Positions 1-50,006 of a DNA stretch of 50,006 nt are shown one piece after another (position 1 is the first letter of the stretch; every line of letters begins with the position of its first letter). The stretch is from Hellea sp. (GTDB lineage Bacteria > Pseudomonadota > Alphaproteobacteria > Caulobacterales > Maricaulaceae). The stretch covers positions 1-50,006 of the forward strand of contig JABABK010000022.1 in NCBI GenBank assembly GCA_014238285.1, written 5' to 3'. The notes under the pieces were generated by a model, which saw nothing but the letters and a program-made list of their open reading frames with translations, did no database searches and was not told where the DNA came from. The position numbers and the translations under genes are program-made.

Positions 1-2881
1 CTGCTGCAGCCCGTCCAACATAGCGAGGACGTGTGTGCTTGGCACCAAGTTCTATCAAAGTCTCTTCAATGAAAGGTTCGATAAAGCTCCAAGCGCCCAT
101 ATTCTTAGGCTCTTCTTGACACCAGATCATTTCAGCATTTTTAAAGCGTTTTAATTCCGTCGCCATAGCATCACCCGGATAGGGGTAGAACTGCTCAAGA
201 CGCAGAATATAAACATCATCAAGGCCGTGCTTTTCGCGCTCTTTGTAAAGTTCAAAATAAACTTTGCCAGAACAGATAATGACTTTCGTAATCTTGTTAT
301 CAGCGGCAATCTTGATGGTAGTTGTATCAGGTTTGTACTGGGCATCATCCCACAAGACGCGGTGGAAAATCGACTTGCCGGACATTTCTTTGAGCGTAGA
401 GACGCATAGCGGGTGACGCAGCAAGCTTTTAGGGGTCATCACGATCAGCGGCTTGCGGAATTTACGTTTCACCTGACGGCGTAGCACATGGAAATAATTG
501 GACGGGCTGGTCACATTGACAACCTGCATATTATCTTCGGCGCACATTTGCAGATAACGCTCTAGGCGTGCGGAGGAGTGCTCTGGCCCCTGCCCCTCAT
601 AACCGTGAGGTAGAAGCATGACGAGACCGGACATACGCAGCCATTTCTGCTCGGCGGAACTAATAAATTGGTCGACCATGACTTGAGCGCCATTGGCAAA
701 ATCACCGAACTGTGCTTCCCAAATCGTCAACGCATGCGGCGCCGCGCCGGAAAATCCATATTCAAATCCCAAGACAGCCTCTTCTGATAGATGGGAGTTC
801 ATGACTTGGTAATATTCTTGAGTCTCGGATAGGTGATTAAGCGGTATATATTTTTCGCCAGTTTCTTGATCTGTAAAACTGGATTGGCGCTGAGAGAACG
901 TCCCGCGCTCACTATCTTGACCAGAAAGTCTGACGGGATGACCTTCTAGTACTAAGGTGCCGAATGCTAAATGCTCAGCGAGGCCCCAGTCAATATTGAT
1001 GCCCGATTCAATTTTTTCGCCGCGCGCTTTGATAATGCGCTTGAGTGTCCGGTGAATATTAAATCCGTCCGGGATTTTTGTGATTTCTTTGCCAACTTTT
1101 TTAAGAAGTTTGATATCAACGGCCGTTTCGCCGGAACGTTTTCCAAACTCATTTCGTTGAAACCCTTGCCAAACCCCCTGAAGCCAATCCGGCTCTTTGG
1201 TTTCAAAATCTTTAGCCAGGTCAAATTCGCTATCAAGGTAGGCGTAAAAATCGTCAACCCATTTGGTGTATTCAGCTTCTGTGATTGTGCCATTCGCAAT
1301 CAATCTATCCGCGTAAACTTTGGCGGAAGACGGCAGACTTCGGATAACTTTATACATGATTGGCTGAGTAAAGGATGGGTCATCCCCTTCATTATGGCCG
1401 TAGCGGCGATAACAAATAATATCGAGCACAACATCTTTACCGAACTTCTGGCGATACTCTGTCGCCACGCGCGCCGCATAGACCACGGCTTCGGGGTCGT
1501 CACCATTGACGTGGAAGACTGGCGCTTCCACCATAAAGGCCACATCCGAACAATATTGCCCTGTCGCATATTCGTCTGGGGTCGTCGTAAATCCGATCTG
1601 GTTATTCACCACAACATGGATGGTTCCGCCAGTCCGGTAGCCTTTGAGCTGTGACATCTGGAAACATTCCATGACCACGCCCTGTCCGGCAAAGGCGCTA
1701 TCCCCGTGAAGAATAACCGCCATAACCTGTTCGGGGTTTCGCGACTGATAAGTCCCCGAAGCCATTTGTTGTTTAGCACGGGCCTTACCCATAACAACGG
1801 GCGACACGACTTCGAGGTGAGATGGGTTTGGCGCGAGTGATAAGTGAACACTATTGCCGTCAAACTCACGGTCATCGGAGACGCCGAGGTGATATTTAAC
1901 ATCACCGGAGCCAAAGTCTTCGCCGCCTTCGGCAACGCCGCCTGTAAATTCATAAAAGATCGCGGAATATGGCTTTTGCATAACAGAGGCCATCACGTTG
2001 AGGCGTCCGCGGTGCGGCATGCCAAAATTGATATCTTTTAACCCGAGCTGACCACCGCGTTTTATAATTTGTTCAAGTGCCGGAATAAGAGCTTCGGCGC
2101 CGTCAATCCCGAAGCGTTTTGTACCAGGGTAACGTTTATGTAGGAGCTGCTCGAAAGCTTCGCCTTCAATGACTTTTTTCAAAATCGATTTGCGGCCTTC
2201 CGGCGTAAAAGAAATTTCCTTATCCGGCCCTTCAATCCGCTGCTGAATCCAGGATTTTTCTTCCGGGTCAGAGACGTGCATAAACTGAACGCCAAACGTC
2301 GAACAATAAGTCCGTTCCATAACTTCGATAATCTGGCGAAGACTAGCGGTTTCCAGTCCCATGACGCCATCAATAAAAATCGGACGGTCCAGATCAGCTT
2401 CGGTAAACCCGTAACTGGTATATTCAAGTTCGGGATGGCGCTTCTTTTCTTTGAGACCTAACGGATCAAGATCAGCGATACGATGTCCGCGTATCCGGTA
2501 GGCCCGAATTAGCATCAAAGCGCGAAGAGAGTCTTTGGTTGCGCGGCGAATATCTTCTTCAGACGCGCCGGACATTTGACCTTTGATCTTGGCCTCGACT
2601 TTTGGTTCTTCTGGCCATTCGCCTGTGAGCGCAGAGGTTAGTTCACCATTTGGCTGGGCCGGCCAGTCCTTACGCTTCCAAACAGGACCGTCTGCATTTT
2701 TTTTGGCAACACCCGGATCTTCCCCGAGGGATCTGAAATAATCCTGCCAACTAGCATCCACACTCATTGGGTTTGTCATATATTGCGCGAGCATTTGCTC
2801 TAGATAAGTGGCATTGCCACCATCCAGAAAAAGCGTGTCGAGCATAGCCTGATTTTGATCAGAGCGGCCTTTATCGGACAT
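1..2881 (-). CDS. sucA: 2-oxoglutarate dehydrogenase E1 component SucA (3' part beyond window)
   Basis: This is the thiamine-diphosphate E1 subunit of the 2-oxoglutarate dehydrogenase complex, which decarboxylates 2-oxoglutarate and passes succinyl to E2 in the cytoplasmic TCA cycle. The frame is open from the ATG at 2881 to the left edge, about 960 codons. The conserved E1o N-terminal tail (YLEQMLAQYM, SWQDYFRSL) is present, and near residue 390 is the ThDP-site stretch HGDSAFAGQGVVME, followed by VVNNQIGFTT and RYGHNEGDDPSFTQP. The order sucC-sucD-sucA, with 36 bp between sucD and sucA, fits one operon; sucB would be expected beyond the edge. The start gives MSDKGRSDQNQ. Nothing in the visible part suggests damage. 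Confidence 0.96.
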   Translation of the reverse strand, partial: MSDKGRSDQNQAMLDTLFLDGGNATYLEQMLAQYMTNPMSVDASWQDYFRSLGEDPGVAKKNADGPVWKRKDWPAQPNGELTSALTGEWPEEPKVEAKIKGQMSGASEEDIRRATKDSLRALMLIRAYRIRGHRIADLDPLGLKEKKRHPELEYTSYGFTEADLDRPIFIDGVMGLETASLRQIIEVMERTYCSTFGVQFMHVSDPEEKSWIQQRIEGPDKEISFTPEGRKSILKKVIEGEAFEQLLHKRYPGTKRFGIDGAEALIPALEQIIKRGGQLGLKDINFGMPHRGRLNVMASVMQKPYSAIFYEFTGGVAEGGEDFGSGDVKYHLGVSDDREFDGNSVHLSLAPNPSHLEVVSPVVMGKARAKQQMASGTYQSRNPEQVMAVILHGDSAFAGQGVVMECFQMSQLKGYRTGGTIHVVVNNQIGFTTTPDEYATGQYCSDVAFMVEAPVFHVNGDDPEAVVYAARVATEYRQKFGKDVVLDIICYRRYGHNEGDDPSFTQPIMYKVIRSLPSSAKVYADRLIANGTITEAEYTKWVDDFYAYLDSEFDLAKDFETKEPDWLQGVWQGFQRNEFGKRSGETAVDIKLLKKVGKEITKIPDGFNIHRTLKRIIKARGEKIESGINIDWGLAEHLAFGTLVLEGHPVRLSGQDSERGTFSQRQSSFTDQETGEKYIPLNHLSETQEYYQVMNSHLSEEAVLGFEYGFSGAAPHALTIWEAQFGDFANGAQVMVDQFISSAEQKWLRMSGLVMLLPHGYEGQGPEHSSARLERYLQMCAEDNMQVVNVTSPSNYFHVLRRQVKRKFRKPLIVMTPKSLLRHPLCVSTLKEMSGKSIFHRVLWDDAQYKPDTTTIKIAADNKITKVIICSGKVYFELYKEREKHGLDDVYILRLEQFYPYPGDAMATELKRFKNAEMIWCQEEPKNMGAWSFIEPFIEETLIELGAKHTRPRYVGRAAA

Positions 2882-2917
2882 AAGTTCGTTCCCTTTGCAC
2901 CCCGATCTCGGAAGTGC

Positions 2918-3802
2918 TTATCCGTTCAAAACTTCCATCATTGTGACACCAAGCTTGGCGGGAGAGTTTGATACACGAATTCCGGCTTTTTCCATAGCTG
3001 CAATTTTGTCTTCCGCGCCGCCTTTACCGCCAGAGACGATCGCCCCAGCATGGCCCATTGTCCGGCCTGGAGGGGCTGTACGGCCCGCGATAAAGCCGAC
3101 CATTGGTTTGCGCACGCCTTTTTTGGCCATGTGAGCAATATATTCAGCCGCCTCTTCTTCGGCCGAGCCACCGATTTCGCCGATCATGATAATTTGTTTT
3201 GTGTCATCATCATTTAAGAAAAGTTCCAGACAATCGATGAAGTTAGTGCCGTTAATCGGGTCACCGCCAATACCAATCGCTGTTGTTTGACCAAGACCAA
3301 CTTGTGTAGTTTGGAACACAGCTTCATAGGTCAGCGTGCCGGAGCGTGAAACCACGCCGCATGTGCCTTTTTTGAAAATTTTACCCGGCATAATGCCGAT
3401 TTTACACTCATCCGGGGTCAAAACGCCCGGACAGTTCGGACCAACAAGTCGGGATTTAGAACCTACCAACGCCCGCTTAACCGCAATCATATCGCGAACC
3501 GGAACGCCTTCAGTAATAGCGATGATCAATTCCATCTCAGCGTCAATGGCTTCTAGGATTGAGTCAGCGGCAAATGGCGGCGGCACATAAACTACAGAAG
3601 CGGTTGCGCCCGTGGCGTGCTTGGCTTCGTGAACCGTGTTGAAATTTGGAAGCCCAATATGGGTGGTTCCGCCCTTACCTGGCGTCACGCCAGCCACCAT
3701 TTTCGAACCATATGCAATGGCTTGCTCAGTATGGAATGTACCGGTTTTTCCGGTCATGCCTTGGGTGATAATTTTAGTATCTTTATTGATAAGTACTGAC
3801 AT
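2918..3802 (-). CDS. sucD: Succinate-CoA ligase, alpha subunit
   Basis: SucD is the CoA-binding, phosphohistidine-bearing subunit of succinyl-CoA synthetase, interconverting succinyl-CoA and succinate with NDP phosphorylation. At 294 aa it has the usual family length. The N-terminal CoA-binding Rossmann domain is seen ([16 protein letters not shown]), with [11 protein letters not shown] and [12 protein letters not shown] in the middle. The active-site His is in [13 protein letters not shown], about His251. The ATG lies three bases past the sucC stop, so the two subunits are probably translationally coupled. Identification is secure. Confidence 0.98.
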
Positions 3803-3805
3803 TGA

Positions 3806-4999
3806 TTAAGCTCCAATCGCCGCGACAATTTTTTGCGCTGCGTCGTCTAGGTCGTCAGCCGCAATCACGTTAAGGCCGGAATTATTGATGATCTCTTTGC
3901 CTTTGGCCACGTTTGTGCCTTCAAGGCGCACGACGAGGGGTACTTGAAGACCAACATCTTTAACCGCTTGGACAACACCGTTTGCGATGACGTCGCATTT
4001 CATGATACCGCCGAAAATATTGACAAGAATACCTTCAACTTGCGGATCAGATGTAATGATCTTAAAGGCTGCTGTGACTTTTTCTGTCGTCGCGCCGCCG
4101 CCAACGTCCAGGAAGTTCGCTGGCTCTTTACCATACAGTTTGATGATATCCATGGTCGACATGGCAAGACCCGCGCCGTTGACCATACAGCCAATATTGC
4201 CGTCTAGCGCCACATAAGACAGGTCATATTTCCCCGCTTCGATTTCTTTAGCGTCTTCTTCAGTTTCGTCGCGAAGTTCTTCAATATCAGGATGACGGAA
4301 CAAAGCGTTCTCATCAAAGCTGATTTTAGCATCCAAACAATGTAGGCGCTGATCTTCTGTGACGATCAGCGGGTTAATCTCAAGCATGCTCATATCTTTG
4401 GCAAGAAAGCCGTTATAAAGCGTGCGGCCAAGCTTGCTAGCTTGTTTGGCGAGGTCACCAGAGAGACCCAAGGCGCGAGACAATGTCCGGCCATGATGCG
4501 GCATGAAGCCGGTCGCAGGGTCGATATCAAAATTGATGACTTTTTCCGGCGTGCTGTGGGCGACTTCTTCAATATCCATACCGCCCTCAGTGGAAGCGAT
4601 GAAAGAAACGCGCGAAGTTTCGCGGTTGATAATGATTGAGAGATAGAATTCTTTATCGATATCAGAACCATGTTCGATATAAAGACGGTTCACTTGCTTG
4701 CCTGCATCGCCGGTTTGCGCTGTCACCAGATGCGCGCCGAGCATTTGCTGGGCATTTTCGACCACTTCGTCAATGGACCAAGCCAGACGAACGCCGCCTT
4801 TTTCACCGGCGCTATCTTCGATAAATGTGCCTTTACCGCGGCCGCCAGCGTGAATTTGAGATTTCACAACCCATAGGGGTCCGCCGAGCTTTTCTGCCGC
4901 CGCTTTGGCTTGGGAGGCATCAAAAATAGCGATGCCTTTTGAGACTGGCGCACCGATTTCTTTTAGGACAGCTTTGCCCTGATATTCGTGTATATTCAT
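3806..4999 (-). CDS. sucC: Succinate-CoA ligase [ADP-forming], beta subunit
   Basis: SucC is the ATP-grasp, nucleotide- and succinate-binding beta subunit of succinyl-CoA synthetase. The start is placed at the ATG at 4999 ([20 protein letters not shown]), the canonical SucC N-terminus; the frame is open further upstream but those codons do not resemble the family. Length is 397 aa, close to the usual 388-399. Visible motifs are [43 protein letters not shown] and [11 protein letters not shown]. It is first in the operon with sucD and sucA. In many alphaproteobacteria mdh precedes it, but here the upstream neighbour is a divergent protease gene, so the operon likely begins here. Confidence 0.98.
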
Positions 5000-5032
5000 G
5001 AAAAGTCTTTCCGTCGTTATCCTAGGGCCGCA

Positions 5033-5095
5033 GGCAGAATCCTCTGCCATGGAAATAAGAGCATTTTCTATAATAGCCTCGCCCAATTTCCGCAA
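5033..5095 (-). promoter_or_regulatory. Candidate sucC promoter and leader hairpin
   Basis: Read on the minus strand, TTGCGG (5095-5090) and TATAGA (5072-5067) are separated by 17 bases and make a plausible -35/-10 pair. The leader of about 60 nt before the sucC ATG contains a perfect 6-bp stem with a 4-nt loop (GGCAGA/TCTGCC, 5033-5048). Pairing is seen in the sequence; promoter activity is inferred. No known riboswitch is recognised. Confidence 0.4.
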
Positions 5096-5264
5096 CCGTC
5101 AATACCGATAAATCCTATGCCAAATCTTGATTACGACATAGACGAACCGCATGGATAAAATTTAACACACGAAGAATTGATTAACTCAGCTCACATTCAT
5201 ATGACATGATGGATTGTCTTTACTCACGTATATTGGTAATTTTGATCAAAATAAGGATCAAACT

Positions 5265-6827
5265 ATGAAATTTCCGCGCTTTTCGGCTCTTACGCTGACA
5301 TCAACTGCCCTTTTATTGACCGCTTGCGGCGGAAGCAGCAGCACATCAACACCCGTTTTTCCTCCAGGCGGCGGCTCGACAGGACCAACATGGACGGCCG
5401 GCGTGTTTGAACCAGCATCGACTTTTAAAAGTAATTGCTCATCTTCTCTTTTTCAAAATCACTGGCTGAGATCATGGAGCGATGAAACCTATCTTTGGTA
5501 TAGCGAAATCCCAGACCAAAATCCTGCGAATTTTACGAGTGTACTTGGTTATTTCGATGAATTGAGAACTAGCGCGACGACAGCTTCAGGCGCGCCAAAA
5601 GACAAGTTCCATTTCACCTATGATACAGACGAATATAATGATTTGGTCAATAGCGGAGCGTCAGCTGGTTATGGCGCGCGTTTCAGATTAATCGCTACCT
5701 CTCCGCCTCGACAGGCTGTTATCGCCTATGTTGAATCAGGGTCACCAGCAGCAGCAGCTGGCTTAGCACGCGGGACCGAAATCATCGAAGTTGATGGCAC
5801 AGCATTAGTTGATGGTGACCCAGCAGCGCTCAACGCCGGATTATTTCCAAATGGAGCCGGCGAACAACACACATTTGTTGTGCGTGATGTCGGCATGACA
5901 GATACACGTAGTGTCACTATTAACTCGGCCATCGTTACATCCGCTCCTGTGCATACAATCAACAGCCGAACCCTCAGTAATGGCGACACAGTCGGCTACA
6001 TGTTATTTAACACATTTGGTACATCCATTGCCGAAGACGCTCTTTTTGATGGCATCACGCGGTTTTCCAATGAAAACATCGACCACCTTGTCCTAGACTT
6101 ACGGTATAATGGCGGCGGCTTTTTAGATATTTCGGCTGAACTCGCATATATGATCGCCGGGCCATCGGCAACCAATGGCCGAGTTTATGAAACCCTCGTC
6201 TTTAATGGCAGAACCGGTAATACTAATCCGGTAACCGGCCAGCCAATTACACCCACACCGTTTCACTCAACTGGGCAAGGTTTTTCAGTAAATGAAGGCA
6301 CGCCCCTACCAACCTTGAACCTCGATACAGTTTATGTGTTGTCCACCAGCAGTACATGTTCTGCCAGCGAGTCTTTAATCAACTCCCTTGAAGGTATTAA
6401 TGTAAACGTCGTGCTGATCGGCACGACCACTTGCGGAAAACCTTACGGGTTTTACGGGACAGATAATTGCGGAACAACTTACTTCACCATCCAGTTCCGC
6501 GGTGAAAACGACAAAGGGTTTGGCGATTATTCTGATGGCTTTTCACCATCTGAAGGACAAGCAACTACCGGCGAACCTATTGATGGCTGTATCTTAACGG
6601 ATGATCTCAACAACCCGCTTGGAAATTCCTCTGAAGGCTTATTCGCCGCTGCCATAAATCATATTGAAACGGGCAGTTGCCCGGCAGCCGCCACTAAACC
6701 TCAAAGCTTTGTCAATTACACCAAGCCGGCGACTTTCAACGAAGGTTCACTTTTGGCTGATCCCCGAATTGAGAAACGTCTCATGCTTGAAAACAGCCGC
6801 ATCTTAAATCATCCTGGTCGTCAGTAA
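5265..6827 (+). CDS. S41-family carboxyl-terminal processing protease, lipoprotein
   Basis: This is a predicted membrane-anchored serine protease of the S41 (Ctp/tail-specific) family, acting in the periplasm. The ATG at 5265 follows AAGGA and gives a lipoprotein signal ending LLTAC (Cys21). An in-frame upstream codon at 5214 would spoil the signal. A low-complexity Ser/Pro/Gly linker follows, then a PDZ-like region around residues 135-215 (ESGSPAAAAGLARGTEIIEVDG) and the S41 core (LDLRYNGGGFLDI). The nucleophile region is STCSASES with Ser366 and the general-base Lys in TTTCGKPYG (Lys392), nearly the usual 25-residue spacing of the Ser/Lys dyad. It overlaps the next gene by one base (TAATG). 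Substrate unknown. Confidence 0.9.
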   Translation: MKFPRFSALTLTSTALLLTACGGSSSTSTPVFPPGGGSTGPTWTAGVFEPASTFKSNCSSSLFQNHWLRSWSDETYLWYSEIPDQNPANFTSVLGYFDELRTSATTASGAPKDKFHFTYDTDEYNDLVNSGASAGYGARFRLIATSPPRQAVIAYVESGSPAAAAGLARGTEIIEVDGTALVDGDPAALNAGLFPNGAGEQHTFVVRDVGMTDTRSVTINSAIVTSAPVHTINSRTLSNGDTVGYMLFNTFGTSIAEDALFDGITRFSNENIDHLVLDLRYNGGGFLDISAELAYMIAGPSATNGRVYETLVFNGRTGNTNPVTGQPITPTPFHSTGQGFSVNEGTPLPTLNLDTVYVLSTSSTCSASESLINSLEGINVNVVLIGTTTCGKPYGFYGTDNCGTTYFTIQFRGENDKGFGDYSDGFSPSEGQATTGEPIDGCILTDDLNNPLGNSSEGLFAAAINHIETGSCPAAATKPQSFVNYTKPATFNEGSLLADPRIEKRLMLENSRILNHPGRQ

Positions 6828-7210
6828 TGCGCCCGAGAATATCAATGGTGCTGTTATTAAGTGCCGTGACGAGTTTGGGAGCCTGCGCAACTGTGGATTA
6901 TTCAAAATCAGTACCAGCTCTATTAGCACAAAAAAGTGTTGATGCCCGGCCTGAAATTAGCCGAGTTTTATCGGATGCTTTGGATGGCCGAACAGTGTCG
7001 TTAAGCGCAGATATTCTTACAGAAGACAGCCGCCTGATCATAGAGCCCAAACCAGAAGGCATGGACCCTTTTGGCAATCCAGCCAGCGGACGCCTTATGG
7101 GACGGCCTGATCACTTCACGCTTAAAACAGTCGATAATCAATGCGCGCTATTTCACGAAAAAAGCGGCGAATATTACCCGCTCTATGGCGTGACCTGTAA
7201 ACCCGTTTAG
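6827..7210 (+). CDS. Small lipoprotein of unknown function
   Basis: A 127-aa secreted lipoprotein: the signal peptide ends LGAC with Cys20 as the predicted lipidation site. The mature part has no recognised domain. It is acidic to neutral and carries two late Cys residues (NQCALF, GVTCKPV) that could form a disulfide. The start overlaps the stop of the S41 protease gene by one base, so the two are probably co-translated and may act together, for example as protease and accessory factor; that link is inference. The 3' end overlaps the convergent flavoprotein gene by 4 bases. Confidence 0.75.
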   Translation: MRPRISMVLLLSAVTSLGACATVDYSKSVPALLAQKSVDARPEISRVLSDALDGRTVSLSADILTEDSRLIIEPKPEGMDPFGNPASGRLMGRPDHFTLKTVDNQCALFHEKSGEYYPLYGVTCKPV

Positions 7211-8355
7211 ATATTGATTAATCGGGTCTCGAGAGGCCAGCGCGGTGATGGCGAGGTATTTTTAGCAAATCCCAATCGGAATATTCCCTGAACTCTAGAT
7301 GGTCCTTCAATATTTAGTAATTCATGGAGCTGCGTGTAGTGTTCCAACATTTCTGGAAATTCCTGGAGCACTTGGCTAAGCGGATGAAACGCCAAACCCA
7401 CGCGCGTTGCGGCGAGATGAACACGCACCCAATTTCGACCAACGCCTATTTGGTGTTTGCGCGAATTGCCAGGTGAAACAAGCCAGGCGAAAGCCATGCT
7501 TGTTTCAATTAGTCCATTGTAAAAATTCAATGTTTCCTGAAACATTCGTGACGCGGGGTCATCCATCGCCTCTTTGTTCATAATTCCGGCAAGTTTTAGT
7601 CCCTCAAATAATGGGCCAGACAAAGAAATCCCATCCGGGTTTGCATTGATTTCCTTTTCACCAATTCGAGTCAGTCTTGTACTTTCAGCATGGGTGCGTT
7701 TTGTATGGACTTCAGTCTCCCAACCACCCCTGCATAAGTTTTTAATTTGGCCAACCTTTTCAGTGGAATTCGTAAAACCAAGGTGATCATCCACGCCTTT
7801 AATGGCAGAAGCTAATTCGTTCAGATGAGAGAGGCTGACTGATCGTTCAATATCAAAAAGCAGACGATTGGTACGCCGTTCTTGGACATGAACAAACAAT
7901 GAGTCCTTAATTGCTGTTTCGTCCTTGATAAATAGAATATGCGCGACCGGGCGCTCATCGAGAACCAATTCGGGCTCGCCCTCTGGAAACAAGTCCATTT
8001 GGAGCCGATAACCGTTTTCGCCTGCTGCTATTTCTAGAAGTTCCAAAAATGCCCCCAGTCCGATGACAATTTGCCTATTCATCGGATCTGTTTCCGGCAA
8101 TAACCGCGCCTGGTCACAATAAAGCGTAAGTCCCAAGTCATCCCGGAGTTCCACGAGCCAAGGCTGACGGTTATGTGGATTCGGCGCCAGAATCGCAAAT
8201 GACAGAGCCGCAAGTCTGGGGTCTTCCAGCGAAAGATTGGCATCGCTCCAAGGACTTCGGGCAGGCTTCAAATTTGAATGTAAAGCGAGACCGCCAGCGG
8301 TGCCTAAAATAATTATTGATGCAGACCCCGCGATTAAAAGTTTTCTTCTGTTCAT
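7207..8355 (-). CDS. Acg-family FMN-binding oxidoreductase (nitroreductase fold), Tat-exported
   Basis: A 382-aa protein with the nitroreductase-like Acg signature APNPHNRQPW near residue 60, and later VGRNWVRVHLAATRVGLAFHP. Acg-type proteins are degenerate, tandem nitroreductase folds that bind FMN. The start chosen is the ATG at 8355, giving NRRKLLIAGSAS, a twin-arginine-like signal followed by a hydrophobic stretch, typical of exported members. The longer upstream reading frame overlaps the DUF2306 gene and lacks a signal. It lies downstream of that gene on the same strand with 55 bp between, so they may be co-transcribed. The reaction cannot be told from sequence. Confidence 0.82.
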   Translation of the reverse strand: MNRRKLLIAGSASIIILGTAGGLALHSNLKPARSPWSDANLSLEDPRLAALSFAILAPNPHNRQPWLVELRDDLGLTLYCDQARLLPETDPMNRQIVIGLGAFLELLEIAAGENGYRLQMDLFPEGEPELVLDERPVAHILFIKDETAIKDSLFVHVQERRTNRLLFDIERSVSLSHLNELASAIKGVDDHLGFTNSTEKVGQIKNLCRGGWETEVHTKRTHAESTRLTRIGEKEINANPDGISLSGPLFEGLKLAGIMNKEAMDDPASRMFQETLNFYNGLIETSMAFAWLVSPGNSRKHQIGVGRNWVRVHLAATRVGLAFHPLSQVLQEFPEMLEHYTQLHELLNIEGPSRVQGIFRLGFAKNTSPSPRWPLETRLINI

Positions 8356-8410
8356 GTTCAAGCTTTCATTAGGGCGTGATAATAGGTCAAAATCGTCCGT
8401 TTTAATAGCA

Positions 8411-8806
8411 CTAGCTACCAACAGTAACATGCCATAATAGGCGACCCGGCAGAAATGCCGCAAGCCCCGGGATTAGTAATGCACCAAAGAACAAGCCCCT
8501 GGCGGCCCCTTGGTGGCTCTTTATATCTTTTTTGCGAACGTAATAAAATATCTGCGCTATGGCCAAAAATGTCAGCGGAACGAACAAGTGTATCCAGCTA
8601 TACCTGTCTCCGTTTATACCCGTGATAAATAAAGCTGTAAAAGCCGTTATAGCCATAAAGACCACAAATATTCGGCCAATCATTTTATGACTGGGCGTTC
8701 CCTTCTTACGAAGCCACATGGCCGTCCCCAAGCCAAGGGCTCCAAAAGCACACGCCGTGTGAATAATGACCGCTGGGCTAGCAGATAAAAACGCTTCTAT
8801 ATTCAT
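8411..8806 (-). CDS. DUF2306-type four-helix inner-membrane protein
   Basis: A 131-aa protein with four predicted transmembrane helices (about residues 10-30, 43-62, 69-88 and 102-120). The conserved short loop KGTPSHKMIGRIFV between helices 1 and 2 and KSHQGAARGLFFG before helix 4 match the DUF2306 pattern of paired histidines near membrane faces. An AAGGAGA ribosome-binding site precedes the ATG by 7 bases. It lies divergent from the LytTR regulator and upstream of the Acg-type flavoprotein; the regulator may control this pair. Function unknown. Confidence 0.75.
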   Translation of the reverse strand: MNIEAFLSASPAVIIHTACAFGALGLGTAMWLRKKGTPSHKMIGRIFVVFMAITAFTALFITGINGDRYSWIHLFVPLTFLAIAQIFYYVRKKDIKSHQGAARGLFFGALLIPGLAAFLPGRLLWHVTVGS

Positions 8807-8944
8807 AACAAATCTCCTTTTCTCTTATGAAACAAAGATTTTTTATCGATGAAAGCGCGCATACGTGAGGCTACCACCTTGATGCGTGAATGAAGCTCGC
8901 TTACACTTGACGAAGCGCGAATGGAGGACTGATTCATAGAGATT

Positions 8945-9661
8945 TTGCGAAAATTCGGACTATCAGGCTTTGGTATTAGCCTTATCGCAGGCATTTTCTT
9001 GACGATTTTGGCCCCTTATAATACTGGAAGTATTCCCTTCCTGACACGGTTTCTCTATTGGACTGGACTTTGTTTTGCAGGCGGCGTCGGCGCTACGGCT
9101 TTTGCGGCCATGGCCGATAGAATTGGATGGAAGCTTTCCCTGCCGCTACTCGCAATCGGAGAATCTATTTTTGCAGCCATTGTCGTCACAGCTTTTCTCG
9201 TTGGATTAAATTTGTATCGATTTCAATCAATCGGCATTGGCGGCGTGGTGGGAACATTTTTCTTTGTCTGGGTTATCAGTATTATAATCACCGCTATCGC
9301 TTTATTGACTCAAAAAGCCAATCAGCCGGGTCAGGACACTTCCACTCGGCCAACTATATTTGAGCGTATCAAACCCAGCCTACGCAGCGCAGAGCTCTAT
9401 GCTCTGAGCGCGGAAGATCATTATGTCAGGGTTTTTACATCCAAAGGTGAAGACTTGATTTTGATGCGCCTTGGGGATGCCATTAAAGAAAGCTCGCCCT
9501 TGCCTGGCCTATCAGTCCACCGCTCTTGGTGGGTGGCAGAAACGGGCGTGAAGGCGGTCAAAAAATCAGATGGCAAACTCAGTCTTGAACTACAGGGCGG
9601 GCAAATCGCCCCTGTTAGCCGAAGCAATGCAAAACGCGTCAGAGACGCAGGTTGGGCCTAA
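8945..9661 (+). CDS. Membrane-anchored LytTR-family transcription regulator
   Basis: About 238 aa: an N-terminal block of four predicted transmembrane helices (residues about 8-130) and a C-terminal LytTR DNA-binding domain (residues about 145-238; AEDHYVRVFTSKGED, HRSWWVA, RSNAKRVR). Such membrane-LytTR proteins act as one-component regulators, often of their own neighbours, and the divergent DUF2306/Acg pair is the obvious target. The start is uncertain: the frame has no ATG at its 5' end. TTG at 8945 is used, but the good Shine-Dalgarno GGAGGA (8923-8928) is 16 bases away and closer to non-standard ATA/ATT codons. Confidence 0.82.
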   Translation: MRKFGLSGFGISLIAGIFLTILAPYNTGSIPFLTRFLYWTGLCFAGGVGATAFAAMADRIGWKLSLPLLAIGESIFAAIVVTAFLVGLNLYRFQSIGIGGVVGTFFFVWVISIIITAIALLTQKANQPGQDTSTRPTIFERIKPSLRSAELYALSAEDHYVRVFTSKGEDLILMRLGDAIKESSPLPGLSVHRSWWVAETGVKAVKKSDGKLSLELQGGQIAPVSRSNAKRVRDAGWA

Positions 9662-9677
9662 GGCTTTCGCTTTCTAC

Positions 9678-10193
9678 TTAAGACTTTTCTTGGCCATAGG
9701 CCCAGCAGTTTACCTCTCCAAATGGCGGAAGGTTTGAAACATGATAAAGCCGCTTTGATCCCATAGCTTCTGCCGTTTTGATACTGGCAATGTTTTCCTC
9801 CCCGATTGTGTGAATAACCCTATTCCAACCAAGTTCTTTGAAAGCATAATCAACACAGGCTGAGCCTGCTTCTTTGGCATAACCTTTACGCCAATGATTT
9901 CGGTGAATTGTCCAGCCGACCTCAGGTTCAGGCCAACCCGCAGGGTTCCAGTGACCAACGCGGCCAACCCACGAGCCAGTCGCTTTTTCAATCACAGAAT
10001 AAAAGCTATACCCCCATATTTGCTGATGCCCAATGACGGTCGCCATATGCCTCCACGCAGCGCCAACACACATAGGTGCGCCGCCAATAAACGTCATAGT
10101 TTCTTTATCAGAAAAACAATCGGCCCAAGCTTCGAAATCGGCATCTGGATCAACATCCCGTAGGATTAATCGCTCGGTTTCTAGTCTAATCAT
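9678..10193 (-). CDS. GNAT N-acetyltransferase, RimJ/RimL type
   Basis: A 171-aa GCN5-related acetyltransferase (Acetyltransf_3 type). It begins RLETERLILRD, the standard strand 1 of this subfamily. Motif A lies around residues 92-116 (VGWTIHRNHWRKGYAKEA), the acetyl-CoA pyrophosphate loop being HWRKGYAKEA. Motif B is IASIKTAEAMGSKRL near the C-terminus. Acetyl-CoA is the expected donor. The acceptor, whether an N-terminal amine of a ribosomal protein or a small molecule, cannot be told. It sits alone, 9 bp from the next gene on the same strand and convergent with the LytTR gene. Confidence 0.9.
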   Translation of the reverse strand: MIRLETERLILRDVDPDADFEAWADCFSDKETMTFIGGAPMCVGAAWRHMATVIGHQQIWGYSFYSVIEKATGSWVGRVGHWNPAGWPEPEVGWTIHRNHWRKGYAKEAGSACVDYAFKELGWNRVIHTIGEENIASIKTAEAMGSKRLYHVSNLPPFGEVNCWAYGQEKS

Positions 10194-10202
10194 TATCTAT
10201 CT

Positions 10203-10745
10203 CTATTTCACAATGCGAAGAAATGGGCGTTTGGGCGCCTCATCCTTATATTCAGGGATGAACGGCTCATCCTCTTCTTCAGGTAGATCATCTTCGATCT
10301 GCCTGACCTTAGGCACATAGCCTTTATTGTTAAAGCCATTTTTTTTAGTCTTAAAGGAGGATGTTTTTCGCGCTTTGATCGGTTTACCGCGCTGATCTTC
10401 TTCAGACTCACTTTGAGACCTCTTTGGTCCCTTGGCCTTTTTCTTTAAAGCCGCGACAACTTTTTTCTGCGCAAAAGACAAAGCATCTGCGGGCCTGCCT
10501 TTTTCAGGATCATGAAAAGCACTGCCGAATTTTTCGAGCCGCTCAGTCACGCTGGAGGAAAATTCGTCTTCCCAATCGGACAGCTCCCCGCTTTCGGAGA
10601 GCTTTAGTCTTAGCCGTTCAAGCTTGCGCTGGGCATTTTTGGCGGAGCGGGCTCTCGTCTTGGCCCATTTCTCACGCTGCGCCTCTAACGCGCTATCGCG
10701 AGCCGCCTGCTCTTCTTGCCAAATTTTACGATCATATTCGCTCAT
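10203..10745 (-). CDS. Charged, coiled-coil-prone protein of unknown function
   Basis: A 180-aa hydrophilic protein. Residues 1-60 are rich in Glu, Arg, Lys and Ala with heptad-like spacing (WQEEQAARDSALEAQREKW), suggesting a coiled coil. The middle is Lys-rich and the C-terminus has an acidic run (IEDDLPEEEDEPFIP). No domain is recognised. No clear Shine-Dalgarno is seen before the ATG. It lies 9 bp from the GNAT gene and 27 bp from gapR on the same strand. Coding is supported by codon pattern and tight packing rather than by homology. Confidence 0.6.
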   Translation of the reverse strand: MSEYDRKIWQEEQAARDSALEAQREKWAKTRARSAKNAQRKLERLRLKLSESGELSDWEDEFSSSVTERLEKFGSAFHDPEKGRPADALSFAQKKVVAALKKKAKGPKRSQSESEEDQRGKPIKARKTSSFKTKKNGFNNKGYVPKVRQIEDDLPEEEDEPFIPEYKDEAPKRPFLRIVK

Positions 10746-10772
10746 ATCGACACGAACATAACATGAACATAT

Positions 10773-11024
10773 CTATTCGTCTATAGCACCCATATAAAGC
10801 TCAAGCAGCGCTTCTTGCTCGGCCCGCTCATGAGCTTCGACTTTACGAAGACCAATGACTTTGCGTAAAATTTTCGTATCAAATCCAAAGGATTTCGCTT
10901 CGGCAAACACTTCACGAATATCGGCGGCAAGTTCTGCTTTTTCAGCTTCGAGACGCTCAACACGCGCGATCGTTTGTTTCAATTTTTCGCGAGTCGCTTG
11001 ACCCATGCTATCAACGGTATCCAT
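10773..11024 (-). CDS. gapR: GapR-like nucleoid-associated protein (DUF2312)
   Basis: An 83-aa DUF2312 protein. GapR of Caulobacter is a small alphaproteobacterial nucleoid-associated protein that clamps overtwisted, AT-rich DNA ahead of replication and transcription forks and stimulates type II topoisomerases. The long N-terminal coiled coil is seen (KLKQTIARVERLEAEKAELA), followed by DIREVFAEAKSFGFD and TKILRKVIGLRK, the most conserved part of the family. Length is close to the Caulobacter protein. Assignment to the family is firm; the functional details come from Caulobacter, not this sequence. Confidence 0.9.
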   Translation of the reverse strand: MDTVDSMGQATREKLKQTIARVERLEAEKAELAADIREVFAEAKSFGFDTKILRKVIGLRKVEAHERAEQEALLELYMGAIDE

Positions 11025-11134
11025 GATGTATCCTGTCGTCTGGAAGAAATTTTCCTCACCCTAAATTTTTGAACCCCAAGAAACAATAAGAGGAACGGGA
11101 TTGTTGTGGATGGAATTTTGTCGTAGGCGAAATA

Positions 11135-12289
11135 ATGATAAAATTTATACGCCTAGCTTTGGCCCTCATTATCCTAGCCGTCGGGATTTACGTCTTTGGA
11201 ATATTAGTGCCTACCACTGACGCCAAAATGAACCCCGTGGTCAGCCATGATAAATACGAAATTTCCGAAAGCACTCAATCGCTCCACAACAGTTTGACCA
11301 TAGCAGACCTGCACGGCGATGCGCTTTTATGGCGGCGTAATCCAGAGCACAAGCATGATCGAGGACACATAGACATCCCGCGCCTTCGAGACGGCGGTGT
11401 TGATATCCAAATTTTCAGCACGGTCACAAAAGCGCCCCGAGGCCTTAATTTTGATGGAAATTCCGCCGATGCGCCCGATGACATAACCCTGCTCGCCCTG
11501 GCTCAACTATGGCCCATGCGAACCTGGAGTTCGATCTATGAACGCGCCGCGTTTCAAGCTCACCGTCTTCAAAAAATCGAAGCCAATCCCAAGAATAACC
11601 TTATCATCGCCAAAACGAAATCTGACATTGATCAGCCAGACGGGACTTTAATTGCTGTCCTCGCCACTGAAGGCTCCCACCCGCTAGAAGGTAAACTTGA
11701 GAACATCGATCGTCTCTATGACGAAGGCTATCGCATGATGGGGTTACAGCACTTTTTCGACAATGAGCTTGGTGGTTCGTTACACGGCGTCAAAAAAGGC
11801 GGCTTGACCGATTTTGGAGAGCAGGCTGTTCGGAAAATGCGTGATATGAATATTATTGTCGACGTTGCCCATTCATCCAGAAAGGTTGTCAGCGATGTTT
11901 TGGCCCTTTCTGATGATCCCGTTATTGTGTCGCATGGCGGCCTTGCCAGTCACTGTCCCCGCACAGGTAATCGCAATTTACCAGACGTGCAGCTCCAAGA
12001 GATCGCCCGACGCGGCGGTCTTTTAGGTATTGGATATTTTAGCGGTGCTATTTGTGATATTTCGCCCGCAGGCATTGCCGACACTATTATAGCAGCTGTT
12101 AACGTGATGGGTCCTGATGCTGTTGCTTTAGGGTCAGACTTTGATGGTACGGTAAAGACCACTTTAGACACGTCCGAAATGGCTATCATCACGCAAGAGC
12201 TACTAAAGCGCGGCGTAAGTGAGCAAACAATTCGCAAAGTTATGGGTGAAAATGTGAAGCGGTTTTTAGAAGAAAATTTACCGGATTAA
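11135..12289 (+). CDS. Membrane dipeptidase, peptidase family M19
   Basis: A 384-aa zinc dipeptidase of the renal-dipeptidase (M19) family. Residues 1-25 form a membrane anchor or uncleaved signal, so the enzyme likely faces the periplasm. Metal ligands are all visible: His60 and Asp62 in ADLHGDAL, Glu179 in LATEGSHP, His246 in VDVAHSSR, His267 in IVSHGG, and the Asp motif in ALGSDFDG. The family hydrolyses dipeptides, some D-amino-acid dipeptides and beta-lactam-like bonds. It is monocistronic: gapR diverges upstream, and a REP-like pair follows. Substrate is not predictable. Confidence 0.92.
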   Translation: MIKFIRLALALIILAVGIYVFGILVPTTDAKMNPVVSHDKYEISESTQSLHNSLTIADLHGDALLWRRNPEHKHDRGHIDIPRLRDGGVDIQIFSTVTKAPRGLNFDGNSADAPDDITLLALAQLWPMRTWSSIYERAAFQAHRLQKIEANPKNNLIIAKTKSDIDQPDGTLIAVLATEGSHPLEGKLENIDRLYDEGYRMMGLQHFFDNELGGSLHGVKKGGLTDFGEQAVRKMRDMNIIVDVAHSSRKVVSDVLALSDDPVIVSHGGLASHCPRTGNRNLPDVQLQEIARRGGLLGIGYFSGAICDISPAGIADTIIAAVNVMGPDAVALGSDFDGTVKTTLDTSEMAIITQELLKRGVSEQTIRKVMGENVKRFLEENLPD

Positions 12290-12303
12290 TGTTCTTCACT
12301 GGA

Positions 12304-12431
12304 TAACCCTTCAAGACGCCAGCAAGCTGGCTCCTCAGGATGAGGGTGTTTATGCAAGAACCAATGAATAAAAATAAAGAAGCAACCTCATCCTGAGGTG
12401 CGAAGCGCTAGCGTAGCCTCGAAGGGTCTTG
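12304..12431. repeat. Inverted pair of alphaproteobacterial REP-like palindromic elements
   Basis: Two related elements face each other in the spacer between convergent genes. The right copy (about 12388-12428) begins CCTCATCCTGAGG and ends CCTCGAAGGG. The left copy (about 12307-12345), read on the other strand, begins with the same CCTCATCCTGAGG and ends GTCTTGAAGGG. Interiors differ but are each palindromic (GCCAGCAAGCTGGC left; AGCGCTAGCG right). Such CCTCATCCTGAGG...CTCGAAGG units are dispersed through many alphaproteobacterial genomes. Placed between converging genes, the pair could also act as a bidirectional terminator. Confidence 0.75.
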
Positions 12432-12439
12432 CAGCCGGA

Positions 12440-13108
12440 CTACAACACATCCCCAGAAATATAACCTTCAAGCAATCGCACGCGATCTTTAACCGTCTTC
12501 TGCGCAGGATAGACGTCTAGCGCCTGTTTATAAGCTTCAAGGGCTTCGTCCTGGCGGTTTAGATTCTCAAGTAAATTCCCCATGGTCCAAAGCGCGTAAA
12601 AATGGCGGGGCTCATATATCAGTGCCTGAGTGATTTCAACGACGGCCCGATTATAGTCTTGTTCTTCAAAAGCCAGGCGGCCAGACCGTGACCAGCCTTC
12701 GGCATAGTCAGGCTTTATCGTTGTAACATGGTCATAAAGACGTCGAGCCAGCTTATTATCCCCTCGTTTATCAGAGGCTGTCGCCCGGCGTAGCAATAAA
12801 TCCACGCTAGCCGATCCAGAACTAAGCCAGATGGCCCAAATCTCTTCAGCCACAAGATTAGCCGCGTCCACATCCCGTTCTAGTTCTAGCTTGACAAAAA
12901 GGTCATTCAGGCGGGCTTCGCGTTCAGCCTTAGGGGCTAGATGCGAATAATTGGGTTTATTGGCTTCTTTTATGGCATCACCGATTTTATCACCAAGATC
13001 GGTAATAACATCAGGAATTTCGATTTCCGGTAATTTATCGAGCAATTGCGCCTGCGCAGGAACTGCGGTTCCCACCATCAAAGCCAATATACAAATAAGT
13101 CGTTTCAT
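12440..13108 (-). CDS. Secreted tetratricopeptide-repeat protein
   Basis: A 222-aa protein with a cleavable signal peptide (ATG at 13108; MKRLICILALMVGTAVPAQAQ, cleavage likely after AQA). An open frame upstream adds residues that would bury the signal, so the internal start is preferred. Residues about 110-215 contain three TPR-like units (ARRLYDHVTTIKPDYAEGW, YNRAVVEITQALIYEPRHFY, QDEALEAYKQALDVYPAQKT). TPR proteins in the periplasm usually scaffold other proteins; the partner is not evident. It lies 100 bp downstream of rpmJ on the same strand. Confidence 0.85.
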   Translation of the reverse strand: MKRLICILALMVGTAVPAQAQLLDKLPEIEIPDVITDLGDKIGDAIKEANKPNYSHLAPKAEREARLNDLFVKLELERDVDAANLVAEEIWAIWLSSGSASVDLLLRRATASDKRGDNKLARRLYDHVTTIKPDYAEGWSRSGRLAFEEQDYNRAVVEITQALIYEPRHFYALWTMGNLLENLNRQDEALEAYKQALDVYPAQKTVKDRVRLLEGYISGDVL

Positions 13109-13208
13109 CACGGCAAATACACTGACGCCCCCGACCAGTTTTGGCAAGAGGCGTGTTGCAGTCAATCGCACACGAGGCGCGATAGATATAGAAGTTTCAG
13201 GCGAGGAG

Positions 13209-13334
13209 TTAACCTTGACGCGCCTTAAAACGTGGATCAGTTTTATTGATCACATAAACACGGCCTTTACGACGGACAACTTGACAGTCGCGGTGACGGT
13301 TTTTCAGTGATTTCAAAGAGCTGCGGACTTTCAT
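13209..13334 (-). CDS. rpmJ: 50S ribosomal protein L36
   Basis: A 41-aa protein starting [20 protein letters not shown] and ending DPRFKARQG, the alphaproteobacterial form of bL36. It lacks the four zinc-binding Cys/His ligands of the C+ form (only one Cys), so it is the zinc-free C- type. The start is the ATG at 13334; the frame remains open further upstream, but those codons are unlike L36. It is a solitary gene, as is usual for this form in alphaproteobacteria. Confidence 0.97.
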
Positions 13335-13476
13335 GACCTGGCACCTTATAATTAGATAAATTCGAAGTGGCCTAATATGGCGATGATTCCCAAAAGTCAA
13401 CGGAAAAGCTGCCTAAATCATACGCCCCTGTTTTATCGGCTTTACGGCGCGGGCGAGACAACTTACACACGCAATC

Positions 13477-14781
13477 ATGCTTCAAAATTTATTTATATCA
13501 ACGACGACTGTTTTTGCGCTTTCATTTAGCGGGTGCGCCACCCAATCTGAGGCCGCAAGTCCCGTAACTGTAGCGGCACAAACCTCAACGCAAACGCCGG
13601 AACTACGCCCAGCATCAACGATTTCGTCGATTCCAACGCCCGACCTAACCCAGGATCAAAAATACGCCGCCTGGAAACAAGATTTCATCCGCCGCGCCAT
13701 CGCCAAAGGGCACGAAGCTGATATGGTTCGCAGCTTAATACTTCCAGCTACCATAAGCGAGAAGGCGCTGGACCGCGATTCGACACAACCAGAATTCTCC
13801 AAACCTATCTGGTCCTATGTAGACGGAGCTGCATCAGCTGAACGCCTGAATAATGGCCACTCCAAATTGTCTGAGAACGGTTCTTTGTTTCAAGCTGTCG
13901 AAGACCGCTATAAAGTCAGCCGCCATTATCTGACCGCGATTTGGGGCCTAGAAAGCGCTTATGGGAAGATCATGGGCGATTATGATATCGTGGATGCCCT
14001 TTCGACCTTTGCCTTTGACGGGCGGCGCTCAAGCTTTGGCGAGCAACAGCTTTTTGCCGTTCTGGACATGATCACCCGGGGCGATATCCGGCCGGATCAG
14101 CTTAAAGGTTCTTGGGCAGGCGCTATGGGTATGACCCAGTTTATACCCGCGACAATGCGAGATTACGCCGTCGATTTTGATCGCAATGCTAATATAGACC
14201 TGCGCGGCTCTAAAGCTGACGCGCTCGGCTCTGCGGCTCATTACCTCTCCCGTCATGGCTGGAAATGGGGTGAACCTGCCATGACAGAAGTTGCCCTGCC
14301 TCAAGGATTTGATTACAGTCTGTCTGATGGCACAAAGAAATCCGTCAATGATTGGACGGTATTAGGCGTCAGACCTGTTGGCGGAGAACGATGGTCAACA
14401 GCGGCAGGGTTTCTAGACGGAAAACTGTTAATACCAGCCGGTCATAAAGGCCCTAAATTCCTGACATTTAAAAATTTCGATGTCATCAAAAAATACAATA
14501 ACTCAACCAGCTACGCCATGGGCATCACCAAACTAGCCGAAACCTTTCAGGGCAAACGCGTTATCACGACGCCTTGGCCACGAAATGACGAGCCCATTTC
14601 CTTTACTCAGAAAAAACAAATGCAAGCTCGTCTGACCCAGCTTGGGTTTGATACAAAAGGCGTTGACGGCCAAATAGGCCCCAATTCCCGCCGCGCCATC
14701 CGTGCCTGGCAGAAATCCAACGGCCTGATTGCCGATGGATATGTGGATCTTGCGATTTGGAATAGGGTGATGGGCAGATAA
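13477..14781 (+). CDS. Lytic murein transglycosylase, MltB-like lipoprotein with peptidoglycan-binding domain
   Basis: A 434-aa outer-membrane-type lipoprotein (signal ending FSGC, Cys20) that should cleave the MurNAc-GlcNAc bond of peptidoglycan to give 1,6-anhydro products. A Thr/Pro/Ala-rich linker precedes the SLT_2 (MltB-type) catalytic domain, residues about 65-345. The catalytic Glu is in TAIWGLESAYGK (Glu159), followed by GSWAGAMGMTQFIPATM. Residues about 370-433 form a PG_binding_1 domain (LTQLGFDTKGVDGQIGP, RRAIRAWQKSNGL). A small GC hairpin (CGGCT/AGCCG, just after the stop) lacks a T-run. Confidence 0.93.
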   Translation: MLQNLFISTTTVFALSFSGCATQSEAASPVTVAAQTSTQTPELRPASTISSIPTPDLTQDQKYAAWKQDFIRRAIAKGHEADMVRSLILPATISEKALDRDSTQPEFSKPIWSYVDGAASAERLNNGHSKLSENGSLFQAVEDRYKVSRHYLTAIWGLESAYGKIMGDYDIVDALSTFAFDGRRSSFGEQQLFAVLDMITRGDIRPDQLKGSWAGAMGMTQFIPATMRDYAVDFDRNANIDLRGSKADALGSAAHYLSRHGWKWGEPAMTEVALPQGFDYSLSDGTKKSVNDWTVLGVRPVGGERWSTAAGFLDGKLLIPAGHKGPKFLTFKNFDVIKKYNNSTSYAMGITKLAETFQGKRVITTPWPRNDEPISFTQKKQMQARLTQLGFDTKGVDGQIGPNSRRAIRAWQKSNGLIADGYVDLAIWNRVMGR

Positions 14782-14831
14782 CAATAATCCCGGCTCGAAA
14801 GCCGAGACTGAGCGCATTTAAAATCTAACGC

Positions 14832-16109
14832 TTAGCGATAACCAGCAATAATATCCCAATTATCCAGTAGCTTTTTACGGCTCATCGCCGCGTCAGTTTG
14901 GTGCAATCCACGGCCAAGACGCGTGCCACCCCAATCGGAATCAGCTCGCATGTTTGAGAACACCGGTACGCGCACGCAAGTTTTCCCTGCCGCCCAGCAC
15001 TCATTTTCATAGGCCATAACCGATCTTATCGGTGTTGCTACATCAAATGCCGAAATTCCGTAATTATATAGGTCTTGATTAATCCCTAAATCACCTGCCC
15101 TGTAACGGTCATGATTTAACCCCATATTATGCCCGAGTTCATGGGTAAATGTGTGACCAGAAATACAGTCCCGAGATGTCAACGAAAACACAGAATTGGG
15201 ATTGCCGGCATAAGGCGCATAAACCGCAACGCCGCAACCGCCGCCGCTCTTACGAATAAGCGCAACCATGTCAGCACTACTGCTATTACGCACAGCGGCA
15301 GCGCGAGCCCCGATACAATGCCCCGGATTACGAATATCGTAAATAGGTTGAACATAGCCAAATGCTCCGCCGTCTTCATTATAACTACAATAAGTGCTTC
15401 TAAAGCCCGCAAATTTAAGCCGCTGACCGCGCATATTTGTATTGGCATAGGTCGTATTCGCCATAGCCATAGCCAGTACCGCTTCATCACGCGGCACGCC
15501 GCCTGCATTTTTAACCTCAGTTATGGCCGCTGGCGTATAAAACACTAATAGCCGAATACGTGGAGAGAATGCTGAAGGACTTTTGTTCAGTTTGGTTTTC
15601 TTGAACGTCACATCATCTTCAGGGAATGTCAAAAGTGGTTCCTCTGGCGGTAAATGATCCAGTGAAAGCTCAGAGATGACATGAATGCCGTCCTGTTTGG
15701 GCGTAATCCGGTAGGTTTCGCCGCCATATTGAATATGACCGATAATACGATCATTCTTCAGACGTACGAGCGTTGCAAATCCGTCTTCAAACCCTTCGAC
15801 GCGGCCACTCCAATTACGTGTGCCCTCGCCCATATTACGGTCGAAGTCGGTTTTCTTCAGCGTAATGACCCGGCCCGGAAACATTGAAAGAGACACAGAT
15901 TCAGCCGGATTTTTCTTGTCGAAAAGTTGCGCGCCAATTTTGTCATCTAGCGTAACTTGCCGGCTGCGTAGCTGACCGTCGAGCTGAACCGCATTAGCAA
16001 GAAATTGATCTGACAGTTGCATATCAGAGAAAAGGTTTTGCGCATATGCGCTACCGGACATAGCGATTGATGCCGCCGCGCCGAGTAAAAGTTTAGATAA
16101 AGTTTTCAT
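14832..16109 (-). CDS. Secreted metzincin-type zinc metalloprotease
   Basis: A 425-aa exported protease. The ATG at 16109 gives a clear signal peptide (MKTLSKLLLGAAASIAMSGS, cleavage after AYAQ). Residues about 25-175 look like a propeptide; the catalytic part starts near RIRLLVFYTPAAI. The metzincin motif HELGHNMGLNHD occupies residues 323-334 (zinc ligands His323, His327 and His333; catalytic Glu324), followed by a Met-turn candidate IRSVMAYE. The reprolysin-like family (Reprolysin_4 type) fits. Several Cys pairs suggest disulfides, consistent with export. It is likely secreted or periplasmic. The upstream ORF extension to 16148 lacks signal character. Confidence 0.9.
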   Translation of the reverse strand: MKTLSKLLLGAAASIAMSGSAYAQNLFSDMQLSDQFLANAVQLDGQLRSRQVTLDDKIGAQLFDKKNPAESVSLSMFPGRVITLKKTDFDRNMGEGTRNWSGRVEGFEDGFATLVRLKNDRIIGHIQYGGETYRITPKQDGIHVISELSLDHLPPEEPLLTFPEDDVTFKKTKLNKSPSAFSPRIRLLVFYTPAAITEVKNAGGVPRDEAVLAMAMANTTYANTNMRGQRLKFAGFRSTYCSYNEDGGAFGYVQPIYDIRNPGHCIGARAAAVRNSSSADMVALIRKSGGGCGVAVYAPYAGNPNSVFSLTSRDCISGHTFTHELGHNMGLNHDRYRAGDLGINQDLYNYGISAFDVATPIRSVMAYENECWAAGKTCVRVPVFSNMRADSDWGGTRLGRGLHQTDAAMSRKKLLDNWDIIAGYR

Positions 16110-16197
16110 AGGAAAGCCCCCAATTAAGTTAAGTTGATAATTCAACATAAACTTAGATTTGGGGGTCTGACGTGACGCCGATCACGCGAGTCTATTT

Positions 16198-17634
16198 TTA
16201 ACGTTGAAAACTCTTTCTAATAAACTCGTATGATTGGTCAGCTTCACTTTGCGTAAACAGCCACGTAATTCCCCCGCCTCTCACAGAGGGTTTGACGGGA
16301 ATAATATGTATCAACATTTCCGTACCAGCTGATTCAATGAAAAGTTCATATTTGAAATTCTTTAGGTTATTACCCTCAAAGTCATTCAACACGTACGAGA
16401 CCGCTTTCTGTCTTATTGGGTTAACAATAGCAGAGTCAGTTGCGAATGTTATATATTCTGGCAATCTCAACTTTTGTGCCATAATTTCAGTTGATGACGT
16501 TTGCCCCCTATCAGTCATCAAGTAGGTCGCAAAGCTGGCAAGCCAATGAGAGCCTGAATAATGCTCATCTGATACCGCCGCTACGCCAGTATCAGCATGG
16601 ATTTTGGCGGCAGCGACTAATGACGGAATACGGGGGTCGTTGCTTGGCAATGCGCGGGCGATATTATAGAGATTCCAGGCCCTTGAAGAATTGACGCCGT
16701 CCAAATGAACCAATTTTCCATCAGTGACATCCTTCACGATACCGGGCGCGAGCCAATCCCCTGAACCGTCCGTTGGGACCGTTGGCATGAAGGCGTCAAA
16801 CCAAATAGAAAACTCTTCCCGCGTTAATATACGGCGCATCAGATCCGCTTCCATTAAACAAGGCGATAGAAAATCTTCACCAGAAGGCTCATAGGCTAAA
16901 GGGCAGTTCACATCATTTAAATGAAACGCTCGAGACCGGTCAACAATTAACTGCTCCATATCGCCATCGCCTGACGTACGGGCCCAATCCAGCATAAGAC
17001 CAAAAGCAAAGGCGCTCTGATTATGAGTGCCTAAGCGAATAGGATAAGCTAGTTTCGGGAGCCATTTTCGAAGACTATCCGCGATTTCCATTTCTAGCGG
17101 TTCTAATTCCGTAAGCCATCTTTTGGCCATCGGATCATCCCATTGACGCAGTTCTGCCATGAGCTGAAGATACCAAGCTAGCCCATAGGGACGTTCCCAA
17201 GACCCCGGCGTGACCTGCGCAAAATTTCTGAGCTCACCGGCTACGTTCTCGGCCGTAAAACTCGCATCAAGTTTGGCAATCGCAGGCTCTCGCCAAGGCG
17301 CGTCTTGAGGGCCAACCCGTAATAGGCGCACTAATAGCCAGTGCCCATGCACAGAAGAATGCCAGTCAAAACAACCATAAAAAACCGGAAACAAGTCCTG
17401 CGGCGACCCTATTTCAGCATCATCCTTATAGGTTCGGGAAATTTTATTGGGGTATTCTCGGTCTACGCAGTCTATGGCCAGCGATGAAAATCGGGATGCC
17501 AATTCGGTATCGATTTGGCCCGGATATTCTATCTGCACGGACGCTTCAGCATGGCCCGTCAATTCAGGTTTATCTGCCGTCTTCGCTGAGCAGCCTGCAA
17601 GAAGAATCGATAAGAGAATAAGTATATTTCGCAT
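16198..17634 (-). CDS. DUF2891 lipoprotein with a C-terminal extension
   Basis: A 478-aa lipoprotein (LLAGC, Cys15). Residues about 45-375 match the DUF2891 family closely: FYGCFDWHSSVHGHWLLVRL, FERP-like SWERPYGLAWYLQL, GEDFLSPCLMEADLMRR, VHLDGVNSSRAW and GSHWLASFATYLMT. This is an alpha/alpha-toroid-like family of unknown activity, with many conserved Trp/His residues typical of carbohydrate-active folds. Residues about 376-478 are not part of the usual family ending and seem to be an extra beta-rich domain. It lies 88 bp downstream of the metalloprotease promoter region on the same strand. Confidence 0.85.
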   Translation of the reverse strand: MRNILILLSILLAGCSAKTADKPELTGHAEASVQIEYPGQIDTELASRFSSLAIDCVDREYPNKISRTYKDDAEIGSPQDLFPVFYGCFDWHSSVHGHWLLVRLLRVGPQDAPWREPAIAKLDASFTAENVAGELRNFAQVTPGSWERPYGLAWYLQLMAELRQWDDPMAKRWLTELEPLEMEIADSLRKWLPKLAYPIRLGTHNQSAFAFGLMLDWARTSGDGDMEQLIVDRSRAFHLNDVNCPLAYEPSGEDFLSPCLMEADLMRRILTREEFSIWFDAFMPTVPTDGSGDWLAPGIVKDVTDGKLVHLDGVNSSRAWNLYNIARALPSNDPRIPSLVAAAKIHADTGVAAVSDEHYSGSHWLASFATYLMTDRGQTSSTEIMAQKLRLPEYITFATDSAIVNPIRQKAVSYVLNDFEGNNLKNFKYELFIESAGTEMLIHIIPVKPSVRGGGITWLFTQSEADQSYEFIRKSFQR

Positions 17635-17688
17635 AGACCGACCATAGGCCTAATAATTAGGAAATACCAAATCCAAATTATACAGAGT

Positions 17689-18726
17689 TTACTTAAATTC
17701 AAAACTCACTTCGAGGCCATAATGATCGGATAAAGGCACAGAGAGATTATCGTCTATTTCAACTGAATCTTCGGTGTAAAGACGCTGCGCATTCGTCAAA
17801 ACCGCCTCTGCCGCAAGGCTATCTGAGAAAAAGATCAAATCAATGCGTTGCTGAATGTCCGCAGCGTAACCGCGAATGGCGTTATGGTAATTATCGCCGG
17901 CCCATGTTGTTTCAGGAAACGTAATTGCACCCCCACTATAGGCCCAATGAGTATCCACATAAGAATTATAGCTAAACAGCTGATAATTTTCGCGGGAAAC
18001 AATCGGGCCGGCGTTAATGTCCCCAAGAATAATTTCATAGTCTGTATCTTTGGAACCAGCCAAATCAATTGCTGTTTGTAGTTGCCGCCCTCGCATAGCA
18101 TTGATCTTGGGATCGTCAGAGCTATAAAGTGTTCCGCCAGATGTGGCATGCAAATTAACGATGCTAATGCGTTTACCTTTGATTTCCACAACAGCCGATA
18201 ACAGGCTTCTATCGGCCAAGAAACGCTCGTCCAGCGGGCCTTTTTCGGGTTGCGACATACCTTTGCGATCATTCAGGGGATATTTAGAAAACAGCATCAA
18301 ACCATTATTGAGCTTTAGGCGGCTGTTGTGCTGGAAATAATAATGCGGATATACTGGCTTCAACTCTTCAATCAAAAAATCGATGTGGGCTTTTTCATAA
18401 ACCTCTTGAAAGGCAATAAGGTCAGCATCACGCGCCAACAGATGCGTGGGCGTTGCGGCCAGACGCGCCTCAATATGGTCCGTTGGCATAAACTTGGTTT
18501 TGCCTTGAATGCGTAAATCCAAAAAACCCGCGTTAAAGGTTATTAGAGTAAAATCTGTTTTTGCAGCCAGTTCAGGAGAGACGGCCTGATCAAACTTAAC
18601 ACTATTCCAATCGAAATTCTTATAAGGCTTGGGATGAAGGGTATAATATCCAGATACCAACACTGCGATGACCAAAAACAGGATTAGGACTAACGCCCAA
18701 GAAAGAAATTTGACGGCTTTACGCAT
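17689..18726 (-). CDS. Membrane-anchored endonuclease/exonuclease/phosphatase-family protein
   Basis: A 345-aa protein with one N-terminal transmembrane helix (residues about 8-29) and an EEP (DNase I/sphingomyelinase-like) domain. Family motifs in order: LITFNAGFLDLRI (Asn), DLIAFQEVYEKAH (metal-binding Glu), HNSRLKLNNGLMLFSKYPL, SIVNLHATSGG (His), EIILGDINAGP (Asp and Asn) and PLSDHYGLEV (Asp-His). All catalytic positions are present, so it should be an active phosphodiesterase, facing the periplasm. Whether the substrate is a phospholipid, nucleic acid or phosphoester is unclear; the sphingomyelinase-like branch is likely. Confidence 0.87.
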   Translation of the reverse strand: MRKAVKFLSWALVLILFLVIAVLVSGYYTLHPKPYKNFDWNSVKFDQAVSPELAAKTDFTLITFNAGFLDLRIQGKTKFMPTDHIEARLAATPTHLLARDADLIAFQEVYEKAHIDFLIEELKPVYPHYYFQHNSRLKLNNGLMLFSKYPLNDRKGMSQPEKGPLDERFLADRSLLSAVVEIKGKRISIVNLHATSGGTLYSSDDPKINAMRGRQLQTAIDLAGSKDTDYEIILGDINAGPIVSRENYQLFSYNSYVDTHWAYSGGAITFPETTWAGDNYHNAIRGYAADIQQRIDLIFFSDSLAAEAVLTNAQRLYTEDSVEIDDNLSVPLSDHYGLEVSFEFK

Positions 18727-18819
18727 AAGTTTTGCGGCCTTACCTGATAAGATAATTGAATAATTTATGTATCAATATCCCATACAAGGTCAAACAATTA
18801 TAGCCTTAAATCTTAAATG

Positions 18820-19605
18820 CTAGTCATCTTCTTCCTCACGGATCATGTCGTGCTTCTTAAGCTTTTCCAGACTCAAGGACGGAAATATTTTATGAGCCCC
18901 GCCAGAGATGCGCAACTCATCCGCTCCCATGGCTTCCAATCCTTCATAAGACAGTAAATAATCAAGTCCCGCCCGTTCAAATGCGGCATCCCCTACTAGG
19001 GCGTCATTCTTAAAAGCTTGGAATCCAAACAGCGCATCCGCTTCATCAAATTGCACTAAGACGTGCGTCATTTTCGGTATCAAGAGCGCGACAGGGCCCG
19101 GCACAATTTTCTTGATGACAGACTTACCGTCTTTGAGGCCGTCCTTAAGCTCGGCCATCGAATAGCTGCCGCTATCATTGCGAAATTCGACATTGAATTC
19201 CATTGAAAATTCAAATGCCTTTTCACTTTTTAGCATACCTTCGCGGCTTGGGTCCTCTGAGCAAAATTCAGACTTTTTATCCCTTGGGAACTTTTCTAAA
19301 AACTCTAAAACGCGGCCTTCCTCACTTATTTCAAAATTGATTTCGTTAGTTCCCGTTCTAGCGAAAAACCGGCCTGGCATTCCGCCGCCATCAGTTGGCT
19401 TAATTGTAAAGTTTGGCGCGGGATCGATTGTATCTCGCTTCTCCGGTCCTAATTCACCGATTTTCTTGACCAATTTGGCGAATTTCTTACCGGGCACACA
19501 TTCAATGCGTTCGCGCGGTCGATCAGCATCATCCGCTGCAAAAGCGGCCCCGGACATCGGCGCAGAAACAACCATACTAACCACTAAAAATTTCATTAAA
19601 CGCAT
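18820..19605 (-). CDS. Secreted protein of unknown function
   Basis: A 261-aa protein with a signal peptide (MRLMKFLVVSMVVSAPMSGA, cleavage after AFA). GGAGG precedes the ATG at 19605 by 4 bases, deciding the start over the next ATG. The mature part is charged and rich in Lys, Glu and Asp, with two Cys (IECVPG, EFCSED) that may pair. It ends with an acidic tail (MIREEEDD). No known domain is recognised. It stands alone between the EEP gene and a long spacer. Confidence 0.7.
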   Translation of the reverse strand: MRLMKFLVVSMVVSAPMSGAAFAADDADRPRERIECVPGKKFAKLVKKIGELGPEKRDTIDPAPNFTIKPTDGGGMPGRFFARTGTNEINFEISEEGRVLEFLEKFPRDKKSEFCSEDPSREGMLKSEKAFEFSMEFNVEFRNDSGSYSMAELKDGLKDGKSVIKKIVPGPVALLIPKMTHVLVQFDEADALFGFQAFKNDALVGDAAFERAGLDYLLSYEGLEAMGADELRISGGAHKIFPSLSLEKLKKHDMIREEEDD

Positions 19606-20077
19606 ACAGCCTCCATTGGCACTCGCTGTAAAAGCTCGCCTAATAATGGACCAGTGAATTATTGGTCATATTGCACATAATAAAACACCATGAGATTATG
19701 CAATGATGGCGGATGAGAGAATATTTCGATGCCCACATCCTCGAAAATATCACGAGATTCGACCTTTATGTGGTGCGCAGTTTGACCAAAATTCACCGCG
19801 CGCCCTTGAGCCTTCCCTCAAATATCCAGTATTATGAGAAATAATCAGTGATTTCACGCGACATTATGAGAAATTTTGGTGATTTCATATGAAATTTTTT
19901 ATCGATTTTCGACGAGATCGAGATGTGTTTCAACTTCAAAACAATGCCCTCTATTTGACAATTCCTATCAATTCGTTGCCAAGTATGAAAAAGCTTACCA
20001 AATTTGAACCATGACCCTTTGTAATTTGAATCGCTGTAAAAATCGGTGTAGAACTTCATTAATCTGGTGGAGCTAAA
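19606..20077. other. 472-bp non-coding spacer with direct repeats and palindromes
   Basis: This is the only stretch over 300 bp without a convincing gene. It contains an imperfect direct repeat of period 32 (ATTATGAGAAAT then GTGATTTCA at 19831-19856 and again at 19863-19887). A perfect 14-bp palindrome, ATTTCATATGAAAT, overlaps the second copy (19882-19895). There is also a loose inverted repeat (ATATTTCGA 19721-19729 with TCGAAAATAT 19741-19750). All lie upstream of the VIT-domain gene and could be operators. GGAG just before 20078 is that gene's ribosome-binding site. Short ORFs here look random. Confidence 0.55.
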
Positions 20078-22969
20078 ATGCGTTTCTTACAATTGATAAC
20101 ATTGGTTTTGGCTTCATTACTTTGTTCAATCAATAGTTACGCGCTTCCTGATCTGGAAGTCAGAAGTAGAAATCAATCTGATCAAGATACCGGCAATCCA
20201 ATTTCATTACAGGACATTTCAGTTAAACTTAGCCCCGGCCTCGGTGCCTTCCAAATTACGATCGAAGCAACCTTATTTAATCATGGCGATGATGAGGAGG
20301 AAGCTGAATTTCTCCTAGCCATGCCCAAAGGCGCTATCATCAATGACTACGCACTTGATATAGATGGGGTCCTTGTCAGCGGTGTCTTAACTGAAAAACA
20401 ACGCGCCGAAAAAATCTATACAGATAAAGTTGTAGAAAACATTGACCCTGGTATTGCCGAACGAATTTCTGACAATCGCTATAAAACTCGGATATATCCA
20501 GTTGAGCCCGGAGAAACTCGAAAAACTCGCCTTGGCTTCGCCGTCCCTTCTGAAAATGGATTAAAGTGGGCATTAAATTATGATCGCCTCATAAAAAACA
20601 TATGGCTCGACCTCCCACAAGACACCGTCGATGACTTGGCATATTCCAAAACTGAAACTGGTATATTTCAAGCAAAAAATGCGAAGCTTGAACTTGAGCT
20701 AGCAATAGCGCCTGACAGAAAAACGCCATTAGCTGAAATTTTAGAACACCCAAAAGCTGGCCCATTTTTTGTGACTAGGCTAACGCCAGATGAACGCTCC
20801 AAGCTAGTGTCTCAAACAGATTTCATCCCCAAAGACATTGTCATTATTTGGGATCAATCGCTATCGCGTCAAACCGATAATCATGCCAAGGAAATTGGTG
20901 CCCTCAAGACGTTTCTTAGTTTAGCGTCACCGGAAAGTATCCGGCTTATTTCCGGGTCTGGTCGCATTATGAGCGATAAAACATATTCAGGTCCAAACGG
21001 AAGCATTTCCGTTCTAAACGACTTGAACAACATTCACTATGATGGCGGCAGTGATTTCGCAGCTCTACTCGACTTCCAAACCAGTGCGGATATCTGTATT
21101 TTCGTCTCAGACGGCCGCTCGACACTCGGCGGGAAAGCGCTCAGTTTACCAGATTGCCCAATTTATAGCCTCTCGACATCCTCAGACCCAAATATTTCCT
21201 TCTTTCAAAATCTTGCCAATAGCACGGGCGGCTGGGTCATTCCGGATAAATTTGATAAAAACATGGTCATTGCTACGTTCTCTCAATCGCCACGCCCTTT
21301 TATCTCGAATTCAAATTTTAAGCGCGGCCATTGGATAGGATCATTGGACAACGGACTTTATATCGCGCCAATTAAAAAACAGTCGCGCCGTTCGAAGCTT
21401 ACGTTGAAAGACCGGAACGGCAATATAGTCAAAATTCGTAGGCGCGCAGAGATTTCCAAATCCCGCAACTCATTAGCCCCGATTACTTTATGGGCGGCGA
21501 TTGAAGCGGAAACTTTAAGAGCCGAAGGTAAGTCAATTTCAGAAATCATTAATTTTTCTCGGCCCTTTTCCTTAGCTGGGTCAGAAAGTGCCTTACTCGT
21601 TCTAGAAGACCCTGAGGATTATGTATCAGCGGAAGTAAAACCTCCATCTGATTACCCGAACGAGCTCATGTCATCCTATAAAGAAAAGCACTCTGACTAC
21701 CAAGTAGAACTATCTGACGAAAAAGAGGATCGCCTCGATGACATCATAGATATATGGGAAGACCAAATAGATTGGTGGACTGAAAAATATGATATTGAAC
21801 CATCCCATGCGTTAACAGAACCACCTCTTGCTATAGAAGACACAGAAAGAAGTGCAGTACGACATTGGGATGGCACCGTCACTTATGAGGACTTGCAAGA
21901 ACCCGCGCCTATAGTCACGCAAAACTTATTAGGAGACGATCAGATCATTGTTACAGGTTCACGGAGAAGCAGAACCGACGATGAGGTCGTTGTTATGGGT
22001 TCAAAATTCGGGGAAACCATTGATATTGAAATCCGTAAATGGTCCCCTGATCGCCCTTATCTGAAAGCTATGGCCGCATCTGCAAAATCTGAATGGCATA
22101 CGACTTACAAGAATCAGCAAAAAATTTATGGAAATCTGCCAGCCTATTACCTAGAAATGGCTGACTTTTTCGCACAGAATAACGATAATCAAAGCGCGCG
22201 GCATATTATCGTTGGGGCGCTTGAATTACCGTCAGCCAACACTGAAACTTATACATTGGTGGCTCATCGCCTGCTGACCTATGGGGATTTTGACCGAGCG
22301 ATTGAACTCTACGAACAAGCGCTTGAGATTGCGCCTAACCTACCCCAATCTTATTATAATTTGGCAATCGCTTTAAAAGATCGCGCACAACAATCTTCAG
22401 GACGAGCGGCTCAAAATGATTACATTCGGGCCTTAAACGAACTGGATTATATTATTCGTACGCCTTGGGACTTTATGGAAGGTGAAGATTATGACGGTAT
22501 TGAGCTAGTGGCCCTGATGGAAGCTAATGCCATTATCCCATATCTCTCCTCCAAAAACCGAAAACATAATCCACTAGACAAAGCCCTTGTCAAAAAGCTC
22601 GATGTTGATCAACGCATTGTCATGGATTGGAATATCGATCACGCCGACATAGATTTATGGGTCTATGAGCCGACGGATGAAAAAGCGTCTTATAGCAATC
22701 AACTCACGGCAATAGGTGGCCAAGTTTCAAACGACATGACCGATGGATACGGGCCCGAACAATATCTGTTAAGAAAAGCGCCGAGCGGAGAATATTCTGT
22801 CAAAACCGACTTTTACTCGGAAAGCGAATATAACCCCAACGGCGCGGTCACTGTTCGGACACGCATCACTAAGAACTTTGCGCGAAAGAATGAAGTCACA
22901 AAAACAATAATCGTCGAACTTTTGGATGATAACGACGAAATCGAAATTGCAACATTCATAGTGAAATAA
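20078..22969 (+). CDS. VIT / vWA / TPR / DUF2135 exported protein
   Basis: A 963-aa exported protein. Order: signal peptide (residues 1-22), VIT domain (about 35-165; AEFLLAMPKGAIINDYALDI, EKIYTDKVVENIDPG), and a vWA-like domain with a MIDAS motif Asp259-Gln-Ser261-Leu-Ser263. A charged linker follows, then two TonB-box-like motifs (IIVTGSRR at 623-630 and VVVMGSK at 637-643), TPR units (about 735-815; IELYEQALEIAPNLPQ) and a C-terminal DUF2135 beta domain (about 850-963; MDWNIDHADIDLWVYEP). VIT-vWA proteins of this layout occur in Gram-negative periplasm or outer envelope; function is unknown. The start has GGAG 6 bases upstream. Confidence 0.88.
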   Translation: MRFLQLITLVLASLLCSINSYALPDLEVRSRNQSDQDTGNPISLQDISVKLSPGLGAFQITIEATLFNHGDDEEEAEFLLAMPKGAIINDYALDIDGVLVSGVLTEKQRAEKIYTDKVVENIDPGIAERISDNRYKTRIYPVEPGETRKTRLGFAVPSENGLKWALNYDRLIKNIWLDLPQDTVDDLAYSKTETGIFQAKNAKLELELAIAPDRKTPLAEILEHPKAGPFFVTRLTPDERSKLVSQTDFIPKDIVIIWDQSLSRQTDNHAKEIGALKTFLSLASPESIRLISGSGRIMSDKTYSGPNGSISVLNDLNNIHYDGGSDFAALLDFQTSADICIFVSDGRSTLGGKALSLPDCPIYSLSTSSDPNISFFQNLANSTGGWVIPDKFDKNMVIATFSQSPRPFISNSNFKRGHWIGSLDNGLYIAPIKKQSRRSKLTLKDRNGNIVKIRRRAEISKSRNSLAPITLWAAIEAETLRAEGKSISEIINFSRPFSLAGSESALLVLEDPEDYVSAEVKPPSDYPNELMSSYKEKHSDYQVELSDEKEDRLDDIIDIWEDQIDWWTEKYDIEPSHALTEPPLAIEDTERSAVRHWDGTVTYEDLQEPAPIVTQNLLGDDQIIVTGSRRSRTDDEVVVMGSKFGETIDIEIRKWSPDRPYLKAMAASAKSEWHTTYKNQQKIYGNLPAYYLEMADFFAQNNDNQSARHIIVGALELPSANTETYTLVAHRLLTYGDFDRAIELYEQALEIAPNLPQSYYNLAIALKDRAQQSSGRAAQNDYIRALNELDYIIRTPWDFMEGEDYDGIELVALMEANAIIPYLSSKNRKHNPLDKALVKKLDVDQRIVMDWNIDHADIDLWVYEPTDEKASYSNQLTAIGGQVSNDMTDGYGPEQYLLRKAPSGEYSVKTDFYSESEYNPNGAVTVRTRITKNFARKNEVTKTIIVELLDDNDEIEIATFIVK

Positions 22970-23044
22970 TGCTGTCATATTACATCTTCCGACTCGACGC
23001 CTAGCAAATGCAGCGTTAAAAGAACCCAAAATATGGAGACCCCC

Positions 23045-23218
23045 ATGCGCCGTAAACTCATCATTGCTTCTTTGATTTCCAGCTTTGTTCTGGTGGGCTG
23101 CGGTATTAAGGGCAATCTTAAAACGCCGCCGCCGCTTTGGGGCGATAAAAAAACAGAACAGCCCCAAGCTCCTGAAACTACTGCGCCTGACGAGACCCCA
23201 TCCGATACTCCGTCATAA
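23045..23218 (+). CDS. lptM: LptM-like small lipoprotein
   Basis: A 57-aa lipoprotein: short signal ending VLVGC (lipidated Cys19), then GIKGNLKTPPPLWG, the hallmark of the LptM (YifL) family. LptM assists LptD-LptE maturation in the outer membrane in E. coli. The ATG at 23045 is preferred to the one at 23033 because GGAG sits 6 bases before it. The C-terminus is a Pro/Thr/Glu-rich tail. It lies 3 bp before lysA, the same pairing seen widely in proteobacteria (lptM-lysA). Confidence 0.88.
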   Translation: MRRKLIIASLISSFVLVGCGIKGNLKTPPPLWGDKKTEQPQAPETTAPDETPSDTPS

Positions 23219-23221
23219 ATT

Positions 23222-24490
23222 ATGCGACATTTTGATTTTAATGCCGGCGAAATGCATGCCGAGGGCGTGCCTTTACGTCAAATCGCCGAAGAGGTCGGGA
23301 CGCCCGTCTATGTCTATTCAACCGCCACGCTTGAGCGCCATTACAAGGTTTTTGCGGATTCATTTAAAGATGTTCCCGCGCTCGTTGCCTATTCGGTTAA
23401 GGCCAACTCAAACATAGCGGTCCTAGCGACCCTGGCCAAACTCGGATGCGGCGCAGATGTTGTCAGCGGCGGCGAATTAAGCCGCGCGTTGATGGCTGGC
23501 ATTCCAGCCGATAAAATCGTCTTTTCCGGCGTGGGTAAAACGCCCGATGAAATGCGCCTCGCACTTGATGCCGGCATCAGAGTTTTCAATGTCGAAAGCC
23601 GCCCTGAACTCGAAACACTCAATCAGACCGCCGCTGATATGGGTAAAATCGCCAATATCGCTTTCCGGGTAAATCCCAATGTCACGGCGGGCGGTCATGA
23701 TAAAATTTCTACAGGCAAAGCTGAAAACAAATTCGGCGTTGCTTGGAAAGATACAGAAAAGGCCTTCGCGCTCGCCGCGTCATTACCAGCTATCAAAGTT
23801 GTCGGCGTTGATGTTCACATCGGTAGCCAGATCGATGACCTAGCGCCGTTTAAAGCCACGATCCAGAAAGTCAGCGGTTTGGTCACGCGCCTACGCGCTT
23901 CCGGGCACGATATTCAGAGCTTTGATATTGGCGGCGGGCTTGGCATCCCTTATGGGGACAATCGAAAAGCCCCGCCTTTGCCATCTGTTTACGGCGCTAT
24001 GGTCAAAGACCTAACCCGAGATTTAGGCGTCGAAATGATATTTGAACCTGGCCGTATGATTGCAGGAAATGCAGGCGTATTACTGTCTAAGGTCATCTAT
24101 GCCAAAGAAGGCGCAGATAGAAATTTTCTGATCATCGATGCGGCCATGAATGATTTATTGCGACCCGCCCTTTATGATGCTTATCACGACATGGAACCTG
24201 TCAAAGCGCCGGGTTCTGATTTTGAAGAAACACTCTATGATGTGGTCGGACCGATCTGCGAAACCGGTGATACTTTTACCAAAAACAGATCCCTGCCTGC
24301 CATGAAAGCGGACGATCTTTTGGTCATCCACTCGGCAGGCGCCTACGGCGCGTCGCAGGCCAGCCAGTACAATACAAGGCCGCTCATTCCGGAAGTATTA
24401 GTCAATGGCGATGAATATCAAATCATTCGCGAGCGACCCACCGTCGAAGACATTCTTAAAACTGAAAAAATTCCACATTGGTTACGGTAA
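23222..24490 (+). CDS. lysA: Diaminopimelate decarboxylase
   Basis: LysA decarboxylates meso-diaminopimelate to L-lysine, the last step of lysine biosynthesis, using PLP. Length 422 aa fits the family. The PLP Lys is Lys60 in VAYSVKANSN. SGGELSRAL, HIGSQIDDLAPF, DIGGGLGIPYG (phosphate-binding glycine loop), EPGRMIAGNAG and GPICETGDTF (substrate Cys from the dimer partner) are all present. It is co-transcribed with lptM, 3 bp upstream. In many alphaproteobacteria argH precedes this pair; here the VIT-domain gene does. Confidence 0.97.
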   Translation: MRHFDFNAGEMHAEGVPLRQIAEEVGTPVYVYSTATLERHYKVFADSFKDVPALVAYSVKANSNIAVLATLAKLGCGADVVSGGELSRALMAGIPADKIVFSGVGKTPDEMRLALDAGIRVFNVESRPELETLNQTAADMGKIANIAFRVNPNVTAGGHDKISTGKAENKFGVAWKDTEKAFALAASLPAIKVVGVDVHIGSQIDDLAPFKATIQKVSGLVTRLRASGHDIQSFDIGGGLGIPYGDNRKAPPLPSVYGAMVKDLTRDLGVEMIFEPGRMIAGNAGVLLSKVIYAKEGADRNFLIIDAAMNDLLRPALYDAYHDMEPVKAPGSDFEETLYDVVGPICETGDTFTKNRSLPAMKADDLLVIHSAGAYGASQASQYNTRPLIPEVLVNGDEYQIIRERPTVEDILKTEKIPHWLR

Positions 24491-24553
24491 TTTTTCTCGA
24501 AATATTATGTAATTTTAATGCATTAATTAATCAAAGCGTCCTATAACGATTTG

Positions 24554-27208
24554 ATGTCCTCGACGACCGACATACTCCTCAAGAAAGCTTCGCGCCTCAC
24601 TCGACGCGCGCTAGGCTATCTATATTGGGAACAATATAGCCCGGTTTTTGCCCGAGCCGCGGTTTTGCTATCGCTATTTTTAATCGGAAGCTTTTCGGGA
24701 TTATGGCAGTGGATCGGTGATCCCTTTCGCTTAATCATACTAATCGCAGCGATCGTCTATCTGGTTTTATCGTTTATCAAAGCCTCAAAATTGAAACGGC
24801 CCAACGTCTCGGCCGCCAGGCGCCGTGTTGAAGCGGATTCAGACGTCAAACATCGCCCGCTCGACACATTGCATGATCGTCCCGCTCTATCAGATAAAGG
24901 CTGGGAAGCTCACTACAATAAAGCCAAAACAGCGGTAAGTAACCTAATGCCGCCTCGCCTACGTCCGGTGTTGGCCCGTATTGATAAATATTATCTACGC
25001 TTCACCCTGCCCATAGCCATTGTCTTGTCTCTGATGATAGGAACCGGCGATAGTTTTGAGCGCCTGCGCCATGCCCTCACGCCGGGCTGGGTTAGCGGCG
25101 CTATGAATGATGACATAACCTTTGAAGCTTGGGTCGACCCGCCAGCTTATACAGGCCGCCCGCCAATATATTTCAAAAATACCAACCAAGTTGAAATTCC
25201 GGTAGGCTCAGAACTGGTCGCCCGCGTGATCGGAACCAAAGACCCAACCCGGTTAAAGCTTAAAGGAAAAAGAGGCTCTCGGCACTTAGCCCTAACCCGC
25301 ATTGGCCCCGACAGTTTTGAAGCCCGCGCTATCATCAATGAAACTTCTACCGCACAGTGGCGCATTGGCGAAACGCGCCAGGACTGGAAAATTAAGGCCC
25401 TCAAAGACCGGCATCCCGTAGTCAGTTTTGTCCGTGAACCTGATGCCGATAAACGCGATCGTTTATCTTTTTCGTTTTCAATAAATGATGATTACGGCGT
25501 TGATGATTTGTCTTTGGTGATGACTTTATTGCAAGATGATGAAACCGCGCCCGATCTAGTTCGCGTCGCCCCTATCCCCATCGGCGGCAGTATTCGAAAA
25601 ACCGATGAAGAAAATGCCGCGCTCAATCTAACCAAACATGAATGGGCCGGGAAAAAAGTCATGGCTGTTTTATCTGCCGAGGACGGCCTCGGTCAGCAGG
25701 CCCGCTCTGACATTGTCTATTTCACTGTCCCTGATAAAATATTCGTAGAACCGCTGGCTAAAGCCATTGTCGAGCAACGCAGTCTGGTCATGGCCGGACA
25801 AGCTGAATATGAAGAATTGCCACGACTTAGCCGTAAAGAATGGCGTAATCAGCCATGGTTTGATACGTGGCAACCAGAATTCAGAATGGAACGCGCGCCT
25901 GAATCCGTGCAGCTTGCTGCCGTTTTAATCGATGCCGTTACCGACCGTCCCGCAAGTCTTTTTCAAGACCCGGCTATCTATATGGGCCTACGCAATGTGT
26001 CTTCACGGCTGCATTATGCAAGAAACAGCGCAGAACTTGGCGGTATTCCCGAAGACCTTTGGAACATTGCTCTGCGGGCTGAATTTGGGACGCTAGGATC
26101 TGCCCTTGAAGAAATGCAAGAGGCCGAAGCCGCCCTGCGTGATGGCATGGCCAGACGCGCGCCGCAGCGCGAAATCGACACATTATTTGAACGCTATAAT
26201 GAAGCCGTGGATCGTTACCGCGAAGAACTCCTGCGTAAAGCTATCGAAGAAGGCAATATGGCCGATTCGGGCGGCGGCGGTGAAGGCGGCGGCGTTAGTA
26301 TGGACGAAATTCAGGCGCTTCTAGACGCTATAGAAGAAGCCAATCGCCAAGGCGATTCCGAAGGGGCTCGCCGCGCGCTGGCTCAGCTCGCCGAGCTTCT
26401 TGAGAACCTAGAAATCCAGCTCTCATCTGGCGGCGGCGGCGGCGGTCAATCCATGCCCGGCGAAATGAGCGAAGAAATGAAAGAAGCTCTCGAAGACCTC
26501 GCCGATCTATTAGGCGAGCAAAGAGAACTTCGTGACGACACTCAGCAGGCCCAGCGTGATCAGGAACAAGAAGGTAGTGCAGGAGAAGAGGGTCAAGAAG
26601 GTCAGCAAGAAGGTTCTGAGGGACTGCCCGGTTCAAAACCAAACGGCAGTCAGTCTGGATCCGGCGGTGATGGCTCCCCCCTTAGCCCTAAAGATCTCGC
26701 AGATGTTCAAGAGCGCTTGCAAGAACTATTAGGAAACGCCCAGAACGCCCTGCCCGAAGTGGGTGAAGGCGATGAACAACGTAAAGGTTCAGGCCTCGGC
26801 GATGAAGAAGGCGAAGACGGTGTCAGTATTGACCCTGGCGAAGCGCTAGAAAATGCGCGCCGCGCTATGGAACTGGCCGAAGATGCGCTCCGCGACGGCA
26901 ATATGGGCATAGCCCAAGACGAACAAGGTGAAGCTATCGCCGCCCTTCGTGAAGCTGGGCGTGGTCTTGCAGAACAAGCTCGTAATCAACAAGGCGAAAA
27001 CGGCCTAGAAGCCGGCAACGGCGAAGACGACCCGCTGGGGCGTGATGGCAATGGAACAAATGACGAGCAAAGCCAGGCTGATCTTGATCAACGCGATAAC
27101 GCGACACGTTCGCGCGAACTACAAGACGAAATCCGCCGCCGCGCCGCCGAACAAGAACGTAAGCAGCAAGAGCGAGATTATCTCGAACGACTGCTGAAAC
27201 GGTTTTAA
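24554..27208 (+). CDS. TIGR02302-family membrane protein (DUF4175)
   Basis: An 884-aa alphaproteobacterial envelope protein. Three hydrophobic segments (residues about 33-55, 62-78 and 148-164) anchor a long periplasmic region with the family stretch EAWVDPPAYTGRPPIYF. The second half is a low-complexity, Gln/Glu/Gly-rich region with long helices (MDEIQALLDAIEEANRQGDS) and glycine runs, ending in an Arg/Glu/Gln helix. This composition and its position after lysA are characteristic of TIGR02302. Start: the ATG at 24554 is used; a TTG immediately before it is also possible. Function is unknown. Confidence 0.9.
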   Translation: MSSTTDILLKKASRLTRRALGYLYWEQYSPVFARAAVLLSLFLIGSFSGLWQWIGDPFRLIILIAAIVYLVLSFIKASKLKRPNVSAARRRVEADSDVKHRPLDTLHDRPALSDKGWEAHYNKAKTAVSNLMPPRLRPVLARIDKYYLRFTLPIAIVLSLMIGTGDSFERLRHALTPGWVSGAMNDDITFEAWVDPPAYTGRPPIYFKNTNQVEIPVGSELVARVIGTKDPTRLKLKGKRGSRHLALTRIGPDSFEARAIINETSTAQWRIGETRQDWKIKALKDRHPVVSFVREPDADKRDRLSFSFSINDDYGVDDLSLVMTLLQDDETAPDLVRVAPIPIGGSIRKTDEENAALNLTKHEWAGKKVMAVLSAEDGLGQQARSDIVYFTVPDKIFVEPLAKAIVEQRSLVMAGQAEYEELPRLSRKEWRNQPWFDTWQPEFRMERAPESVQLAAVLIDAVTDRPASLFQDPAIYMGLRNVSSRLHYARNSAELGGIPEDLWNIALRAEFGTLGSALEEMQEAEAALRDGMARRAPQREIDTLFERYNEAVDRYREELLRKAIEEGNMADSGGGGEGGGVSMDEIQALLDAIEEANRQGDSEGARRALAQLAELLENLEIQLSSGGGGGGQSMPGEMSEEMKEALEDLADLLGEQRELRDDTQQAQRDQEQEGSAGEEGQEGQQEGSEGLPGSKPNGSQSGSGGDGSPLSPKDLADVQERLQELLGNAQNALPEVGEGDEQRKGSGLGDEEGEDGVSIDPGEALENARRAMELAEDALRDGNMGIAQDEQGEAIAALREAGRGLAEQARNQQGENGLEAGNGEDDPLGRDGNGTNDEQSQADLDQRDNATRSRELQDEIRRRAAEQERKQQERDYLERLLKRF

Positions 27209-27213
27209 AATCA

Positions 27214-28722
27214 CTAATCGTCAAGCTCAATACGGCGACTTTGATCATTGGCATTTTTGACCGCCAATAACATTTGATCAAGATCCGTTCGGGAAAGCAC
27301 TCGGCCGTTTACAATCACCTTTTCAATTGTGTCTGTTGCCTTAATATTTTCAAGCGGGTTTTCTTTTAGGAGAACCAAATTAGCCTTGAACCCGACGCTG
27401 ACTTCTCCCGTATTCATTTTCATCCACTTTCCGGGAACAGATGTTGTAGCGGCTAAAATTTGCGCCGGTGTCATTCCGTTGTCATTAAGAGTTATCATTT
27501 CATCATGTAATGAAAAACCGGGAACTGTGACAGGAACATTGGTGTCAGTCCCTACCATAAGGGAGACATCTTGAGCTAAAAAGGCGTTTAGCAATATGTG
27601 CTGAGCTTTAGCATATGCCGTCCAATATGTAAGGCTTCTTTGCTGACGATCTGCGGGAAAGTCATCAGGCCAACGATAAATATTTACACCCTCAAGCCAC
27701 CCCATGCCTCTAGATGTGATAACGGTTCCCTCGGTAATTCCAGGATTTGCATATTCAAGCTCGACGCTCTGCAAAATTCCGTCGAGATCAGATTTTTGCT
27801 GCTTGAAGCTGTTCATCAACCAAAGGGTTGTTGTCACAGATATATTATTTTGACGAAGACGGTTTGCCACCTCGCCGCTTCGGCTTTGAACAAACTCCAG
27901 AAACTCATTTGTGTTCTGGCTATCATAACCACCAAACTCCCTATTGAGGGCACTCATGATTTCTTCAACATGAGCAACTTCGGATTGAGAGGAGCTCCAC
28001 AAACTCTCCAAACCGATAGCCATAGGAATATGTCCAACTAAAGGTAAGGAGTTTTCAATAGCGAATTGGCTAAGATTTTCATAGCCAGATTTATCCAGAA
28101 AAGAGCTAGCCTTAATAGCGTCATAGCCTTTGTTTTTTAATCGTTTTGTAGCTCGCTCGACTTGACCTGCTGATCGCACATTGATTTTGTTTTGCGTCCA
28201 AGCCTGAAACCAACCTGTTAGAAATCCAAAATTGGCGATTTGTGGGCCGACGACGAACATATCGGGGCCAAGCCTACCTTCAGCGATTTCAGCCTTCCAT
28301 TGCAAGTGAGCCTCACTCCCATTCATTTCACGAATTTGAGTCACCCCATTGGCTAAGTATAGAAGCAGGTCATTTTCGCTCTCCCATAAATGTACATGAG
28401 AGTCTGTATAACCTGGCACAAGAAACATCCCAGTGCCGTCAATTATTCGCAAATCACTGGGAAAATCCCTACTCGCTCCCACAGACGTTATAATTCCGTC
28501 TCGCACGACCACTGTTTGACTTGGAACAAAGTCACTAGCTGAAGGAACCAAAACCGTGGCGTTAACAACGGCAAAGCTAGAATCGGTATTTTCAACGAGA
28601 GATATTTCTGCGACTTTTGTGTGTCCCCCAAACATTTTACTGAGTTCCCGATCAACGAAAGCAAAACTAAGCAAGTTCATAATAATTACGAAAATTAGAA
28701 TTCTAAAAATCCATTTTCTCAT
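27214..28722 (-). CDS. Metal-dependent amidohydrolase, membrane-anchored
   Basis: A 502-aa amidohydrolase-superfamily enzyme of the imidazolonepropionase/prolidase-like branch, with an N-terminal transmembrane helix (residues about 5-24). Metal ligands are visible: the HxH in GYTDSHVHLW, a candidate carboxylated Lys in GYDAIKASS, His in LVGHIPMA, His in VAHVEEIMS and Asp in VGTDTNVP. Its C-terminal beta strands contain MNTGEVSVGFKANLVLLKENP, typical of the family. It is divergent from a TetR regulator gene 104 bp away, whose inverted-repeat operator lies between. The substrate is unknown; related enzymes include peptidases and lactonases. Confidence 0.88.
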   Translation of the reverse strand: MRKWIFRILIFVIIMNLLSFAFVDRELSKMFGGHTKVAEISLVENTDSSFAVVNATVLVPSASDFVPSQTVVVRDGIITSVGASRDFPSDLRIIDGTGMFLVPGYTDSHVHLWESENDLLLYLANGVTQIREMNGSEAHLQWKAEIAEGRLGPDMFVVGPQIANFGFLTGWFQAWTQNKINVRSAGQVERATKRLKNKGYDAIKASSFLDKSGYENLSQFAIENSLPLVGHIPMAIGLESLWSSSQSEVAHVEEIMSALNREFGGYDSQNTNEFLEFVQSRSGEVANRLRQNNISVTTTLWLMNSFKQQKSDLDGILQSVELEYANPGITEGTVITSRGMGWLEGVNIYRWPDDFPADRQQRSLTYWTAYAKAQHILLNAFLAQDVSLMVGTDTNVPVTVPGFSLHDEMITLNDNGMTPAQILAATTSVPGKWMKMNTGEVSVGFKANLVLLKENPLENIKATDTIEKVIVNGRVLSRTDLDQMLLAVKNANDQSRRIELDD

Positions 28723-28761
28723 TTGATTAACTCCAGTTCTGTTGTTGATCGAATCTAGTCG

Positions 28762-28799
28762 CTGTCTAGATTAGGGGTATTCCACAACAGTCTAGACAG
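28762..28799. promoter_or_regulatory. Inverted-repeat operator candidate between amidohydrolase and TetR genes
   Basis: CTGTCTAGA (28762-28770) and TCTAGACAG (28791-28799) are exact reverse complements, 20 bases apart. Each half has a TCTAGA core. The position between two divergent starts fits autoregulation by the TetR protein and control of the amidohydrolase. Confidence 0.6.
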
Positions 28800-28826
28800 T
28801 GTCAAGACAAAAAGTTACAAGAAGAA

Positions 28827-29468
28827 ATGACCACGAAACCCCCTTCCAAAACTAAATTCAAAAAGAACTACCATCATGGGGACCTCCCGTCCGAGTTATT
28901 AAGTGCTGCCGAAATAGAATTATCAGAAAAAGGGTTAGAAGCTTTCTCATTACGGTCTGTCGCCAAGCGTGCTAGTGTTAGTCACGGTGCGCCCTCACAT
29001 CATTTTAAAGACTTAAACGGGCTGCTAACTGCGCTTGCTGCCCAAGGTTATGAGCGGTTATTAGCGGCTCAGATCGAGCGGCAACGTCATGCAAAAACGG
29101 ATCCTATATCTCAATCAATTGCATCAGGTTTGGCCTATATAAGTTTTGCAACAGAAAACCCCGCCCTATTCCGGTTAATGTTTTCATCGGAAAAACCTGA
29201 TCGAAACGACGAAAATTTTGCCCGCATCTCAATCGCGACATTCGATAGATTGATCAACGACATTCAAAATAGATTAGAAACGGACCCCTACGCCGATCCG
29301 GATGCTATGAAACAAGTTATAGCATCATGGGCGATGGTTCACGGTCTTGCCGAGCTCATGATATCAGGGAGAACCGAGCGTCCTCTCGAGCTTAGTAAAA
29401 TGACAGCTTCGGAACAAGATACAATACTTTCAGAAATTCTCATGAAAATAATCCCGCCAATCAAATAA
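28827..29468 (+). CDS. TetR/AcrR-family transcription regulator (WHG-type C-terminus)
   Basis: A 213-aa TetR-type repressor. The N-terminal HTH (residues about 14-62) begins with YHHGDLPSELLSAA and has SLRSVAKRASVSHGAPSHHF as helices 2 and 3. The C-terminal ligand domain contains SWAMVHGLAELMISG, the WHG-type signature. It lies divergent from the membrane amidohydrolase, with the inverted repeat TCTAGACAG between, and therefore probably represses that gene and itself. The ligand is unknown. The ATG follows GAAGAA, a weak ribosome-binding site. Confidence 0.9.
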   Translation: MTTKPPSKTKFKKNYHHGDLPSELLSAAEIELSEKGLEAFSLRSVAKRASVSHGAPSHHFKDLNGLLTALAAQGYERLLAAQIERQRHAKTDPISQSIASGLAYISFATENPALFRLMFSSEKPDRNDENFARISIATFDRLINDIQNRLETDPYADPDAMKQVIASWAMVHGLAELMISGRTERPLELSKMTASEQDTILSEILMKIIPPIK

Positions 29469-29488
29469 TCACCAAACCTTTGTAACAA

Positions 29489-30355
29489 TTACTCTTGAGG
29501 AACCGGAGCCGTAGACCCTTTGTCTTTCTCATCCGCGGACGTTTTTTCAGGGTTTAAAGCCGGCACGACTTCATCATCATCCAAAAACCGGTATTTCAAA
29601 GATGCGGCGTCAATCGGTGGGTCTGGATATTCCGAAATATATTCCATACGCCCTCCGGCCGGGATCATGTCCTTTGATGGTTGGACAGCCCAGCTCACTA
29701 TTTTTTCCCCTGAAGCATTAACCAAAGACAACTCGATCAATGGAACTTGCCGCGCTTCAGCGGAGCGGTTCCGAATATGACCGTTGACCACTAGGGTTGG
29801 CTGTCCATCAAGAACAACATTACGTGTTTTTGGGTTTTCGAAATCAAGTCCCTTATCTTTGACTGAAATTCCAAACGCCTGATAAATCGAGGCCGCGGCT
29901 GGTGCGCGTTCCACGATTTTATGGCGCAGGAAGTACCCTAGCAAAGCAGCAGCTATAAGCGCGCCCAAGGTTATCACCCAAACCATAGAAATTCCCATAA
30001 GCCGCTGATTTCTACGGCGCTGGTCAGCCATATCCCGAATTTGCACATGAGCCCCCATGACCGGTTTATCCACAACATCGTTTCCAAACTCGGATGCGCG
30101 ATCAGACGAAGGGCTAGAAGAAGAGCTGCCAAAGCCTGTTTGATCCGACATTGGCACTGACACTTGTGCCGATACGGGCGTTTCGCGAACAATTTCTTCT
30201 GCGCGTTGCTGCTCTTTAAGCTCCATAATATCCGGTTCGGCAGCCACAAACCACGTCGCTGAGCAATTTGCACAGCGTACAGTGCGGCCATTTGGGCCGA
30301 TAGCTTCCGGTTTAGTGGAATATCTCGTAGAACAGTCTGGGCATGTAAGTATCAT
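29489..30355 (-). CDS. zitP: ZitP-like zinc-ribbon and DUF3426 membrane protein
   Basis: A 288-aa protein with an N-terminal MJ0042-type zinc ribbon (Cys5, Cys8, Cys28 and Cys31), one transmembrane helix (about residues 122-142) and a periplasmic DUF3426 domain (VLDGQPTLVVNGHIRNRS). In Caulobacter, ZitP uses this ribbon to bind PopZ at the poles and controls pili and polarity. Arg24, Arg27 and Trp35, which I recall as important in ZitP, are present at the same positions. The start is the ATG at 30355 (MILTCPDCSTRY); the longer frame would put residues ahead of the ribbon. It is divergent from ftsE by 43 bp. Confidence 0.82.
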   Translation of the reverse strand: MILTCPDCSTRYSTKPEAIGPNGRTVRCANCSATWFVAAEPDIMELKEQQRAEEIVRETPVSAQVSVPMSDQTGFGSSSSSPSSDRASEFGNDVVDKPVMGAHVQIRDMADQRRRNQRLMGISMVWVITLGALIAAALLGYFLRHKIVERAPAAASIYQAFGISVKDKGLDFENPKTRNVVLDGQPTLVVNGHIRNRSAEARQVPLIELSLVNASGEKIVSWAVQPSKDMIPAGGRMEYISEYPDPPIDAASLKYRFLDDDEVVPALNPEKTSADEKDKGSTAPVPQE

Positions 30356-30398
30356 GGACTTCCCGATTCGTTTTTTCTGCGTTAGGTAAAACCCTATT

Positions 30399-31103
30399 AT
30401 GATAACTTCGCAAGAACAAGAGAACAGTGACAAGCCGGTTATCCAGCTTGACAAGGTCAGTATGCGCTATGGCAGAGAGCCAGAAATCTTTTCTGACGTT
30501 AATCTCGCCCTTGCCCGTAAATCTTTCACATTCTTGACCGGCGCATCTGGTGCTGGGAAATCATCTTTACTAAAATTGATATATTTAGCGCTATCGCCAA
30601 GCCGAGGCTTGGTCAGTCTTTTCGGTGAAGATACGATGGCAGCGTCTAGGGAAACTCGGCAAATCCTAAAACGGCGAATTGGCGTTGTCTCGCAAGACTT
30701 TGCTCTCATCCCTCATTTAAATGTTTTTGAAAATGCCACACTACCATTTCGAGCGGCAGGACAAAGCGTCTCTAAATATACCGAAGATGCCAAAGAGCTA
30801 TTATCCTGGGTCGGACTAGGGGAAAAACTAACCGCCCTGCCCCAAACTTTATCTGGCGGCGAAGTACAGCGCGTGGCCATCGCCCGCGCCGTGATGAACA
30901 AACCAGAAATTTTAATCGCGGATGAACCAACTGGCAATGTTGACCCGGCTATGGGGCAAAAGCTCCTACGGCTATTCATGGAGATGAACCGCACCGGGAC
31001 AACCGTCTTGATTGCGACCCATGACACCAGCCTGGTGCAAGGCGTCGATGCTGATTCTATCCAAATCATAGACGGCATAGTTAAAACGGGGAGCGCATTG
31101 TGA
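30399..31103 (+). CDS. ftsE: Cell division ATP-binding protein FtsE
   Basis: The ATPase of the FtsEX complex, which couples cytoplasmic ATP hydrolysis at the divisome to periplasmic peptidoglycan hydrolase control. Length is 234 aa. Walker A is GASGAGKSS (residues 48-56), Q-loop VVSQDFALIPHL, ABC signature LSGGE (151-155) and Walker B ILIADEPTG (171-179), with an H-loop in IATHDTSL. The VSQDFALIPHLNVFENATLP stretch is typical of FtsE. Its stop overlaps the ftsX GTG start (GTGA), indicating coupled translation. Confidence 0.95.
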   Translation: MITSQEQENSDKPVIQLDKVSMRYGREPEIFSDVNLALARKSFTFLTGASGAGKSSLLKLIYLALSPSRGLVSLFGEDTMAASRETRQILKRRIGVVSQDFALIPHLNVFENATLPFRAAGQSVSKYTEDAKELLSWVGLGEKLTALPQTLSGGEVQRVAIARAVMNKPEILIADEPTGNVDPAMGQKLLRLFMEMNRTGTTVLIATHDTSLVQGVDADSIQIIDGIVKTGSAL

Positions 31104-31987
31104 GTCACGACAAGCCCACACCGATCCTGCCGCCCGGCCAAGCCGAAGAACGGCCTTTATTTGTCATCATGGTCATTATGGCCTTTTTGGCGGCTCTCAC
31201 CTTAATTGCGAGCCTTATGGGTATGCGCCAAAGTGCGAGCTGGCAAAATGATTTAAAGTCCACCGCCACCTTGCAAGTCATTTCTGACACGCCGCAAAAT
31301 ATTGATGCTCACGTCAATCAAGCCGTTGAGATATTGCGCGGAACTTCAGGTATTAAATCGGCGCAGCGCGTCTCAGATGCCGACAACCGAAAACTTCTCA
31401 ACCCTTGGATCGGTGAGCTTGGCCTGCCAGACGATATCATCTTACCTGCCCTCATCCGCCTGAGTGTAGATGACAGCAAATTGGATGTAGCCGCCCTGAC
31501 GAACAAACTGTCAGCCAAGGGCATTTCCGCCAGCTATGACAATCACAGTCAGTGGAGTAAAAACTTATCGACCACATGGCAACGTCTGCGATTAGCGCTC
31601 ATGGGCCTACTCTCTTTGATGATCGCCTCGACCGTAGCGATTTCCAGCTTTGCGACGCAGTCCGTTCTAAGAGCCCGCCAAAACATCATCAATGTCCTTG
31701 GTCAAGTCGGCGCGACCGATAAATTTATCGCGCGATTGTTTGTGAAAAGGTTTTTATCTCTCGGTTTCAAAGCCGCCATTACGGGAACCGTTCTCGCGAT
31801 CATGTTTGTAGCCGTTTTCATGGTTTGGCAAAACTTGGGCACAGATAGCAGCGGACTAAAATTAGATGTCAAGATGAGCGATCTGCTCTGGCTTATCCTA
31901 CTAGCGGTTGTTATGGGTCTCATCAGCGCGCTCTCTGCTGGGCGCAGCACAATGCAGACAATAAAAGGCCAAAGACAACGCGCATGA
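31100..31987 (+). CDS. ftsX: Cell division protein FtsX
   Basis: The membrane partner of FtsE: 295 aa with four predicted transmembrane helices (about residues 20-42, 165-190, 213-240 and 258-280) and a periplasmic loop after helix 1. LRARQNIINVLGQVGATDKFIARLF between helices 2 and 3 is a typical FtsX coupling region. It starts at a GTG that overlaps the ftsE stop, and its stop overlaps the next gene's ATG (ATGA). Sequence divergence of the periplasmic loop is normal in alphaproteobacteria. Confidence 0.93.
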   Translation: MSHDKPTPILPPGQAEERPLFVIMVIMAFLAALTLIASLMGMRQSASWQNDLKSTATLQVISDTPQNIDAHVNQAVEILRGTSGIKSAQRVSDADNRKLLNPWIGELGLPDDIILPALIRLSVDDSKLDVAALTNKLSAKGISASYDNHSQWSKNLSTTWQRLRLALMGLLSLMIASTVAISSFATQSVLRARQNIINVLGQVGATDKFIARLFVKRFLSLGFKAAITGTVLAIMFVAVFMVWQNLGTDSSGLKLDVKMSDLLWLILLAVVMGLISALSAGRSTMQTIKGQRQRA

Positions 31988-32643
31988 CAAAAAGCAGATC
32001 AAAGAAAAAGCGAGCTTGGGCGCGTTTCGTGATCTATTTGATCCTCATCATCTCAGCGGGCCTGCTGAGCGGGTTTGTGACATTTGCCAATAAAGTATCA
32101 AACATGAGACCTGCCGTCTCCATGCCGATTGCGGACGGCATTGTTGTCTGGACCGGTAAAGGCGGCGATCGGCTTAGCCACGCTGGTAAGTTGCTGGAAA
32201 ACGGCCACGGCGAACGGCTCTTGGTCTCGGGCGTCAATGAAGCCCTATCGGAAACAGATGTTTATGAGCTTTTAATGCTGCCCAGTGATAAAGGCGCTTG
32301 CTGCGTCGACATCGACTACAAAGCTTTAGACACAATAGGGAACGCGCAGGAAACCCATCACTGGTTAACCTCACTTGGCTATGAGCATATTATATTGGTG
32401 ACATCAGCCTACCACATGCCGCGCGCCCAAATTGAAATCAGCGCGCTCTCGGGACGGGTTAGGATTTCGCCTTATGCCGTCGCCTATGATCCAGCAGGGT
32501 CGTGGTGGAAAGATGGCCTACGGCGCAAAAGACTAATCCGCGAATATGGCAAGCTTTTGCTGACTTATTTGAGACAGTCCGGAAACAAGAAACAACGCGA
32601 AGCGCCTGAATTGCCAGATATGCCGGCCGCGAGCCAACCCTAA
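31984..32643 (+). CDS. YdcF/ElyC/SanA-family (DUF218) membrane protein
   Basis: A 219-aa protein with an N-terminal transmembrane helix (residues about 12-33) and a DUF218 domain: GIVVWTGKGGDRLSHAGKLL, RLLVSGVNE, THHWLTSLGYEHIILVTSAY and HMPRAQIE. In E. coli this family includes SanA and ElyC, involved in envelope integrity. Its start overlaps the ftsX stop by four bases (ATGA). The ftsE-ftsX-ydcF order is common in alphaproteobacteria; the usual fourth gene plsC is not present here, and a repeat follows instead. Confidence 0.88.
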   Translation: MTKSRSKKKRAWARFVIYLILIISAGLLSGFVTFANKVSNMRPAVSMPIADGIVVWTGKGGDRLSHAGKLLENGHGERLLVSGVNEALSETDVYELLMLPSDKGACCVDIDYKALDTIGNAQETHHWLTSLGYEHIILVTSAYHMPRAQIEISALSGRVRISPYAVAYDPAGSWWKDGLRRKRLIREYGKLLLTYLRQSGNKKQREAPELPDMPAASQP

Positions 32644-32645
32644 CT

Positions 32646-32718
32646 CCGCTCATACTGGCGCACGCCAGTATCTAGACTGATTAAGATAGAGACCCTGGAT
32701 CAAGTCCAGAGTGAGCGG
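32646..32718. repeat. REP-like composite palindrome after the ftsEX operon
   Basis: An outer inverted pair CCGCTCA (32646-32652) / TGAGCGG (32712-32718) encloses two inner hairpins: TACTGGCG-CA-CGCCAGTA (32653-32670, perfect) and CTGGA-TCAAG-TCCAG (32695-32709, perfect stem). The second resembles the CCTGGATCAAGTCC unit that recurs in many alphaproteobacterial genomes. It lies between convergent genes and may terminate transcription from both sides. Confidence 0.65.
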
Positions 32719-32727
32719 CTTCTAAAT

Positions 32728-33075
32728 TTAACTCCCGCGCGGGACAGGCGTCCCGAAACGCGCGGCGTAATATTTCCCAATATCTTTTGCGTTATTGACA
32801 AAACGCTGCCCGCGATAGTGTCTGATACCGCAATTTTCATATTCTGGGCTATCCTCATGCAGAACCAAGGTCGGCGCGTTTTGATTTCGCTCGCCCAGTA
32901 AAGCGCTCATAACGGCGCGGGGTTTCTCAATCGGCACATAAGTAATATTTAGGCTTTCCTTGATACCTGGAAACCAAGATAGAATACCCCACATTTCCGC
33001 GCATTCCGGGCAATATTCTCGCCGGTCATTGGCAGCGAATCCAGGCGGGAGCAAAAAGAGTGTGTCTTTGGTCAT
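32728..33075 (-). CDS. DUF3088 thioredoxin-like protein
   Basis: A 115-aa protein that resembles the DUF3088 family. A CxxC-like CPEC motif (residues 22-25) follows an N-terminal strand, and GERNQNAPTLVLHED gives the cis-Pro region of a thioredoxin-like fold (NAPTLVL). No signal peptide. The gene stands alone, convergent with the ydcF gene across the REP-like repeat. Redox or glutathione-related chemistry is possible but not shown. Confidence 0.7.
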   Translation of the reverse strand: MTKDTLFLLPPGFAANDRREYCPECAEMWGILSWFPGIKESLNITYVPIEKPRAVMSALLGERNQNAPTLVLHEDSPEYENCGIRHYRGQRFVNNAKDIGKYYAARFGTPVPRGS

Positions 33076-33175
33076 ATTATGTGTTTTATCCAGGCTTTAA
33101 ATTTATTTCTTAGTTTAAACCGAGGCGAACTAATCGCAAACTCTTTTTGCGCCGTTTCTGCCTTGCCGAGATATT

Positions 33176-34174
33176 TCACTCCAAGCGATATTGCTGAGGC
33201 GTCTGAGCGTTCCAGCGGATAAACGCCCGGCGAAAGCTCACTGTCTCAGAATAACCTAATAGATAAGCGATTTCGGCAATCGTTATTTGAGTTGTTGATA
33301 AATATTGGCAGGCCAAAACATTCCTGACTTCATCGCAGATAGTCCGAAAACTACTGCCCTCATCTTTAAGACGGCGGCGTAATGTGCGCTCCCCCATCCC
33401 CAGCTGATCCGACACCGCGCTGATATCCGGAAACTCTCGCCCGGCATGAATGAGTATTCGTCTTACCGCCGCTGAAACATTATCTGTCCGGTTTAAACTT
33501 CGAAGCATATCTTCGCACTGCTCGCGGAGAATCACATTGCCAGCTGGGTTTGCCGTACGAAGAGATCGATCAAGATCATGGTCTACAAGGATTGCCTGAC
33601 AAGCCTGTTGATCAAATTTGACGGGCATTGCGAAGTATTTTTCGTAAACATCGGAATGCGCAGGCGCAGTGTAATTTAATTGAAGTTCGATCTGCTCTAT
33701 GGGCCCGTCCAACAGGTTTTCGCCGATGGCATAAAGCGTAGAAAAAGCCGTCTCCATCATAGCCCTGTGCCCATCCGAATGTTTAAAGGATGTTGGCGTG
33801 CGCAAAACCGCGCCGCCTTCTATGGTCGTAAGTTCCCATTTAGGACCCAAATTCAAAACCGGATGATAACGAACTAACAGATGCAGAACTTCCCGCAAAT
33901 TGACACAGCTCATCAAGGCAAACCCCAGAGTCCCAAAATTACTAATTTTGGCACGCCGACCCAAGCGTAAACAAAAATGCGGATCTCCAGATAACTTTAT
34001 GGCTGCCAACAATATTTGGCCGCTTTCGTTTTCTCCCGGCGCGCCTTCAAAACTATGACTTAAATCTCTTAGTTCAGGCAGTGCCAAGAATGTCTCAGCC
34101 GCAATTTCGTATTCAGACAAAAGCTCAAGAATTTGCTTCAGCATATCGACGGAGTGTAGTGACGTTTTATTCAT
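33176..34174 (-). CDS. AraC-family transcription regulator
   Basis: A 332-aa regulator. The N-terminal region (about residues 20-200) matches the Arabinose_bd type seen in AraC proteins such as OruR/VirS-like members (FGTLGFALMSCVNLREVLH). The C-terminal HTH_18 domain (about 235-330) has two helix-turn-helix elements: SDQLGMGERTLRRRLKDEG and ITIAEIAYLLGYSETVSFRR. It is divergent from the PF10118-type gene, and a 15-bp direct repeat with period 22 lies between them, the arrangement expected for an AraC-type binding site. Confidence 0.9.
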   Translation of the reverse strand: MNKTSLHSVDMLKQILELLSEYEIAAETFLALPELRDLSHSFEGAPGENESGQILLAAIKLSGDPHFCLRLGRRAKISNFGTLGFALMSCVNLREVLHLLVRYHPVLNLGPKWELTTIEGGAVLRTPTSFKHSDGHRAMMETAFSTLYAIGENLLDGPIEQIELQLNYTAPAHSDVYEKYFAMPVKFDQQACQAILVDHDLDRSLRTANPAGNVILREQCEDMLRSLNRTDNVSAAVRRILIHAGREFPDISAVSDQLGMGERTLRRRLKDEGSSFRTICDEVRNVLACQYLSTTQITIAEIAYLLGYSETVSFRRAFIRWNAQTPQQYRLE

Positions 34175-34195
34175 TAAATAATTTTCTCGCTGTGC

Positions 34196-34232
34196 TTGTC
34201 CGAATATATCTCCCTTATTGTCCGAATATATC
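34196..34232. promoter_or_regulatory. Direct repeat, likely AraC-type binding site
   Basis: TTGTCCGAATATATC occurs exactly twice, at 34196-34210 and 34218-34232, a period of 22 bp or about two helical turns. It sits between the AraC regulator start (34174) and the divergent PF10118-type gene (34290). Direct repeats with about 21-bp period are typical of AraC/XylS-type half-sites. Confidence 0.65.
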
Positions 34233-34289
34233 CCTCCATGTCAACGGCGCATAGCGTAATTATCCGGCAAAGAATGAAAGGAGTCTTCA

Positions 34290-35144
34290 ATGACTGCCCT
34301 ACCCACTATATCCAGCACGCCCGATGGCGTAACCATAGAACCCCGTAATCGCAAATTCGATTTACAAAAAGCCTTAGCCACAGATTGGATGGAGAACGAT
34401 CCGTTCTTAACAGCAGTATTTAACGCAATGAGCATGAGCTTCCCATCCGGGGAAAAGAAATTTATCGATTCAATCCGGCATTTCGAAGACCGTATTACTG
34501 ACCCGAAACTACTCAAAGAAATCCGCGGTTTTTACCAACAAGAAGGCATTCATAGCCGAGAGCACAGACGTTACAATAAAGTGCTGTGCGACCAGCGTGG
34601 TTATGATCACGATAAAATGGAAGGCGTTTACTTAGATATTATTGCCAAAGCCGAAAGCAAGCCCGAAGTCACTCCGGAAGTCCAGTTGGCATCCACACTC
34701 GCGATTGAGCATTTCACCGCTTCAATGGCAGAAATAATGCTTGATGGTGACTATATGGATAACGCGGAAGCGACAATCAAAGAGCTTTGGCTCTGGCACG
34801 GCGTCGAAGAAATGGAACATAAATCCGTTGCCTTCGATGTTTTTTCTCAAATAGGCGGCAGTAGCAAAATGCGGACGACAGTGATGAAATATTCGATCAT
34901 GATTTTACTACGGAACGTGATGAAAGTGGCCCTAAAAATGCTGCACCATGACAAGCAATTATGGAAATGGAAAACTTTTAAAAGCATGACCCATTTCTTC
35001 TTTGGAAAAACAGGTTTTGTTCGTCTCTATCTTCCCGCGCATAAAGATTATTTCAGAGAAGACTTTCATCCTTGGGATGCCGATAGCAAGGGACTAATCC
35101 AGCAGTGGCAAGATGCACAAGACATGCCTCTCGCGGCTGCTTAA
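34290..35144 (+). CDS. Metal-dependent hydrolase of the PF10118 (YbcI-unlike, Metal_hydrol) family
   Basis: A 284-aa predicted helical metalloprotein of the PF10118 type. Family features: NDPFLTAVFNAMSMSFPSGEKKFIDS near residues 36-62, then QQEGIHSREHRRYN, where Glu/His clusters likely bind metal, and LWLWHGVEEMEHKSVAFDV in the second half. The pattern is ferritin-like, with Glu and HxxE metal ligands on helices. It is divergent from the AraC-type regulator and probably its target. The substrate is unknown; related genes often accompany fatty acid or aromatic degradation clusters. Confidence 0.82.
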   Translation: MTALPTISSTPDGVTIEPRNRKFDLQKALATDWMENDPFLTAVFNAMSMSFPSGEKKFIDSIRHFEDRITDPKLLKEIRGFYQQEGIHSREHRRYNKVLCDQRGYDHDKMEGVYLDIIAKAESKPEVTPEVQLASTLAIEHFTASMAEIMLDGDYMDNAEATIKELWLWHGVEEMEHKSVAFDVFSQIGGSSKMRTTVMKYSIMILLRNVMKVALKMLHHDKQLWKWKTFKSMTHFFFGKTGFVRLYLPAHKDYFREDFHPWDADSKGLIQQWQDAQDMPLAAA

Positions 35145-35149
35145 TAACC

Positions 35150-35761
35150 TTATATCATCGTAATAGCGGTCTGGAAGGCTGGCCGCTCTGTGATCCGCTG
35201 CACATAGGCTTTGAGATTCTGCATTTCGTCTATGACGCAGCCCAAACGGTTTGACATAAAAATAGAATGGCCGAGCATAATATCGGCGGCAGAAAAGTCG
35301 CCGATCAGATAGTCCTTACCTTCCATCCACCCATCGACAGGTGTTAGAGCCTTGCCCAGTAGGCGTTGCGCCTGCCCTAGCACCACATCATCGCGCCGCT
35401 CTGGCGGTAGCAATAATGTGTGAACGACAATGGTATTCATTGGCGGCATGATCATGCCTTCGCAGTAATGAAACCATTGCTGGTAATAGGGCCACATCGC
35501 ATCATCCACGGCCGGTTTCAGCCCGCCGTTTTTATGACGCTCCAGAATATATTCAACGATAGCTCCTGATTCAAAAATAGAGACATCTCCATCATCCAAT
35601 ACTGGAATACGGCCGAGAGGATGACGGGCGCGGTGTTCATCGGATTTCAGATCTTTGGGATGAAAGGACATTTTGTTGATATCATAAGGCAGGCCAAGCT
35701 CTTCGAGCAGCCAAACGATACGGCCGGCTCTCGAATTTGGTGCAAAGTGAAGTTTCAGCAT
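35150..35761 (-). CDS. Glutathione S-transferase family protein
   Basis: A 203-aa GST. The thioredoxin-like N-domain (residues 1-78) has FAPNSRAGRIVWLLEELGLPY with the catalytic-Ser region NSRAGR, RIPVLDDGDVSIFESGAIVEY giving the cis-Pro and the SNAIL/ESGAI glutathione-gamma-Glu motif. The all-helical C-domain has YLIGDFSAADIMLG, the N-capping box motif. It is divergent from the next GST across a palindromic promoter region and convergent with the PF10118-type gene (5 bp gap). Confidence 0.92.
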   Translation of the reverse strand: MLKLHFAPNSRAGRIVWLLEELGLPYDINKMSFHPKDLKSDEHRARHPLGRIPVLDDGDVSIFESGAIVEYILERHKNGGLKPAVDDAMWPYYQQWFHYCEGMIMPPMNTIVVHTLLLPPERRDDVVLGQAQRLLGKALTPVDGWMEGKDYLIGDFSAADIMLGHSIFMSNRLGCVIDEMQNLKAYVQRITERPAFQTAITMI

Positions 35762-35798
35762 ATTCCTATCCTTACTTGATAGTTTCCAGGAAATAATG

Positions 35799-35842
35799 GT
35801 TTACCTCTAAAGGCAAACTCAATATGACACTAGTAATGTCAT
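35799..35842. promoter_or_regulatory. Twin palindromes in the divergent GST promoter region
   Basis: Two adjacent palindromes lie between two divergent GST genes. GTTTACCTCTAAAGGCAAAC (35799-35818) is a 20-bp imperfect palindrome (16 of 20 positions pair). ATGACACTAGTAATGTCAT (35824-35842) is a 19-bp palindrome with one mismatched pair. The second recurs at 43250-43268. A TATATT at 35858-35863 could be the -10 for the rightward gene. Confidence 0.65.
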
Positions 35843-35874
35843 AATCAAAATCAAGACTATATTTAGGAATATCT

Positions 35875-36510
35875 ATGCCGATCACATTTTACGACTTCAA
35901 AATGGCGCCAAGTCCGAGACGAGCGCGCATAATATTAGCTGAGAAAGGCGTTCCTCACGACGTGGTTCAAATCAATATGATGACAGGACAGCAGATGGGC
36001 GATGAGTATCGAAAAGTAAATCCCAACTGTACAATTCCAGCTTTAAAGCTCGAAGACGGCACCGTCTTAACCGACAATGCAGGCATCGCCATATATCTGG
36101 AGGAAACCTATCCACAGCCCCCTCTCATGGGCACGACAACCCTTGAAAAAGCAGAAATTGCAACGTGGCAATCAAAGATCGAATTTGGCCTAGCTATATC
36201 GGCAGGACACGCTTTTAGAAATAGTAATCCAGCTATGAAAGACCGAGCCCTTCCCGGTCCTTTTAATTACCCCTTGATTCCGCAGCTGGCTGAACGCGGA
36301 TTGCAACAGATCGAAAACTTCATGCAAATGCTAGAAGAGCATATGGAAGACCGAGAGTTCATCGCAAGCGACAGTCTATCCATCGCCGACATTACAGCGG
36401 CGTGCTCATTTGATTTTGCAAAAGTTGTCGGAAAACGTATTTCAGATGACACGCCCAATCTTAAACGTTGGAAAGAGGGCTTGAAAAGGCGCCCTAGTTT
36501 CAGTCTATAA
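35875..36510 (+). CDS. Glutathione S-transferase family protein
   Basis: A 211-aa GST with the glutathione-binding N-domain (FKMAPSPRRARIILAEKGVP, CTIPALKLEDGTVLTDNAGI, whose cis-Pro and DNAGI bind glutathione) and a helical C-domain (FIASDSLSIADITAACSFDF). Its -10-like TATATT and an AGGA ribosome-binding site lie just upstream of the ATG. It is first in a rightward run (two-module isomerase, membrane protein, DUF1330-type, MBL, TetR, hydrolase) with small gaps, so it is probably part of one transcription unit controlled by the palindromes upstream. Confidence 0.92.
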   Translation: MPITFYDFKMAPSPRRARIILAEKGVPHDVVQINMMTGQQMGDEYRKVNPNCTIPALKLEDGTVLTDNAGIAIYLEETYPQPPLMGTTTLEKAEIATWQSKIEFGLAISAGHAFRNSNPAMKDRALPGPFNYPLIPQLAERGLQQIENFMQMLEEHMEDREFIASDSLSIADITAACSFDFAKVVGKRISDDTPNLKRWKEGLKRRPSFSL

Positions 36511-36516
36511 GGATCT

Positions 36517-37650
36517 ATGTCTATTAAACCTTATATCGTTCCCCGCATTGCCGAAAAACTCCTCGGAGAAGCTCGTCTTAATAAACACCGTGCCAAATTT
36601 GAAGCTCAGCGCATTAAATCAGGCGAAGGTCACAAAGTTGAATTTTTCCATGATCCTTCCGACCCGTATTCGCAACTGCTTGAAAAGGCTCTCCGGACAT
36701 TTACGGATCGATATAATGCTGAACTTCTGACTCATTTGGTTAGCCCTCCCAATGACGGCGCGGCGCCGGAACGGGATAAGCTAACTGAATATTCCAAAAT
36801 GGACGCCATGCGGCTTGCGAAAAAATCCGGTCTTGAATTTGAACTCAAGGACAGACCTTCGGCCGCAAATACCTCTGTTTCAGATGCACGTCGAGACAAG
36901 CTTGGGCATTATTTAGGCGCTACGCTTTACTATGGCGGGGAATGGTATTGGGGACTAGATCGCCTACATTATCTAGAGGATCGCTTGACAATGCTTGGCA
37001 TTCGTAAAAGCGGCGTATCGGCCAATCTATATAGCCCGCCGACAGTTCCTGCCGGTCAAGGCAAGACCGGCGCAGAGCTTCATTGGTACTTATCTTTTCG
37101 CTCTCCCTATACGGCCATTAGCCGAGATCGCATCAAAGTCTTAGCCGACGCCTACGGCGCGCAGCTGAAACTTCGCTTTGTCCTGCCTATGGTCATGCGC
37201 GGACTACCTGTGCCGCCCAACAAAAAGAAATACATCCCGCTGGATACAGCCCGAGAAGCCAGACGTATGGGCGTGCCTTTTGGACGTGTCCTTGACCCAG
37301 TCGGCAAGCCTGTCGAGCTTGGCTACTCGCTGATCCCTTGGGCCGAGCAACAAGGGCGCGGCTATGAATATGTTAAGAGCTGGCTCGCTGGTGTCTGGGC
37401 CGAAGGCATTGATGCGGGAAGCCCTAAAGGCATTCGAAAAATTGTAGAGCGCGCCGGACTTGATTGGAACGCCGCCAAAGACATTTGGGGCAATGAGGAT
37501 TGGCGAGAGATCGCCGAGACCAACCGCGCCGAAATGATGGAGCGCGGCATATGGGGCGTTCCGAGCTTTCGCGTCGGCGATACAATCACATGGGGCCAAG
37601 ACCGTCTCTGGGTCGTCGAACATGCACTTCAAAAACTGACGGATAAATAG
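36517..37650 (+). CDS. Two-module DsbA-fold protein, 2-hydroxychromene-2-carboxylate isomerase type
   Basis: A 377-aa protein with two thioredoxin-like modules. The first starts near residue 42 (VEFFHDPSDPYSQLLEKAL), the second near 188 (LHWYLSFRSPYTAISRDRI). The second is a full HCCA-isomerase/kappa-GST-like module, including FRSPYTAI (Ser-Pro-Tyr glutathione site), VMRGLPVPPNKKKYI, and WGVPSFRVGDTITWGQDRL at the end. HCCA isomerases use glutathione in naphthalene degradation; family members act on other substrates. It lies 6 bp after the GST gene and is likely co-transcribed. The ATG follows AAGGATCT. Confidence 0.85.
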   Translation: MSIKPYIVPRIAEKLLGEARLNKHRAKFEAQRIKSGEGHKVEFFHDPSDPYSQLLEKALRTFTDRYNAELLTHLVSPPNDGAAPERDKLTEYSKMDAMRLAKKSGLEFELKDRPSAANTSVSDARRDKLGHYLGATLYYGGEWYWGLDRLHYLEDRLTMLGIRKSGVSANLYSPPTVPAGQGKTGAELHWYLSFRSPYTAISRDRIKVLADAYGAQLKLRFVLPMVMRGLPVPPNKKKYIPLDTAREARRMGVPFGRVLDPVGKPVELGYSLIPWAEQQGRGYEYVKSWLAGVWAEGIDAGSPKGIRKIVERAGLDWNAAKDIWGNEDWREIAETNRAEMMERGIWGVPSFRVGDTITWGQDRLWVVEHALQKLTDK

Positions 37651-37661
37651 AAGGAAAACCA

Positions 37662-38033
37662 ATGGTAAGAAATATACTGATATTCATACCCATGCTATTT
37701 TGCCTGATAATGGGAAGCCTCGCCTTTCTATCCCCTGACATCATTGGCGGAATTTTAGGTGTATCAGCCGATAATGCAGCGGGCCGAGGGACTATTTCTG
37801 GCGATTTTGGGGCTATGTTTTTCACTGGCGGCGGGGCTGCAGCGCTTGCCTTGTTTAAAGGAAAATCCAATCTCCTCTGGGTTTCCATCTCCCTGCTTGG
37901 ACTAACAATGATCGGGCGGCTCTTTGAAGTCGCATCTACGGGCATTGGCGAAACCACTATGCAGCCCATCATCATAGAATTCGTTCTTGTCGCCATGTTA
38001 TTTTCAGCCCTAAAACTTTCGAAAGACACTTAA
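37662..38033 (+). CDS. Small four-helix membrane protein
   Basis: A 123-aa hydrophobic protein with four predicted transmembrane helices (about residues 5-25, 43-62, 69-88 and 99-117). A strong ribosome-binding site (AAGGA at about 37652) precedes the ATG. No family is recognised. It is embedded in the accessory cluster between the two-module isomerase-type gene (11 bp) and the DUF1330-type gene (3 bp), so it is probably co-expressed; transport or membrane assembly roles are guesses. Confidence 0.75.
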   Translation: MVRNILIFIPMLFCLIMGSLAFLSPDIIGGILGVSADNAAGRGTISGDFGAMFFTGGGAAALALFKGKSNLLWVSISLLGLTMIGRLFEVASTGIGETTMQPIIIEFVLVAMLFSALKLSKDT

Positions 38034-38036
38034 GCC

Positions 38037-38465
38037 GTGAATGTTACCAACGAGCTTTATCCAACCGATCCGGCGCAACAAAAAGAAATGATGGCGCCTG
38101 GCCCTGCCGGACCGATCTACATGGTCAATCTTTTGAGATTTAAAGACAAAGCTGAGTATCAAGATGGCCGCGAAACCGATCTAACTGGTCGCGAGGCTTA
38201 TAATTTATACGCCAAAGAAGTCGCAAAGATTTTGCCCAAATTTGACGGAAAGCTGACCTTTATAGGAGACGTGACATTTCTCGCCATAGGCAAAGCTGAT
38301 GACTTATGGGACGAGGTCGCCATCGCCGAATATCCTAATCGTGCAGCGCTCGTGAAAATGTCAATATCGCCCGAATGGCAGGCCATAAGCGTCCACCGCG
38401 CCGCTGGCCTCGAAGGTCAGCTTAATATTGAAACCGTTTCTCCTTATAATAGGAAGGATTCATAA
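38037..38465 (+). CDS. DUF1330-like protein
   Basis: A 142-aa soluble protein of the ferredoxin-like (dimeric alpha+beta) DUF1330 type: YMVNLLRFKDKAEYQDGRE begins the core, then YNLYAKEVAKILPKFDGKLTFIGDV and WDEVAIAEYPNRAALVKM. It starts with a GTG at 38037, three bases past the previous stop. Proteins of this fold often bind small aromatic or hydrophobic molecules. It is part of the run of tightly packed genes from 35875 onward. Confidence 0.75.
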   Translation: MNVTNELYPTDPAQQKEMMAPGPAGPIYMVNLLRFKDKAEYQDGRETDLTGREAYNLYAKEVAKILPKFDGKLTFIGDVTFLAIGKADDLWDEVAIAEYPNRAALVKMSISPEWQAISVHRAAGLEGQLNIETVSPYNRKDS

Positions 38466-38466
38466 C

Positions 38467-39534
38467 ATGAAAAAACTAGCGATTTTCGCTCTCGCCCTGC
38501 TCGCAGTCTTATTTATCGGACGCCAAGTTCTTGTTCCTAAAATGGTCGAAAAAGGCTTTGCCAAAATGGTGTTTGAAAACATCGGCGTTGACCCATCAGT
38601 CAATCTTGAAGACGGGCTTCATGTTTACATCTGCGGGGCTGGCTCCCCTCTGCCAGATCCCAAAAGAAGCGGCCCTTGCATAGGCGTTCTAGCGGGTAAC
38701 CAAGCCTTTGTTTTTGACGCTGGTACAGGTGGCTCCCGTAATTTGGGCCCCATGGGTTTCCCGCTGGGCCGCACGGATCAAATATTCCTGACCCACCTTC
38801 ATTCCGATCATTTGGACGGGCTCGGCGAAATGCTTTTAGGCACATGGATCAACGGCGGACGCTCGGCACCAACAAAAGTCTCTGGCCCCGTTGGCACATC
38901 CAAAGTCGTCGAGGGTTTTAATATGGCCTACCAAATTGATAGTACTTATCGGACAGCCCATCACGGCGCAGACATTGCTAACCCGGCTGGATTTGGCGCG
39001 GTCGCCAGCGAAATTAAAATGCCCGGTAAAAGCCGCGGCATCTATGAAAAAGGCGATGTGAAAATAACGGCGTTTAAGGTCAGTCATGAACCGATCTCGC
39101 CAGCCTTTGGGTATAGAATTGATTATAAAGATCGATCTATCGCAATCTCTGGCGATACAGCTCCTAATCCAAATATTGCAGCCTCATCAAAAGGCGTCGA
39201 TGTCCTTTTCCATGAAGCGCTCAATATGGAGATGGTCAAAACTCTGGAAAACGGCGCGACAGCAAATGGCGCGAAACGTCTTGCCAAGATTTTTTACGAT
39301 ATACAAGACTACCACACCTCACCTGTCGACGCCGCCAAAACAGCCAATGCAGCGGGCGCAAAAGATCTGGTTCTTTATCATATCGTGCCAATGTTACCGA
39401 GTGACTCCCTGATCCCGATGTTTGTTAAAGGCGCAGCGGCGGAATTTGACGGTAAAATAACCGTTAGCGAAGATGGCACGATTGTCCGCTTACCCATTGA
39501 TAGTAACGCAATTATTTACGAACACGGTCTTTGA
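38467..39534 (+). CDS. Metallo-beta-lactamase-fold hydrolase (RNase Z-like), exported or membrane-anchored
   Basis: A 355-aa protein. An N-terminal hydrophobic segment (residues 3-18) looks like a signal anchor. The metal site motif HLHSDHLDG occupies residues 110-118 (His110, His112, Asp114, His115). Further ligands are likely in SHEPISPAFGYRI, ISGDTAPN and LYHIVPML. The order of motifs resembles the RNase Z / arylsulfatase-like MBL branch. The chosen ATG at 38467 follows AGGA; the longer frame overlaps the DUF1330-type gene. In the cluster it could hydrolyse a thioester or lactone intermediate; this is inference. Confidence 0.87.
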   Translation: MKKLAIFALALLAVLFIGRQVLVPKMVEKGFAKMVFENIGVDPSVNLEDGLHVYICGAGSPLPDPKRSGPCIGVLAGNQAFVFDAGTGGSRNLGPMGFPLGRTDQIFLTHLHSDHLDGLGEMLLGTWINGGRSAPTKVSGPVGTSKVVEGFNMAYQIDSTYRTAHHGADIANPAGFGAVASEIKMPGKSRGIYEKGDVKITAFKVSHEPISPAFGYRIDYKDRSIAISGDTAPNPNIAASSKGVDVLFHEALNMEMVKTLENGATANGAKRLAKIFYDIQDYHTSPVDAAKTANAAGAKDLVLYHIVPMLPSDSLIPMFVKGAAAEFDGKITVSEDGTIVRLPIDSNAIIYEHGL

Positions 39535-39549
39535 TGATACGAAGCAAGC

Positions 39550-40170
39550 ATGACTGTTAAAAAAACAAATCTATCCGTCATCTCCAGCGATGATGCCGCA
39601 AAACCTGATGGTCGGCGGCAACGCAGCGAGAGATCACGCAAGAAAATCCTGCAAGCGATGTGGGATCTTATGGTCGAAGGCGATATGGCGCCCAGCGCCG
39701 CGGCAATCGCCGAGCGCGCCGGTGTTGGTCTGCGGTCCGTTTTTCGCCATTTCGAAGATATGGATACGATTAACCGTGAGCTTATTCTTCTCGCAGAAAC
39801 CGAAGTATTACCGCTCTTCTTAAAACCATTCACAAGTACAGATTGGAAAGAGCAGCTCCTTGAAATTGGCGACCGTAACGCGCCAATTTGGGAGAAAATT
39901 AGAGTGCCTCATACGGCAGGCGCCATTCGGCGGTTTAAATCGGACATTCTTATGGATGATTATAAACGTTCGCGGATGAAGGAGCTTGCAAGCGTAAAGG
40001 CTATTCTGCCTAAAGATATTCCAGATTATAAAAACCTTTTGCTCGCGCTTGATAACGCCCTTAGCTTTTCAACATGGCTGCGTTTGCGCGAGGAACGAGA
40101 GCTTTCGCTCGACCGAACCAAAGAAGTCACACGCTATATGGTGCAAGCTTTGATCGATCAGATCGGTTAG
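39550..40170 (+). CDS. TetR-family transcription regulator of the accessory cluster
   Basis: A 206-aa TetR-type protein. The N-terminal HTH spans about residues 22-70 (RQRSERSRKKILQAMWDLM, AAIAERAGVGLRSVFRHFED). The C-terminal ligand-binding part has no recognised subfamily. It sits within the cluster, 15 bp after the MBL gene, and is the best candidate to bind the 19-bp palindromes at 35824 and 43250 that flank the cluster. Confidence 0.88.
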   Translation: MTVKKTNLSVISSDDAAKPDGRRQRSERSRKKILQAMWDLMVEGDMAPSAAAIAERAGVGLRSVFRHFEDMDTINRELILLAETEVLPLFLKPFTSTDWKEQLLEIGDRNAPIWEKIRVPHTAGAIRRFKSDILMDDYKRSRMKELASVKAILPKDIPDYKNLLLALDNALSFSTWLRLREERELSLDRTKEVTRYMVQALIDQIG

Positions 40171-40191
40171 AACTCGTTTGAGGTATGACCT

Positions 40192-41121
40192 ATGAATATT
40201 GATCGCGTCCACCCTGATCTCAGACCCATATATGCGAAAATCGCGCGAGTGAAATTGCCGCCTATGGATTGGCCAGGTGGATTATGGTTTTCACGAAAAA
40301 TTATGAAGGCATATAATTTTGGGGCCATTCCCGGTGTCGCCATTAGTGAACAGATCGACAAAGATCAGATGTTTCGCGTCTGTAAACCCGATAGCCTTTC
40401 ACCCACTTCCAAAAACGCTCTCCTGCTGTTTCACGGCGGCGGCTTAATCGGTGGTCATCCAAAGCAATCTGATTTAACCGCAAGCTGGTACGCGGCAACA
40501 CTCGGCGTGACGGTAATATCTCCGACCTACCGCGTCGCGCCGGAACATCCTTGGCCAGCGGCGATTGATGATTGCTGGACGTCTTGGCTATGGCTTCAGA
40601 GAAACGCAAATTCCCTAGGGATTGATCCCAACAAAATAGCCATAGGCGGGATCAGCGCTGGCGGCGGATTGGCCGCTTGCTTGGCCCAGCGCATCGTCGA
40701 TAATCACGAGGTTCAGCCCGTGGCTCAAATGTTGATCTATCCTATGCTCGATGACCGAACCGCTGACAATAAATCTTTGGACAAAGACAAACATTTCCTC
40801 TGGAATAACCGTAGTAACCGCTTTGGTTGGTCTTCCTATTTAAGTGGCGATTACGATGATCTGGACACAGGCTATAAAGTGGCCGCTAGACGAGATGACC
40901 TTAAAAACCTACCGCCCTGCTGGATTGGAACTGGCGACATTGATCTGTTTTATGAGGAAAACAAAACCTATGCCGCCCGATTGAAATCAGCCGGCGTAAA
41001 AACACAATTCCATGTCTGCGAAGGCGCGCCCCATGGATTCGATGTTCTCGGATGGAAGACCGATATAGCGGAGGCGTTTCGAGACTCGGCGGTGAGCTTT
41101 ATGGGGCAATATTTGCGCTAG
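40192..41121 (+). CDS. Alpha/beta hydrolase (HSL-like esterase family)
   Basis: A 309-aa alpha/beta hydrolase_3-type enzyme. The oxyanion-hole motif HGGG is at residues 81-84, and the nucleophile elbow is GISAGGG with Ser155. Catalytic Asp and His are likely in GTGDIDLFYEE and GAPHGFDVLGW. RVAPEHPWPAAIDDCW is typical of the hormone-sensitive-lipase family. No signal peptide, so cytoplasmic. It follows the TetR gene by 21 bp and converges with the NMO-type gene. It likely cleaves an ester in the pathway; the substrate is unknown. Confidence 0.92.
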   Translation: MNIDRVHPDLRPIYAKIARVKLPPMDWPGGLWFSRKIMKAYNFGAIPGVAISEQIDKDQMFRVCKPDSLSPTSKNALLLFHGGGLIGGHPKQSDLTASWYAATLGVTVISPTYRVAPEHPWPAAIDDCWTSWLWLQRNANSLGIDPNKIAIGGISAGGGLAACLAQRIVDNHEVQPVAQMLIYPMLDDRTADNKSLDKDKHFLWNNRSNRFGWSSYLSGDYDDLDTGYKVAARRDDLKNLPPCWIGTGDIDLFYEENKTYAARLKSAGVKTQFHVCEGAPHGFDVLGWKTDIAEAFRDSAVSFMGQYLR

Positions 41122-41125
41122 TGAT

Positions 41126-42103
41126 CTATGCCGCCTGAAACCGCGCCAACCGATCATTGATGATCGTATCAGCTTCGCTCATAATGCGGTTGATCAATTC
41201 CTCACAGGTTGGAATGTCATTAATAAGCCCAGCAACCATGCCGCAAGACCAAACCCCGATATCCATTTCGCCTTCGAGCATGATGCGCGGATAGACGCCC
41301 GCAACTTCATCAACAATGTCTTCAAATTTGATTTTATCGCCAAGTGCTTTTTCTTTTTCCAGCAAACGCGTAACAGCGGCGTTGTTAAGCACGCGCTCTG
41401 TATTACGTAGAGGTCTCATGACCAGACTTGTATCGAGCTCGCTGGCAGCAACGATGGCGTCTTTGACGTTTTGGTGAACGGGGGCCTCAACGGTAGCAAT
41501 AAACCGCGTGCCCATATTCATACCTTCTGCGCCCATGGCAAGAGAGGCTACAAGAGATCGTCCATCGGCCTGACCGCCAGAGGATACAAATGGAATTTCA
41601 AGCTCGTCCGCCGCGCGTGGCAATAAGATCATATTGGGGATGTCGTCTTCACCCGGATGACCACCACATTCAAACCCGTCAACGGATACGGCGTCACAAC
41701 CAATAGATTGGGCCTTAAGCGCATGTCGTACAGACGTACATTTATGGATGACTTTGATGCCCGCGTCTTTGAGATATGGCAGCACCTCGGCCGGGTTACG
41801 GCCAGCCGTTTCAACCACTGTGACGCCGCCTTCGATGATGGCTTTGACATAAGCAGGATAGTCGGGCGGATTAAGCGTTGGCAAAAACGTCAAGTTCACC
41901 GCAAATGGCTTGTCCGTCATATCCTTACAGCGCGCGATTTCATTGGCCAGATCGGCAGCTGATCTTTGGGTCAGGCCCGTGATAGTCCCAAGACCGCCTG
42001 CATTGGAAACGGCGGCGGCGAGCTCTGCAAATCCGACAAAGTGCATACCGCCTTGGATGATGGGATGCTCGATACCGCACATTTCTGTAATCGCTGTTTT
42101 CAT
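41126..42103 (-). CDS. Nitronate monooxygenase / FabK-type flavoprotein
   Basis: A 325-aa TIM-barrel flavoprotein of the 2-nitropropane dioxygenase-like family. Motifs in order: HPIIQGGMHFVGFAELAAAV, GGLGTITGLT, CDAVSVDGFECGGHPGEDD (FMN-binding and catalytic His region), VSSGGQADGRSL and GAEGMNMGTRF (FMN phosphate). Such enzymes oxidise nitronates or act as enoyl reductases; many in alphaproteobacteria are uncharacterised. It overlaps no gene but ends 4 bp from the convergent hydrolase. The GST gene upstream (42207) is on the same strand, about 100 bp away. Confidence 0.88.
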   Translation of the reverse strand: MKTAITEMCGIEHPIIQGGMHFVGFAELAAAVSNAGGLGTITGLTQRSAADLANEIARCKDMTDKPFAVNLTFLPTLNPPDYPAYVKAIIEGGVTVVETAGRNPAEVLPYLKDAGIKVIHKCTSVRHALKAQSIGCDAVSVDGFECGGHPGEDDIPNMILLPRAADELEIPFVSSGGQADGRSLVASLAMGAEGMNMGTRFIATVEAPVHQNVKDAIVAASELDTSLVMRPLRNTERVLNNAAVTRLLEKEKALGDKIKFEDIVDEVAGVYPRIMLEGEMDIGVWSCGMVAGLINDIPTCEELINRIMSEADTIINDRLARFQAA

Positions 42104-42206
42104 ATGGTTTCCTTCTCTTTTCTATTCCAGACTAATATTCTTCGGGCTTGATAGCAGGACTATTTCGCGCCGAACATGTGGCTAATTCAGCCACCTCCAG
42201 TGTATT

Positions 42207-43232
42207 TTATGTCTCAAGCAGAGCTTCGCACCCTGTCCCTGATAGAATATCATCAACTTGTTTTTGGTTCTTCTGACTAAGATTGAAATAGACATCTCTT
42301 ATCCAGCCCAGTGTCTTAGCCTGATATTTAAAACAGGGTTGCGCCCATCTCGCGCCATCGACTATCGTTTCAAATGTCTTTTCACCGGCCATCACAGCTT
42401 TCGCATTCGCCAGCATGACAGGCGTATAGGTTCGGCCAATTTCAGAAAGGAGCGGTTTAAGGGCATTTCCAGCTATATCCAGATCAAACCAATCATCTTC
42501 TTTGGGGGCTAAGCCTGACAAGTCCTCGACGCGGTCTACCCAGGCCCGCACGCGCGCCGAAATATCCCTTGTAATTTTGGCGGAAGTAGGTTCGGCAATA
42601 GCGAGCTGAGTCATTTGCCCATATATGGCAAAATCGGCGGAAGATGGACGGCTTCCCAAAACGAAGCCCTTCTTCTTGGTTAGGTCATTCAAAATATCGA
42701 CAAAGCGAGCATAGGCCGCCTCTATGATGGCCGCCGTCGTTTCATTTGACCCAACCACATAAAGCCGGTCAATCTGGCGCTTGGAGAAATGATCGGACAT
42801 AGCGGTCGCCATCTCATCGTCAATGGTTGAGCTGCCCCAAAAAATTAAAAGCGGGCCAGCATTTTTGTAATCCGCCTCATGAGCCCAGCGATAATGAAAC
42901 ATGGCCTTGGTCAGCCACTCATCGCCGTAGTCTTCAATCAAATCATTCAAGAAGGAAAGAACTGGATGCGTCGGGATCACAGAACGACCCTCGAAATCTT
43001 TTTCAAATCGCCGGATCAACGGGGTAGAATCCGTCACCGCCTGAATGTCTCCTGATTGGTCTGGTAAAAAATAGGTCGGCAACAATGCCACTTTGGGCTT
43101 GGGAAACCCTTCGGGCACCTGCCCTGTACTCCAATGCAATCGATAGGGAATTTGGCGATACCGCATAAAGGCGAGCATCTTGCGCGTATAAGGAGAGCCA
43201 GCAGCGCCCATGAAGTCAATAGGATTTGTCAT
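42207..43232 (-). CDS. Large glutathione S-transferase family protein
   Basis: A 341-aa GST-like protein, longer than typical (about 200-220) because of a C-terminal helical extension. The N-domain has MGAAGSPYTRKMLAFMRYRQ (glutathione-site Ser) and ALLPTYFLPDQSGDIQAVTDSTPLI with cis-Pro region and ESTA/DSTP-type motif. GSRPSSADFAIYGQM is the C-domain N-cap. The ATG at 43232 is used; the next one upstream in frame lies inside the palindrome. A TTGACA ... TACACT pair (18-bp spacer) overlaps that palindrome, so repression is likely. Confidence 0.85.
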   Translation of the reverse strand: MTNPIDFMGAAGSPYTRKMLAFMRYRQIPYRLHWSTGQVPEGFPKPKVALLPTYFLPDQSGDIQAVTDSTPLIRRFEKDFEGRSVIPTHPVLSFLNDLIEDYGDEWLTKAMFHYRWAHEADYKNAGPLLIFWGSSTIDDEMATAMSDHFSKRQIDRLYVVGSNETTAAIIEAAYARFVDILNDLTKKKGFVLGSRPSSADFAIYGQMTQLAIAEPTSAKITRDISARVRAWVDRVEDLSGLAPKEDDWFDLDIAGNALKPLLSEIGRTYTPVMLANAKAVMAGEKTFETIVDGARWAQPCFKYQAKTLGWIRDVYFNLSQKNQKQVDDILSGTGCEALLET

Positions 43233-43249
43233 GATGAAAGTGTATGGTA

Positions 43250-43268
43250 ATGACACTAATTATGTCAA
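43250..43268. promoter_or_regulatory. Second copy of the cluster palindrome, upstream of the large GST
   Basis: ATGACACTAATTATGTCAA matches the 35824-35842 palindrome at 16 of 19 positions, including ATGACACTA and TGTCA. On the minus strand it contains TTGACA, a -35 candidate, with TACACT 18 bases later, just before the GST start. A bound repressor would cover the promoter. Confidence 0.65.
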
Positions 43269-43492
43269 TATAACAACTTTAGTCATTTAGAAACTTGAGG
43301 CTTAACACTACTGTAGGGCGCATAGAGCAAAGCGAAATCCATCATGCATTTCATCAAGATTGAACGAAAAAGAGCGTTTATTCTGTTATCATACCATGGT
43401 GCATTTCACTCACGCTTAGTGACACGTACTACGCGCTAGGTGAGCTCCATAAATGGTTGAATACTATAAAAATATAATTATAAATACCCCTC

Positions 43493-44545
43493 ATGAGCAC
43501 AGATAAACTTAAATCCAACGATCATGATAATTACTTCAAAATCGCAAAAGGAAACTTTAGAGAGTTTTACAATCAAAACCTTCACGACTTTCAAGCAGCA
43601 GAAAAAGCAGTCCGAAATCTGATCTGCTTACTACTAAAAGATCAATCATTTCCCGAGCCTAAAGTATCTTCACGAACCAAGGAACGCGAAGAATGCATTG
43701 AAAAATTTGTCCAAAAGTATCGAGAAGCAGCAGAAGTAGAACAACCAAAATACAAGATAGAATCTTATATAACTGATCTGATAGGGTTACGTATCGTTTG
43801 TTACTATGAGAGCGACATTGAAAACATATCTGATATTATTAGTACAGAATTCGAAGTTTTAGAAATAACCGATAAGTCTTTAGAACTAGAGAAGAAAGGT
43901 AGTGAATTCGGGTACAAAGGCAAACATTTAGATGTTAAAATCTCGAGCAACAGATGTGAATTTCCTGAATATAACAAACTAGGGGACAGGCGCTTCGAAA
44001 TACAAATAAGAACACTTGCTCAAGATGCTTGGAGTGAAGTTGACCATAAACTCAAATACAAACACGATCTACCCGCTCATTACCAAAGACGGATTGTTCG
44101 ATTATCCGCCTTATTTGAATTGGCGGATCAGGAATTTCAATTAATTAGGGATGAGGGCATTAAACTCGAAAACGAGGCGCAGAGCCAATCGCTTACAAGC
44201 AACGGAAGCTCAAAGCCATTAGATACTCTCGGGTTTCTCACAACAGTAAATGAACACTTTAAAGGCTTCCCTGCCCACGGTCAGGCCCTATCAAATCTAA
44301 TGAGTGAAATTAAATTGTCAAAAAACGATATTACTGCGTTGGAATTTAAAAGTATCTTGGATTCTACTATTATTAGGGTCAATAAATATAATTTAGCCCT
44401 GACTAACGACGGCTCTCCGATGTCACCAATGACATCATTGCGACACTGTCTTTACTTGAATGACACCATTTTATTTAAAAATTTAATTTACAATTGGCAA
44501 AAATTAAACTTCGATAATTGGTTAAAAACTTATTCCAACAAATAA
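43493..44545 (+). CDS. Orphan RelA/SpoT-domain (pppGpp synthetase-like) protein
   Basis: A 350-aa protein with a RelA/SpoT nucleotidyltransferase domain (residues about 50-225) and no HD hydrolase, TGS or ACT domain. Synthetase residues are conserved: SSRTKERE (about 59-66), Asp95 in TDLIGLR, Tyr141 in GYKGKHLDV, and Glu169 in FEIQIRT followed by QDAWSEVDHKLKYK. So it is probably an active pyrophosphokinase. Residues about 226-350 are helical and unrecognised. The gene and its upstream spacer are AT-rich (17 G/C in the 60 bases from 43501), suggesting acquisition. It may be a small alarmone synthetase or a toxSAS-type toxin. A TTGAAT-16-TATAAA promoter lies just before the ATG. It overlaps the thioesterase pseudogene by 16 bp at its end. 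Confidence 0.85.
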   Translation: MSTDKLKSNDHDNYFKIAKGNFREFYNQNLHDFQAAEKAVRNLICLLLKDQSFPEPKVSSRTKEREECIEKFVQKYREAAEVEQPKYKIESYITDLIGLRIVCYYESDIENISDIISTEFEVLEITDKSLELEKKGSEFGYKGKHLDVKISSNRCEFPEYNKLGDRRFEIQIRTLAQDAWSEVDHKLKYKHDLPAHYQRRIVRLSALFELADQEFQLIRDEGIKLENEAQSQSLTSNGSSKPLDTLGFLTTVNEHFKGFPAHGQALSNLMSEIKLSKNDITALEFKSILDSTIIRVNKYNLALTNDGSPMSPMTSLRHCLYLNDTILFKNLIYNWQKLNFDNWLKTYSNK

Positions 44546-44925
44546 GGCCGAAGCAATTCAATCATATCTTTGGGTGCGCGCTTGGGGCGACCAGATGGCG
44601 TTATGCTTGCGGCCTCGGAAACGGCAGTCACTAAAAGCTCGTCGCCACGATAGGCGGCTTGGGAAACCCAAAGTCTCGCCCCTTTAAAACTGTCGTAGGT
44701 CGTGACGATGGTGACATGATCATCTATGCGAGCGGGTTTTTTGTAATCCAGTTCGATCTTACTAATGGCAAATGCAATAGGATCATCTCCGTCCCAGAGC
44801 TCGGCATGGTTTAATCCAACGAGCCGAAAAAATGATGATCGTGCCCGCTCGAAAAACTTCAAATAATTGGCGTAATAAACAATGCCCGTAAAATCAGTGT
44901 TATGTCGAAGTCGACTTAACGGCCA
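44530..44925 (-). pseudogene. 4HBT/YbgC-type acyl-CoA thioesterase, 5' end damaged
   Basis: The frame clearly encodes a hot-dog thioesterase: TDFTGIVYYANYLKFFERAR, then LWDGDDPIAFAISKIELDYK and the rest of the family to the C-terminus. Homology starts before any start codon: the reading frame reaches back to a stop at 44926-44928, passing WPLSRLRHNTD, where the family has WPLRV(Y/H)xxDTD. The only start inside it is a TTG at 44862, which would remove the catalytic Asp. An ATG at 44926 is in a different frame. So the gene is likely 5'-truncated or frameshifted. The intact paralog at 45520 shows what is missing. Confidence 0.55.
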
Positions 44926-45051
44926 TTATGCCGAGTTTAAAATTATGTGGAATACGAGAAAATTTTCCAAAAATTACAGCCCCTTACGAATTATTAGTCG
45001 GCATAATATGTTAATAAGAGATCGAAACTAAGCAAAGTTAAGCGATAACTA

Positions 45052-45465
45052 TCAAGAAAAAGCGGACAGAATATCTGATTTTATTCGAATAGGTCTTTTG
45101 AGCTCTCTTGAAACTAATATCCATGTGGTTTTGGCCAGCACGGCTACTTTGTCAGAATCCCTCAACCTTATATCGACATATCGGTCAAAACGCGCGCCCT
45201 TAGCGCAACCAAGCCATGTTCTGACTTCAATCTCATCTTCCAAATATAGCTGTTGCTTATAGTCTATTTCATGCCTTGAGCAGAACCAAACAAACTCGTT
45301 CTTCAGCGCATCACTAGCAACGGCCGACCAATGGGAGATTGCGGCATCTTGTATCCAATGGACGTAGACCGCATTATTGACATGACCTAATTCATCTATT
45401 TCACCTGGACGCACGGTTCTCGTCGTAATTACTGCGTTATCAAAGCTGTCATTTGCCAATTTCAT
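45052..45465 (-). CDS. 4HBT-family acyl-CoA thioesterase
   Basis: A 137-aa hot-dog thioesterase. The signature is GEIDELGHVNNAVYVHWIQDAA, where the Asp/Glu and the HVNN pair match the FadM/YbgC-like branch. HEIDYKQQLYLEDEIEVRTWLG follows. It should hydrolyse an acyl-CoA or acyl-ACP thioester in the cytoplasm. It is divergent from the second thioesterase gene at 45520, with only 54 bp between starts. The stop is at the AT-rich spacer before the pseudogene. Confidence 0.85.
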   Translation of the reverse strand: MKLANDSFDNAVITTRTVRPGEIDELGHVNNAVYVHWIQDAAISHWSAVASDALKNEFVWFCSRHEIDYKQQLYLEDEIEVRTWLGCAKGARFDRYVDIRLRDSDKVAVLAKTTWILVSRELKRPIRIKSDILSAFS

Positions 45466-45519
45466 AGAGTAACGTAAAACTATCTGAATGTTACAAGCAA
45501 CCGATTAGTGGCGATATTT

Positions 45520-45960
45520 ATGGATCATAACAACACCTTAGGTTGGTTTGAGGGCCCGCAACACGTTTTTCCCCTTCATATATTCTTTGAGGATACTGAC
45601 TTCAGCGGCCTAGTCTATCACGCAAACTACCTGAGATATTTTGAACGGGGGAGATCAAGCTTCCTTAACCTCATCGGAATTCGACATTCCGATCTTTGGG
45701 ACAATCAAAAGCTGGCTTTCACAATTCGCAAATTTGAAATTGAATACAAGGCCCCAGCCAGGATTGATGATCAACTTATAATAAGAACTGTGTACGACCA
45801 AATTACGGGGGCAAGGCTTCTTATTTCTCAGAGTTGCTACAGAGACTGTGAACTTATAGCATCTGCTAAGTGCGAAGCCGCATGTATTTCTCAAAACGGC
45901 AAACCCGTAAGAGTTCCGCAAGAAATTCGAAAAGCCATTGATCAAAAAATCAAACCTTAA
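45520..45960 (+). CDS. YbgC-type acyl-CoA thioesterase
   Basis: A 146-aa hot-dog thioesterase with the full family N-terminus: FPLHIFFEDTDFSGLVYHANYL, catalytic Asp in EDTDFSG, followed by ERGRSSFLNLIGIRHSDLW and EIEYKAPARIDDQL. It is the intact paralog of the pseudogene at 44530-44925. The start could instead be the GTG at 45508, four codons earlier; neither has a clear Shine-Dalgarno. YbgC-type enzymes act on short-chain acyl-CoA or acyl-ACP. Confidence 0.85.
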   Translation: MDHNNTLGWFEGPQHVFPLHIFFEDTDFSGLVYHANYLRYFERGRSSFLNLIGIRHSDLWDNQKLAFTIRKFEIEYKAPARIDDQLIIRTVYDQITGARLLISQSCYRDCELIASAKCEAACISQNGKPVRVPQEIRKAIDQKIKP

Positions 45961-46046
45961 GCGTTAACGACATAAACATCCCCAAAGCGGACTTTACGCT
46001 CAATGGATTATACGGGAAATAATCGAACGATTAAATCAAAGGGTTA

Positions 46047-47321
46047 TCATGAGGGTTGATACATATTCCGGAGTGCAACCATGGCTTCTGCAACAATTTC
46101 GTCATCGTTCAAATTCTCAATTTCATCTGCGGCACTTGCCGCATTAAAACAGAGTAAAATGGGTTCGCCGATGAGTTTAGCCATATTGAACCATTCGATG
46201 AAATATCCACGTTTAGGACCGATATATCCAAAAAGATCAACGTCGTTGTCCCAAAAGACCTCATCAAATTTGAGGTAAACTTTATTAAGCAATCCCATAC
46301 CGAGTTTTTCAATAGAGTCTTGCCGTTTCGCATCGAGCGGCGGGTTAAATTGAATATCCCCGGATTTTAACACACCGAGCGGGACAGTAACCAACACAGC
46401 ATCGGCAACATATGATGCCCGATTTGTGGTTATATTAACAGCCTTACTTTCCACATCTATTTTCTTGACGATGGTCTCATATTTGATGTCATACCCTTCA
46501 ACCAACGTTTCGAAAATCTTTAGAAACCCGCCCGGAAAAATAACATCGTCACCATCAAATTCATCGCCTTCCATCTGTGCAAATTTAGAGAGATCACCAA
46601 TATCTGCGGCATACTCATGCTCGATCATGGAGATATCATCAAAGTCATCGGAAATATCCCGAAGCTTTACCCTTTCACCTGACGCATTGCGGGCAGAATA
46701 ACTATCGTAGTCAGTAACAATACGCGGCGCATCTATTTTATCGGCCAATTTTGAAAGAGGGTTGTCTTCTACGCCATGAATCCAGGACGCCCCCAAGTCT
46801 AACGGCAAGCCCCAACTTGTATCCGTCCAAACACGGCCACCCAATCGATTGCGAGCTTCCAAAACAGTCGCTTTAAGACCAGCCTGCGCGAGATCGTATG
46901 CTGCTGTAATGCCGGCGGCCCCGGCTCCTACGACAATTACCGAGCGTATTTTTTCGCCCAAAATTTCTTTTGCTGCATCTTTCCCAGAATATAATGCGCC
47001 ATGCACCGTTGCGGGAAAGTCACGGTTTATCGCTTCACCTGCGAAAAACAGCCGACCCAAAGAAGACTTGCCAAGACTGGTTCTGTCATCTGGTTTCGCC
47101 CCTTTTGCCAAATAAGAATAAGACCCTTTTGCAAATGGATCGGCACGCCACCTTGTGACAATTGATGCGAGAGGGTCGGGAACCTTATCAACAGTTTTAG
47201 TAAAATTTTGGTCCGTCATCTTCAATGTTTCAGCCTTGCAAGATGACATTAGCCCAGAAACTCCCAGTGCACTTGCCATCAACATTAATTCACGGCGAGC
47301 CATGGTGATCGAATTAGCCAT
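46047..47321 (-). CDS. Flavin-containing amine oxidase, apparently circularly permuted
   Basis: A 424-aa FAD-dependent amine oxidase with unusual domain order. After a Tat/lipoprotein-like leader (ARRELMLMASALGVSGLMSSC), residues 48-120 hold the segment that ends ordinary family members: VTRWRADPFAKGSYSY, LFFAGEAINRDFPATVHGALYSG. Only then comes the Rossmann part: VIVVGAGAAG (residues 128-137), VLEARNRLGGRVW and GLPLDLGASWIHG. The chain stops at ALRNMYQPS, exactly where the family normally continues into the TRW-x-DPF segment. ATG at 47321 has AAGGGAAG before it. Substrate is likely an amine. It is downstream of a GntR gene on the same strand. Confidence 0.85.
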   Translation of the reverse strand: MANSITMARRELMLMASALGVSGLMSSCKAETLKMTDQNFTKTVDKVPDPLASIVTRWRADPFAKGSYSYLAKGAKPDDRTSLGKSSLGRLFFAGEAINRDFPATVHGALYSGKDAAKEILGEKIRSVIVVGAGAAGITAAYDLAQAGLKATVLEARNRLGGRVWTDTSWGLPLDLGASWIHGVEDNPLSKLADKIDAPRIVTDYDSYSARNASGERVKLRDISDDFDDISMIEHEYAADIGDLSKFAQMEGDEFDGDDVIFPGGFLKIFETLVEGYDIKYETIVKKIDVESKAVNITTNRASYVADAVLVTVPLGVLKSGDIQFNPPLDAKRQDSIEKLGMGLLNKVYLKFDEVFWDNDVDLFGYIGPKRGYFIEWFNMAKLIGEPILLCFNAASAADEIENLNDDEIVAEAMVALRNMYQPS

Positions 47322-47384
47322 TATCATCTTCCCTTGTCGATATGATGATGTGATCAAAGTTTATAGTACGTTGTTTTGTTATCG

Positions 47385-48059
47385 CTAGTCTTGAAAACCT
47401 ATACCGATGCGTTCCATGCCGTCCTGAATATCGAGACGGATCGCTTCTCTGACAGCATCAGCATCTTTGTTTTTCAGAGCCACCAACGTCATTTGGTGAT
47501 GATCTACCTTGTAGGATGCGCCAAGACGATTGGTAACGACCCTCATAAACGGCCCGAATTGTAGCCACAGGCTTTCGACCAAGCGTAACATAATCGGGTT
47601 ATTACTGGCCTGGTAAATCGTGAAATGAAATTCCCAATTTTTGAGGCTATATTTATCCGGATCGCCCTTGTTAATCGCTTTTTGGAGCTGGCTATCGATC
47701 CTGTCGAGTTTCTTCAGCAGTTTAGCATTTGAATGGGCTGTAGCCCGGGCAGCGATTTCCGGTTCAAGTAATTTGCGAGCAGCCCAAATTTCCTCAAATC
47801 TTTCTTCCGTCATCGGTGCCACGAAGATTCTGCGCGTGCTACCCATTTCCAGAGCACCAAGTGCCACAAGACGCCTAACCGCTTCACGGACAGGCATAGT
47901 ACTGCAATTCAATTGCTTCGCCAATCCACGAATTTTCAGGGCTTTTCCCGGTTCGAAACTGCCAGTCAGGATTGAATGACGAAGTTGCTTGTAGATTTCC
48001 TCATGGGCAATCGTCCGATCAGGGATAACGTCTCTAACTTTTGACGTAGTGGCGGCCAA
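47385..48059 (-). CDS. GntR-family transcription regulator, FCD type
   Basis: A 224-aa GntR protein. The N-terminal winged HTH (about residues 15-80) has HEEIYKQLRHSILTGSFEPG and LNCSTMPVREAVRRLVALG. The C-terminal FCD all-helical ligand domain has IWAARKLLEPEIAARAT and HHQMTLVALKNKDADAVREA. It starts with TTG at 48059, preceded by AGGAGA 8 bases upstream. It is divergent from the amidohydrolase lipoprotein; a perfect 12-bp palindrome lies between. It likely controls that gene and itself, and perhaps the amine oxidase downstream. Confidence 0.9.
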   Translation of the reverse strand: MAATTSKVRDVIPDRTIAHEEIYKQLRHSILTGSFEPGKALKIRGLAKQLNCSTMPVREAVRRLVALGALEMGSTRRIFVAPMTEERFEEIWAARKLLEPEIAARATAHSNAKLLKKLDRIDSQLQKAINKGDPDKYSLKNWEFHFTIYQASNNPIMLRLVESLWLQFGPFMRVVTNRLGASYKVDHHQMTLVALKNKDADAVREAIRLDIQDGMERIGIGFQD

Positions 48060-48128
48060 TTTTCAACTCTCCTGCATCCTATGCTTATGTCAATATAGCT
48101 CTTTCCTTAGTTGGAAAGCTACTCTATT

Positions 48129-48140
48129 TTGTGATCACAA
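48129..48140. promoter_or_regulatory. GntR-type operator palindrome
   Basis: TTGTGATCACAA is a perfect 12-bp palindrome between the divergent GntR and amidohydrolase starts. It fits the general GntR-family pattern of GT-rich and AC-rich half-sites around a short centre. It also looks like a short CRP/FNR-type half-site pair, so the binding protein is inferred from position. Confidence 0.55.
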
Positions 48141-48240
48141 CTAGAAGGTATAAACCACGTGCATCATCCGTAAATCTGATAAATATTTAGGCAGTTTTAT
48201 GAATTTCAGATTTGGGTCTAATCGACAGGAATGAGGGAAC

Positions 48241-49689
48241 TTGAAACAATTATTTCTAACCGTGCTTTGTGCATTTACTATTCTTGTCGCCTGCGTACCG
48301 ACATTGGACGAAACTGAGACGACGGGGGAGCGGCTTATTATCAGCGGTGGATGGTTGTTTGATGGTGTAAACGATACGCGCCGTTCTAACAGCGGAATTA
48401 TTATTCAGAACGGTAAAATTCTAGCGGTTGATGCTGATCTGGAAACTTTAAACATAGCGAATGCGAATGTCATTGAGCTGGCGGAGTCCGAAACAATATT
48501 ACCGGGCTTGATCGATTTACACGCGCACTACAATCTTGATTTGGTTGACAAGGGCCGTGTTGAGGAAGTCATCCATAACGGCACTATTTTTCTCGCCAAT
48601 GGCGTCACATCTACATGGTCAGCCGGCGAGTATTATCCCGAGCGCGTCATCAAACAGCGCGAGCAAATCGAAGCAAGCATTGCGGTCGGTCCGCGTCTGT
48701 TTGTATCCGGCCCCTATTTCGGCGCTTTTCGCTGCGAATATAATATCGGCGTGGCCGACGATGAATGCGTTGCGTGGCCCAATGATATCACGGAACAGGA
48801 AATCCGAAATGAGGTGGACCACTGGGCGAGGCAAGGCGTCATCAGCCTCAAGATCAAACAGGCGAGCCCGGCGGAAACCGAAATCATCATAGACCAGGCT
48901 CGTAAAAACGGGATGACGACGGCTGCTCATCTGGCAAATTATGACTGGGAATATGATGTCTCCACACGCGAGGCTATCGTGATGGGAATTGACCGTATCG
49001 AACACCAGCTCACTCTTGCCGTTAGCACAGATGATCCTAATGCCGCAGAAATGAACGAAATTGTCGATCTGATGATTAAGCACCAAGTTTTTTATGATCC
49101 GAACTTACAAATGTATGGCGGAGTTAATGAACGTAATAAACATGCCTCTAACATGCTTTGGGTGGATGAAACTCAGTATTTCACACCCTATACTCGGACC
49201 CTTCTGGAAAACCGAGGCCCGCCAGCGCCGGAATCAGATGACCCAGAATTTCAGCAGCGCGTCATCGAATTAAAAGCCCTCTACGAGGCTGGAGGAGATA
49301 ATCTAATTATCGTTGGTACCGATGAACCTGTTTATACCAGCCTGTTACCTGGCTTTGCCTATCACAGGGAATTATGGGCCATGACAAATACCGGGCTGCC
49401 GCCTCTGGCTGTTTTGAAAGCGGCGACGATAAACGGCGCAGTAGCGTTGGGAGTTGAGAATAAAATCGGATCTGTCGAACCGGGTAAACTCGCCGATCTT
49501 GTTATCGTCAGGGGAAACCCACTTGACGACATTAAAGCCGCTCGAGACATCCGTATTGTTGTAAAAGACGGCGTTCCTTATAACCCGCAAGACTTGCTCC
49601 AATCAGCCAAAGGCAAAATCGGACCTAAGGGCCCTAGCGATCATGCGGATTGGGAGTTAATAATCAGACCGCTCCGAAAGAAAAAATAG
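48241..49689 (+). CDS. Amidohydrolase-family lipoprotein
   Basis: A 482-aa amidohydrolase starting with TTG at 48241 after a GAGGG ribosome-binding site. The leader ends FTILVAC, so Cys18 is likely lipidated. Metal-binding residues: HxH in GLIDLHAHYNLD, Lys in VISLKIKQAS, His in TAAHLANYD, His in DRIEHQLTL and Asp in IVGTDEPVY. The ending KIGSVEPGKLADLVIVRGNP is characteristic of the imidazolonepropionase-like branch. It is divergent from a GntR regulator. The partner of this regulator arrangement suggests ligand-induced expression; the substrate is unknown. Confidence 0.88.
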   Translation: MKQLFLTVLCAFTILVACVPTLDETETTGERLIISGGWLFDGVNDTRRSNSGIIIQNGKILAVDADLETLNIANANVIELAESETILPGLIDLHAHYNLDLVDKGRVEEVIHNGTIFLANGVTSTWSAGEYYPERVIKQREQIEASIAVGPRLFVSGPYFGAFRCEYNIGVADDECVAWPNDITEQEIRNEVDHWARQGVISLKIKQASPAETEIIIDQARKNGMTTAAHLANYDWEYDVSTREAIVMGIDRIEHQLTLAVSTDDPNAAEMNEIVDLMIKHQVFYDPNLQMYGGVNERNKHASNMLWVDETQYFTPYTRTLLENRGPPAPESDDPEFQQRVIELKALYEAGGDNLIIVGTDEPVYTSLLPGFAYHRELWAMTNTGLPPLAVLKAATINGAVALGVENKIGSVEPGKLADLVIVRGNPLDDIKAARDIRIVVKDGVPYNPQDLLQSAKGKIGPKGPSDHADWELIIRPLRKKK

Positions 49690-49746
49690 CATATTGTAAC
49701 AACATGGTCCGTCTAAGGGTCGGGTGCACAGGGGGTCGGCCTCGAT

Positions 49747-50006
49747 TTACTTATTCTCAATAAAGAGCTGTTCCTGAACGGCGCGCCAGGCCTGATCTAT
49801 GGCGGCGTCGAGATAGGCTTTGGCACCGGCATCTGAATTGGCAATGGAGATACGCCCGAATTGTTTGCGCCCAACCTCATTGGGATAGGTGCCTTTCTTG
49901 AAATGCCCGTCGTCAAGATCGAGATATTCATAGGCATAGCCATGGGCCCAGCGGTTAACGGTGATGGCTTCAATGTCCCGGTCAGGTTCAAATCCATGCT
50001 CACCAA
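49747..50006 (-). CDS. Spermidine dehydrogenase-like FAD oxidoreductase, C-terminal end (partial)
   Basis: Only the last 86 codons are in the window; the 5' part lies beyond the right edge. The frame reads DIEAITVNRWAHGYAYEY and GRKQFGRISIANSDAGAKAY and stops at 49747. This ending resembles the SpdH-type spermidine/spermine dehydrogenases, periplasmic FAD enzymes that oxidise polyamines. A different frame is open over the same stretch but has no similarity. With the amine oxidase and GntR gene nearby it hints at amine or polyamine catabolism. Confidence 0.6.
   Translation of the reverse strand, partial: GEHGFEPDRDIEAITVNRWAHGYAYEYLDLDDGHFKKGTYPNEVGRKQFGRISIANSDAGAKAYLDAAIDQAWRAVQEQLFIENK

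Follow-up and report, generated by a model that had tools for sequence, protein, structure and literature searches.

A gene on the minus strand of the stretch of DNA analysed here (50 006 nucleotides of the Hellea sp. contig JABABK010000022.1, referred to below as the window) very probably encodes a naturally circularly permuted flavin amine oxidase resembling LSD and polyamine oxidases, which would retain the usual fold, bind FAD, be exported through the Tat pathway and oxidize amines, and which would have a single alphaproteobacterial origin accompanied by the loss of about 45 residues. The translated reading frame runs uninterrupted from 47321 to 46047 over 424 codons, a TTG codon 12 codons upstream being also possible as an alternative start for the 424-residue product, P0001. 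This protein is a flavin amine oxidase, matching the Pfam family PF01593 (Amino_oxidase) in three stretches with an E-value of 7.8e-72 and a score of 243.4 bits, compared with a family cut-off of 19.8. The parts of the gene are collected in Table 1.

Table 1. Permuted flavin amine oxidase gene of the window and its parts (positions are those of the window; profile positions refer to ordinary-order relatives)
Feature	Position	Strand	Basis
Permuted flavin amine oxidase gene, 424 residues (P0001)	46047..47321	-	Translation and Pfam Amino_oxidase
Leader and spacer, residues 1-44: twin-arginine motif (ARRELMLMASALGVSGLM), then a weakly conserved stretch	47190..47321	-	Sequence; Tat assignment putative
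Moved segment, residues 45-121, equivalent to profile 346-422 (the C-terminal end of ordinary-order relatives); TRW, GSYSY, FAGEA, TVHGA	46959..47189	-	LSD2 and profile alignments
New junction, residues 122-125: short linker between the original C-terminal helix and Rossmann strand 1	46947..46958	-	Profile alignment, spacings
Rossmann/FAD part, residues 126-218, profile 3-96; GAGAAG, EARNRLGGR	46668..46946	-	Pfam, LSD2 and profile alignments
Shortened substrate-domain region, residues 219-230, in place of profile 97-153 of ordinary relatives	46632..46667	-	Profile alignment
Remainder of the substrate and FAD domains, residues 231-421, profile 154-344	46059..46631	-	LSD2 and profile alignments
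Lys347 codon; aligns with the lysine of the LSD2 EKI motif	46281..46283	-	PDB phmmer, alignment

Human LSD2 was the best match of P0001 among PDB sequences (phmmer), and residues 126-196, 254-422 and 46-119 of the query aligned with residues 354-425, 538-713 and 716-789 of the LSD2 chain, respectively, each of the three stretches with an independent E-value below 1e-10. Against a profile of nine ordinary-order relatives, P0001 in its native order matched positions 346-422, then 3-96 and then 154-344. Both comparisons bear out the reversed order proposed in the first-pass annotation, in which the segment that usually ends the chain stands ahead of the Rossmann motif. The coordinates proposed at that stage are also right, residues 48-120 lying at 46962-47180 and the GAGAAG motif within 46911-46940, the moved block being slightly wider in the profile alignment (residues 45-121). 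At the break, between profile positions 344 and 346, nothing is repeated or lost and the two pieces are complementary, with neither overlap nor gap; together with the uninterrupted frame, this agrees with the earlier reading that both junctions are clean and that the chain stops where the moved segment would attach.

P0001 without its leader was also scored against this profile in every rotation. The best single-domain score, 235 bits in the native order, climbed to 337-341 bits for rotations starting at approximately residues 120 to 228; in a leave-one-out comparison, all nine ordinary relatives scored highest unrotated. The test proposed in the first-pass annotation, whether a circularly shifted sequence gives one continuous full-length alignment, thus succeeds only in part: rotated P0001 matched in two stretches, profile positions 97-153 being absent. 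A distinct deletion inside the substrate domain, corresponding to these positions, accounts both for the two stretches and for the plateau, rather than a sharp peak, of the rotation scan. Each part of the ordinary chain is present once, the order of the parts is swapped and the ordinary chain is covered except for profile 97-153. A circular permutation of P0001 is supported by these alignments.

Homologues sharing the order that had been ascribed to the window protein are present: 25 distinct permuted loci were found in 24 genomes, spanning five families of one class, the search profile (A1), composed of three permuted proteins, having been run over sampled genomes. At all 25 loci the C-terminal segment is followed by the Rossmann part and then by the substrate domain, and none has the arrangement of ordinary PF01593 chains, with the Rossmann motif first and the FAGEA segment last. 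The spacing from the TxW motif to FAGEA is 37 residues in every one of them, and that from FAGEA to GxGxxG is 39 residues in 22, being 40, 43 and 44 in the other three. Complete genes are found at 22 of the 25 loci, all ending at profile positions 341-346; the incomplete ones are L112 and the two permuted genes held by genome G920 (L083 and L085), each interrupted by a stop codon. One permuted member lies in a genome consisting of a single contig of 3.08 Mb (G127). Since the same order recurs at 25 of 25 loci in 24 genomes, chance is ruled out as its cause and, judged by these sequences, the permutation is a conserved and apparently inherited trait.

Permuted genes were found in at least 5 of the 137 genomes sampled from the window's family, 6 of 299 from its order, 3 of 385 from its class and 3 of 398 from its phylum, and in families f20, f27 and f5 in at least 4 of 17, 12 of 248 and 2 of 62 genomes, respectively, these counts being lower bounds because the profile cut-offs varied, from E 1e-25 (the window's family and class sets) to 1e-80 (family f20), and because several searches scored only the strongest candidates in each genome. 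The genome sets overlap, and the window's own genome is counted in the family, class, phylum and order sets. Non-permuted matches at E 1e-25 came from three genomes of the family set and 16 of the class set, and every locus fetched was of ordinary order, two of the ordinary-order loci fetched being partial (L061 and L066). Ordinary order was also found at L001-L008, obtained by a scan of genome contigs; L009 and L010 match only partly. The 18 pattern matches in viral contigs included no relative, and the 55 plasmid records with matches were all below 60% identity, the two that were fetched being of ordinary order. Among the best 25 NCBIfam models for each of three proteins, none scored above its cut-off. 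A search for 16S sequences gave one in G668 alone among four genomes, and none in the genome of the window. The 16S sequence of G668, a genome of the window's class, matched Pseudosulfitobacter and Sulfitobacter at 94.0-94.8% over the full query length (the best 12 of 570 matches), from which we infer that the class of the permuted loci is Alphaproteobacteria and that family f27 lies near the Rhodobacteraceae group.

After correction of their order, the permuted proteins form one clade, with support of 98/93 in a tree of 15 permuted and 17 ordinary sequences and of 99/98 in a larger tree of 25 permuted and 15 ordinary sequences. A few long ordinary-order branches are present in both trees and the ordinary sample is small, for which reason a single origin, although well supported, is not definitive. 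The ordinary sequences derive from a motif filter that caught 25 ordinary-order entries, some of them duplicates of one locus, from which nine were used for the profile, 17 for the first tree and 15 for the second; L011, L014 and L015 were left out as duplicates of L043, L045 and L044, respectively, and L003, L005 and L007, which the filter missed, were used only for structure prediction.

Duplication and fission-fusion are the two main models of circular permutation presented in a published account (PMC3320104). Ordinary amine oxidase genes, distant relatives of the permuted ones, occur in tandem pairs at L006, L059 and L062, so that the starting state for a duplication route does occur in nature. 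Since the leader precedes the moved segment and not the old beginning of the chain, such a route would imply that an inner leader was lost. No intermediate with a doubled segment was found among the loci examined. A second DPF...FAGEA copy, which would have spoken against the proposed permutation, is absent from the protein, and no second C-terminal segment was found within 1.2 kb of the 13 intact permuted genes searched (less on one side for two of them). This search covered 15 loci, with up to 1.2 kb on either side (175 bases upstream of L044 and 829 downstream of L078), and returned just one noise match and the downstream half of each interrupted gene of G920.

Accompanying the permutation is a substrate domain about 45 residues shorter than in ordinary relatives, a feature absent from the first-pass annotation. 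The stretch from WIHG to the PGGY-type motif spans 76-82 residues at all 15 permuted loci measured, compared with 123-133 residues in the ordinary relatives (measurable in eight of nine).

Motif residues are conserved in both pieces. In the 13 intact permuted sequences aligned, GxGxxG, Glu155, Arg163, Trp180, Lys347, Thr56, Trp58, Tyr68, Glu96 and Thr105 are invariant, as are Gly132, Gly134, Gly137, Glu155, Arg159 and Gly161-Arg163, which make up the FAD-related GxGxxG motif, the downstream glutamate and the R.GGR motif. Lys347, which we take from work on LSD1 and PAO to be the active-site lysine, is invariant in these 13 sequences and in all nine ordinary sequences aligned. The moved segment is under purifying selection in the pairs tested, with dN/dS values of 0.14 for the least diverged pair and of 0.42 and 0.16 for two others, a fourth pair being saturated.

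The twin-arginine leader noted ahead of the moved piece in the window protein is kept in 24 of the 25 permuted loci and, with a hydrophobic stretch after the arginine pair as judged by eye, is a putative Tat signal. The leaders of L047 and L083 carry LGGC or PGC and resemble, by eye, lipoprotein anchors, while the other leaders look like ordinary cleavable ones.

The fold was modelled in two AlphaFold2 runs whose inputs were restricted to the window protein and pieces of related loci (alignments A3 and A5), two further alignments in which Rossmann pieces were placed on the TVHGA helix being left out. The first run gave a pTM of 0.67 and the better model a pTM of 0.74 and a mean pLDDT of 70.4. 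In the latter, residues 41-100 have mean pLDDT values of 73-86 per ten-residue block, the two blocks covering residues 101-120 have values of 57 and 66, and residues 229-240 and 244-256 lie below 50. The top Foldseek matches of the model were LSD2, maize PAO and LSD1; as Foldseek aligns in chain order only, the query TM-scores of 0.48-0.52 and r.m.s.d. values of 10.7-12.6 Å to LSD2 and maize PAO (larger for LSD1) could be what a permuted chain aligned in order would give. The usual packing of the moved segment on the FAD domain is only partly supported by the model.

According to the preferred explanation, the approximately 77 residues that ordinarily close the chain, comprising TRW...GSYSY...FAGEA...TVHGA and the last helix, would come first and be connected by a short linker to Rossmann strand 1, with the chain stopping where the moved segment formerly began. 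Both pieces would fold into the usual two-domain enzyme, in which FAD would be bound by residues of both. With the twin-arginine leader ahead of the moved segment, the folded holoenzyme would be exported through the Tat pathway and, outside the cytoplasm, would oxidize an amine substrate at the flavin beside Lys347 to an imine, the reduced flavin being turned over by oxygen with formation of H2O2. The rearrangement would have occurred once, in the ancestor of an alphaproteobacterial subfamily, in which about 45 residues of the substrate domain would also have been lost.

The same chain could be arrived at in other ways. Fusion and truncation are one route to it, and the gene might thus be a remnant in which a stray C-terminal fragment of another amine oxidase was joined ahead of a C-terminally truncated, inactive copy with no working fold, a reading with which the two stop-containing permuted genes, both in G920, and the middling quality of the AlphaFold2 model would agree. 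It is nevertheless extremely unlikely, given that 22 of the 25 loci hold complete genes with almost constant spacings, that the motif residues of both pieces are invariant in all 13 sequences aligned, that dN/dS remains below 0.5 wherever it could be computed among the four pairs tried, and that the pieces are complementary at the break. An error of assembly or binning that misordered two gene pieces might be suspected in a genome of 168 contigs such as that of the window; the probability of such an artefact is practically negligible and it is rejected, since a further 23 genomes, including the single-contig one, share the order at 24 loci.

A further alternative retains a working enzyme, the N-terminal segment of one subunit completing the FAD site of the other in a domain-swapped dimer. 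The AlphaFold2 model, which covers a single chain only, leaves room for this arrangement, but the natural ends are joined by just about four extra residues and the single-chain model reaches a pTM of 0.74, which together favour packing within one chain and make the swap very unlikely.

In the window, the permuted gene lies downstream of a gene for a GntR/FCD-type regulator that shares its strand. Thioesterase-like genes lie past the end of the permuted gene, and an amidohydrolase gene lies past the regulator on the opposite strand. Three thioesterase-like (4HBT) genes lie close together on both strands at 44530-45960 and adjoin a RelA/SpoT-domain gene at 43493-44545. A scan for promoters and terminators returned about as many sites as in shuffled sequences. 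In the 15 neighbourhoods compared (of 25), there is no widely recurring neighbour of the kind that could name a substrate. Peroxidase-family genes lie near the permuted gene in two of these 15, in G127 (L089 473-2653) and G1011 (L098 5282-6910); the two are homologous (PF00141, 64% identity) and are weakly consistent with an H2O2-forming oxidase. A PilJ-type gene (type IV pili chemotaxis transducer, N-terminal) adjoins the permuted gene in G030 (L087 7473-8459) and G125 (L088 7456-8484), with 61% identity between the two. Within genus g5, the ordinary gene of G124 (L048/L090) and the permuted gene of G127 (L047/L089) occupy the same interval, from a TonB-dependent receptor gene to a conserved block, and the permuted gene of G030 (L045/L087) lies on the opposite side of the receptor gene. 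Because ordinary and permuted genes lie far apart in the tree, replacement or a shared function is a likelier explanation of the common interval than a fresh permutation in place.

The closest likenesses are to ordinary prokaryotic LSD/PAO-like oxidases, such as those of a Synechocystis PCC 6803 plasmid (WP_223211231.1, L077), Haloarcula (WP_324760952.1, L076), G124 (L048) and Anaerolineae (L008), which have the same motifs and lysine, in several cases a twin-arginine leader, and approximately 34-51% identity over the matched pieces. They differ from the permuted proteins in that the Rossmann motif comes first, the FAGEA segment last and the substrate-domain stretch is longer. The amine oxidase domains of human LSD2 and LSD1 (KDM1B and KDM1A), the best sequence matches in the PDB, with LSD2 also the top Foldseek match, are of ordinary order. 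Both LSD1 and LSD2 have a SWIRM domain, and LSD1 a tower; for P0001, in contrast, the 16 Pfam families listed up to E 1 are all amine oxidase or dinucleotide-binding models with no SWIRM among them, and there is no histone context. Maize polyamine oxidase (1b37) and the mammalian polyamine and spermine oxidases match P0001 in sequence, and the maize enzyme also in fold, but have the ordinary order.

Flavin amine oxidases (MAO, LSD1, PAO and L-amino acid oxidases) are much studied and, to our knowledge, the order of their chain is generally held to be fixed; we know of no natural permutation in the family. The finding, which is real and conserved, adds such a family to an old kind of event. The same kind of rearrangement is described for saposin/swaposin, DNA methyltransferases and transhydrogenases in the available part of PMC3320104 and for FMN-bind1 domains in that of PMC11334425, all of which belong to other families, none of them a flavin amine oxidase. 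Among the matches listed in searches of the open-access literature, largely excluding subscription journals, no description of a permuted flavin amine oxidase was found. In the portions available, no term starting with 'permut' occurs in 'The tree of life of polyamine oxidases' (PMC7576179), and neither 'amine oxidase' nor 'flavin' occurs in a paper on the detection of permutations (PMC11757225).

It is possible, although rather doubtful, that the permutation and the loss from the substrate domain represent one functional innovation. The leader would have been relocated to the former loop between the substrate domain and the C-terminal segment, instead of preceding Rossmann strand 1, with a lipid anchor apparently present in some members, and the active site would have been opened by the smaller substrate domain, giving a periplasmic oxidase with a substrate or electron acceptor not seen in its ordinary counterparts; this form would have become fixed a single time before spreading through the Alphaproteobacteria.

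Searches that follow chain order split proteins of this kind into three matches and could lead to their misannotation. Being naturally permuted, with an apparently single origin, a sharply defined break and relatives of ordinary order, the family is a clean system for asking which connections the fold needs. It also lends itself to the questions of how such a rearrangement gets established in a family of bacterial genes and whether the moved chain ends matter for the Tat export of a cofactor-loaded enzyme.
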